From assembly GCA_947581835.1 (NCBI GenBank), contig CANPVV010000006.1, forward strand, positions 1 to 45,551: a DNA stretch of 45,551 nucleotides, read 5' to 3'. The notes below the pieces were generated by a model, which saw only the letters and a list, made by a program, of their open reading frames with translations, had not been told where the DNA came from and made no database searches. Origin of the DNA: an uncultured Bacilli bacterium. GTDB lineage: Bacteria > Bacillota_I > Bacilli_A > RF39 > UBA660. Position 1 is the first letter of the stretch. Each line of letters starts with the position of its first letter. The position numbers were made by a program, and so were the translations under genes. Below are positions 1 through 45,551 of this stretch, in pieces.

Positions 1-151
1 ATTAGCATGTTTTAATATTAACTTTAAAATAAATTTTAAAATTTTACAAAAAACTATTGATTTTTATTAGCAAGTTTCTGTTCCATAAAATATTTGAGTT
101 TTTCTTTTTCTTTTATTCAAAGTGCCGCAGTCTATAATAATTTTATATTTA

Positions 152-1294
152 TTATATGCGACATTTTGTATCACTCCTTTGTTTTTCCTTTCTTTTGCAA
201 TATTTATTTCTATTCTTACAAGAAAGATTACAATATAACTTGTTTTTTCTTCCTAAAAAAAGCTCATTACAACATTGACATCTTTTTAGGTCTTTAGTTG
301 TTCTGTTTAAATCAGATTTTATGTAAGCTAATATCATAAGAGATATTAAACTGAAAATATCGGTTGTATATTGATTTAGTTTAAAAATATTATCTTTATA
401 ATTTATACTTCCACTGAAAGTAAAATAGTCTATATTAAAACAGTTGTTCTTTAAATAATTACTATACATTTTATAAATTTCTAAAGAAACATCTAATATT
501 TTTAATAAACTTTCAATAGTTAGTATAAAAGGTCTACTTTTAATAAATTTTATAGTTTTTTTAATATTTTTTAATCTTGTTTTCGTTTCTTTTTTAATTT
601 CTTCAGTATATTCTCCTTTTTTCTTTTTTTCTTCAATGTAAGATAGTAAATCTTTTTCTTCATTTTCGAAAATAGTGATGTTAGTATTATTATTTATTAT
701 GTCATTATCTGATAAACCACAAACTTTTAACCAGTTAATTAATAACCTTTTAAGCTCTTCATTTTGAGCATATTTAGGAACTGGTATTTTATGTTCATAG
801 TAGTAGTCATAATCTATGTTAAGTTCCTCAATATTTAGATTTTTGTAATTATCAGTTAATTTGTAATATTTAATATTATTTTTATTAATACTTGAATTAG
901 ACATCATTACGTTATTAATGTGCTCGATATTTTTATAAATAAGGTAACATTTAGCAAAATCTTTAATAATATCAGTATTGTTATTTACGAATTCTCCTAA
1001 GCTGAAACTTTTAGTTAGAATATTATTATTTTCTTCTGTACTTAAAGTATCTCCTATAATTATATCTTTAGTTTTAAAAATATTAGCTATTGTAATTTTC
1101 TGTCCTTTTTCGTTGGTGATTTTTTCTTTAGTGCCTGTAGAACAATTTAAAGCAACGCCGTTAGTAAATATTTCTAAAGATTTTAAATTTTTAATCTCCC
1201 TCCTTCCACATAATTTAATCATAGGAAATCCTAAAGTCTCAAGTCGATTTTGCATTTTCATAATTTTACCCCCATTTTTAACCCTTTTAGCCAT
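152..1294 (-). CDS. hypothetical protein with C-terminal zinc-binding Cys cluster (CQCC...YCNLSC)
   Basis: 380-aa ORF; C-terminal C-x2-C ... C-x3-C motif; true start may be internal. Confidence 0.7.
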   Translation of the reverse strand: MAKRVKNGGKIMKMQNRLETLGFPMIKLCGRREIKNLKSLEIFTNGVALNCSTGTKEKITNEKGQKITIANIFKTKDIIIGDTLSTEENNNILTKSFSLGEFVNNNTDIIKDFAKCYLIYKNIEHINNVMMSNSSINKNNIKYYKLTDNYKNLNIEELNIDYDYYYEHKIPVPKYAQNEELKRLLINWLKVCGLSDNDIINNNTNITIFENEEKDLLSYIEEKKKKGEYTEEIKKETKTRLKNIKKTIKFIKSRPFILTIESLLKILDVSLEIYKMYSNYLKNNCFNIDYFTFSGSINYKDNIFKLNQYTTDIFSLISLMILAYIKSDLNRTTKDLKRCQCCNELFLGRKNKLYCNLSCKNRNKYCKRKEKQRSDTKCRI

Positions 1295-1389
1295 ATAAAA
1301 TGGGTAAAAGTGTATGCTATTATAGTACAGGAAAGGAGAAAATGCAAGAAAAATAATTAAAACTATTATCTAAGCATTTTTAAAATTAA

Positions 1390-1563
1390 ATGGAAAATAT
1401 TGTATTAAATACAAAAGAAGTAGCTAGTTATTTAAGTTGTTCTGTTGCTTCAATAAGAAGATTTGTAAAAAATAAAAAACTTCCTTTTTTTAAAGTAGGA
1501 AGTAAATTATATTTTAATTTAACTGATGTAGAGAAGTGGAGTGTTGAAAATGGGAAAAGATAG
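1390..1563 (+). CDS. small excisionase-type helix-turn-helix protein (HTH_17/AlpA-like), 57 aa
   Basis: Read directly: MENIVLNTKEVASYLSCSVASIRRFVKNKKLPFFKVGSKLYFNLTDVEKWSVENGKR*; absent from the ORF track because it is short; overlaps the next ORF by 14 nt. Confidence 0.75.
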   Translation: MENIVLNTKEVASYLSCSVASIRRFVKNKKLPFFKVGSKLYFNLTDVEKWSVENGKR

Positions 1564-2017
1564 AAATATTCAATGTTATAGCATAGACTTTAGTGAAAAA
1601 TATGTTTCTCTTGAAGAGGCTGAACGTATTATGAAAAACAGCTATAACATAATAAAAAGAATTATTTCAAGAGAAGATAAATTTAAAGATATATTATTTT
1701 TAATTGGGGTTTCTAATACAGATAGCGCTACAGCTGTTAGAAGTTACTTATATACTGGAAGACGCGGAAGACCTTTAGTGCTTATAGAAGGGGCTAAAAT
1801 TGAGCCTCATATCCATTTATATGTTTTTAATAAAAATAAAAATTCTTATTTGCTTTCTACTTTTTGTGACGTTGCTATTGAAAGATTAAAAAAGTATGGT
1901 GTATGGGAAAAGAGAGCTAACGATAATTTAGAGGTTGCTTTACAGTATGTTTTAAAGCAGTCTGTACATTATCGTAGTAATTGCAATGCAATTTTAGTCT
2001 CATTAAATAAAAAATGA
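1550..2017 (+). CDS. small HUH-endonuclease/Rep-like protein (putative)
   Basis: Motifs in order: FLIGVSN, HIHLYVF (HUH, ~1808-1816), YVLK (~1946-1957, YxxK-like); coupled to the upstream HTH ORF. Confidence 0.5.
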   Translation: MGKDRNIQCYSIDFSEKYVSLEEAERIMKNSYNIIKRIISREDKFKDILFLIGVSNTDSATAVRSYLYTGRRGRPLVLIEGAKIEPHIHLYVFNKNKNSYLLSTFCDVAIERLKKYGVWEKRANDNLEVALQYVLKQSVHYRSNCNAILVSLNKK

Positions 2018-2140
2018 AGCTATATAATACTTATTTGCTTTATAAGCTCTTACTGTATGTAATATATATATAATAATATATTTAATATATAATATAACTT
2101 AATAATTATATATAGTATATAATATAGATAGTATTAGTGA

Positions 2141-2425
2141 TTAATGGGTTTGTTCTATTCCTAAGTTTTTTAATTCTTGGCTTATATCTTCCTTTACAAA
2201 AAGTTCTATGGGGATATTAAGTTTAATAGATAAGTAATATAGTACACCTAATGAGAAAGTTTGATTTGTCTTTGGAGATTCTATATTCGCAATAAAACCT
2301 CTTGAAAAAGTTGAGTCCATGCTTAGTTGTTCTTGTGTCAAGTTCCGATATTTTCTAAAAAATTTTATTCGCTGGGAGGCTCTTTCATAAATATAACTTA
2401 TATCTTTTTTGTCCATATTATGCAC
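2141..2425 (-). CDS. XRE-family HTH transcriptional regulator
   Basis: RIKFFRKYRNLTQEQLSMDSTFSRGFIANIES HTH_3 pattern. Confidence 0.85.
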   Translation of the reverse strand: MHNMDKKDISYIYERASQRIKFFRKYRNLTQEQLSMDSTFSRGFIANIESPKTNQTFSLGVLYYLSIKLNIPIELFVKEDISQELKNLGIEQTH

Positions 2426-2537
2426 TTATCTTTCTGTATATTATTTTATCAGTAAATAGTTGCGAAAAGTGTCAGTGTATAGTTGCAAAATAAATATAAT
2501 TTATGTTATACTTGTTATATTAGAAAGGAGTTTATGT

Positions 2538-3227
2538 ATGAATAGTGATGTAAATAATAACAATAATAGGAAATGTAAAAAGTGTGGTATGGTAATGCCT
2601 TTAGAAGCAAACAAGTGCCCTAATTGTGGAACTTGGCAAAATATACCGGTTTTTAGAATAGTTTTAGTGGTTTTTATAGTGGTTTTATTATTTGCTTTTA
2701 TTCTTTATGATAAAGAAGATAATTTCAGTAATAATCAAAATAATAATAGTGGTAATAGTTCTAATTATCCTAATAAACCTAATTCTAGTGAACCTCCAAC
2801 TAATAATGAACCACCTATTTATAATGAGCCATCAGTTACAGATAAAAGTTATGGTTTTAATGAGATGTTTGTTTTTGACAACTTTGAAATAACAATTAGT
2901 AGTAATTATACTTTTGATGTTGTAAATAATAGGTATTCTGATTATCATAACCAAAGTGTAGTAAAATTGCCTGTCACTGTAAAGAATATAGGTAGTGAAA
3001 CCAACTCTTTAAATTCATTTTACTATGAAATATTTGGTTCTGTAGGTGTAGAGCTTGAAGAATTAGGAGCTTATTTTGACGATTCTTTAGACTTTGCTGG
3101 GAACTTAAGAAGTGGAGCAAGTTATACTAAATATTTGTATTTTTTATATGATGGTAATGGAACATATGCTATAGAGTTTGACAATTTTTCAGACAAAGTA
3201 GAAGCTGAGTTTGAAATTTTAAAATAA
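2538..3227 (+). CDS. zinc-ribbon membrane protein with DUF4352-like C-terminal domain
   Basis: RBS aaaggag at 2524; CKKCGMVMPLEANKCPNCG ribbon, TM helix, Asn-rich linker, beta-type domain. Confidence 0.65.
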   Translation: MNSDVNNNNNRKCKKCGMVMPLEANKCPNCGTWQNIPVFRIVLVVFIVVLLFAFILYDKEDNFSNNQNNNSGNSSNYPNKPNSSEPPTNNEPPIYNEPSVTDKSYGFNEMFVFDNFEITISSNYTFDVVNNRYSDYHNQSVVKLPVTVKNIGSETNSLNSFYYEIFGSVGVELEELGAYFDDSLDFAGNLRSGASYTKYLYFLYDGNGTYAIEFDNFSDKVEAEFEILK

Positions 3228-3240
3228 GGGATAAATATTT

Positions 3241-3633
3241 ATGATAAAAAAGAAAATTTTTAATATTATTTTAGTTGTTATTGTTATATTTTTAGGGATA
3301 TCTCTTGCAACAAAAATTTATAATAGTAGCTTACCTATTGAAGTTAATATATCTATGACAGAATATTCAGGACACGTAGATTATATTTTAGATGCTTTAG
3401 GTTTAGATTTTGATTTGGTCACAATGGGAGCTAATTGTTATACTGGAGTTCAAAAAAATTCTTTTAATACAGAAAAATATGGTGTTTTATATACAGAGTT
3501 TAGGTATTGTAAAAGTAATGAGACTTTAATATTTAGAGTTTATAATAGCTCTAAAGACCAAAAATTAAGAAAGCCTAAACAAAATGAGTTGTTAAGATTT
3601 GATATTTATGGAAATATTATTCGTTATTATTAA
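3241..3633 (+). CDS. hypothetical membrane-anchored protein
   Basis: ORF with N-terminal TM segment. Confidence 0.55.
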   Translation: MIKKKIFNIILVVIVIFLGISLATKIYNSSLPIEVNISMTEYSGHVDYILDALGLDFDLVTMGANCYTGVQKNSFNTEKYGVLYTEFRYCKSNETLIFRVYNSSKDQKLRKPKQNELLRFDIYGNIIRYY

Positions 3634-3650
3634 AGATAAGAAGTGGTGTT

Positions 3651-3962
3651 ATGGAAAATTTAGAAAATGAGAAACAAGCAAACAATAAGACTTCATATGA
3701 AGCAAATAGACTTATAAGAGTTATTAATTCTTTTATTATTTTTTTAACAGTTATATTTATAATTATTGGCTTTATTATATTTCTTGGTATGATAATTAAT
3801 TTTAATGGTAGTTTTGTTAGTATAGAAAATATTAATATTAAAACAATACTGTTTTTAATTATATATATGTTTTCATGTTATGGAGTGATATTAAATTTAG
3901 AATTTAAAATGTTGTTATTGAAGAATTTAAATGAGATTAATAAAAAAATAAATTCTAATTAA
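3651..3962 (+). CDS. hypothetical membrane protein (two TM segments)
   Basis: ORF with two hydrophobic stretches. Confidence 0.55.
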   Translation: MENLENEKQANNKTSYEANRLIRVINSFIIFLTVIFIIIGFIIFLGMIINFNGSFVSIENINIKTILFLIIYMFSCYGVILNLEFKMLLLKNLNEINKKINSN

Positions 3963-3983
3963 AAAAGGCTTTATGCCTTTTTT
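3961..3983. terminator. bidirectional terminator
   Basis: AAAAAAGGC-tttat-GCCTTTTTT between convergent ORFs. Confidence 0.75.
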
Positions 3984-4138
3984 TGTATGATATATTTTTG
4001 AATATTATTATCGACATTAATATTAATTTTATTATTAATGTTACTTATTAATACAAAAGAGTTTTTATTAGCTGTACTAATTATTATTTTTTCTTTCTCT
4101 TTGATAACTATTTTTTTAATTTTTTCTTTAGTTTCCAT
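3971..4138 (-). CDS. small hypothetical protein
   Basis: METKEKIKKIVIKEKEK...; RBS aagaggtg upstream of ATG at 4138. Confidence 0.5.
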   Translation of the reverse strand: METKEKIKKIVIKEKEKIIISTANKNSFVLISNINNKININVDNNIQKYIIQKKA

Positions 4139-4246
4139 ATTGCACCTCTTGAATATAGTATAACATATATATGTTTCAAAGTACATGAATATCATGTATA
4201 AATTAATAGCATTTAAATGTTAATCTATTCTCGAGGTGCTATTAAT

Positions 4247-4489
4247 ATGAACATTGATAATAAATACGTGTATGATATTGCAGCTATGAATATTAAGAGA
4301 ATAAGGAAAGAAAAAGGACTTACACAAGCTCAATTAGCTGATATAACTGGCTATAACGTAGGTTCTTTAGCTAATATTGAGAATAGAAGTGAAACTACTT
4401 TTTCTTTAGAATTGTTATATATAGTTGCAGCAAGTTTAGAAACTCCACTAAAGGAATTTTTTATAACTGAAAATGGAGACGATATTTAG
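4247..4489 (+). CDS. XRE-family HTH transcriptional regulator
   Basis: NIKRIRKEKGLTQAQLADITGYNVGSLANIENR; RBS gaggtg before ATG 4247. Confidence 0.85.
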   Translation: MNIDNKYVYDIAAMNIKRIRKEKGLTQAQLADITGYNVGSLANIENRSETTFSLELLYIVAASLETPLKEFFITENGDDI

Positions 4490-4800
4490 TTTTACAATAT
4501 TTTTACGTTAACTTAATGTCAAAAATCAATTTTAAGACTATTTTTAATAGGTTTAGAGCAATTTTTTTAAATTATTAGTATAAAACTATTACTAACATAA
4601 AAATGTGCTTAAAATAGCTTTTATTTAAAAAATTTTTATGTTAGATAAAATTTTAGGGGTAACGAGGTAAAAAAAGTAAATAAAAAAAGGGGGTGGGAGT
4701 ACCTCATTTTTATAGTAGTAAGTATAATATTTTTTTAAAAATTTCTGTTGGCAATTTGAATAAGTAGAATAGTATATAATAAACTTGAATAGATGGTTCG

Positions 4801-4850
4801 TTTGACTTTTAATCAAAGGGTCGAGAGTTCGAATCTCTCGCGAGCCACCA
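4801..4850 (+). repeat. 3' fragment of tRNA-Lys(TTT) (anticodon arm to CCA): probable att-site duplication
   Basis: TTTGACTTTTAATCAAA anticodon arm, GAGAG-TTCGAAT-CTCTC T arm, GCGAGCC-A-CCA; no matching GGCTCGC 5' acceptor strand or D arm upstream. Confidence 0.75.
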
Positions 4851-4922
4851 TTTGTTTATTAAGAGTTTATGGACTTCCATAGACTTTTTATATGCGTTAT
4901 TTTAAAGTAAAAAGTATCATGG

Positions 4923-4949
4923 GTGGCGAAAAAGTGGCAAAAAGGTGGC
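4923..4949 (+). repeat. three GTGGC direct repeats at 11-bp spacing (possible integrase arm-type sites)
   Basis: GTGGCGAAAAA / GTGGCAAAAAG / GTGGCAG starting at 4923, 4934, 4945. Confidence 0.5.
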
Positions 4950-5097
4950 AGTTTAACTATAAATAATCACATTTTTAAAAATAATATTATAAGTTTATCT
5001 TAAAAAATTCATTATTAAATCTAACAACACATATTTTTTGGGGTTGTTATTGCATTAGTTTTTTAAATTTTTAAAACTAATTATAATGTTTGTTAGT

Positions 5098-6081
5098 TTA
5101 ATAAATAAGGGTTTTATCATTATAAGTTATTGGAATATTGGTGAAAAGATTGAAATAGTTTAGAATATTACCATTTAAGTAGTTTTCTAAAGGGTTGATA
5201 TTGTTAGTGATAATAACTTCATCATTAAGATTTATAGTTTCATCAATAATTATTAAAGAGTATTCTTGATTTATTTTAAAGATATTATAGAAGGTGTTGT
5301 TGATTAAAACTTTGGTGATATTTTCAAGTAAACCATTGTAAAAACCAAGAGGAATAATACCATAGATTATTTCTTTTTTCTTTTTAGTTTCACATATAAT
5401 ATTTATTATTTTAGTTTTTAAAGTAAATATTTGTTTTAAAGGTTGGTCTTCTTTTTTAAAGATAGATTTTTTATATTTGTTTAAGCCATAAATAGAGTAA
5501 TCTAATTTAATAGTATTAGATATTTTAATTTTATCTTTATTTTCTTCATTATTTAAACAGATGATATCTAAGTCTTTTAGGGGTGAAATTAGATATTTTA
5601 ATTCATCATATTCTTCTAAAGTGATATTACTTATAATTCCTTTTAAATGGATATGTTTGTTAGAGTTTAAAATATCTATAATATCTAAAATTTGAGTTTT
5701 AGAATTTAGGCCAAGATAGTTTTTAATATCAATATTTAAAATTATTTCTAAATTGTCTTTGATATTAAGATTTTGTAAGTCTTTTATATTTTTAATGATT
5801 ATGATAGTATTATTAATAATTAAATCGTAGATTATATCTTCAGTAAGATAACCAGAATAAATTAGAGGAATTTCTTTGTTGTATTTACGAACTAAAAGGA
5901 TATCATTAAAAATACTTGTATATAAAAAATCAATATTAGTGATATTATTTATTAGAAACATACCATGATTAAAAGCATTATTACTGATATCCATAATAAA
6001 ATATTTGTAATTATAGTTAGTTCTTAGATATTTTATATTAGAGTTTAGATTGTCTAAGTTTATATTTATATTATTTATCAT
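5098..6081 (-). CDS. alanine racemase-like protein lacking the canonical PLP lysine
   Basis: N-terminal INININLDNLNSNIKYLR..., SNNAFNHG in place of KANAYGHG; GIIPLGFYNG resembles the C-terminal domain. Confidence 0.6.
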   Translation of the reverse strand: MINNININLDNLNSNIKYLRTNYNYKYFIMDISNNAFNHGMFLINNITNIDFLYTSIFNDILLVRKYNKEIPLIYSGYLTEDIIYDLIINNTIIIIKNIKDLQNLNIKDNLEIILNIDIKNYLGLNSKTQILDIIDILNSNKHIHLKGIISNITLEEYDELKYLISPLKDLDIICLNNEENKDKIKISNTIKLDYSIYGLNKYKKSIFKKEDQPLKQIFTLKTKIINIICETKKKKEIIYGIIPLGFYNGLLENITKVLINNTFYNIFKINQEYSLIIIDETINLNDEVIITNNINPLENYLNGNILNYFNLFTNIPITYNDKTLIY

Positions 6082-6233
6082 TATCTCACCATAATTAGAT
6101 TTTAACAAAATATTAGTTTTTAGTCTATTAGTTTTTGAAGTTTATATAAAATATTGTAAAATAAAGGTAATTGATAGAAAATTATTGCTTTAAGGGCTAG
6201 TTTTTTGATATACTTAAATATATAGGTGATATG

Positions 6234-7469
6234 ATGGCAAAGATAGTAAATATTATAGGAAGAGAAATATTAGATAGTAGAGGAAATCCCACGGTTGAGG
6301 CAGAAATTGTATTAGATAATGGAATTAGAACAGTAGCAAGTGTACCTTCTGGGGCATCAACAGGTTCTAAAGAGGCTTTAGAACTTAGAGATAAAGATAC
6401 TAAAAGATATAATGGTAAAGGAGTACTTACGGCGGTTAATAATGTAAATACAGTTATTAAAGAGGCTTTAGTGGGAAAAGATTTAGAACAAGTTGATATT
6501 GATAATACTTTGATAGAATTAGATGGAACACCTAATAAGAGTAGATTAGGGGCGAATGCTATATTGGCTGTTTCTTTGGCTTCAATTAAAGCAGCGGCTA
6601 AATTAGAGAATAAAGAACTTTATGCTTATTTATCTGGGGGAAAGGTAAGTCTACCAATACCGATGGTTAATATTATAAATGGAGGAGTACATGCGGATAA
6701 TAATTTAGATATTCAAGAGTTTATGATAGTGCCAGTAGTAAAATCAATTAAAGAGAAAGTTAGGGTAGCTAGTGAGGTTTTTCATAGTTTAAAGGAAATA
6801 TTAAAATCACAAAAACTTAGTACAGCAGTAGGAGATGAAGGTGGATTTGCACCAAATTTAGAGTATAATACTTTAGCGCTTGATTTAATTATGGAGGCGA
6901 TAAGAAAAGCAGGGTATACACCGGGTAAAGAGGTTTTTATTGCTCTTGATGTGGCGGCAAGTGAATTATATAGTAAAAGTAATAATAAATATCTTATTGA
7001 TAATAAAGAATTATCTAGTGATGAACTTATTAAATATTATGTTACTTTAGTTAATAGATATCCGATTATTAGTATTGAAGATCCTTTTCAAGAGTTTGAT
7101 TTTGAGTCTATGGCTGTGTTAACTAAGCTTATTGGAGAGAAAGTAATGATCGTGGGAGATGATTATTTTACAACTAATATTAAATATTTAGAAGAAGGAA
7201 TAAAACTTAATGCAGGGAATGCGATATTACTTAAAGCTAATCAGATTGGAACAGTAACAGAAATGATTAAAACTATTATATATGCGAGAAGACATAATTA
7301 TAAAATGATTATATCTCATAGAAGTGGAGAGACAATGGATACTTTTATTGCAGATTTTGGAGTTGGGCTTTCACTGCCATTTATTAAGACAGGTTCTATG
7401 AGTAGAGGAGAGAGAATTTGTAAATATAATAGACTTATGCAGATAGAAGAAAATTTAATGAAAAATTAA
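6234..7469 (+). CDS. eno: enolase
   Basis: GREILDSRGNPTVEAE, GASTGSKEALELRD, GDDYFTTN, SHRSGET. Confidence 0.97.
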   Translation: MAKIVNIIGREILDSRGNPTVEAEIVLDNGIRTVASVPSGASTGSKEALELRDKDTKRYNGKGVLTAVNNVNTVIKEALVGKDLEQVDIDNTLIELDGTPNKSRLGANAILAVSLASIKAAAKLENKELYAYLSGGKVSLPIPMVNIINGGVHADNNLDIQEFMIVPVVKSIKEKVRVASEVFHSLKEILKSQKLSTAVGDEGGFAPNLEYNTLALDLIMEAIRKAGYTPGKEVFIALDVAASELYSKSNNKYLIDNKELSSDELIKYYVTLVNRYPIISIEDPFQEFDFESMAVLTKLIGEKVMIVGDDYFTTNIKYLEEGIKLNAGNAILLKANQIGTVTEMIKTIIYARRHNYKMIISHRSGETMDTFIADFGVGLSLPFIKTGSMSRGERICKYNRLMQIEENLMKN

Positions 7470-7497
7470 AAAGAATAAATAAAGAGGAGTGATACAA

Positions 7498-8223
7498 ATG
7501 TTTATAGGAGATAGTCCAATTCATATTAATAAAGATGCTAAGATAGCAGAGTTAGTGGTTATGCCAGGTGATCCTTTAAGAGCTAAATATATTGCAGAGA
7601 ATTTTTTAGAAGAGGCAAAATTAGTTACAGATATTAGAGGAATGTATGGTTTTACAGGGAAATATAAGGGTAAAGAGGTAACTATAATGGCTCATGGTAT
7701 GGGTATGCCTAGTGCAAGTATTTATGTGTTTGAATTGATACATTATTTTAAAGTTAAAAAAATTATTAGAATAGGAACTTGTGGAGCGGTTAGTTCTAAA
7801 GCAGAGATTGGAGATATTATACTTACAAGAAAGATTTATTCAGAATCTAATTTTGCTTATACTTATAGTAATTATGTAGGAAATGTGGTAGAGGCTAATT
7901 TGGAACTTAATAAAACTATTTTAGGGGTTGCAGATAGTTTAGATCAAAAAGTGTTATATGGAATGACTACGACAATGGATGTGTTTGGACCTTATATAGA
8001 TTTTGAGAGGGTTTTAGGAAGAATACCTAAAGAATATGAGATACTTGCAGAAGAGATGGAGGCTTTTGGGTTAATTCATGTGGCTAATTTATATAATGTA
8101 ATGGCAACTACTTTAATGACGGTGGTGGATTCAAAGTTTACTTCGGTAGTGCTTAGTCCTCATGATAGAGAAACTAAGCTTAATCAGATGATTACACTTG
8201 CTTTGGAGAGTATCGTTAAATAA
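7498..8223 (+). CDS. deoD: purine-nucleoside phosphorylase
   Basis: VVMPGDPLRAKYIAENFL, GMGMPSASIY, RIGTCGAV. Confidence 0.95.
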   Translation: MFIGDSPIHINKDAKIAELVVMPGDPLRAKYIAENFLEEAKLVTDIRGMYGFTGKYKGKEVTIMAHGMGMPSASIYVFELIHYFKVKKIIRIGTCGAVSSKAEIGDIILTRKIYSESNFAYTYSNYVGNVVEANLELNKTILGVADSLDQKVLYGMTTTMDVFGPYIDFERVLGRIPKEYEILAEEMEAFGLIHVANLYNVMATTLMTVVDSKFTSVVLSPHDRETKLNQMITLALESIVK

Positions 8224-8277
8224 TTTGATTATGAAAAAAATGTATGTTATAATAAAATAACTTCTTAGAGGTTTTTT

Positions 8278-8880
8278 ATGAAAAATTTAGAGAATTTAAT
8301 TAATCAGATTTTAGATTTACATAGTTATATTACTAAAAATTGGCCTTTAGATAAAAATTATCAAAAATTAAATATGGTTAAGACTAGAGTTCATGATGTT
8401 TATAATAATCAGGATATTTTTTTTCGTATATTAAATTATAGGGATTTTTTGATAAAAAATAATGTTGATGCATATTTTAATAGTTTAAATGATAATTATA
8501 TAGAGGCTCGAATTAAGAATAAAAATTCTATACAGTATAAAATAGAAAGTTATACAAATAGTAAAGAACATGAATATGGACATATTCCATTAAAAAAATG
8601 TTTAAATGATATATTTGGTATTAGAATTATTTTAAAAGATGGTTCTCAAGAAGATATTTGGAATTGGTTGAAAACTCGATTTTCTTCATTAAAAATAACT
8701 AATTCTAATAAAAATAAAGGTGATTATCGAGCTATTCATGTTTACTTTGGAAATGGTAATAATAATATATATCAATGGGAATTACAGATTTGGTTAGATA
8801 AAGATAAAGAAAACAATTATATTTCACATGAAAAATATAAACAAGATTATGTTAAATGGGAAAATGAAGGAGGTGTTTAA
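8278..8880 (+). CDS. RelA/SpoT-domain small alarmone synthetase-like protein (toxSAS candidate)
   Basis: ARIKNKNSIQYKI, LNDIFGIRIIL, DYRAIHVYF, WELQIWL match RelA_SpoT synthetase motifs. Confidence 0.8.
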   Translation: MKNLENLINQILDLHSYITKNWPLDKNYQKLNMVKTRVHDVYNNQDIFFRILNYRDFLIKNNVDAYFNSLNDNYIEARIKNKNSIQYKIESYTNSKEHEYGHIPLKKCLNDIFGIRIILKDGSQEDIWNWLKTRFSSLKITNSNKNKGDYRAIHVYFGNGNNNIYQWELQIWLDKDKENNYISHEKYKQDYVKWENEGGV

Positions 8881-8881
8881 T

Positions 8882-9616
8882 ATGTTTAGACATACAATTT
8901 TTTTAGCTAGTGCTTATAATATTCGTTCAAGAATAGCTATGAATTTTGTTGATTTAACTGCGAAAGAATATGATAGTATTTATAAACAGATAATTGATAA
9001 ATGTGGAGTAGATATAAATTTATCTGTTCATTATATTCCAACAGATAGTAAAACTTTTAATTCAGTGGTTAAGCATGACCCTTATTTTAAAGACGTGAAA
9101 GAAATTAAAGATTTAAATACATTTATAGACTTAATATATAAAGATAGAGAATTAAAGGGAATAGATATTGCGAGATATATAATTTCTAAATGTAAATGTA
9201 CACATTTAAAGTTAGAGAAATTAACATATTTTTGTTATGCAGATTATTTAAGTGAGACTAATAAATCTTTGTTTGTTGATAAAATATATGCTTATAAGTT
9301 TGGACCTGTAGTAAGTAGTGTTTATAAAGCTTATAAAAAAAATAGATTAGGTAGTGAAGATAATAGAACTATTTATGAAAGTTTTGCAAATAAAATGGCA
9401 AGACAAAGTAGAATAGTCGCGGCACGAGATGGTTTAGAAAAACTAATAAGTATTAATAAAACTATAGAAAAGTATAAAGATTACACGGCTTTAGAATTGG
9501 TTAATTTAACACATAAAGAAAAAAGCCCTTGGAGTAATTGTGGAGAGGGTAAAGAAATTAATAAAATTATGTCTGATGAGGTTATTAAAAAGTTTCATAA
9601 ATATGAAGAAATATAA
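8882..9616 (+). CDS. Panacea (DUF4065) domain protein, putative antitoxin
   Basis: IDIARYIISKC...LKLEKLTYFCYADYL...YAYKFGPVVSSVY...LVNLTHKEKSPW; RBS gaaggaggtg. Confidence 0.85.
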   Translation: MFRHTIFLASAYNIRSRIAMNFVDLTAKEYDSIYKQIIDKCGVDINLSVHYIPTDSKTFNSVVKHDPYFKDVKEIKDLNTFIDLIYKDRELKGIDIARYIISKCKCTHLKLEKLTYFCYADYLSETNKSLFVDKIYAYKFGPVVSSVYKAYKKNRLGSEDNRTIYESFANKMARQSRIVAARDGLEKLISINKTIEKYKDYTALELVNLTHKEKSPWSNCGEGKEINKIMSDEVIKKFHKYEEI

Positions 9617-9705
9617 TTATTCGTATGAAAAAAGTGCATTGTATACACATTATTCCTATGAAAAAAGTGCGTATTAGACATATTATTCGTATGAAAAAAA
9701 TGCAT
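9617..9705 (+). repeat. three 33-bp-period direct repeats, TTATTC(G/C)TATGAAAAAA(G/A)TGC
   Basis: Copies start at 9617, 9650, 9683; lie between the DUF4065 gene and the AAA ATPase. Confidence 0.9.
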
Positions 9706-9759
9706 TTTTTATAAATATATTGAAAAATAGGGTATTTTTTGATATAATTTTTTTGGAAA

Positions 9760-11076
9760 ATGGTGAGGCAAATGCTTAAAAGAAAGATTATGAAAGATTT
9801 AATTAACTGGAAGAATAATCCTGATAAAATGTGTTTATTAATTAAGGGAGCAAGACAAGTAGGAAAGACTTATATAATTGATAAGTTTTGTAAAGAAAAT
9901 TATAAGAATTATATTTATATTAATTTTTTTGAAGGAAATAATTATAAAGAGATATTTGAAGGAAATTTGGATATAGATACAATATGTAAGCAGTTATCTT
10001 TAAAATTTCCTAATATAAGTTTAAGTGATAAACCAAATGAAACAGTTTTAGTTTTAGATGAAATTCAGGATTGTCCTCAGGCGATAACAGCTTTAAAGTT
10101 TTTGTCTATAGCAAAGAGATTTGACGTTATTGCAACAGGTTCTTTATTAGGTATTAATTATAAAGAAGTACCTTCTTATCCTGTGGGATATATAGAACAT
10201 TTAGAGATGCATTCTTTAGATTTTGAAGAGTTTTGTTGGGCTAATGGGATTAGTGAAGAAGCTTTTGGGTATATTAGAGAATATTATGAAAAGTTAGAGC
10301 CGGTACCAGCTTTAATGCATAATCAAATGATGGAATTATTTAAAGAGCATATTGTTGTGGGAGGTATGCCTAGAGTTGTTGATGATTTTGTTAAAAATCA
10401 TAATTTTGCAAGTGTACTTAAATTACAAAGAGGTATATTACAAGATTATGAAAATGATATTATAAAATATGGAGATAATACTGAAAAACCAAAGATTCGC
10501 AATGCTTTTTTATCTATTCCTAAACATTTAGCTAAAGATTATAAAAAATTTAGATATAATTTAATTGAGAGTGGAGCTAATAGTAGAAAGTATGCGAGTA
10601 GTTTAAGATGGTTAGATGATGCTAATATTACTTGTTTTTGCTATAATTTAAGTACACCAGAGTTACCTTTAGAGGGTAATGCTAAAAATGATATTTTTAA
10701 AATATATATGCGAGATACAGGATTATTAATGGCTATGTTAGAAGATGGATATCAAGAAGAGATTATAAGTGGTAATTTAGGAATATATAAAGGGGCTATA
10801 TATGAAAATATTATTGCGGATATATTTGTTAAAAAGAATAGAAAATTATATTATTTTGAACATAATTCTACTTTAGAGATAGATTTTATAATTAAATATA
10901 AAAATAAAGCTACAGGAGTAGAAGTTAAATCTTCTAATAATACTAAATCTAAGTCTTTAAATACTTTGATAAATAATTGGAATTTAGAGGGCGGTATTAA
11001 ATTATCTAATAAAAATGTAAGTATAATATCAGATAAAGTTATTAATTTACCTTTATATATGGCTATATTTTTATAA
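9760..11076 (+). CDS. AAA ATPase with DUF4143-type C-terminus
   Basis: KGARQVGKTYIIDKF Walker A, VLDEIQDCPQAI Walker B, C-terminal EIDFIIKYKNKATGVEVKSS. Confidence 0.9.
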   Translation: MVRQMLKRKIMKDLINWKNNPDKMCLLIKGARQVGKTYIIDKFCKENYKNYIYINFFEGNNYKEIFEGNLDIDTICKQLSLKFPNISLSDKPNETVLVLDEIQDCPQAITALKFLSIAKRFDVIATGSLLGINYKEVPSYPVGYIEHLEMHSLDFEEFCWANGISEEAFGYIREYYEKLEPVPALMHNQMMELFKEHIVVGGMPRVVDDFVKNHNFASVLKLQRGILQDYENDIIKYGDNTEKPKIRNAFLSIPKHLAKDYKKFRYNLIESGANSRKYASSLRWLDDANITCFCYNLSTPELPLEGNAKNDIFKIYMRDTGLLMAMLEDGYQEEIISGNLGIYKGAIYENIIADIFVKKNRKLYYFEHNSTLEIDFIIKYKNKATGVEVKSSNNTKSKSLNTLINNWNLEGGIKLSNKNVSIISDKVINLPLYMAIFL

Positions 11077-11080
11077 TATA

Positions 11081-11113
11081 AAAGAAGTAGATTAACATTT
11101 TCTACTTCTTTTT
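11081..11113. terminator. rho-independent terminator
   Basis: AAAGAAGTAGA-ttaacattt-TCTACTTCTTT followed by T-rich tract. Confidence 0.75.
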
Positions 11114-11263
11114 TCTTGTTAATTTAGGAATGTTTTTTTTCTTACTTTTATTGTTATCTTTCCATTTTAAAGGCTCAACGTCGGCAAGGGCTTCACTCGC
11201 TGTTATTGTAGGACGTTTAATTTGGAAAAAACCTTTAGGGAATTTAGTGATATTTTTATTCAT
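11102..11263 (-). CDS. small basic protein, 53 aa
   Basis: MNKNITKFPKGFFQIKRPTITASEALADVEPLKWKDNNKSKKKNIPKLTRKKK*, RBS ggagg; missing from the ORF track because it is short. Confidence 0.6.
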   Translation of the reverse strand: MNKNITKFPKGFFQIKRPTITASEALADVEPLKWKDNNKSKKKNIPKLTRKKK

Positions 11264-11335
11264 GGCAATAACCTCCAATTAGTACTTTTATTATACTTAA
11301 AAATAATTAATATAACAAGATAGTTTAATTGTTTT

Positions 11336-11872
11336 TTATATTTCAGTAAATATTTTATATTCACTTTCAGCAAGAGTTATTTTAGGTGTTCTTCTAATAC
11401 ATTTATTAGTATTACCTATACACCAGTCGGCACTAAAACCAAAGTCATTACATATTTCTTTTAAATCAGAACTAGATATAGTCATTTTACCATGTTCATA
11501 ATAGCTGATATTACTTCTTTTAGTGTGAAGAATACTAGCAAATTCTTCTTGAGTTAGTTCTTCTATTTTTCTAATTATTTTTATTTTTTGACCTAGATAT
11601 GTAAGATTTAGGTCTTTTTGATAGTTATAGATAGTTTTATCATATTCTGTTGTTAGTCCCATCATGTAATCAATAGGAACTTTGTAAAAATATGATAGTT
11701 TTATTAAACCTCGAAGAGAAATGTTTTGATAACCATTTTCCCAAGAATTTATTAAAGCTTGAGAAACACCTATGTTTTGGGCTAGATTTTTTTGGGTTAA
11801 ACCTTTTATATTTCTTAATAATTTTATTCTTATTTCTATTACTGTTAAACTTTTAGATTCTTCAATTACCAT
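11336..11872 (-). CDS. double XRE-HTH regulator
   Basis: Two HTH_3 copies: NIKGLTQKNLAQNIGVSQALINSWENG and KIEELTQEEFASILHTKRSNISYYEHG. Confidence 0.85.
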   Translation of the reverse strand: MVIEESKSLTVIEIRIKLLRNIKGLTQKNLAQNIGVSQALINSWENGYQNISLRGLIKLSYFYKVPIDYMMGLTTEYDKTIYNYQKDLNLTYLGQKIKIIRKIEELTQEEFASILHTKRSNISYYEHGKMTISSSDLKEICNDFGFSADWCIGNTNKCIRRTPKITLAESEYKIFTEI

Positions 11873-12033
11873 AATTTACCATCTTTCATAATATAGATTA
11901 TTACTTTTTAAAAATATTTTAGCAATATATTACTATATATAATATTTATTAAAAAATAAATAATCACAAAATTACTTGAATTTTTATTAATATTATTGTA
12001 TATTAGAAATATAAAGTATAAAAATATAGGATA

Positions 12034-12063
12034 TTTTGATATACTTTGTCGAAGATAATGAAA
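12034..12063 (+). promoter_or_regulatory. upstream element shared with 39535-39564
   Basis: TTTTGATATACTTTGTCGAAGATAATGAAA vs TTTTGGTATCTTTTGTCGAAGATAATGAAA. Confidence 0.6.
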
Positions 12064-12107
12064 ATAAAAATAAGAAGTATTAAAATAGGTAAGTAAAGGT
12101 GATAGTA

Positions 12108-13940
12108 ATGAAAGATAAGATGGTTATTTTATTAATTGTTATAGGAGTTGTATTAACTTCAACATTTGTGGCTAGTATAGCTTATAATAGTATTGGAGGT
12201 AAACAAGAATTTGCTAATACATTTACAAGTGGGTGTTTAAATATTAGTTTAGAAGATAAGAGTGGGGCAATAAATCTTTCTAAAACCAAGCCTATAAGTG
12301 ACGTTGAAGGGTTAGAAACTCCAGGTTATACTTTTACTGTTACTAATAATTGTCATGAAGATGCTAATTATCAGATAAATTTAGAAACTTTGTTAGATCC
12401 TAGTCAAGAAACAACTTTACAGGATCAATATGTTAGAGTAGCTATTAAAAGTGATAGTAATGATTATTTAATAACTGATTTAAGTGAAAATACTGTATTA
12501 GATACACCTAGTATTGAAGGTGCTAAAAAAGCTTATAATTTAACTAGTGGAACTTTAAAAGAAGATGAAATTAAAACTTTTACTTTAAAAGAGTGGATGG
12601 ATTATGATACAACTAAGGAACAAGGAGCATCAAAGTCTTTTCAAAGTAAAATTAGTGTTATTGGGGGAACTAATTTTCAGGTTAAAGAGTTAAGAGAGAT
12701 ACAGCACACTATTAAAGGAGCAAATATAACTGGAACAGTAAGAGGAAATATTACAACAGCAAAATATTGTATAACTTCACTTAATGAGTGTGTTCCAAGT
12801 AATGAAACAAATATAACTGAAGGAGGAGTAACATTTCAGGTTAATGAGAGTGATAAAAAACAGATAGTATGTACAAGTTTAGATGATGAGGTTATATGTA
12901 GTGAACCGGGTGTAACTAAATTAACTGATTCAGAGAAAACTTTAGCAAAATTGGGATTAACGCCTTCTGATGAGAGTGCTTGTCCAACTTTAGATAAAGA
13001 CGGGAATGCAAATATAACTGGTATAAGTCAACCAGAAGATAAATTGTTGTGTAAGGCACAAGATGATTATGGAATAACGTATTACTTTAGAGGAATGCCT
13101 GACAATAATTGGGTTCAGATTGGTGATACATATTGGCGAATAGTCCGAATAAATGGAGATGGAACAATAAGATTAATTTATAATGGAAATAGCACAGATA
13201 TATTGGATACAGGAATAGCTGAATCTAATGTAGCTTATAATACAACTAGAAATGATAATGCATATGTTGGATTTAAATATGGTGCAACTGCTCAGGCAAA
13301 AGATTCTACAACTACTTTACCATATGAAAAAACCCATGAAAATATAAATTCAAGTAATATATTTACGGAATTAAATACATGGTATGAAAAAAGTGAAATT
13401 TCAGCACAGTATAAGAAATTGTTAGATGGAAATGCTGGCTTTTGTAATGATAGATTACCATATTCATTTAGCGAAATAAGAGCTGGTTTAACTGATAAGA
13501 CACAATATGGAATGGGGTTAGAAGTAACGTATTATGGTGCGTTTTATAGAACAATGATAGCTAGAAAACCTAGTTTTAAATGTCCACAGTCAGAAAATGA
13601 TTTATTTACAACTCAGGGAAGTACAAATGGAAATCAGAAATTAACTAATCCAGTGGGGCTTATAACGGCTGATGAAGTGGTATATGCAGGAGGTTTAAAC
13701 AGTAATAATACTAGTTATTGGCTTTATAATCGTCAAAACTACTGGACAATGTCTCCGCAATACTTTAACAGTAGTGCTTTCGTCTTTTATGTGAGTAATG
13801 GTGGCTACCTCCGCTTCGACTACGGATTCGTTGATTATACTTATGGTTTACGCCCAGTAATTAACCTTAAATCAGATATTTCTTTTGAATCTAATGATGC
13901 AGATGGGACTATTGATAAACCATTTATAGTTTCTTCTTAG
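12108..13940 (+). CDS. surface protein: N-terminal TasA-like/anchor module plus C-terminal variable (DUF6273/C-type-lectin-like) module
   Basis: N-terminal TM, module shared with 22901 and 23591 ORFs; C-terminal YWTMSPQYFNSSAFVFYVSNGGYLRFDYGFVDYTYGLRPVINL. Confidence 0.65.
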   Translation: MKDKMVILLIVIGVVLTSTFVASIAYNSIGGKQEFANTFTSGCLNISLEDKSGAINLSKTKPISDVEGLETPGYTFTVTNNCHEDANYQINLETLLDPSQETTLQDQYVRVAIKSDSNDYLITDLSENTVLDTPSIEGAKKAYNLTSGTLKEDEIKTFTLKEWMDYDTTKEQGASKSFQSKISVIGGTNFQVKELREIQHTIKGANITGTVRGNITTAKYCITSLNECVPSNETNITEGGVTFQVNESDKKQIVCTSLDDEVICSEPGVTKLTDSEKTLAKLGLTPSDESACPTLDKDGNANITGISQPEDKLLCKAQDDYGITYYFRGMPDNNWVQIGDTYWRIVRINGDGTIRLIYNGNSTDILDTGIAESNVAYNTTRNDNAYVGFKYGATAQAKDSTTTLPYEKTHENINSSNIFTELNTWYEKSEISAQYKKLLDGNAGFCNDRLPYSFSEIRAGLTDKTQYGMGLEVTYYGAFYRTMIARKPSFKCPQSENDLFTTQGSTNGNQKLTNPVGLITADEVVYAGGLNSNNTSYWLYNRQNYWTMSPQYFNSSAFVFYVSNGGYLRFDYGFVDYTYGLRPVINLKSDISFESNDADGTIDKPFIVSS

Positions 13941-14122
13941 CTATTAATAGTGTTTATGAGAAATAAAAAGAATTAAGTTCTAAAATATGAATTTATCTTA
14001 GCTACGGACAGTTTTGAATAAACCTAGTATTTATAAGGGATAAATTGATAAAAAGTACGCCCAATTAGTAAGAAAAATCTAAGTAAAAAGAGTATCAAAA
14101 ATAAAAAAGAAAAAATGAAACT

Positions 14123-14168
14123 AAAAATGAGAAAATTAAGCCATATAAAAAAAGATTTTCTCATTTTT
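14123..14168. terminator. stem-loop terminator
   Basis: AAAAATGAGAAAAT ... ATTTTCTCATTTTT. Confidence 0.7.
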
Positions 14169-14195
14169 GTTTGTTATAGAGTTAAATATCCGAAC

Positions 14196-14501
14196 TCATA
14201 TATCATAAAGTTTAAATGAGGTAGGAATTCTAATATAAACAGGTGAATTAAAAGCTAGTTTAAAAAGGGTTAAACCTATATTAAATAAAGACATAATTCT
14301 TTTTTTAATTTTTTTATTGTCTATAATATAAATTTTATGAGTTTCAATTTTAACTTTTCTATGACATTTAGTATTCTTAGAAAAATCTATGCCTAAAATA
14401 GTCAGATATAAAGTACAAACACAAATATAAGTATATACAACTTCAAAAGATTTTAAGACTTTGGCAATATCGGAAGAAACACAAGATTCAATCATACTCA
14501 A
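14196..14501 (-). CDS. hypothetical; possibly C-terminal remnant of a transposase
   Basis: 101-aa ORF, basic, ends ...LAFNSPVYIRIPTSFKLYDI; family assignment uncertain. Confidence 0.3.
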   Translation of the reverse strand: MSMIESCVSSDIAKVLKSFEVVYTYICVCTLYLTILGIDFSKNTKCHRKVKIETHKIYIIDNKKIKKRIMSLFNIGLTLFKLAFNSPVYIRIPTSFKLYDI

Positions 14502-14554
14502 AATTTTGAATTAAATAAAAAATTTAAAATTCGGCTTAAATTCGGCTTATTATA

Positions 14555-14581
14555 TTAGCACTTATTGTTGACAAGTGCTAA
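14555..14581 (+). promoter_or_regulatory. CIRCE-type HrcA operator
   Basis: TTAGCACTT-N9-AAGTGCTAA, overlaps -35 TTGACA (14568-14573); -10 TATAAT at 14591-14596 with 17-bp spacer. Confidence 0.9.
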
Positions 14582-14617
14582 TTTTTGATATATAATTATT
14601 CTTGGAAGGTGATAATT

Positions 14618-16726
14618 ATGTATCCTAATATGAATCAAAATCAAGATGAGAATGTTTTAGAGAAGTATGGGCGAGATATTACAGAACTTGCTTTAAATAA
14701 TAAGATAGACCCTGTTATTGGACGTGATGAAGAAATTAGAAGTATTATACGTATTTTATCACGTAAAACTAAAAATAATCCAGTTTTAATTGGAGAACCT
14801 GGGGTTGGTAAAACCGCTATTGTGGAAGGTCTTGCAATACGTATTATTAAAGGGGACGTTCCAAGTACTTTAAAGGATAAAAAGATTTGGTCTTTAGATT
14901 TAGGGGCTTTAATTGCAGGAGCTAAATATCGGGGAGAATTTGAAGAAAGACTTAAAAAAGTTTTAGAGAAGATAAGTAAAAGTGATGGTAATATTATTTT
15001 ATTTATAGATGAAATTCATATGATAGTTGGTGCTGGAGCAGAAGGGGCTATGGATGCTGGTAATATGCTTAAACCAATGCTTGCTAGAGGTGAAATTCGT
15101 TTAATTGGAGCAACTACTTTAAATGAATATAGAGAATATATTGAAAAAGATGGAGCTTTAGAAAGACGTTTACAAAAAATAATTGTAAGTGAACCAAATG
15201 TATTAGATACCATTACAATTTTGAGGGGTTTAAAAGAAAAATTTGAGTTATATCATGGAGTAAATATTAAAGATAATGCTTTAGTTAGTGCAGCAACTTT
15301 GGCAGATAGATATATTACAGATAGATTTTTACCAGATAAAGCAATTGATTTAGTGGATGAGGCGTGTGCAACAATAAAAATGCAGATGGCATCAGTTCCA
15401 ACAAGTTTAGATACTTTAACAAGAAAAATTATGAGTTTAGAGATTGAAAGAGAAGCAATAAAGAAAGAAAAAGATGAAGTATCTAAAAAAAGGATGGAAG
15501 AACTTGATAAAGAAATTAGTGAATTAAAAGAAGAAGAAGGAATAATGCGCGCTAAATGGTTAGAAGAGAAAAGTTTAAATGATGAGATAACCAAAAAGAA
15601 AGAAGAAATAGATAAAGCAAGATTTATGTTAGATAAAGCCGAAAATAACTATGATTTAGAGACAGCAGCAAGACTTAGACATGGAGATATTCCAAAGTTA
15701 GAGATGGAACTTGATTTGATGCGTAAGAAAAGTAATTCAAAAATGCTTAGTGATACAGTAGATGATGAAAGTATTGCTAGTATTGTTGCTAAATGGACAA
15801 ATATTCCGATTCAAAAATTAGTTGGTAGTGAAAAAGATAAACTTCTTAATTTAAATAAAGATTTAAAGAAAAGAGTTATGGGTCAAGATAAAGCAATTGA
15901 TTCAGTGAGTGAGGCTATTATTAGAGCTAGAAGTGGAATAAAAGATCCTAATAAGCCAATTGGTTCATTTATCTTTTTAGGTCCAACGGGTGTGGGTAAA
16001 ACTGAACTTGCGAAAGCTTTGGCGTATTATTTATTTGATGATGAAAGACATATGATTAGAATTGATTGTTCAGAGTATATGGAAGCTTTTAATGTTTCGA
16101 GATTAATTGGAGCGCCTCCAGGATATGTTGGATATAATGAAGGCGGGGAGCTTACAGAAGCTGTTAGAAGAAATCCTTATAGTATAGTTTTATTTGATGA
16201 AATAGAAAAAGCTCATCCAGACGTATTTAATATATTACTCCAAATACTTGATGATGGAAGAATTACAGATTCAACGGGTAAGTTAATTGATTTTAAAAAT
16301 ACAATTATTATTATGACTTCTAATTTGGGTAGTGAGTTTATTTTAGAAGATAATAATCAAGAGAAAGTAATGCAAGAGTTAAAAGGGGCTTTTAGACCAG
16401 AATTTATTAATAGAATTGATGAAATAATTATTTTTAATTCTTTAAATAAAGAGGTTATATATGATATTTTAGATAAAATTATTGGAGAAACAGAGAAGAG
16501 ACTAAGTAATTTAAAGATAAAGATTAAACTTACAGATGAAGCAAAAGATTTTATTATTGCTAATAGTTATGAGGCAGCATATGGGGCAAGACCTATTAAG
16601 AGATATGTTACACATTATGTAGAAACACAACTTGCTAAGTTATTAGTTTTAGGGGATATTAAAGATAATCAAAATGTTTTAGTAAGAGTTAAAGATAATG
16701 AACTTGTTTTAGATATTCAAAATTAA
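14618..16726 (+). CDS. clpB: ClpB-type AAA+ disaggregase lacking the Clp N-domain
   Basis: Two AAA+ modules; M-domain with [13 protein letters not shown]; begins directly ahead of [14 protein letters not shown]. Confidence 0.85.
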
Positions 16727-16804
16727 AATGCGCATTTATCCTTTACAAATAACGTATAATTTATTATAATGTTATTGGTCACGATTTAGGAGAGTGTTAA
16801 ATTA

Positions 16805-17350
16805 ATGACTAAGAATAAAAATAAAGAGTTTGAAAGTTTAGTTAGTGATATTATAAATAATGAATATTTTTTGGAAACAAAAAAAGATTTGCATCATGGA
16901 ACTAGTAAATATGAACATTCGATGAGAGTTGCAAAGTTAAGTTATAAATTAGCAAGAATTTTTAAAGCAGATATTAAAGATACAACTAGAGCGGGTTTGT
17001 TACATGATTTTTTCTTGGGAACGAGGAAAGAAAAACCAGAAAATTCTTATTTAAGACATCCAGTTACAGCAATGAATAATGCTAAAAAGTATTTTAATGT
17101 TAATGATATAGAAGCAGAGGCTATTAAAACACATATGTTTCATCAGGTTTTACTTAAAAAATTATTTCCTTTTATTAATAGAAAAGAAAAGGTTAGTGTC
17201 AAAGAGTTTAAGCCTAAAAGTAAAGAAGGTTGGATTATATGTGCATCAGATTTGTTAGTTTCGATTATGGAATGTGAAAGATTTCAGTTTACATATGTTG
17301 CTAATGTGGCTTTGCTTTTGGTTTTTAATATATTAATGTTTAAAAATTAA
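16805..17350 (+). CDS. HD-domain phosphohydrolase-like protein
   Basis: YEHSMRVAKLSYKLA...AGLLHDFFLG. Confidence 0.8.
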   Translation: MTKNKNKEFESLVSDIINNEYFLETKKDLHHGTSKYEHSMRVAKLSYKLARIFKADIKDTTRAGLLHDFFLGTRKEKPENSYLRHPVTAMNNAKKYFNVNDIEAEAIKTHMFHQVLLKKLFPFINRKEKVSVKEFKPKSKEGWIICASDLLVSIMECERFQFTYVANVALLLVFNILMFKN

Positions 17351-17566
17351 TGATTAGAATAATGCTTGAGAAAGGCATTATTTTTTTTGCTTGACAATCG
17401 TATAAATGTTTGATATAGTGAGTATACAATAAACAAGTTAAAGGGAGGTTTTAGTTTATGAATAATGGTAATAGGAAATAAGATTTATAGTTTTACTGAT
17501 GGAATTAAAGATTTAATTAAATTTTGTAATGAAATGTATTTTTAGCTCTTAGGTGTATAATGAAGT

Positions 17567-17593
17567 TTTAAGGTTCCAATTTGGAACCTTAAA
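17567..17593. repeat. palindrome P1
   Basis: TTTAAGGTTCCAA-T-TTGGAACCTTAAA, 13-bp arms. Confidence 0.95.
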
Positions 17594-17725
17594 GATAGAA
17601 GTGGATAAGCATAGAAAGTATATTCTTATTGATGGAATAAATGTTTTCATATCGGTAAAAAGGGGGATTGGTGAGTTTTTATAGGATATTATTTTTAACT
17701 TGCTTTAGAATAAAGTACAATTCTT

Positions 17726-17748
17726 TAAGGTCGAAAATTTCGACCTTA
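17726..17748. repeat. palindrome P2
   Basis: TAAGGTCGAAA-A-TTTCGACCTTA, 11-bp arms. Confidence 0.95.
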
Positions 17749-17841
17749 GACGTTAAATAAGAAAATTGGGTATGTACTAAAGATTTAAATAAAAGACATA
17801 TGATAAATTTAAGAATTTGTTCACTTGAAGTTCCAAAAATT

Positions 17842-17875
17842 AAACTTGAAGTTCCATTTTTGGAACTTCAAGTTT
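17842..17875. repeat. palindrome P3 with a second competing left arm at 17824-17839
   Basis: AAACTTGAAGTTCCA-TTTT-TGGAACTTCAAGTTT; upstream CTTGAAGTTCCAAAAA also pairs with TTTTTGGAACTTCAAG. Confidence 0.95.
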
Positions 17876-17988
17876 GAATAATTATGATTGTGTTAGTGAT
17901 GAAATAAAGGTTTTGATATCGGTAAAAAGGGGGATTGGTGAGTTTTTAGAGAGATATAGTTTTTAACTTGAGATTCAAGAATTTAAAA

Positions 17989-18015
17989 TTTGCGGTTTCA
18001 ATTTGAAACCGCAAA
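17989..18015. repeat. palindrome P4
   Basis: TTTGCGGTTTCAA-T-TTGAAACCGCAAA, 13-bp arms. Confidence 0.95.
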
Positions 18016-18096
18016 ATTGAAGAATAGGGTATAATTAGAACTAAGTTTTTATTCAATTTGAAGTTACTTTTAAATTATTAGATGATGAAAGTTATG

Positions 18097-18127
18097 TTTT
18101 TTTGGTCGATAATATCGACCAAAAAAA
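18097..18127. repeat. palindrome P5
   Basis: TTTTTTTGGTCGATA-A-TATCGACCAAAAAAA, 15-bp arms. Confidence 0.95.
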
Positions 18128-18231
18128 TAGAGATTAGAGGTAGCAAATATAAAAAAACAACGATATGATATAAGTGTTTTTGTATTAACAATAAGAAAAG
18201 AAAATAATGAAATTAGTGATTTAAAAATATT

Positions 18232-18258
18232 TTCAAGGTTTCAATTTGAAACCTTGAA
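18232..18258. repeat. palindrome P6
   Basis: TTCAAGGTTTCAA-T-TTGAAACCTTGAA, 13-bp arms. Confidence 0.95.
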
Positions 18259-18392
18259 CGGAGATAAGAAAAGCTAAATAGAATAATAATTTAGAGATAA
18301 TATATGTTAGATGGTAGTGTATCACTTTGGAATTTCTTTAAATTATGCAGGTAAAATAAAAAATATTAAAGGAAAATGGGAGGTTTTAGTTT

Positions 18393-18683
18393 ATGAGTGA
18401 AATAATAAATGATTGTCAAGAAATAGAGGATAAGATTTATAGTATTAGAGGAAAGTATGTAATGTTAGACAGTGATTTAGCTAAGATTTATAATTATACT
18501 AATGGTACTAAAGATTTAAATAAATTGGTGAAAAGACATATAGATAAATTTTCTAGTGAAATATATTTTCAGATTTCTTTGGAAGAGTACAATGAGGTTT
18601 TAAGGTTCCAATTTGGAACCTTAGAGATAGGTAGAGGAGGGCATAGAAAATATTTTCCGTATGTATTTACACTTGATGGATAA
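18393..18683 (+). pseudogene. ORF6N-domain protein, truncated by a frameshift near 18680
   Basis: IEDKIYSIRGKYVMLDSDLAKIYNY...LRFQFGTLEIGRGGHRKYFPYVFTLDG*; reading continues in another frame (ILVSIIRKENKEI...) into the next ORF. Confidence 0.7.
18601..18623. repeat. palindrome P7 inside ORF6N coding sequence (encodes RFQFGT)
   Basis: TAAGGTTCCAA-T-TTGGAACCTTA. Confidence 0.95.
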
Positions 18684-18841
18684 GTATTTTAGTATCAATT
18701 ATTAGAAAAGAAAATAAAGAAATAATTTTTCAAAAAATAGAAAAAGGATTTCAAAATAAAAGTGGTTTAATTATTGTAAAAGATGCGGTAAATACTAGGA
18801 AAATAGAGGATTTAATATATGAAGTAAGAGGGGTACAGGTT

Positions 18842-19684
18842 ATGCTTGATAGTGATGTTGCAAGTTTATATAAAGTACCTTCTAAAAGAATTAATGAGGC
18901 AGTAAAAAATAATATCGAGAGGTTTCCAGAGAACTTTTGTTTTCAACTTACTTTAGAAGAATATAATTCTTTAAGGTCGAAAATTTCGACCTTAGACGTT
19001 AAACGAGGAAAATTTCGAAAATATTTACCATATGTTTTTACAGAACAGGGAATTGCGATGCTGAGTGGAATTATAAGAAATCCTATTGCTGTTAAAGTAA
19101 GTATTGCTATAATGAATGCTTTTGTTTTGATGAGAAAAATTATTTCTAAAGACTTGCTTGAGCAAAAGTATTTTAAAAATATGCTTTTAGAACATGATGA
19201 GAAAATAAAATTGTTGGAAAATTCTTTTTTAGAATTTAAGAATAAAGACCAAACTAATATTATTTTTTTTGAAGGACAGATATATGATGCTTATTCAAAA
19301 TTGGTGGATATAATGAGAGAAGCAAAGAGAGAGTTAATTATAGTAGATGGTTATGCTGATAAAGTGGTTTTGGATATGATAAGAGAGATAAAAGTTCCTG
19401 TATATTTGATAACAAAGAAAAATAAAGTATTAAAAGAGTTAGATATAAGAAAATATAGAGAACAGTATGATAATTTAGAGATAATATATAGTGATAGTTT
19501 TCATGATAGGTATTTAGTACTTGATGAAAAAGAGGTATATCACTGTGGAACTTCTTTAAATTATGCAGGTAAAAGAACATTTTCTATAAATAAATTAGAA
19601 GAGGAAGAAATTAAGAATGTTTTGATAACTAAAATAAATGAAATTAGAGGTTTATCTAAAATAGATAAAAATGAAAATAGATAG
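18842..19684 (+). CDS. ORF6N-domain protein with PLD-like C-terminal domain
   Basis: VMLDSDVASLYKVPSKRINEAV...YLPYVFTEQGIAMLSG; C-terminal HDRYLVLDEKEVYHCGTSLNYAGK; reading frame extends upstream (KIEDLIYEVRGVQ) without a good start. Confidence 0.8.
   Translation: MLDSDVASLYKVPSKRINEAVKNNIERFPENFCFQLTLEEYNSLRSKISTLDVKRGKFRKYLPYVFTEQGIAMLSGIIRNPIAVKVSIAIMNAFVLMRKIISKDLLEQKYFKNMLLEHDEKIKLLENSFLEFKNKDQTNIIFFEGQIYDAYSKLVDIMREAKRELIIVDGYADKVVLDMIREIKVPVYLITKKNKVLKELDIRKYREQYDNLEIIYSDSFHDRYLVLDEKEVYHCGTSLNYAGKRTFSINKLEEEEIKNVLITKINEIRGLSKIDKNENR
18972..18994. repeat. palindrome P8 inside ORF6N coding sequence (encodes RSKIST)
   Basis: TAAGGTCGAAA-A-TTTCGACCTTA. Confidence 0.95.
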
Positions 19685-20473
19685 AAGAAGACAATAAATA
19701 GAGAATTTCCAGAGTTTGCCTTTTTTTACAAGATTAGATAACCATTGATATGTGAAGTAAGTTACTATTAAAGAGGCAACTAAACCAATTAGATAAGGAA
19801 TTAAAAGAGTATTTAGAGTTCCAGCACTAATTAAATCATTTACACCTAAAAGCATAGTTGCAACACTTATAGGAAAATATAAAATAAAAGTATATTTTAA
19901 AGCAGTTTTTCTTTTTAGACCCATAAGAAGACAAGCAACTAAAACAGTACCACTTCGAGAAATTCCAGGAAGAATAGTGATCATTTGAAATAAACCAATA
20001 ATTAAAGCATCTTTTAAAGTTATATCTTTATCTTCTTTAGAACCAGTTTTATTTCTAATTAAGAAAAGCATTAAGGCAGTTATTAGAAAAGCAAAACCTA
20101 AGAAATATAAATTTTGAAATTTTTCTTCAATAAAATCTTTAAGTAAAAATCCAACTATACCAACAGGAATAGTAGAGACGATAAGATATAAACAGTATTT
20201 AAATTTAGAGAGATTTTCTTTTCTTTTCTCTTTTTTAAAGATATAGGTAAAAAAGGCTGTTACTAAATCAATTATACTTTTGCGAAAAATAAAGAGAATA
20301 GCTAAAAAAGAACCAAAGTTAGCAATTATTTCAAAATTTAAATCATTGAACATATTGGTATTAAAGATATTTTTAAATAAAAAGATATGACCACTAGAGC
20401 TTATTGGTAAGGGTTCTGTAAATCCTTGGATAATTCCTAAAATAAGATAAATTAAATAATTCATATATATCAC
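19652..20473 (-). CDS. uppP: undecaprenyl-diphosphatase
   Basis: GIIQGFTEPLPISSSGH; PGISRSGT. Confidence 0.95.
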   Translation of the reverse strand: MIYMNYLIYLILGIIQGFTEPLPISSSGHIFLFKNIFNTNMFNDLNFEIIANFGSFLAILFIFRKSIIDLVTAFFTYIFKKEKRKENLSKFKYCLYLIVSTIPVGIVGFLLKDFIEEKFQNLYFLGFAFLITALMLFLIRNKTGSKEDKDITLKDALIIGLFQMITILPGISRSGTVLVACLLMGLKRKTALKYTFILYFPISVATMLLGVNDLISAGTLNTLLIPYLIGLVASLIVTYFTYQWLSNLVKKGKLWKFSIYCLLLSIFIFIYFR

Positions 20474-20534
20474 CTAGAATAATTATATAATATTTTTTTT
20501 ATTTAAGAAATAAAATTATTAAGGGAATAATTAA

Positions 20535-20777
20535 ATGTTTAAAATTGCTTTATATTTTATGGGGATAATATTTACAAGTGTTGGCATATTCTTTACAATT
20601 ATTTATCTTAATTTATTAAGTATGGGGTATACTTTTTTAGAATTTGTTAACTTTATTAGTAGAAAAATAGAATTTTATTTTATATTGATAGGTTTAATAT
20701 GTATAGGTATTTCGTTAGAAAGGTGGATTAAGGATGAATTATTATTACGACGTAATCTTAAATTGGAGCGAAAATGA
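20535..20777 (+). CDS. small membrane protein
   Basis: ORF with two TM segments. Confidence 0.5.
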   Translation: MFKIALYFMGIIFTSVGIFFTIIYLNLLSMGYTFLEFVNFISRKIEFYFILIGLICIGISLERWIKDELLLRRNLKLERK

Positions 20778-21378
20778 AGGATATGAGTTTTATGAGTGGA
20801 ATGATACAGATTATTTAGAGTTAGTAAAGAAAATACCTTTAATTAAGATTAAACATAAAGATTTTTTGAATGTTTTAACTAATAAAATTAGAATAACTAG
20901 TGATTTATTAAAAGAGATTAAAGATAAGACTTTGCTTAGTTCTAAAAAAGTGATTAGTAAAATAGAATATGCTTTACTTATTACTGATGGTAAAAATGTG
21001 TTAGCACTGGAGTTTAATAAAGAGGGTATAGAGTTAAATAGAAGTAAGTTACTAATTGAAGATGAGTTAGGAATATTGGAAATTGCTTATAATTTAAAAG
21101 AGGCAATATTTATTTATGAAATGCTTAATCCTTTGAAGAAAAGTTTGGAATTAAGACAGGAAGAAGAAGCAAAACATTTGATTTTTTTAGAGATTAATAA
21201 TTTATATCAGAATAAAGATATAGCTAAATTGAAATATTTATATTATGAATATAAACAAGAGGAAGAAAGTAATATAGAGCTTATTTATAAAAATATTATA
21301 AATGATTTAGAAGTAAATTTTAATAAAGAGTTATTAAAATTGTATTATATTATTAAGTTATCATACCATAATGTGTAA
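20734..21378 (+). CDS. DUF3603-like protein
   Basis: YYYDVILNWSENEGYEFYEWNDTDYLELVKKIPLIKI. Confidence 0.65.
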   Translation: MNYYYDVILNWSENEGYEFYEWNDTDYLELVKKIPLIKIKHKDFLNVLTNKIRITSDLLKEIKDKTLLSSKKVISKIEYALLITDGKNVLALEFNKEGIELNRSKLLIEDELGILEIAYNLKEAIFIYEMLNPLKKSLELRQEEEAKHLIFLEINNLYQNKDIAKLKYLYYEYKQEEESNIELIYKNIINDLEVNFNKELLKLYYIIKLSYHNV

Positions 21379-21417
21379 AATATGTTATAATATAGGGGTT
21401 ATGGAAGTGATTTTTTT

Positions 21418-22833
21418 ATGAATTTACCAGATTTAAAGAAAGCTAAAATTAGAAGTGATGAAGAAGTAAAAACAATTGAGGCAACTAACTTAAAGAGTAA
21501 TAAATTTGCAGGAAAGAAGTATTTTTTAAAGACTTATGGTTGTCAGATGAATGTTCATGATTCAGAAGAGATTAAGGGAATACTTAAAAATTTAGGTTTT
21601 AGTGAAACATTAGATTATGAAGAGGCAGATATAATTGTTCTTAATACTTGTGCAATTAGAGAAAATGCCCATGATAAAGTATTTGGTTTTTTAGGGAGAG
21701 TTAAACATTTAAAGAAAGAAAAACCAGATTTATTGGTAGCGGTCGGAGGTTGTATGCCTCAACAGAATAGTGTTGCTAATTTACTTAAAGAAAAGTATCC
21801 TTTTGTAAATATTGTTTTTGGAACACATAATATTAATGATTTAGGGAAAATGATTGTTGATGCTAAAAGTAAGCAAGATATTGAGGTTTATTCAATTGAA
21901 GGAAATATTTATGAGAATATAGAATATGATAGAGATTCTAAATATTGTGCTTGGGTAAATATTATGTATGGGTGTGATAAGTTTTGTACTTATTGTATAG
22001 TACCATTTACTAGAGGTAAGCAAAGAAGTAGAAAAATGGAAGATATTTTAGAGGAAGTCCAAAAATTAAAAGATGAGGGATATTTGGAAGTTACTTTGTT
22101 AGGACAGAATGTTAATGCTTATGGAAAAGATTTAGATACTTCATATGATTTTGCGACACTTTTAGAAAATGTTGCTAATATTGGAATTGAAAGAATTAGA
22201 TTTGTTACTTCTCATCCATGGGATTTCACAGATAAGATGATCGAGGTTATTGCAAAATATCCAAATATTATGCCTTATATTCATTTACCTTTACAAAGTG
22301 GTAGTTCTAAAATATTAAAATTAATGGGAAGAAGATATACAAAAGAAGAATATTTAGAATTATATAGAAAAATTAAAGATAGTATTCCGGGAGTTAGTAT
22401 TACAACAGATATAATTGTAGGTTTTCCAAATGAAACAGATGAAGATTTTGAAGAGACTTTAGACGTGGTTAATAAGTGTAAATTTGACGGTGCTTTTACA
22501 TTTATTTATTCACCAAGAGAAGGAACACCAGCGGCATTAATTAAAGATAGTATTTCAATGGAAGTTAAAGAAAAAAGATTACAGATTTTAAATAATTTGG
22601 TTAATGATTATAGTTTGGAGCATAACAAAGAATATGTTGGAAAATTAGTTAAAGTATTGGTTACAGAAAATAGCTTAAAGGGAACAGATAAAGTTTGTGG
22701 ATATACAGATACTATGAAGCTTGTAAATATAGATGGAGCTAAAGAAGATATAGGAAAAATTATTAATGTTAAGATTACAGAAGCTAAAAGTTTTAGTTTA
22801 GATGGTGAAAAAGTGATATTTACGAATATTTAA
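21418..22833 (+). CDS. miaB: tRNA-2-methylthio-N6-dimethylallyladenosine synthase
   Basis: TYGCQMNVHDSE, radical-SAM CDKFCTYCIVPFTRGKQRSR, TRAM-like C-terminus. Confidence 0.95.
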   Translation: MNLPDLKKAKIRSDEEVKTIEATNLKSNKFAGKKYFLKTYGCQMNVHDSEEIKGILKNLGFSETLDYEEADIIVLNTCAIRENAHDKVFGFLGRVKHLKKEKPDLLVAVGGCMPQQNSVANLLKEKYPFVNIVFGTHNINDLGKMIVDAKSKQDIEVYSIEGNIYENIEYDRDSKYCAWVNIMYGCDKFCTYCIVPFTRGKQRSRKMEDILEEVQKLKDEGYLEVTLLGQNVNAYGKDLDTSYDFATLLENVANIGIERIRFVTSHPWDFTDKMIEVIAKYPNIMPYIHLPLQSGSSKILKLMGRRYTKEEYLELYRKIKDSIPGVSITTDIIVGFPNETDEDFEETLDVVNKCKFDGAFTFIYSPREGTPAALIKDSISMEVKEKRLQILNNLVNDYSLEHNKEYVGKLVKVLVTENSLKGTDKVCGYTDTMKLVNIDGAKEDIGKIINVKITEAKSFSLDGEKVIFTNI

Positions 22834-22900
22834 TATAAAAAGGGCTTTTCAAAATTAGAAAAATGTCTTATAATAGATATTAGTAAAATAGGTGATAATA

Positions 22901-23503
22901 ATGAGAAGAGGGTATAAGGTAACTTTAGGTATTTTAACAATTATGATTTTAATTACAATGACTATTGGTACAAGTTATTCTTTTTATTCAGTTTCAGATG
23001 AACAAGATGAATCTAATCTGATTAATTCTACTTGTTTTAAAATAGAATTTAATGATACTAATGGTAGTAGTAGAATTAATTTAGGAAATGCTTATCCAAT
23101 TGATGATGGTGCCGCTTTAAATAAAACTCCTTATACTTTTACTGTAAGAAATACTTGTACTGCATTAAATTCGAGTGATAATGTCAAATATAAAGTTTTG
23201 TTAGGTAAATCTAATAGTGCTGAAAATAGCGAAAATGATTTGACTACTTACTTAAAGTATAAAATTGTGGAATCTACTTCGAATTCTTTGGAGACAGGAG
23301 AAATTAAGAAACTTTCTGATGCTAAACCATATGAAGGTGCTAAGCCACAAAATGTTAGTAATGCTTATGAGCTTGTTAGTGGAGAATTAAGTGTTGATGG
23401 AACTAAAACCTATAATTTATATTTATGGATTGATAGTACCGCAGGTAATGGAATAATGGGATATAGTTTTAATGGAGAAATTTTCGTTTATGCAGATATT
23501 TAA
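22901..23503 (+). CDS. TasA-like secreted/surface protein
   Basis: N-terminal TM; STCFKIEFND...YPIDDGAALNKTPYTFTVRNTC module. Confidence 0.6.
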   Translation: MRRGYKVTLGILTIMILITMTIGTSYSFYSVSDEQDESNLINSTCFKIEFNDTNGSSRINLGNAYPIDDGAALNKTPYTFTVRNTCTALNSSDNVKYKVLLGKSNSAENSENDLTTYLKYKIVESTSNSLETGEIKKLSDAKPYEGAKPQNVSNAYELVSGELSVDGTKTYNLYLWIDSTAGNGIMGYSFNGEIFVYADI

Positions 23504-23590
23504 CTTCTTTTAGAAGTTTTTTTTATTTAAGTCTTTTCAAATACTCAAAAATCATTTATAATAGTTATAGTGGAGAAGTTGGTGGAAGCT

Positions 23591-24175
23591 GTGAATAATA
23601 AAAGAATGGTTATTTTACTATGTATTTCTATTATAACTGTTATAGTTGCAACAGCAAGTGTAACTTATGCTTATCTATCAGTGGGAGTTGAACAAAAAGA
23701 AGCTAATGTTTTAAGTTCAGCTTGTTTTAATATTACTTTTAGTAATGAAAATAATAAAATAGATTATATTGGATATCCAATGAGTGAAAAAACTGGTTTA
23801 GGAAAAACTCCATATTCTTTTACAATAACTAATACTTGTGATACAAGTAATAATTATAAATTGTTGTTAAATGTATTTAGCTCTTCTTCTTCAGAGTTAC
23901 TTAAGTATATAAGGTTTACTATAGATGATAATACTGTTAGACAAATAGATGAAAGTTTAACTACTATTAATTTACCTAGTTCTTTTACAAATGGAAAAGA
24001 TAGCTTTACTTCTTATGTTTTACTTAATGGCGTACAAATTGATGGAACAACTGGTAGTAATACAAAAATTCATAATTTAAGAATATGGATAGATGAGGGT
24101 GCCGGTAATGAAATTATGGAAGAAGTTTTTAAAGCCCAAGTATCTGTTTATAGTGGAGATGAGCCAGCTAGTTAA
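23591..24175 (+). CDS. TasA-like secreted/surface protein
   Basis: Paralog of the preceding ORF: SACFNITFSN...YPMSEKTGLGKTPYSFTITNTC. Confidence 0.6.
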   Translation: MNNKRMVILLCISIITVIVATASVTYAYLSVGVEQKEANVLSSACFNITFSNENNKIDYIGYPMSEKTGLGKTPYSFTITNTCDTSNNYKLLLNVFSSSSSELLKYIRFTIDDNTVRQIDESLTTINLPSSFTNGKDSFTSYVLLNGVQIDGTTGSNTKIHNLRIWIDEGAGNEIMEEVFKAQVSVYSGDEPAS

Positions 24176-24241
24176 GACATTAAAGTTAGGCTTTTTTTTA
24201 TGGGAAAATTATGATAAAATACTTAGAGAGGTGAAGTTTTT

Positions 24242-24664
24242 ATGATTAAGAAAAATATTGAGGAATTTAAAAAATTTATTGCGAGAGGAAATGTTATTGA
24301 TTTAGCTGTCGGTGTTATTGTGGGAGGAGCTTTTTCTTCAATTGTAACAAGTTTAGTTAATAATATCTTAACTCCGATTTTAGGATTAGTATTAGGTGGA
24401 GTTAATTTTTCAAGTTTATCTATTACATTTAAAGATGCTAAAATTGGATATGGAGCATTTATTCAAAGTATAATTGACTTTTTAATCGTGGCAATATGTA
24501 TATTTGCTTTAGTAAAATTAATTAATAGACTTATGCATTTAAAGAAAAAAGAAGAAGAAACTAAAGTAGAGGCTCCAGTAAAACCTGCTGATATTGTATT
24601 ACTTGAAGAAATTAGAGATTTACTTAAAGAATCAAAAGAAGAAAAGAAAAAGGCTAAAAAATGA
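24242..24664 (+). CDS. mscL: large-conductance mechanosensitive channel
   Basis: EFKKFIARGNVIDLAVGVIVGGAFSSIVTSLVNNILTPILG. Confidence 0.95.
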   Translation: MIKKNIEEFKKFIARGNVIDLAVGVIVGGAFSSIVTSLVNNILTPILGLVLGGVNFSSLSITFKDAKIGYGAFIQSIIDFLIVAICIFALVKLINRLMHLKKKEEETKVEAPVKPADIVLLEEIRDLLKESKEEKKKAKK

Positions 24665-25515
24665 TTATTGCAATTGTTGGACCAACAGGGGTTGGAAAGA
24701 CTAGTCTTAGTTTAGAGTTAGCTAAGAAATATAAAGCAATTATTATAAATTGTGATGCGATGCAAGTATATAAGGAAATGAATATTGGGACAGCCAAAAT
24801 TAAAGAAAGTGAAAAAGGAGATATTCCTCACTTTCTTTTCGATATAAAAGATATTCAGGATAATTATACGGTTTATGATTATCAAAAAGATGCTAGAAAA
24901 ATAATTGATTTACATAAGGGTGAAAATATTATTTTGGTTGGGGGTACAGGTTTATATTTAAAAGCTGTATTATATAATTATGTTTTTAAAGATGAAGAAG
25001 AGAATCATAATAATTATGATAATTTAAGTAATGAAGAGATTTATAAGTTAGCTTTAGAAAAAGATAAAAATATGAATATTCATCCTAATAATAGGAAAAG
25101 GTTGGTAAGATTTTTAAATAAGAGTATAGATAAAAAAGAAGAATGTTATCAAATATATGATGCTAAAATTATTGGACTTACAATGGATAGAGATATTTTG
25201 TATGAAAGAATAAATAAGCGAGTAGATGAAATGTTTTTAGAGGGATTAGAAGAAGAAGCTAGAGGTTTGTATAATAAAAAAGGTAAATCTAAAGCTTTAG
25301 CAACTGCGATAGGTTATAAAGAGTTATTTAAGTATTTTGATGGTGAAGAAACTTTAGAAGATGCAAAAGAATTAATTAAGAAAAATAGTAGACATTATGC
25401 TAAAAGACAGTATACTTGGTTTAATAATCAGATGAGTGTTAAATGGTTTAGAGTTAATTTGGAAGATTTTGATAAAACAATTTTAGAAGTAGAAAGTTAT
25501 ATTGATAATTATTAG
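24661..25515 (+). CDS. miaA: tRNA dimethylallyltransferase
   Basis: [43 protein letters not shown]. Confidence 0.95.
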   Translation: MIIAIVGPTGVGKTSLSLELAKKYKAIIINCDAMQVYKEMNIGTAKIKESEKGDIPHFLFDIKDIQDNYTVYDYQKDARKIIDLHKGENIILVGGTGLYLKAVLYNYVFKDEEENHNNYDNLSNEEIYKLALEKDKNMNIHPNNRKRLVRFLNKSIDKKEECYQIYDAKIIGLTMDRDILYERINKRVDEMFLEGLEEEARGLYNKKGKSKALATAIGYKELFKYFDGEETLEDAKELIKKNSRHYAKRQYTWFNNQMSVKWFRVNLEDFDKTILEVESYIDNY

Positions 25516-25562
25516 TTTTAAGAGAAATGTTTTTATGATATAATTTTAGTAGGTGATAACTT

Positions 25563-26651
25563 TTGAATAAAAAAATCAGTAAGGTTTTAGAGAAATTAGA
25601 AAATAAAGGATATGAAGCTTATATAGTTGGGGGATATACAAGAGATATGCTTTTGGGAGTTAATTCCTATGATATTGATATTTGTACTAATGCTACTCCT
25701 AAAGAACTTGTGAGCATTTTTCCTTGTGCTTCTTCTAAGAATTTAGGGGGAGTAGAGTTTAAGATTAAAGAATATAATTTTGAAATTACGACTTATAGAG
25801 AAGAAATTAAATATCAGAATAGAAGACCTATTAAGTATAATTATGTAAATAATTTGTTTGTGGATTTAAATAGAAGAGATTTTACAATTAATACAATATG
25901 TATGAATAGACAGGGAAATATTATTAATTTATTAATGGGTTGTGAAGATTTGAATAGTATGATTATTAGGATGGTTGGAGATATTGATAAAAAGTTGAAA
26001 GATGATCCTTTAAGAATACTAAGAGCTATTAGAATTGCAACAGTTTTAAATTTTCAGATAGAAGAAGAATTAAGATTAAAGATTATTGAATACCGGAGTG
26101 AGATTTTAAAGTTATCAGGAACAAGAATTAAAGAAGAGTTAGATAAAATATTGATTTCTAAAAATGTTAAGATGGGATTAGAGCTTTTAAAGAGTTTAGG
26201 AATTACAGAAATTTTGGGAATAACTTTTAAAGATTTGGTGCCAGTTGGAAATTTAGAGGGAATGTATGCCCAGATAACAATTGATTTTAGATTGCCTTTT
26301 ACGAAAAATGAAAAAGAAAATATTAGAGTATTAAAAGAAATATTAAAGGAAAATAGAATTGATGGAAAAACTATATATAGATATGGACTTTATTTAACTA
26401 CTATCGCAGGAGTTATATTAAATGTTAGTCAGAAAGAGATTAATAAGATATATAAAAGTTTGCAAATAAAGGTGAGAAAAGATATTGATATAGAGGCTCA
26501 AGATATTGTAGAGATTTTAGAGATTGATTATTCTAAGAAGTTGAGTAGAATTTTAGAGCATTTAGAGGATTTAATTTTAAGTGATAAATTAATAAATAAA
26601 AGAACAGATATTATTAAGTATTTAAGTGAAAATAAAAGTAGGTGGGGATAA
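25563..26651 (+). CDS. cca: CCA tRNA nucleotidyltransferase (TTG start)
   Basis: AYIVGGYTRDMLLGVNSYDIDICTNATP; RRDFTINT. Confidence 0.93.
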   Translation: MNKKISKVLEKLENKGYEAYIVGGYTRDMLLGVNSYDIDICTNATPKELVSIFPCASSKNLGGVEFKIKEYNFEITTYREEIKYQNRRPIKYNYVNNLFVDLNRRDFTINTICMNRQGNIINLLMGCEDLNSMIIRMVGDIDKKLKDDPLRILRAIRIATVLNFQIEEELRLKIIEYRSEILKLSGTRIKEELDKILISKNVKMGLELLKSLGITEILGITFKDLVPVGNLEGMYAQITIDFRLPFTKNEKENIRVLKEILKENRIDGKTIYRYGLYLTTIAGVILNVSQKEINKIYKSLQIKVRKDIDIEAQDIVEILEIDYSKKLSRILEHLEDLILSDKLINKRTDIIKYLSENKSRWG

Positions 26652-27280
26652 TGGATACAACAATATTTAAAACAACTAAATATGTAACAAATGGGTTATT
26701 TATTAAGAAAGCTTTAGAATTAGGATTATCTTTGGAAGAATTTTTAGTTTTAACTTATTTTGATAATGATAATAGTTTTTTGGATATTGAAAGAATGAGT
26801 CATAATCTTAATATGAGATTAGAAGATGCTTTAAAAGCTTTTAATACTTTGGTATCTAAGCAGATAGTTATGATAAAAACAACAAAAGATGCAGAGGGAA
26901 GAATGATAGAGAAAGTTAGTTTGGATAGTTTTTATCAGATGATTATGATGGGTGAGAAAGAAGTAGAAAAAGAAGAGGTTAAAACAGATATTTATAGTGA
27001 ATTTGAAAAAGGATTTGGAAGAACTTTGAATTCAATGGAATATGAAATAATTAATGCTTGGATAGAAAAAGGTTTTAGTGAAGATTTAATAAAAAGAGCA
27101 TTAAAGGAAGCAGTTTATCATGACGTTAAGAAATTAAATTATATAGATAAGATATTGTTTGAGTGGCATAAAAAAGGGTATGTATCTAAAGAAGATGTTG
27201 ATAGTAGAAATAAGAGAGATAGTAAAGAAATTGAGGGAAAGGAATTATTTGATTATAATTGGTTAGATGATGAAGAGTGA
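26642..27280 (+). CDS. dnaD: DnaD-family replication initiation protein
   Basis: FEKGFGRTLNSMEYEIINAWIEKGFSEDLIKRALKEAV. Confidence 0.85.
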   Translation: MGIMDTTIFKTTKYVTNGLFIKKALELGLSLEEFLVLTYFDNDNSFLDIERMSHNLNMRLEDALKAFNTLVSKQIVMIKTTKDAEGRMIEKVSLDSFYQMIMMGEKEVEKEEVKTDIYSEFEKGFGRTLNSMEYEIINAWIEKGFSEDLIKRALKEAVYHDVKKLNYIDKILFEWHKKGYVSKEDVDSRNKRDSKEIEGKELFDYNWLDDEE

Positions 27281-27899
27281 GATAATAATTGAAGAATTAG
27301 ATAAGTTATATCCAGATGCGAGGTGTGAATTAAATTATAGGAAAGATTATGAACTTTTAATTGCAACAGTTTTAAGTGCCCAGTGTACTGATAAAAGAGT
27401 TAATATTGTAACTAAAGAATTGTTTGAAAAATATGATATTTTTAAATTGAAAGAGGCATCATTAAAAGATATTGAGGATATTATTAGGCCATGTGGTTCT
27501 TATACTAAAAAAGCATATTATTTAAAAGAGATAAGCAGGAGGTTATGTGAAGATTATGCAGGTAGGGTTCCTAATGATAGAGAGTATTTAGAAAGTTTAC
27601 CGGGAGTGGGAAGAAAAACTTGTAATGTGGTACTTTCAAATATTTATGAGGTTCCAGCAATCGCGGTTGATACTCATGTAGCAAGAGTGGCAGTAAGACT
27701 GGGTTTAGCTAAAACTGGTGATAGTGTTTTAACTATTGAGAAAAAATTGATGAAGAAATTTCCTAAAGATAAATGGGGGAGATTGCATCATCAGTTAGTT
27801 TTGTTTGGAAGATATAATTGTAAAGCAATTAAACCAGAGTGTGCTAGTTGTGGTTTTAAAAAAATATGTAGAGAATACTCTAAGTTAAAAAAGTTGTAA
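27267..27899 (+). CDS. nth: endonuclease III
   Basis: LLIATVLSAQCTDKRVN, LPGVGRKTCNVVL, C-terminal Cys cluster. Confidence 0.95.
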   Translation: MMKSEIIIEELDKLYPDARCELNYRKDYELLIATVLSAQCTDKRVNIVTKELFEKYDIFKLKEASLKDIEDIIRPCGSYTKKAYYLKEISRRLCEDYAGRVPNDREYLESLPGVGRKTCNVVLSNIYEVPAIAVDTHVARVAVRLGLAKTGDSVLTIEKKLMKKFPKDKWGRLHHQLVLFGRYNCKAIKPECASCGFKKICREYSKLKKL

Positions 27900-27954
27900 T
27901 ATTTGCTTTTTAGAAAATAAAGTTATATAATAGGTTTGTTTTGGGGGAATAGTT

Positions 27955-28575
27955 ATGATAAAAGATTATATAAAAACTCCGGATGGAGTATTTATTCATG
28001 ATGATATTAAAGGAATGTATGTAGTTGATTATCAAGATAATATAGATGAACTATTAAAGATGAAGTATGATATTGAGGTTATGCAGCGACTTCTTAATTT
28101 TAAATCTATTCTTAGAAATGATGCTCAAAGTAAGATTAAATTTAAAAGATTTTTACAGATAGCTTTAGGGATATTTGAGGTATTAAATATAATGAATGGC
28201 TTTACTTTTTTTAGAAGACTTCTAGTTTCAGTTTTAATAATGATAGTGGGAGAAATTGGCTTAGAAATCAGTGTTATTAAAAATAGAAAAATAGTTGCTA
28301 AAGAAAGGGCTGAGATAGCTTGTTTAAAAAAAGGAATAGATTTGGAGACAAGTGAGTTTGAGGAATTAAAAAAGGATAAGACAGCAGTAAGTGATCCTGA
28401 AATTGAAATGATTTCTTTTAATTATTATGAGAAGAAAGAGTTATTGGAAAAAAAGTTGGATTTATTGGTATTATATAAATTTATTAAAGAGAAGAATAAA
28501 GAAAATAGCAGGGTATCTTTGGTTGATGATAAAGGTGTAGAAGAGTTTGTTAGAAGTTTAATTGATAAAGCTTAA
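27955..28575 (+). CDS. hypothetical membrane protein, tandem paralog 1
   Basis: MYVVDYQDNIDELLK..., two TM segments. Confidence 0.55.
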   Translation: MIKDYIKTPDGVFIHDDIKGMYVVDYQDNIDELLKMKYDIEVMQRLLNFKSILRNDAQSKIKFKRFLQIALGIFEVLNIMNGFTFFRRLLVSVLIMIVGEIGLEISVIKNRKIVAKERAEIACLKKGIDLETSEFEELKKDKTAVSDPEIEMISFNYYEKKELLEKKLDLLVLYKFIKEKNKENSRVSLVDDKGVEEFVRSLIDKA

Positions 28576-28651
28576 AATTTTAGGCTTTTTAGTTTGACTT
28601 TTTAATTTATTAGATATATAATAAAAAGCACTTTAAAGAAGGGATATTCTA

Positions 28652-29290
28652 ATGTTTACAAGTGTATTTTTTAATAAAAATAAAGTTTTTGTTCAAGAAG
28701 AAAATGATGGGTTTTATGTAAGAGAGTATCAAGATAATGTTTTAAATATTATAAAATTAGAGAATGAAAGAGAACTGGTAGAAGAGTTTTTTTTGGATAA
28801 AAAAGAAGAATATGAGGAGTTTTTAGAAAAAGATAGAAAAAAAATAAAGAGTTTTATTTTGGCAGTTGTTATTGTTTTCTTAAATACTTTAGGGATTGCA
28901 ATGCTTGGAATAGTTAATTTGGGTTTACTTCTTTTGTTTTCATCTTTTTTACAAGGGCTTATTTTGGTGATATATTCTTTTGTTTATAGAAAGAGTAAAA
29001 GAATATTAGACAAACTTAGTTTAGAGTTGAAATTTTTAAGTGAAGAACAAATAGATATAAATAAAAAAATAGAGATATTAGAAAAAGATAAATCAAATTA
29101 TAAAAGAATTGATGATTTAGATGCTTTAAATTTAGTGGCTTTTAATACGGAGAGAAGATATTTATTAAATAGAAAATTAGAGTTATTAGAAGATTATTTA
29201 GAAAATAAAAGAGATTATGAAAGTAATATAGATAAAGTAGTTAATCAAGAATTAAATTCTTTTGTAAGAAAATTAATTAATACAAAATAA
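28652..29290 (+). CDS. hypothetical membrane protein, tandem paralog 2
   Basis: FYVREYQDNVLNIIK...; same architecture as preceding ORF. Confidence 0.55.
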   Translation: MFTSVFFNKNKVFVQEENDGFYVREYQDNVLNIIKLENERELVEEFFLDKKEEYEEFLEKDRKKIKSFILAVVIVFLNTLGIAMLGIVNLGLLLLFSSFLQGLILVIYSFVYRKSKRILDKLSLELKFLSEEQIDINKKIEILEKDKSNYKRIDDLDALNLVAFNTERRYLLNRKLELLEDYLENKRDYESNIDKVVNQELNSFVRKLINTK

Positions 29291-29331
29291 AAGTAATACA
29301 AAATAAAAGGATTATTCTTGCATAATCCCTT

Positions 29332-29868
29332 TTATAATTCATCAATATTGTTTTCTTTTAAAAGTTTTTTAAAATCTTTGGCTGTATGAATGCCATCTGA
29401 TACTAAAGAACCATCTTTAAAATAAAGAATAATAGGAACTTTAGTTAATTTATCAGAACTAATATTTAAAGTTTTAGCGATATCTTGGAGATAGTTTTTA
29501 TTATTTTCTTTAATATCAGTAACATTTAGATAATAGAAATTATCATAAAGGTTATATTCAGTAATTAAAGGTTTTAGTTCTTTTTCTAAATTATAGACTT
29601 TTTGATCTTTAGTGTATCCAATATAAACAAAGTAATTGCTAGGTGTTTCAGAAAGAACTGAGGCAATCTCATTTATTTCAGTCATTTCATAACTTATAGT
29701 ATTAGAACTTATTAAATAACTGGTTAAATATTTTTCTTGTTCTTTAACACGATACCACATATAGGAATAAATTAAGGCTAGGATAATAAATAGAATTATA
29801 CCTATTTTAACTAAATAATCTTTATAGTTAATATTAGTTTTCTTTTTATTTTTGGCCATAATTACCAA
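29332..29868 (-). CDS. membrane-anchored thioredoxin-fold protein
   Basis: TM anchor, then YFVYIGYTKDQKVYNLEKELKPLI...KVPIILYFKDGSLV. Confidence 0.6.
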   Translation of the reverse strand: MVIMAKNKKKTNINYKDYLVKIGIILFIILALIYSYMWYRVKEQEKYLTSYLISSNTISYEMTEINEIASVLSETPSNYFVYIGYTKDQKVYNLEKELKPLITEYNLYDNFYYLNVTDIKENNKNYLQDIAKTLNISSDKLTKVPIILYFKDGSLVSDGIHTAKDFKKLLKENNIDEL

Positions 29869-29918
29869 ATCCTTTCATATAAATATTTTAACATATAAGG
29901 AATTGTTTTGCAATTTAA

Positions 29919-32192
29919 TTATTCAGGTTTATCTTCTAATTTAACTAAAACTTCACGAGGTTTAGAACCATTGGCTGGACCACAGATTCCTCTTTCTTCA
30001 AGTAAATCAACAACTCTAGCAGCACGGTTATAGCCTAGTCTAAAACGACGTTGGAGAAGAGAAGTACTTACTTTACCAGTTTCAATAGCAAATTCTACAA
30101 TTTCATTATACATTGGGTCATCATATTCTTCTTTTTCATTAGGAGTACCATGTATACCATTGCCACTTACATTTAAATTTTCCATTTCACTGTCATAGTG
30201 AGCAGCTTGTTGTTTACAAACAAAGTCAATAATACGGGCAATTTCATTATCATCAATAAAACAGCCTTGAACACGAGTAGGGACATTTTCGCCCATTGGT
30301 AAGAATAACATATCGCCTTTACCTAATAATTTTTCGGCACCACTTGAATCTAGGATAGTACGAGAATCGATGTTAGACGCTACAGCAAAGGCAATACGAG
30401 ATGGAATATTAGCTTTAACAACACCGGTAATAACGTCGGTAGATGGTCTTTGAGTTGCAACAATTAAGTGAATACCGGCCGCTCTAGCCATTTGAGTAAT
30501 ACGCATGATAGAGTCTTCAACTTCTTTAGATGCGACAAGCATTAAATCAGCAAGCTCATCGATTATAGCAACTATATAATGCATATGCGGAGTTTTTTCG
30601 TCTTTGTTTTTGTTTTCTTTATCGATTAAATCATTGTAACCACCAATATTTTTAACATTTTTTTCACTGAATAAATCATAACGACGTTCCATTTCGGCAA
30701 CTAATTTTTGAAGAGCAACACTGGCTTTTTTAGGATCGGATACAACCGGACATAAAAGATGCGGAATACCATTGTAATTGGATAGTTCAACTTTTTTAGG
30801 ATCGACAAGCATTAGTTTTACTTCATCAGGTTTATAACGCATAAGAATAGAACAGATAATGGTATTAGTACAAACTGATTTACCTGAACCAGTAGAACCG
30901 GCGATAAGTAAGTGGGGCATTTTAGCTAAATCAGCAAGTTGAGGTTTACCCATGATATCTTTTCCTAAAGCAACTAATATTTTACCATTAGAATTGTTTT
31001 TATCTTCATAAGCTAAAACTTCTTTAAATTTAACCATACTGATTTGAGGGTTAGGAATTTCAATACCAATAGTACTTTTTCCAGGAATTGGAGCTTGAAT
31101 ACGAACATCTTTGGCCGCGAGAGCAAGAGCTATTTCTTTATTGATACCACTGATACGAGAAACTTTGGTACCACTTGGAACTTTTACCTCATATTGAGTT
31201 ACAGCAGGACCAATATGAATTTCGACAACTTGACCACTGATTTGAAAATCTTTTAAAACACGTTCAAGATTTTCTTTATTACTACGAATAAAGTTATTGG
31301 AATTTACTTTCTTTTGTTCTTTAGCATCATCTAAGAGAGATAGAGGAGGAAGAGTATAATTAGAATTAGTTGGATAGTTTTTATCCTCTTTTGTTTCTAA
31401 GTTTTCTTTCATAGGTTGTTCTTTGATAGTGTTTAGTTCTTCCATACTGGTAATAACAATTTTATTATCTTTAGGAGGGATTGGAGTAGGTTCATAACTA
31501 CTTTCTTCTTCATAATCATAGACTTTTGGTTCAACTTCATGATTATGTTTAGGAGTAATAGTTTTTTCTTCAGTTTCTTTATTAGTAACATTAATTAGGG
31601 ATTCTTTAAACTTTCTAAAGATATCAGCGATAGTAACATTGAATAATAAAATTAAACCAAAAATTGTTAATATTACTGCGACGATTTTAGAACCTAAAGC
31701 ACCAAATAAACTGTTTAGAGCAACACCAAAGGTAGCACCAATGATACCACCACCTATTTCAATAGAGGTATCACCACTTGTAAATAAAGCAGTATTACTA
31801 CCAATTGTAGAGATACGGTCCATATATTGGTCTAAAGTAGCTTGGAATATACCACTTGATGCACAAGCATCAGTACATTTTTCAATAAAGCCAAAATGAC
31901 TGGCTGCTAAAATAACAATTATAATTACATATAAACCTATTAATCTTTGACTTAAAAATTTAGGGAGTTTACGTTTAAATAACATAAATGAGCCTAAACA
32001 TAATAGGAATATTAAAAGGAATATCCAAGCCCAGCCTCCCACGAGAAACATTGCAAATTTCTTAATAAAAGAGCCAACTGGCCCAAATCCAAATCCGATT
32101 AATCCAATAAGAATTAAAATTAAACCTGTAAGTTCAACACTATATTCAAAATTTCCACTTTCGGTAGAACTTGTTTTTTTCTTCTTTGCCAT
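29919..32192 (-). CDS. ftsK: DNA translocase FtsK/SpoIIIE
   Basis: Four TM-like N-terminus, PHLLIAGSTGSGKSVCTNTII, gamma domain LLQRRFRLGYNRAARVVDLLEERG. Confidence 0.95.
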   Translation of the reverse strand: MAKKKKTSSTESGNFEYSVELTGLILILIGLIGFGFGPVGSFIKKFAMFLVGGWAWIFLLIFLLCLGSFMLFKRKLPKFLSQRLIGLYVIIIVILAASHFGFIEKCTDACASSGIFQATLDQYMDRISTIGSNTALFTSGDTSIEIGGGIIGATFGVALNSLFGALGSKIVAVILTIFGLILLFNVTIADIFRKFKESLINVTNKETEEKTITPKHNHEVEPKVYDYEEESSYEPTPIPPKDNKIVITSMEELNTIKEQPMKENLETKEDKNYPTNSNYTLPPLSLLDDAKEQKKVNSNNFIRSNKENLERVLKDFQISGQVVEIHIGPAVTQYEVKVPSGTKVSRISGINKEIALALAAKDVRIQAPIPGKSTIGIEIPNPQISMVKFKEVLAYEDKNNSNGKILVALGKDIMGKPQLADLAKMPHLLIAGSTGSGKSVCTNTIICSILMRYKPDEVKLMLVDPKKVELSNYNGIPHLLCPVVSDPKKASVALQKLVAEMERRYDLFSEKNVKNIGGYNDLIDKENKNKDEKTPHMHYIVAIIDELADLMLVASKEVEDSIMRITQMARAAGIHLIVATQRPSTDVITGVVKANIPSRIAFAVASNIDSRTILDSSGAEKLLGKGDMLFLPMGENVPTRVQGCFIDDNEIARIIDFVCKQQAAHYDSEMENLNVSGNGIHGTPNEKEEYDDPMYNEIVEFAIETGKVSTSLLQRRFRLGYNRAARVVDLLEERGICGPANGSKPREVLVKLEDKPE

Positions 32193-32363
32193 TTTATAAC
32201 TTCACCTATTTTTAATTATACCTTAAAATGACTTTTATTGCAAATGGTTATTAGTAATATTATATATTTTATAGAGAGAAAAATTAGATAATAGATAAGT
32301 ATTCTGAAGGAAAATAATTGCGATACTTTTAGTTATGTGTTATGATATCTAATGGTGAAGATT

Positions 32364-33380
32364 ATGGGCTTATTTAATAAATTTAGAGAAATGTTTAAAA
32401 AAGAAGAAGAAGGAAAAAATGAAGAAGAATTACAATTAAAAGAAGAAGAGAAAGAAATATATGATAAAGGATTAGAGAAAACTAGGAAAGAGTTTGTTAA
32501 TGAATTATCAATATTGGGTGTTAAATATAATAAAGTTACAGAAGAGTATTTTGATGAGTTAGAAAATATTTTAATTATGGCTGATATTGGAGTTAATACA
32601 GTTATGTCTTTTTTAGATAGATTAAAGGCTAGAGTTAAAAAAGAAAATATTACGGATACAAAATATTTACAAGAGGTTATTGTAGATGAGTTATTTATTA
32701 TATATGTTTCAGGAGAATCTTTGAGTGATAAGATAAATATTAATCCAGATGGACCAACAGTTATTTTAATGGTTGGAGTTAATGGAGTTGGTAAGACAAC
32801 AACAATTGGAAAACTTGCATATAAATATAAAAATGAAGGTAAAAAGGTTATGCTTATTGCGGGAGATACTTTTAGAGCAGGAGCAGTTGCGCAATTAGAG
32901 GAATGGGCGAAGAAAACAGATACTTTATTTTATGGTAAAGAAAATACAGATCCAGCAGGAGTTATATTTGATGGTTTAATTAAAGCAAAGGATGAAAACG
33001 TAGATATTGTATTAATAGATACAGCAGGTAGACTTCAAAATAAAGTTAATTTAATGAAAGAATTAGAAAAGATTAATAAAGTAATTGGAACCCATATACC
33101 TAATGCACCTCATGAGACATTATTAGTTATAGATGCAGCGACAGGGCAAAATGGAATATTACAAGCGGAGGCTTTTAAAGAGATTACAAATATTACAGGA
33201 ATTGTTTTGACTAAACTTGATGGAACAGCTAAAGGGGGAATTGTTTTAGCAATTAAAGAGGCAGTAAATATTCCCGTGAAATTTATTGGTTTAGGAGAAG
33301 GAATGAACGATTTAAGAACTTTTGATATTGAAACATATATTTATGGGTTATTTAAGGATATGATTAATGATGGAGAATAG
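32364..33380 (+). CDS. ftsY: signal recognition particle receptor FtsY
   Basis: VGVNGVGKTTTIGKLAYKYK, DTFRAGAVAQLEEWA, LTKLDGTAKGG. Confidence 0.95.
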   Translation: MGLFNKFREMFKKEEEGKNEEELQLKEEEKEIYDKGLEKTRKEFVNELSILGVKYNKVTEEYFDELENILIMADIGVNTVMSFLDRLKARVKKENITDTKYLQEVIVDELFIIYVSGESLSDKININPDGPTVILMVGVNGVGKTTTIGKLAYKYKNEGKKVMLIAGDTFRAGAVAQLEEWAKKTDTLFYGKENTDPAGVIFDGLIKAKDENVDIVLIDTAGRLQNKVNLMKELEKINKVIGTHIPNAPHETLLVIDAATGQNGILQAEAFKEITNITGIVLTKLDGTAKGGIVLAIKEAVNIPVKFIGLGEGMNDLRTFDIETYIYGLFKDMINDGE

Positions 33381-33666
33381 AGAATATTTAAATAGACTTT
33401 TAGATATTTATGGGGAATTATTGACAGATTTAGAAAAAGAGACTTTTGGTAATTATTATAGGGAAGATTTAACTATAAATGAAATTGCAGAGGAAAGAGG
33501 AGTAACTAAAGCAAGTGTGTCAAAAATGATTAATCAGGTTCTTAAGAAATTAAAGTTTTATGAAGAAAGATTAAGAATTCTTGAAATGAAACAAAAAATT
33601 GATAAGATATTAGAAATTGATGATTTAGAGAAAATAAAAAAAGAGATAAGAAATTTATTAGATTAA
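33367..33666 (+). CDS. ylxM: YlxM/UPF0122 HTH protein
   Basis: LLDIYGELLTDLEKETFGNYYREDLTINEIAEERGVTKASVSKMI. Confidence 0.85.
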   Translation: MMENREYLNRLLDIYGELLTDLEKETFGNYYREDLTINEIAEERGVTKASVSKMINQVLKKLKFYEERLRILEMKQKIDKILEIDDLEKIKKEIRNLLD

Positions 33667-33763
33667 GACTTAGGTTTTAAGTCTTTTTTAGTAGAATAAA
33701 TTAAAAATGATTGATTTAGAAATTGTTAGAGATTATAATAGAATTTTGGTTGGTGAGAAATAG

Positions 33764-34783
33764 ATGAAAAAATATAGTTTAAAAAGAAGTTTGGTAGCTT
33801 TAGGTTTGGTCGGGGTTATAAGTGTTAATGCTGGGTGTTCAAAAGATAGATTTGGATATTTTAAGGATAGTAAAGAGGATGAGGTAACTTGGAGTGAAGA
33901 AGAAATAGAAGATACACAAGTTGTTAATACATACTTAGCTAATGAGTTACTTGTTTTGGATAGTAAATATTTATATGAATCACAGATAGATAAAGATTAC
34001 ATAGGAAAAATTGGAGTTCCAAGATACAAAATTATAGATTTAAAAAGAGAGTATTATGATAGTTCTTTATATTATGATAGTTTGTTAGAGGATAATACAG
34101 CAGTTTTTGTTAGTCATAATTTGGCATATGAAGATGGTATTTATAATAGTTATGGAACTTTAAATTTAAGAGTAAAAAAGAATAAAAAAGAATTTATTTT
34201 TGAGGCTAAGTATTTATTAGAGGGAGTTATAACTTTAAATAGTTTTTTAGAAAAATATGGATTAGATAGTTTTAAAAGTAGAGAATATACTAAGGAAGAA
34301 ATAGAGGAGATTTATAATTATATAAATAGAGTAGAGTTAGATAGTACATTAAAGTTAGATAATTTATTTTTATTAGATATGCGGGAGTGTCAGAATGAAA
34401 ATATAGATAGAAAGTATTGTTTAGTTGAGATGCAAGACTTAAGTATGTTTGATAGAGATTGTAATAGAGTTATAAATGAGTGTTATAATAATCAAATAGG
34501 TAGTATATGGAATGGGTGTTTAGTTGATAGAGGAGATGCGATAGCTTTTACAGGTGGGATAGATAATCCGGAGGCAGTTTATTTTTTTAATAGAGAAAAG
34601 ATTAATCAGGATAATAACTTTTTTAGAGTGGTAAAAGTGCCTTATCAAGAAGGATTTAAAGTAAGTAGTTTAGAGAGTTTTTTAAGAGAGTTAGGTTTAG
34701 ATGATTTAATAAAGGAAGATTATACAAAAGAAGAAATTATAGAAATATATGATTATATAAATAGTTTAGAATTGTATAGATAA
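33764..34783 (+). CDS. putative lipoprotein with internal repeat
   Basis: Signal with VISVNAGCSKD lipobox-like; two copies of L-x2-FL-x3-GLD...YTKEEI-x-EIY-x-YIN. Confidence 0.6.
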   Translation: MKKYSLKRSLVALGLVGVISVNAGCSKDRFGYFKDSKEDEVTWSEEEIEDTQVVNTYLANELLVLDSKYLYESQIDKDYIGKIGVPRYKIIDLKREYYDSSLYYDSLLEDNTAVFVSHNLAYEDGIYNSYGTLNLRVKKNKKEFIFEAKYLLEGVITLNSFLEKYGLDSFKSREYTKEEIEEIYNYINRVELDSTLKLDNLFLLDMRECQNENIDRKYCLVEMQDLSMFDRDCNRVINECYNNQIGSIWNGCLVDRGDAIAFTGGIDNPEAVYFFNREKINQDNNFFRVVKVPYQEGFKVSSLESFLRELGLDDLIKEDYTKEEIIEIYDYINSLELYR

Positions 34784-34901
34784 GTAATAAGTAGACTAAA
34801 AAAGTTTACTTTTTTAATTTTTAGATAATTTAGACTTTACTTTTTTAGTGTTTTGTAGTAAAGTTGTTTTTGTTCGTTTTTTTAAAGAAAGGGGAAAATT
34901 T

Positions 34902-36305
34902 ATGAAAAAGACAAAAATTATTTGTAGTATAGGTCCAGCGAGTAATGATTATGAGACTTTTAGAGATATGGCTTATGCGGGTATGAATGTAGCAAGAGTT
35001 AATTTTTCACATGCGACAATTAAAGAAAGAGAAACAGTTAGAGATTTGGTTTCTAAAGTAAATGCAGAAGAGGCTATGAATATTGCTTTATTATATGATA
35101 CGAAGGGTCCAGAATTTAGATGCGGAGAAGTACAAGAAGGGGGAATAAACTTAGTTTGTGGCAACACGATTAGAATTGTTAAAGAAAATGTTTTAGGAAC
35201 AGAGGTTAGTTTTAGTGTTAATCATAAAGAGGCCATAGATAGTTTAGAGGTAGGAAGTATTGTACAATTAGAAAATGGACTTATGAAGATAAAAGTAGTA
35301 AGTATTCAAGAGGACGGAGTTACTTGCGAAGTTATTAATGGAGGTATTTTAGGAAGTCGCAAGAGTTTATTTGTACCGGGCATTAATTTAAATATTCCTT
35401 TTATAAGTAAAGATGATGAAGAAGATATTAGATATGCTTGTAATAATAAGGGAGATTTTTTGGCACTTTCTTTTGTTTCTACTAAGGAAGACGTAATGGC
35501 GGCAAGAAAGATAATTAAAGAAGAAAATTCTAATATTAAAGTGATTGCTAAAATTGAATCAATGACGGGGATTAATAATTTAGATGAGATATTAGAAGTT
35601 GCTGATGGAGTAATGGTAGCTAGAGGAGATTTAGGGGAAGAAGTACCTATTTCAAAGTTAGCAGTTTATCAAAAATTAATTATTAGAAAAGCAAGAGAAC
35701 ATGGGAAAATTTGTATTGTAGCAACAGAAATGCTTGAGAGTATGAAGAAAAATAGTAGACCTACTAGAGCAGAGGTTACTGACGTTGCAAATGCCGTATT
35801 AGATGGAACAGATGCGATTATGCTTAGTGGAGAAACTACAACAGGGTTATATCCGGTTTTAGCAGTTAAGTTTATGGCAAGTATTGCAAGTGATACAGAA
35901 AATGAGGCTCATAATCATTTTAAATATTTAGGTAAAATAGGAAGAACAGAGTGTATTGCTAAGGGAGCAGTGGATTTAACCGAATATGTTAAAGTAGCTG
36001 CGATAGCGTGTGCATCAATTTCTGGTTTTACAGCAAGATTTATTAGTAATTTTCGACCTCATGCACCAATTATGGCAACTTGTACAAGTAAAGAGATTGC
36101 AAGAAGTTTAGCGCTTAATTATGGAGTTTATACAAGTATTGTACCAATAGTAAATAATACTGATGAAATGATTAAAATAGCTAGAGATAAAACTAAAGAT
36201 TTCTTTGGTTTAGATGAAGGAGAAAAAATTATTATTACAGGGGGAATACCTATTACTGATAAAAATAGAATTACTAATTTTTTAAAGATTGAAGAAATAA
36301 ATTAA
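34902..36305 (+). CDS. pyk: pyruvate kinase
   Basis: KKTKIICSIGPAS, ARVNFSHA, MVARGDLGEEVP, MLSGETTTG. Confidence 0.97.
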   Translation: MKKTKIICSIGPASNDYETFRDMAYAGMNVARVNFSHATIKERETVRDLVSKVNAEEAMNIALLYDTKGPEFRCGEVQEGGINLVCGNTIRIVKENVLGTEVSFSVNHKEAIDSLEVGSIVQLENGLMKIKVVSIQEDGVTCEVINGGILGSRKSLFVPGINLNIPFISKDDEEDIRYACNNKGDFLALSFVSTKEDVMAARKIIKEENSNIKVIAKIESMTGINNLDEILEVADGVMVARGDLGEEVPISKLAVYQKLIIRKAREHGKICIVATEMLESMKKNSRPTRAEVTDVANAVLDGTDAIMLSGETTTGLYPVLAVKFMASIASDTENEAHNHFKYLGKIGRTECIAKGAVDLTEYVKVAAIACASISGFTARFISNFRPHAPIMATCTSKEIARSLALNYGVYTSIVPIVNNTDEMIKIARDKTKDFFGLDEGEKIIITGGIPITDKNRITNFLKIEEIN

Positions 36306-36381
36306 TATCTTAGAAATAAGGTATTTTTTTATGAAATCTTATATTTAATTAGAGTTGATAAAGTTAAGGAATTAGGATATA

Positions 36382-36672
36382 ATGAAAATAAGAAAAGATA
36401 TAGAAGAAATAGAAAAATATATGATGGGAGAGATTGTTTTGGAAGAATTGATAGAATACATTAAAGAGTGGAATGATGAGCTTGATAAAGATATAAAAGG
36501 AAATTATATGGAAAATTATATTTCAGAGAAAGTAGATGAAGCAGAAGAAAGAGCAGAACTTAAGGCTAATTTAAAAATTGCTAAAAATTTGATTAAATTG
36601 AATATTTCAGTTGATGATATAGTGAAAGCAACAGGATTAACGAAAAGACAGGTTTTAAGTTTAAAAAATTAG
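36382..36672 (+). CDS. Rpn-family C-terminal-domain-like short protein
   Basis: E/K-rich helix followed by ...AKNLIKLNISVDDIVKATGLTKRQVLSLKN. Confidence 0.55.
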   Translation: MKIRKDIEEIEKYMMGEIVLEELIEYIKEWNDELDKDIKGNYMENYISEKVDEAEERAELKANLKIAKNLIKLNISVDDIVKATGLTKRQVLSLKN

Positions 36673-36684
36673 GGGGATAGTAAA

Positions 36685-37626
36685 ATGGATTATGAGAAGT
36701 TAGATTTTTTACAGATAAGAAGATTGTTAGAAAATAATGGAAAAGTGGAAGAGTTAAAGAAAATTGTTAGACTAGCAGTATTAAAAATAGAAGGGGTTAA
36801 TCCAGAGTTTTTTCAAGATTTAGAAATAGAAGAAGAGTTATTAGAAAAAAATAAAGATAATAGTGAGGTTATGTTTGTTTTAGCAGTAAATAAAGCTTTA
36901 CCAAGTAAAAAAATAGGAGAGTATGCTTTAGGTTGCTGTGGATATTTACAAGTTAAGAGTTTATATATTAAAGGAATAATTAAGGAAGATGAATTTGTAA
37001 ATAAAGTTAGAAGTTATAAAGAAAAGAAATGGATTATAGATGCAATATTAACTTTTCCTAATTTAAGAGATTTTTTAATAGAAGATATTGGGAAATATGA
37101 ATTAACTACTTTAGATTGTGTAGAAATATTTAAGTTGCCATATAGAGATAGTAATTTAAAACTTGCAAAAACAATAGCTATAAACATGAAAAAAAATAAT
37201 ATTTTTCAGTATGGTTCAAATATTTTATATAAGTTGTTTGTTTATTTTAATCCGGAGTCTAAGTTTTTATTTTTGAAATCAAGACCTGATTTAGAGTTAA
37301 TTTTTAAGAATTTGCCTAATAATTTTAGAAATAATTTTGAGGGAGATTTAGATAAGAAAAGAGTTATAGAAGGAGAGTTTAGAGATTATGCTAAATATTT
37401 AGATTTTTTTAATGATTCTAATATAAATTGGGTTTCTTTAAGAGTAATCCTTCTTAATAATTGGGCTAAAACAGGGAATATTTTAGCATATTCAGTGTAT
37501 GCTGATTATTTTCTTACAGAGAATAGAGATTATGAGGGAGTAGGAAAATATTTAGATTTAGAGTATAGTTTAGAGTTAGATAAAATAGATAAGGAAAGTA
37601 AGGAATATAATGGACATAACTTATAA
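36685..37626 (+). CDS. hypothetical protein
   Basis: 313-aa ORF, RBS gggggat. Confidence 0.5.
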   Translation: MDYEKLDFLQIRRLLENNGKVEELKKIVRLAVLKIEGVNPEFFQDLEIEEELLEKNKDNSEVMFVLAVNKALPSKKIGEYALGCCGYLQVKSLYIKGIIKEDEFVNKVRSYKEKKWIIDAILTFPNLRDFLIEDIGKYELTTLDCVEIFKLPYRDSNLKLAKTIAINMKKNNIFQYGSNILYKLFVYFNPESKFLFLKSRPDLELIFKNLPNNFRNNFEGDLDKKRVIEGEFRDYAKYLDFFNDSNINWVSLRVILLNNWAKTGNILAYSVYADYFLTENRDYEGVGKYLDLEYSLELDKIDKESKEYNGHNL

Positions 37627-38077
37627 AATAGATGATACTTTATTAAATTATAGAGTGGCTGCAATAATTAGATTTAATAATAAAATACTTATAGAAGAAA
37701 AAAGAGATGCAAAACATTTAACTTTACCAGGGGGAAGAGTAAAATTAAATGAAACCTCAATTGAGGCTTTAACAAGAGAGATTAAAGAAGAGACGGGGTA
37801 TGATACTAAATATATTAAAAGTAAGGGAGTAGTAGAAAACTTTTATGTTTCAAGATATACAAAGGGTAAGTGTCAGGAAATACTTTTTATTCATGAATTA
37901 GAATTTAGGGATAAAGAGGCATATTTAAAAGATATAATTGTTAATCAGGAAGAAAAGAAGAAAGCTGTATTTAGATGGATAGATATAGATGAGTTAAAAA
38001 ATAAAGATTTTAAGCCTAATTGTTTAATGAAAGTAATAGAAGGAGAAGACTTTGAATATATTATTGATAGAGATTAG
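37610..38077 (+). CDS. NUDIX hydrolase
   Basis: LPGGRVKLNETSIEALTREIKEETGYD Nudix box. Confidence 0.93.
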   Translation: MDITYKIDDTLLNYRVAAIIRFNNKILIEEKRDAKHLTLPGGRVKLNETSIEALTREIKEETGYDTKYIKSKGVVENFYVSRYTKGKCQEILFIHELEFRDKEAYLKDIIVNQEEKKKAVFRWIDIDELKNKDFKPNCLMKVIEGEDFEYIIDRD

Positions 38078-38118
38078 TTTTATACAAATTTAAAGTTGTA
38101 CTTTAAATTTGTATAAAA
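38078..38118. promoter_or_regulatory. 19-bp-arm palindrome overlapping promoter of the downstream ATPase
   Basis: TTTTATACAAATTTAAAGT-tgt-ACTTTAAATTTGTATAAAA; -10-like TATAAT at 38125-38130. Confidence 0.7.
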
Positions 38119-38149
38119 TTGTAGTATAATTTAAATGGAGGAAATTACT

Positions 38150-39409
38150 ATGAATAAATATATTGAAAGAAATATTGAAGAAAAAATTGTTGCTTTAGCA
38201 GAGTCTTTTCCTGTGGTTATGATTACTGGACCAAGACAGGTTGGGAAAACTACTTTGTTAAATCATTTAGTTAAAGAAAAATTTAAAAATGTAAATTATG
38301 TTACATTTGATAATATGCGGGATAGAATGCTTGCGATAGAAGACCCTGAATTGTTTTTAGATAATTATCCAGCACCTCTTATAATAGATGAATTTCAGTA
38401 TGCACCTAATCTTTTATCTTATATTAAAATGATTGTAGATAAAAAAAGATTGGAGGGTTTGCAAAGTAAAGAAAAGACAAATGGTTTATATTTTCTTACA
38501 GGTTCTCAATCTTTTTTATCTATGGAAGATGTGAGTGAATCTCTTGCGGGTAGAGTAGGAATTATAGATTTGTATGGTTTATCTTTAAGAGAGATAAATA
38601 ATAGAAAAGCTAATTTATTTATACCAAATATAGAGTATTTTAAGAGTCAAGAAAAACAGAATTTAACAGAAAAACAGTTATTTGAAATTATTTTTAAGGG
38701 TAGTTATCCAGAAATATATAAAGATAATAAGATGGATTTAAGTGCTTTTTATGAGAGTTATATTAGAACTTATATTGAAAGAGATATAAGAATGCTTATT
38801 AATGTTAAAGAAGAACTTAAATTTAGAAAGTTTATGGTTTCGGTGGCGGTTAGAACAGGAGAAGAATTAAACTTAAATGAAATAGCAAGAGACGTAGAAA
38901 TTAGTAATCCAACGGCAAGTGAGTGGTTATCTATTTTAGTTAATACAGGCTTAGTTTTTTTGTTAGAGCCTTTTAGTAATAATATTATTAAAAGAGTAGT
39001 TAAAAGACCTAAGTTATATTTTATGGATACAGGTTTAGCAAGTTATTTAGCAAAATATCCTAATTCAGAAATACTTAGAGAAAGTTCTTATGCAGGACAT
39101 ATATTTGAAACTTTTGTGGTTTCGGAAATTATTAAATCTTTTACTAATAATGGACTTAATGCTTCTAATTACTTATATTATTATAGAGATAATAATGATA
39201 GAGAAATAGATTTAATTATTGATTATAATAATAAATTATATCCAATAGAAATAAAAAAAGGAAAGAATCCTAATAGTAGTATAATAAATAATTTTAAAGT
39301 TTTAGATGAGACAAAAAGAGATAGAGGAACAGGATTAGTTATTTGTATGATTAATGAAGTTTATCCAATAGATTGTAATAATTGGTATGTTCCAGTATAT
39401 TTAATATAA
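38150..39409 (+). CDS. AAA ATPase with DUF4143-type C-terminus
   Basis: ITGPRQVGKTTLLNHL, LIIDEFQYAPNLL, NDREIDLIIDYNNKLYPIEIKKG. Confidence 0.92.
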   Translation: MNKYIERNIEEKIVALAESFPVVMITGPRQVGKTTLLNHLVKEKFKNVNYVTFDNMRDRMLAIEDPELFLDNYPAPLIIDEFQYAPNLLSYIKMIVDKKRLEGLQSKEKTNGLYFLTGSQSFLSMEDVSESLAGRVGIIDLYGLSLREINNRKANLFIPNIEYFKSQEKQNLTEKQLFEIIFKGSYPEIYKDNKMDLSAFYESYIRTYIERDIRMLINVKEELKFRKFMVSVAVRTGEELNLNEIARDVEISNPTASEWLSILVNTGLVFLLEPFSNNIIKRVVKRPKLYFMDTGLASYLAKYPNSEILRESSYAGHIFETFVVSEIIKSFTNNGLNASNYLYYYRDNNDREIDLIIDYNNKLYPIEIKKGKNPNSSIINNFKVLDETKRDRGTGLVICMINEVYPIDCNNWYVPVYLI

Positions 39410-39534
39410 AAAATTACATTTAAAAATACTTAATGTAATTTTTTTATGGGAAATAATATTAAAATATCTTGATTAATTAAAAATATTATTGTATATTTAT
39501 TATATAAAATATTACAAATAGCATAACAAATTAT

Positions 39535-39564
39535 TTTTGGTATCTTTTGTCGAAGATAATGAAA
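39535..39564 (+). promoter_or_regulatory. upstream element shared with 12034-12063
   Basis: TTTTGGTATCTTTTGTCGAAGATAATGAAA. Confidence 0.6.
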
Positions 39565-39611
39565 TAATATTAAAAATGTTGTAATATATTAAAAAAAGTA
39601 AGGGAAAGTAT

Positions 39612-41057
39612 ATGAAGAAAAATATTGTTTTAATAACTATTGGAGTTATGTTTTTAAGTGTATTATTGTTTTATAAACAAAATAATAATACTTATCAATC
39701 TATAGAAAGATTAACTAAAAAAGGGAATACTATTGCTTTTATGATAGAGCAAGATGATGGAACATATAAAAATGAAGAAGATTTGCCTACAAGTATGGTT
39801 GGTTATGAGTTTAATCAAAGTAAGAGTACTTGTACAAATGGTGCAACACCTTCATGGGATAGTAAAACTAATAGTTTAAGACTTAGTTTAACTTCAAAGA
39901 ATACTAGTTGTTATTTATTTTTTGGAAAATCACAGTCTCTTAAAAAAGTTGAAGAACTAGGACTTGGAACACCTAAAGGAGATTTAGGAGAAAGTGTAAC
40001 AGGACCTTCATGTGCAAGTGGTACTAATGATAGTTCTCATAGTAGTGGTGATTGTACATTACAAGAAAATGGATTATATGCAGCAGAAGATGATTATGGA
40101 ACAAGTTATATATATAGGGGAACAGTAAATAATAATTGGGTAAAATTTGGCCAAACAAAAGATAATAAAGATATATGGTGGCGAATAATTCGAATAAATG
40201 GAAATGGAACAATAAGATTGATATATTCAGGAGCTGGAACTAAAGAAGAAGTTGCAGATGCAAATGGTTATTGGTCAAAAGCGACTACCTCTACAAGCTC
40301 ATCAGTAAGTCAGATAGGAACGCAAGCATATAATACAAGTAAAGATGACAATGCATATGTAGGATTTATGTATGGTGATACTGGTCAAAGTGATTATAAT
40401 AAAACACATACAAATACAAATAAAAGTGATATAATGAAATACTTAGAAAATTGGTATAATGGAACAGAAGATTTTTCAAATAATGGATTTAATTCACTAA
40501 ATTCTAAAGCTAAAATAGATGGAAGTACAGGATTTTGTAATGATAGAGAAGTTGTAACAGGTCATGGAACTTTTGCTGGCAATGGAACGGGAACTGAAAA
40601 ATCAGGATATGCTCCAACAGGTAGAGTGTGGGAATCAACTAGTACAAGTTATGATAAATCAAGTCAAGAACCAACACTTAAATGTGCAAATAAAATAAGA
40701 GATTTGTTTACAATGAGTGGAAATGAACAAGGCAAAGGGAATGGTGCCTTATCTGTTCCAATAGGATTAATAACAAGTGATGAAGTAATATATTCTGGAG
40801 GATTTACAGGGCAAAAAAGTTATGGTTGTTGGCTATATACAGGAGCATCTTACTGGACGATGTCTCCATTTGACTTTGACAGTGGTGCTAACATTTTCAT
40901 TATGGATGGTATTAATGGTTATCTTGGCTATACTACTGTTGGTTGGACTGCTCCTGGTGTGCGTCCAGTAATAAATCTCAAAGCTGATACTGTATTTGTT
41001 GAAGGTGGAAATGGTACAACTGAAAAACCTTTTGTTGTTCAGGAGGTGACTGAATAA
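39612..41057 (+). CDS. surface protein with C-terminal variable (DUF6273/C-type-lectin-like) module
   Basis: N-terminal TM; WWRIIRINGNGTIRLIYSG; YWTMSPFDFDSGANIFIMDGINGYLGYTTVGWTAPGVRPVINL. Confidence 0.65.
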   Translation: MKKNIVLITIGVMFLSVLLFYKQNNNTYQSIERLTKKGNTIAFMIEQDDGTYKNEEDLPTSMVGYEFNQSKSTCTNGATPSWDSKTNSLRLSLTSKNTSCYLFFGKSQSLKKVEELGLGTPKGDLGESVTGPSCASGTNDSSHSSGDCTLQENGLYAAEDDYGTSYIYRGTVNNNWVKFGQTKDNKDIWWRIIRINGNGTIRLIYSGAGTKEEVADANGYWSKATTSTSSSVSQIGTQAYNTSKDDNAYVGFMYGDTGQSDYNKTHTNTNKSDIMKYLENWYNGTEDFSNNGFNSLNSKAKIDGSTGFCNDREVVTGHGTFAGNGTGTEKSGYAPTGRVWESTSTSYDKSSQEPTLKCANKIRDLFTMSGNEQGKGNGALSVPIGLITSDEVIYSGGFTGQKSYGCWLYTGASYWTMSPFDFDSGANIFIMDGINGYLGYTTVGWTAPGVRPVINLKADTVFVEGGNGTTEKPFVVQEVTE

Positions 41058-42943
41058 TGAAAAAGAATAAAAGATTGAGTATTTTAGTTACTATTTTGCT
41101 TATTGGTGTAGGTATATCTTTTGCTTACTTTTTAGGCCAAACATTATTTAATGGTGATGGTGCTTTAATGAGTGGTACAGCAGCAAGTTTGGATGGAGCT
41201 AAATTAGAAATAAAAGGAACATTAACATTTACTGATTTAGCTATATATCCTGGACATAAAACTGTATCTGCAATAACTGCGACAGCTACAGGGGATAATG
41301 TAGTTATGCCTTATAGTATTGTTTGGAAAGGTCAAAATGGATTAAATACTGATTTAAAATATAAAGTATATAGATTTGATAGTGAACAAAGTGTTAAGGC
41401 TAGTTGTGAAAAGAAAAAAGAAATAGTAGAAGGTAAACAGCATTTATTTGAAAGTTGTACAATAGCTGGTGTAAATGAAGATAATTTGGTTGGAAGTGGA
41501 AAAATTCCTAGTGATAGTGATGGTAATATAACTATTGTGGAAAATGAATTTATTACTGCAACTAGGGATCCATCAACTACTGCATATTATTATGTAATAC
41601 TTGAATATCCTAATGAAGAAAGAAATCAAAATGCAGATTTAGAAGGAACATTTACAGGAACTGTAGAGGTCCAAATAAGTGATGCTAGTGCTGATATAAA
41701 TATTTTAAGTATTTATGTAGATAAAGATGGTAATGGTAGTTATGTAGAACAAGATAAAATACCAGAAGATGATACTTTACAGCTTAGTACTAAAAGTTCT
41801 TGTACAAATAATGCAAAAGTTAGTTGGGATAAAACCAGTAAGAATTTAATAGTAAATTCTTTAACTAAAACTGGGACAGATTGTAATTTATATTTTACTT
41901 CAAATGTTGCTAATGATACTTTAAAAAATTTAGGAGGAGATTTAACGGTATCTGAGGATACAGAAAAATGTCCGGAAGTTGATCCTTCTACAGGTCAAAC
42001 TAAATCAGCCATTACTGGTCCGAGTACAGAACCTAATACATTATTATGTAAAGGTTATGATGATGATGGTGAAACATATTACTTTAGAGGCACAGCAGAA
42101 AAAAATTGGGTTTTAATTGATAAGACTTATTGGAGAATAGTAAGAATAAACGGAAATGGCTCAATAAGATTAATCTATAGTGGTAAAGGAAGTGCGGCAG
42201 TAGAAGGAACCGGTACTATGGTAGCTACTGGTATAAGGTTTAATGATTCTTATAATGACAATGCATATGTAGGTTATATGTATGGAAAAGCTGGGCAAAC
42301 TAAAGGAACTGGTGATTTTGATGCATATAATAAAACACATGCTAATCAAACAAATAGTACCATACTAAAACAAGTAGTCACTTGGTATAATGGTGCAGAT
42401 TTTCCTACAAAAGCGAAAGAATATATAGATAAAGAAGCGGGCTTTTGTGGAGATAGAACACCTTATGCAAATGGCTCTGGTGGTAATATTGATAAAAAAG
42501 AATATGGTTGGGGAACAAAATATACATATTATGGAGGATATGTAAGGATATATACAGATAAGAAACCTACCCTTAAATGTCCACAAAAAGAAGATTTATA
42601 TACTATGTCAAATGATGGCAACAAAGGAAATGGAGCATTACCAGTGCCTGTAGGTTTGATCTCTGCAGATGAAGTAATGTTTGCAGGAGGTGTGTACGGC
42701 ACAACTAATAAAACCTATTATTTATATACTGGTCAATACTACTGGACAATGTCTCCGTATTACTTTTACGGTAGCACTTGTGCTAACGTGTTCTATGTGC
42801 ATGAATATGGCTACCTCAGCAACTACTACGTGTATTGGACTACTCCTGGTGTGCGCCCGGTAATAAATCTTAGGGCTGATACACCATTTGAAAGTGGTGG
42901 AGATGGTTCTAAAACTAATCCATTTACTGTTAAATTAAGTTAA
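41057..42943 (+). CDS. surface protein with C-terminal variable (DUF6273/C-type-lectin-like) module, translationally coupled to previous gene
   Basis: TAATG overlap; TM; TYWRIVRINGNGSIRLIYSG; YWTMSPYYFYGSTCANVFYVHEYGYLSNYYVYWTTPGVRPVINL. Confidence 0.65.
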   Translation: MKKNKRLSILVTILLIGVGISFAYFLGQTLFNGDGALMSGTAASLDGAKLEIKGTLTFTDLAIYPGHKTVSAITATATGDNVVMPYSIVWKGQNGLNTDLKYKVYRFDSEQSVKASCEKKKEIVEGKQHLFESCTIAGVNEDNLVGSGKIPSDSDGNITIVENEFITATRDPSTTAYYYVILEYPNEERNQNADLEGTFTGTVEVQISDASADINILSIYVDKDGNGSYVEQDKIPEDDTLQLSTKSSCTNNAKVSWDKTSKNLIVNSLTKTGTDCNLYFTSNVANDTLKNLGGDLTVSEDTEKCPEVDPSTGQTKSAITGPSTEPNTLLCKGYDDDGETYYFRGTAEKNWVLIDKTYWRIVRINGNGSIRLIYSGKGSAAVEGTGTMVATGIRFNDSYNDNAYVGYMYGKAGQTKGTGDFDAYNKTHANQTNSTILKQVVTWYNGADFPTKAKEYIDKEAGFCGDRTPYANGSGGNIDKKEYGWGTKYTYYGGYVRIYTDKKPTLKCPQKEDLYTMSNDGNKGNGALPVPVGLISADEVMFAGGVYGTTNKTYYLYTGQYYWTMSPYYFYGSTCANVFYVHEYGYLSNYYVYWTTPGVRPVINLRADTPFESGGDGSKTNPFTVKLS

Positions 42944-42952
42944 TATTTTATT

Positions 42953-42983
42953 AGAAGTGATTGAATAAATTACTTCTTTTTTT
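42953..42983 (+). terminator. stem-loop terminator
   Basis: AGAAGT...ACTTCT followed by T tract. Confidence 0.65.
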
Positions 42984-43017
42984 ATCTTAATATACATAGA
43001 GTATATGGGAGGATATT

Positions 43018-45153
43018 ATGTTTAATAACTTTGGTTTTAATGGGAGTAAAATACTTAAAAATGCAGAAATAGAAAGAAATATGCTTCATCATCCTTATGT
43101 GGGAAGTGAACATTTAGTTTTAGCAATATTAAAAAGTGATTCTAGTTTATGTTTAAAACTTAAGGAATATGGTTTAAATTATGAATTATTTAGAAAAGAA
43201 TTAATTAATATTGTTGGTATACCTAAAAAGAATATTGATGCTAATTTATATACACCTCTTTTAAAGAGAGTGCTTGCTAGTGCTTTAAGTGATGCGAAAG
43301 AAAATAATAAAGGGATAGTTAGTGATATACATTTATTTTTAGCACTATTAGATGAAGGAGAAGGTATTGCGATTAGAATTATGTTGGGTATGGGTATTAA
43401 TTTAGATAGTTTATATGATGAACTTAAGATTAAACCGCAGATAAATGCTAAACAAAAGTTAGAACTTTATAATGTAGGTACTGTTTTAAATTTAAAAGTA
43501 GATATGAAAGAAAAAGTTATTGGAAGAGATAAGGAAATAGATAATGTAATTGAAGTATTATTAAGAAAAAAGAAAAGTAATCCTATTTTAATTGGACCAG
43601 CAGGAGTTGGAAAAACCGCGATTGTGGAGGAACTGGCAAGAAGAATAAATAGAAGAGAGGTACCCCCTATGCTTGATGATGCTGAAATTGTAGAGTTACC
43701 AATGGGAGATTTAGTAAGTGGAACAAAATATCGGGGAGAGTTTGAAGAGAGACTTACCAAAATTATTAGAGAGGTTATTCAAAATAAAAATATTATTTTA
43801 TTTATTGATGAGGTACACGCGATGGTTAATGCTGGAGGAGCAGAAGGGGCGATAAACGCTAGTGATATATTAAAACCATATTTAGCTAGAGGAGAGATTA
43901 GAGTAATTGGGGCTACTACTACCCAAGAATATGAGAAGTATATTCATAAAGATAAAGCTTTAGATAGAAGATTTGAGAGAGTATTAATTAATGAGCCTAA
44001 TTTAGATGAAACTAAAAATATTTTGATGGGTTTAAAAGATGAATATGCTAAGCATCATGGAATAGATATTACCGATGAGAATATTTGTGATATAGTAAAT
44101 TTAGGGAATAAATATTTGTTTTCTAAAAAGAATCCAGATAAGACTTTAGATTTATTGGATAGTATTTGTGCTCATGTAAAAAGGAAAAGTATTACGAAAA
44201 AAGAGGTTATAAATATAGAAAAAGAAGTGGATAGTTTGATTAAAGAAAAAGAAAGATATGTTAAAGATAATTTGTTTGATAAAGCTTTAGATTTGTGTTT
44301 AAAGATTAAAGAAAAAGAAGAAGAATTGAAGGCTTTAAAAAATAATAGTAAAACCGTTATTAGTAGGGAAGATATATTGAAAGTTATTGAAGATAAGAGT
44401 AATATTCCAATGTTTTTAAAGAAAGAGGAGTTAGTAGATAAGATTAAAGAGAGTTTAGATAAGAAAATATTTTATCAGGAAGAGGCTTTAAAAAAATTGG
44501 TTAGTAATTTAAAACTTTATTTTAAGATGGAGAATAATTTAAAAATATTGTTGGTGGGGCCATCGGGTGTTGGGAAAACCTCGAGTGTGAAAGTGATAAG
44601 TGAAGAGTTGAAAACTAATTTAATTAGGTTAGATATGTCAGAGTATAATTTGGAGACTTCGGTTAATAAACTTATTGGGGTTTCGCAGGGGTATGTGGGG
44701 TATGATGATGATTTTATATTTAATAAAGTGAAGTATAATCCATATTCAATTATTTTGGTTGATGAAATTGAAAAAGCTCATCCGGCAGTGCTTAATTTAT
44801 TTTTGCAGATTATGGATGAGGGAGTTATTCATGATGCCCATGGGGAGTTGATTGATTTTTCACATACGATGATATTTATGACTTCAAATGCGTATAAGAA
44901 TAAAAAAGTGGGTTTTTTGGATAATAAAAATAAATTAAATGAGGCTTTTAGTGAAGAGTTTTTAGGAAGATTTGATGAAATAATTGATTTTAAGAATTTG
45001 GAGAGAGATGAAGTATTGGGTTATGTAAAAGAAAAGTTAAATAATAGAGAGGTAGATTATGAGAAAATTTTAGAAGAGATTAATTATGAGGCTTATGGAT
45101 TTAGATATGTGAATAAGGTTATTAATAGGTATAATTTAAAGATTAATAATTAA
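43018..45153 (+). CDS. ClpC/ClpE-like AAA+ ATPase with N-domain
   Basis: Clp_N repeat (MLHHPYVGSEHLVLAILKS), two AAA+ modules ([28 protein letters not shown]). Confidence 0.85.
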   Translation: MFNNFGFNGSKILKNAEIERNMLHHPYVGSEHLVLAILKSDSSLCLKLKEYGLNYELFRKELINIVGIPKKNIDANLYTPLLKRVLASALSDAKENNKGIVSDIHLFLALLDEGEGIAIRIMLGMGINLDSLYDELKIKPQINAKQKLELYNVGTVLNLKVDMKEKVIGRDKEIDNVIEVLLRKKKSNPILIGPAGVGKTAIVEELARRINRREVPPMLDDAEIVELPMGDLVSGTKYRGEFEERLTKIIREVIQNKNIILFIDEVHAMVNAGGAEGAINASDILKPYLARGEIRVIGATTTQEYEKYIHKDKALDRRFERVLINEPNLDETKNILMGLKDEYAKHHGIDITDENICDIVNLGNKYLFSKKNPDKTLDLLDSICAHVKRKSITKKEVINIEKEVDSLIKEKERYVKDNLFDKALDLCLKIKEKEEELKALKNNSKTVISREDILKVIEDKSNIPMFLKKEELVDKIKESLDKKIFYQEEALKKLVSNLKLYFKMENNLKILLVGPSGVGKTSSVKVISEELKTNLIRLDMSEYNLETSVNKLIGVSQGYVGYDDDFIFNKVKYNPYSIILVDEIEKAHPAVLNLFLQIMDEGVIHDAHGELIDFSHTMIFMTSNAYKNKKVGFLDNKNKLNEAFSEEFLGRFDEIIDFKNLERDEVLGYVKEKLNNREVDYEKILEEINYEAYGFRYVNKVINRYNLKINN

Positions 45154-45200
45154 AATTAAAAGCTCTTACCAATACTTGATAAGAACTTTTATTTTAACAC

Positions 45201-45551
45201 TTATTTTAAGGAACTAATTTCTTTTAAAGATAGACCTGTATATTTGGCTATACTTTTTAAAGGTAATGAATCTTTAAGCATTTGCTTAGCAATTTCTAAA
45301 GCTTTTTCTTGAGATCCTTGCTCTATTCCTTGCTCAATACCTTTATCTTCGGCAATTTTTTCTGCCCATTTTCCAAATATCTCTTGAGTTTCAAGATCAT
45401 TTACATACATTTCGAGATTTTTATCTAATTCCATTAATAATTCATCTCCTTTGGCTGCTTCTGTTCGCTCTTCCGCAGTCTTGGCTCCAATGAACTTTAA
45501 CCATTGAAGCTTTTTGTTACCTAAATTGTACTTTATGCTTCTTGCTTTGTC
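45201..45551 (-). CDS. C-terminal part of Rpn-family (PD-(D/E)XK transposase-like) protein, cut by window edge
   Basis: Frame stays open upstream of listed ATG to window end: DKARSIKYNLGNKKLQWLKFIGAKTAEERTEAAKGDELLMELDKNLEMYVND...; KG-x-EQG-x-EQG motif. Confidence 0.65.
   Translation of the reverse strand, partial: DKARSIKYNLGNKKLQWLKFIGAKTAEERTEAAKGDELLMELDKNLEMYVNDLETQEIFGKWAEKIAEDKGIEQGIEQGSQEKALEIAKQMLKDSLPLKSIAKYTGLSLKEISSLK

Follow-up and report, generated by a model that had tools for sequence, protein, structure and literature searches.

Why should a cluster of perfect DNA palindromes sit within and beside reading frames for ORF6N, a widespread protein domain of unknown function? The question is raised by a locus of an uncultured Bacilli bacterium (family UBA660), of which a stretch of 45,551 nucleotides, here termed the window, was analysed. 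An initial annotation, made from the sequence alone, reported eight palindromes with perfect arms of 11–15 bp, several arm types with compensatory changes between the two arms, and two copies in ORF6N frames that code RFQFGT and RSKIST. These observations held: all eight palindromes (P1–P8) lie where they were reported, the arm types and their compensatory changes were confirmed, and the two coding copies (P7 and P8) fall in frames that match the ORF6N profile PF10543. The features of the locus are as follows.

17391..17419, + strand: promoter-like site TTGACA-17-TATAGT, 11/12 consensus matches, from a consensus scan only
17567..17593, strand-neutral: P1, noncoding palindrome, core GGAA (half-site GGTTCC)
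17726..17748, strand-neutral: P2, noncoding palindrome, core TCGA (GGTCGA)
17842..17875, strand-neutral: P3, noncoding palindrome, core GGAA, one additional centre base (even spacing)
17989..18015, strand-neutral: P4, noncoding palindrome, core GAAA (GGTTTC)
18097..18127, strand-neutral: P5, noncoding palindrome, core TCGA
18232..18258, strand-neutral: P6, noncoding palindrome, core GAAA
18393..18683, + strand: first ORF6N reading frame, 96 aa, PF10543 at 66.6 bits, match to PADLOC PDC-S05
18507..18536, + strand: codons of the first-domain recognition helix TKDLNKLVKR, in which D..K...R predicts core GGAA and matches P7
18601..18623, strand-neutral: P7, in-frame palindrome coding LRFQFGTL, core GGAA, which is the predicted core
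18842..19684, + strand: second ORF6N frame, PF10543 at 98.3 bits, match to PDC-S05, with AlphaFold2 model and Foldseek searches
18881..18910, + strand: codons of the second-domain recognition helix SKRINEAVKN, residues 24–33, a helix in the AlphaFold2 models
18972..18994, strand-neutral: P8, in-frame palindrome coding LRSKISTL, core TCGA, which is the predicted core

The perfect arms of P1 to P8 measure 13, 11, 15, 13, 15, 13, 11 and 11 bp, around a centre of 4 nt in P3 and of a single base in the other seven. Seven palindromes with arms of ≥11 and a centre of ≤1 are observed, compared to none in first-order Markov shuffles of the window. Palindromic sites of the form GGTY-N9-RACC occur in the host genome (1.29 Mb, 59 contigs) only at this locus, as does ORF6N itself, and the cognate protein for P4 and P6 (core GAAA) is no longer present there. 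The promoter-like site is 5′ of the entire array. Preservation of palindromes in decayed ORF6N copies, which had also been claimed, is clear for P1 and P2 and only partly assignable for P3–P6. P1 lies in an ORF6N remnant like P7 (palindrome 23/23 identical, flanks 59/93 plus indels) and P2 in one like P8 (palindrome 23/23, flanks 30/47 plus indels); about one third of the aligned flanking bases differ, while the 23-bp palindromes are unchanged. The surroundings of P3–P6 are a mosaic of short ORF6N-like pieces that cannot be assigned fully. Elsewhere in the window, its longest palindrome (38078–38118; arm 19, centre 3) directly follows a gene end and is probably a terminator.

Both window domains exceed the ORF6N profile cut-off of 27.8 bits, although the genes, which had been supposed to be intact, seem not to be. 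The second frame is open from 18677 and its domain begins at 18812, with no ATG, GTG or TTG ahead of the 11th domain residue. Relatives L185 and L178 (in its N-terminal part) carry both ORF6N domains in a single frame, so the two window ORFs are likely halves of one frameshifted double-ORF6N gene with a break near 18680. The window copy therefore seems to be a fossil, or nearly so, and relatives hold the system in intact form. Despite the frameshift between the two domains, the palindrome of each one fits that domain's own helix. The intergenic site between HD and BacA genes that holds the locus (window 17350–19684) is filled with ORF6N in 5 genomes of the genus and is an empty junction in many others.

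ORF6N occurs in 115 of 291 UBA660-family genomes, and 200 distinct genes were compiled from this family, 80 GTDB loci, viral contigs and other Bacilli families. The GTDB loci comprise Bacilli, Clostridia, one Desulfohalobiaceae bin and one Cyclobacteriaceae bin; named plasmids and viral contigs gave access to other phyla. The initial annotation would have been refuted by homologues without a palindrome in this codon block, or by arm complementarity no better than in codon-preserving shuffles, and neither is the case. In the first 134 genes, a perfect palindrome with an arm of ≥10 is present in the same codon block in 88, compared to 0.5% of synonymous shuffles. When mismatches are tolerated, at least 8 of the 9 pairs scored (±2 to ±10, around a centre set at the first base of codon 58) form in 182 of the 189 genes that could be anchored. 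Distant plasmid copies keep their pairs as well (Treponema saccharophilum 9/9, Legionella oakridgensis 8/9, Haliovirga abyssi 8/9). Genes scored as lacking a palindrome (arm <8) mostly have one mismatch, typically at ±4 in genes with Arg at residue 29 (the R29 class), where a C/T mismatch is conserved in 19 of 27; it is as if a dimer accepted two half-sites. Of 88 palindrome mismatches, 18 are G.T pairs. A TCGA-type 17-mer, GGTCGAAAATTTCGACC, occurs 44 times in 282 family genomes and its reversed control does not occur; ORF6N sequence was found in the fetched stretch for 28 of 29 loci examined from this search. The exception, L273, has a lone TCGA-type palindrome (187–203) by an FtsW-like frame in a genome without a detected ORF6N gene.

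Synonymous bases reveal that the palindrome is conserved at the DNA level. In a test that did not depend on a long arm, Ser56 is paired through its third base with the second base of codon 59 in 99 of 100 genes, where codon usage predicts 18.8. The corresponding counts are 128 of 131 for the third base of codon 59 with codon 56 (19.3 expected) and 152 of 165 for the third base of Thr60 with codon 55 (23.1 expected). Six genes have a TCGA-type palindrome that is one base out of phase and codes FLVEIFDQK or FLVENFDQK rather than LRSKISTL. All six have the helix RINEAV(K/R)NN, which is the partner of TCGA in the normal frame. The peptide differs and the helix-site match is kept, so it is the DNA, not the peptide, that is matched.

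This match can be written as a code. With position 0 at the centre, the core is defined as +3 to +6 of the right arm, and residues are counted from LIYEVRG of the window protein. When palindrome-coded columns are excluded, mutual information with the core is highest for E29 and R26. Residue 33 goes with +3 (R gives G in 102/103 genes, N gives T in 37/37), and residue 29 goes with +4 to +6: E with CGA, Q with TGA or GGA, K with GAA, L with AAA and R with GCA. Among Q29 genes, T26 gives G at +4; other residues at 26 mostly give T. Lys at residue 25 goes with C at +7 in 130 of 130 genes, and other residues there with T in 8 of 10. In the window, K25, R26, E29 and N33 of the second domain predict C at +7 and the core TCGA found in P8. 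A fixed rule based on residues 26, 29 and 33 gives the exact core in 134 of 140 genes, which were selected for arms of ≥8, compared to a mean of 21.6 and a maximum of 36 for shuffled cores. The 121/127 exact matches in the derivation set are not independent because the rule was read off that set. For loci outside the derivation, 17 of 19 are exact, including Legionella, Haliovirga and Parabacteroides. These 17 are 13 loci together with L400, L406, L409 and L415 (the last three read off sequences); some of the 13 were fetched by the TCGA palindrome pattern, and these test the fit of the helix. The two misses are L407, with a previously unseen H33, and L411, in which one half matches. The outer arms (+8 to +13) are also palindromic and of few types, and are not linked to the recognition helix.

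Shared ancestry is an obvious objection because the palindrome follows the helix codons by a median of only 69 nt. Neither the flanking residues nor the C-terminal domain accounts for the code. Nearest neighbours defined by the N-terminal flanks predict the core in 62 of 140 genes and those defined by residues 35–51, between helix and palindrome, in 64, compared to 123 when the three helix residues define them. With C-terminal sequence as the criterion, the nearest relative predicts it in 46 of 131 genes, and the three residues still do so in 117 of 131 when relatives with ≥45% C-terminal identity are excluded. Of 1321 pairs whose N-terminal flanks are ≥75% identical but whose cores differ, 1315 also differ at residues 26, 29 or 33. 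L071 and L056 are an example with 89% identical C-terminal parts: their helices end in RNN and RRN, and +3 is T and G, respectively.

A second family follows the same helix-site principle with other sites. RhuM (PF13310) occurs in 88 of 145 family genomes, and its palindromes follow its own HTH, with all 8 pairs at ±2 to ±9 in 35 of 64 genes and 7 pairs in another 27. The centre was picked here for best fit, and shorter matches are not all meaningful; a perfect arm of ≥8 is present in 33 of 56 genes. Helix and site change together: TTKNN is found with TCTTAAC, TTRNN with TCTTACA, VQRPA with TGGAACA, VQ(T/V)P with TGGAAAT, RDKSV with TTGCAAC and DRSG with TTGCACA. Some Bacteroides RhuM proteins have a PLD-like C-terminal domain in common with the window protein (38% over 152 residues). 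RhuM and ORF6N heads on the same PLD-like domain can therefore be read as different DNA-reading heads on one effector. In L412, a B. thetaiotaomicron plasmid, and L416, a RhuM N-terminus is fused to the PLD-like domain of the ORF6N protein; this C-terminal part has a weak match to NF040700 (VPA1262).

Structure predictions place the code residues in a helix suited to DNA reading. In both AlphaFold2 models, residues 24–33 form the second HTH helix (helices at 13–20 and 24–33), and the residues coded by the palindrome lie in or beside a low-confidence loop, with 60–65 below 50. Residues 26, 29 and 33 are about one turn apart, and we infer that a contact order from 25 (outermost) to 33 (innermost) would fit a helix in the major groove. 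The second ORF6N protein is modelled as a wHTH followed by a coiled coil and a PLD-like C-terminal domain. The best PDB matches of the whole model in Foldseek are TrmBL2/TrmB regulators (E 2e-6, TM 0.31–0.35), followed by PLD nucleases (NucT, Zucchini) and the PLD-like folds of MITD1 and FAM83. The isolated ORF6N domain has only weak fold matches, to Ski/Dachshund and MerR-like wHTH (best E 0.035), and a PDB sequence search with the window protein found no relatives. The PLD catalytic motif HxKx4D is absent; an invariant HDR-x4-D carries R at the K position, which leaves catalysis uncertain.

A defence context is suggested by PADLOC, in which ORF6N-PLD and RhuM proteins match PDC-S05 (E 6.8e-85), a candidate single-gene defence family for which a rumen survey (PMC13356809) counts 3275 loci. 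For RhuM, a role as a toxin domain in defence loci has been suggested (PMC3710099). Passages found in literature that names PDC-S05 tie no palindrome or mechanism to it. On Treponema saccharophilum plasmid pTS1 (L407), the ORF6N-PLD gene lies between DNA methyltransferase and restriction S-subunit genes, which is a defence-island setting.

ORF6N genes occur in tandem and in decayed arrays, and palindromes also occur near them outside detectable ORF6N sequence: 52 of these have a valid core and 38 do not, several of the latter being RhuM-type. L272 has two noncoding repeat units with common text, in which one palindrome has changed from TTGA to GCGA on both arms. Noncoding arrays with up to six palindromes of mixed core types are seen in L272 (1380–1960), L280 (1240–1700), L252, L093 and L256, and some spacers within these arrays are homologous. 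Noncoding palindromes may be left over from earlier genes, or may serve other family members as sites. The idea that intergenic palindromes are operators of the next gene was dropped: among the 34 genes with palindromes upstream, these fit the helix of the gene that follows in only 8, and cognate half-sites show no enrichment upstream of ORF6N genes. Comparison by eye of filled and empty HD-BacA sites revealed no terminal repeats or target duplications.

The explanation that best accounts for these observations is that each gene's palindrome is a DNA site for its own protein product. Conservation of the palindrome at the DNA level, synonymous pairing, frame independence and the helix-to-site code are shown; physical binding is inferred, without binding or expression data, and we consider it very probable. 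The self-site is strongly supported because codon choice, frame independence, the helix code, the ancestry controls and the second family are lines of evidence that fail in different ways. The protein would bind as a dimer with one recognition helix (residues 24–33) per half-site, in which residue 25 would contact +7, residues 26 and 29 would contact +4/+5, and residue 33 would contact +3. The site lies about 70 nt 3′ of the helix codons, in the coding stretch of the loosely structured loop, and this proximity means that reader and site travel as one short cassette. Among the functions offered by the initial annotation, a DNA site for the ORF6N protein is thus the best supported, with binding itself inferred; its RNA-hairpin and templated-mutation options are disfavoured by the R29 mismatch, the share of G.T pairs among mismatches and the dependence of the site on the helix.

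What such a self-site does is less certain. The most likely function is autorepression from inside the gene, which is inferred without expression data and could as readily prove wrong as right. It is favoured because the fold resembles a regulator and because the gene carries its site into any promoter context. The dimer would block transcription of its own gene inside the coding sequence, as a roadblock about 200 bp after the start, and would keep a candidate defence effector low whatever the promoter context. On this view, the perfect palindromes of decayed copies would be old sites to which related proteins perhaps still bind. The layout of a classical autorepressor, with a cognate site at the promoter too, is not met, and promoter-operator logic has no extra support. 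A bolder reading, towards which we lean without conviction, is that ORF6N and RhuM genes are self-addressed cassettes, each with a helix and a codon-overlapping palindrome within about 70 nt. The same leaning extends to its parts: new specificities would arise through joint change of helix and site, PLD-like and RhuM effector backgrounds would follow one logic in several bacterial phyla, and decayed genes would leave arrays of still-readable sites.

Two rivals also invoke a protein-bound site and are possible but unlikely. In one, the site, again inside the gene itself, serves DNA transactions instead of autorepression: it would act in recombination or mobility, as an origin-like site akin to those within rolling-circle rep genes, or as a cleavage target of the PLD-like domain. 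This is supported by the tandem and decayed arrays, by an HD-BacA site that is filled in 5 relatives and empty in many, by resemblance of the C-terminal domain to the PLD nuclease folds of NucT and Zucchini, and by L272 noncoding units that keep their text while the palindrome type has changed. However, the best fold match is a TrmB-type regulator and the PLD-like folds of MITD1 and FAM83 match too; no terminal repeats or target duplications are seen by eye at HD-BacA sites, and there is no known nicking or strand-transfer domain. In the other, a toxic or defence effector is kept off while bound to the palindrome, and phage infection frees it, either because the host DNA is lost or because binding is, so that the site is an allosteric antidote more than an operator. 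The PDC-S05 matches of ORF6N-PLD and RhuM, the proposed RhuM toxin domain (PMC3710099) and the Treponema copy between type I R-M genes favour this reading, but there are no activity data, PDC-S05 is merely a candidate, and catalytic competence of the HxR motif is not established.

The remaining alternatives are very unlikely. An RNA hairpin in the mRNA, as an attenuator, stability element or protein-binding hairpin, is consistent with strong predicted hairpins (z -3.7 to -7.2). Against it, 18/88 mismatches are G.T pairs, the ±4 position is unpaired and conserved in 19/27 R29 genes, an Rfam search gave only sub-threshold chance matches, and the site tracks the HTH helix. Neutral hairpin-templated mutation, which would perfect any near-palindrome without function, fits arms that are often perfect, in noncoding remnants too, and compensated changes. 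It leaves unexplained the helix code, the conserved GGTY..RACC core in noncoding copies (52 valid cores) and the persistent R29-class mismatch. Hairpin and templated correction are both disfavoured because neither should tolerate the ±4 mismatch of that class. Linkage of a helix and palindrome inherited together about 70 nt apart has the short distance and recombination of N-terminal domains relative to C-termini in its favour, but is contradicted by intervening residues that predict the core in 64/140 genes compared to 123/140 for the helix residues, and by L071 and L056, which differ at residue 33 (N/R) and +3 (T/G) despite C-terminal parts that are 89% identical.

How does a self-encoded site compare with known systems? 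Autoregulated repressors with intragenic operators exist, and I-TevI is an autorepressor that binds in or near its own gene (PMC3943268). As in those systems, a DNA-binding protein would have its site at or in its own gene, with limitation of its own expression inferred for ORF6N; unlike them, the ORF6N/RhuM site is overlapped by codons beside the recognition helix, is present in nearly all members of the two families, and changes type with the helix. Rolling-circle rep genes (pT181 type) and phiX174 gene A hold the target of the encoded protein inside the coding sequence, and plasmids of the pT181 type show covariation between specificity determinants and the internal origin. Rolling-circle rep proteins nick DNA with a catalytic Tyr, whereas ORF6N and RhuM proteins join a wHTH to a PLD-like or RhuM C-terminus, and no replicon is known for them. 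The predicted order of wHTH, coiled coil and PLD-like domain resembles the archaeal regulators TrmB/TrmBL2, although TrmB has no detectable sequence relation to the ORF6N protein and is not known to carry its own operator within its coding sequence. ORF6N-PLD and RhuM proteins match the PADLOC models of PDC-S05 strongly, yet PDC-S05 as described is a label for candidates with no palindrome or mechanism attached. Rickettsia palindromic elements and REP/BIME repeats are palindromes that can sit in coding sequence; unlike these, ORF6N/RhuM palindromes are not dispersed, lie in or beside those genes, and match the encoded helix. A search limited to open-licence papers found none that connects ORF6N or RhuM to palindromes within their own genes. 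In the literature searched, a codon-overlapped site by the recognition helix that changes type with the helix in two families is apparently undescribed.

If binding and regulation are shown as predicted, such genes could deserve their own class. A DNA site can dictate codon and amino-acid choice, which is a trap for protein covariation analysis. The helix-to-base code offers naturally occurring data on wHTH specificity, useful for predicting DNA recognition. ORF6N and RhuM are widespread families of unknown function, and a visible target with a code makes both directly testable. Self-addressed cassettes, if true, would represent a new form of regulatory organisation for a portable defence gene, one that comes with a readable protein-DNA code.
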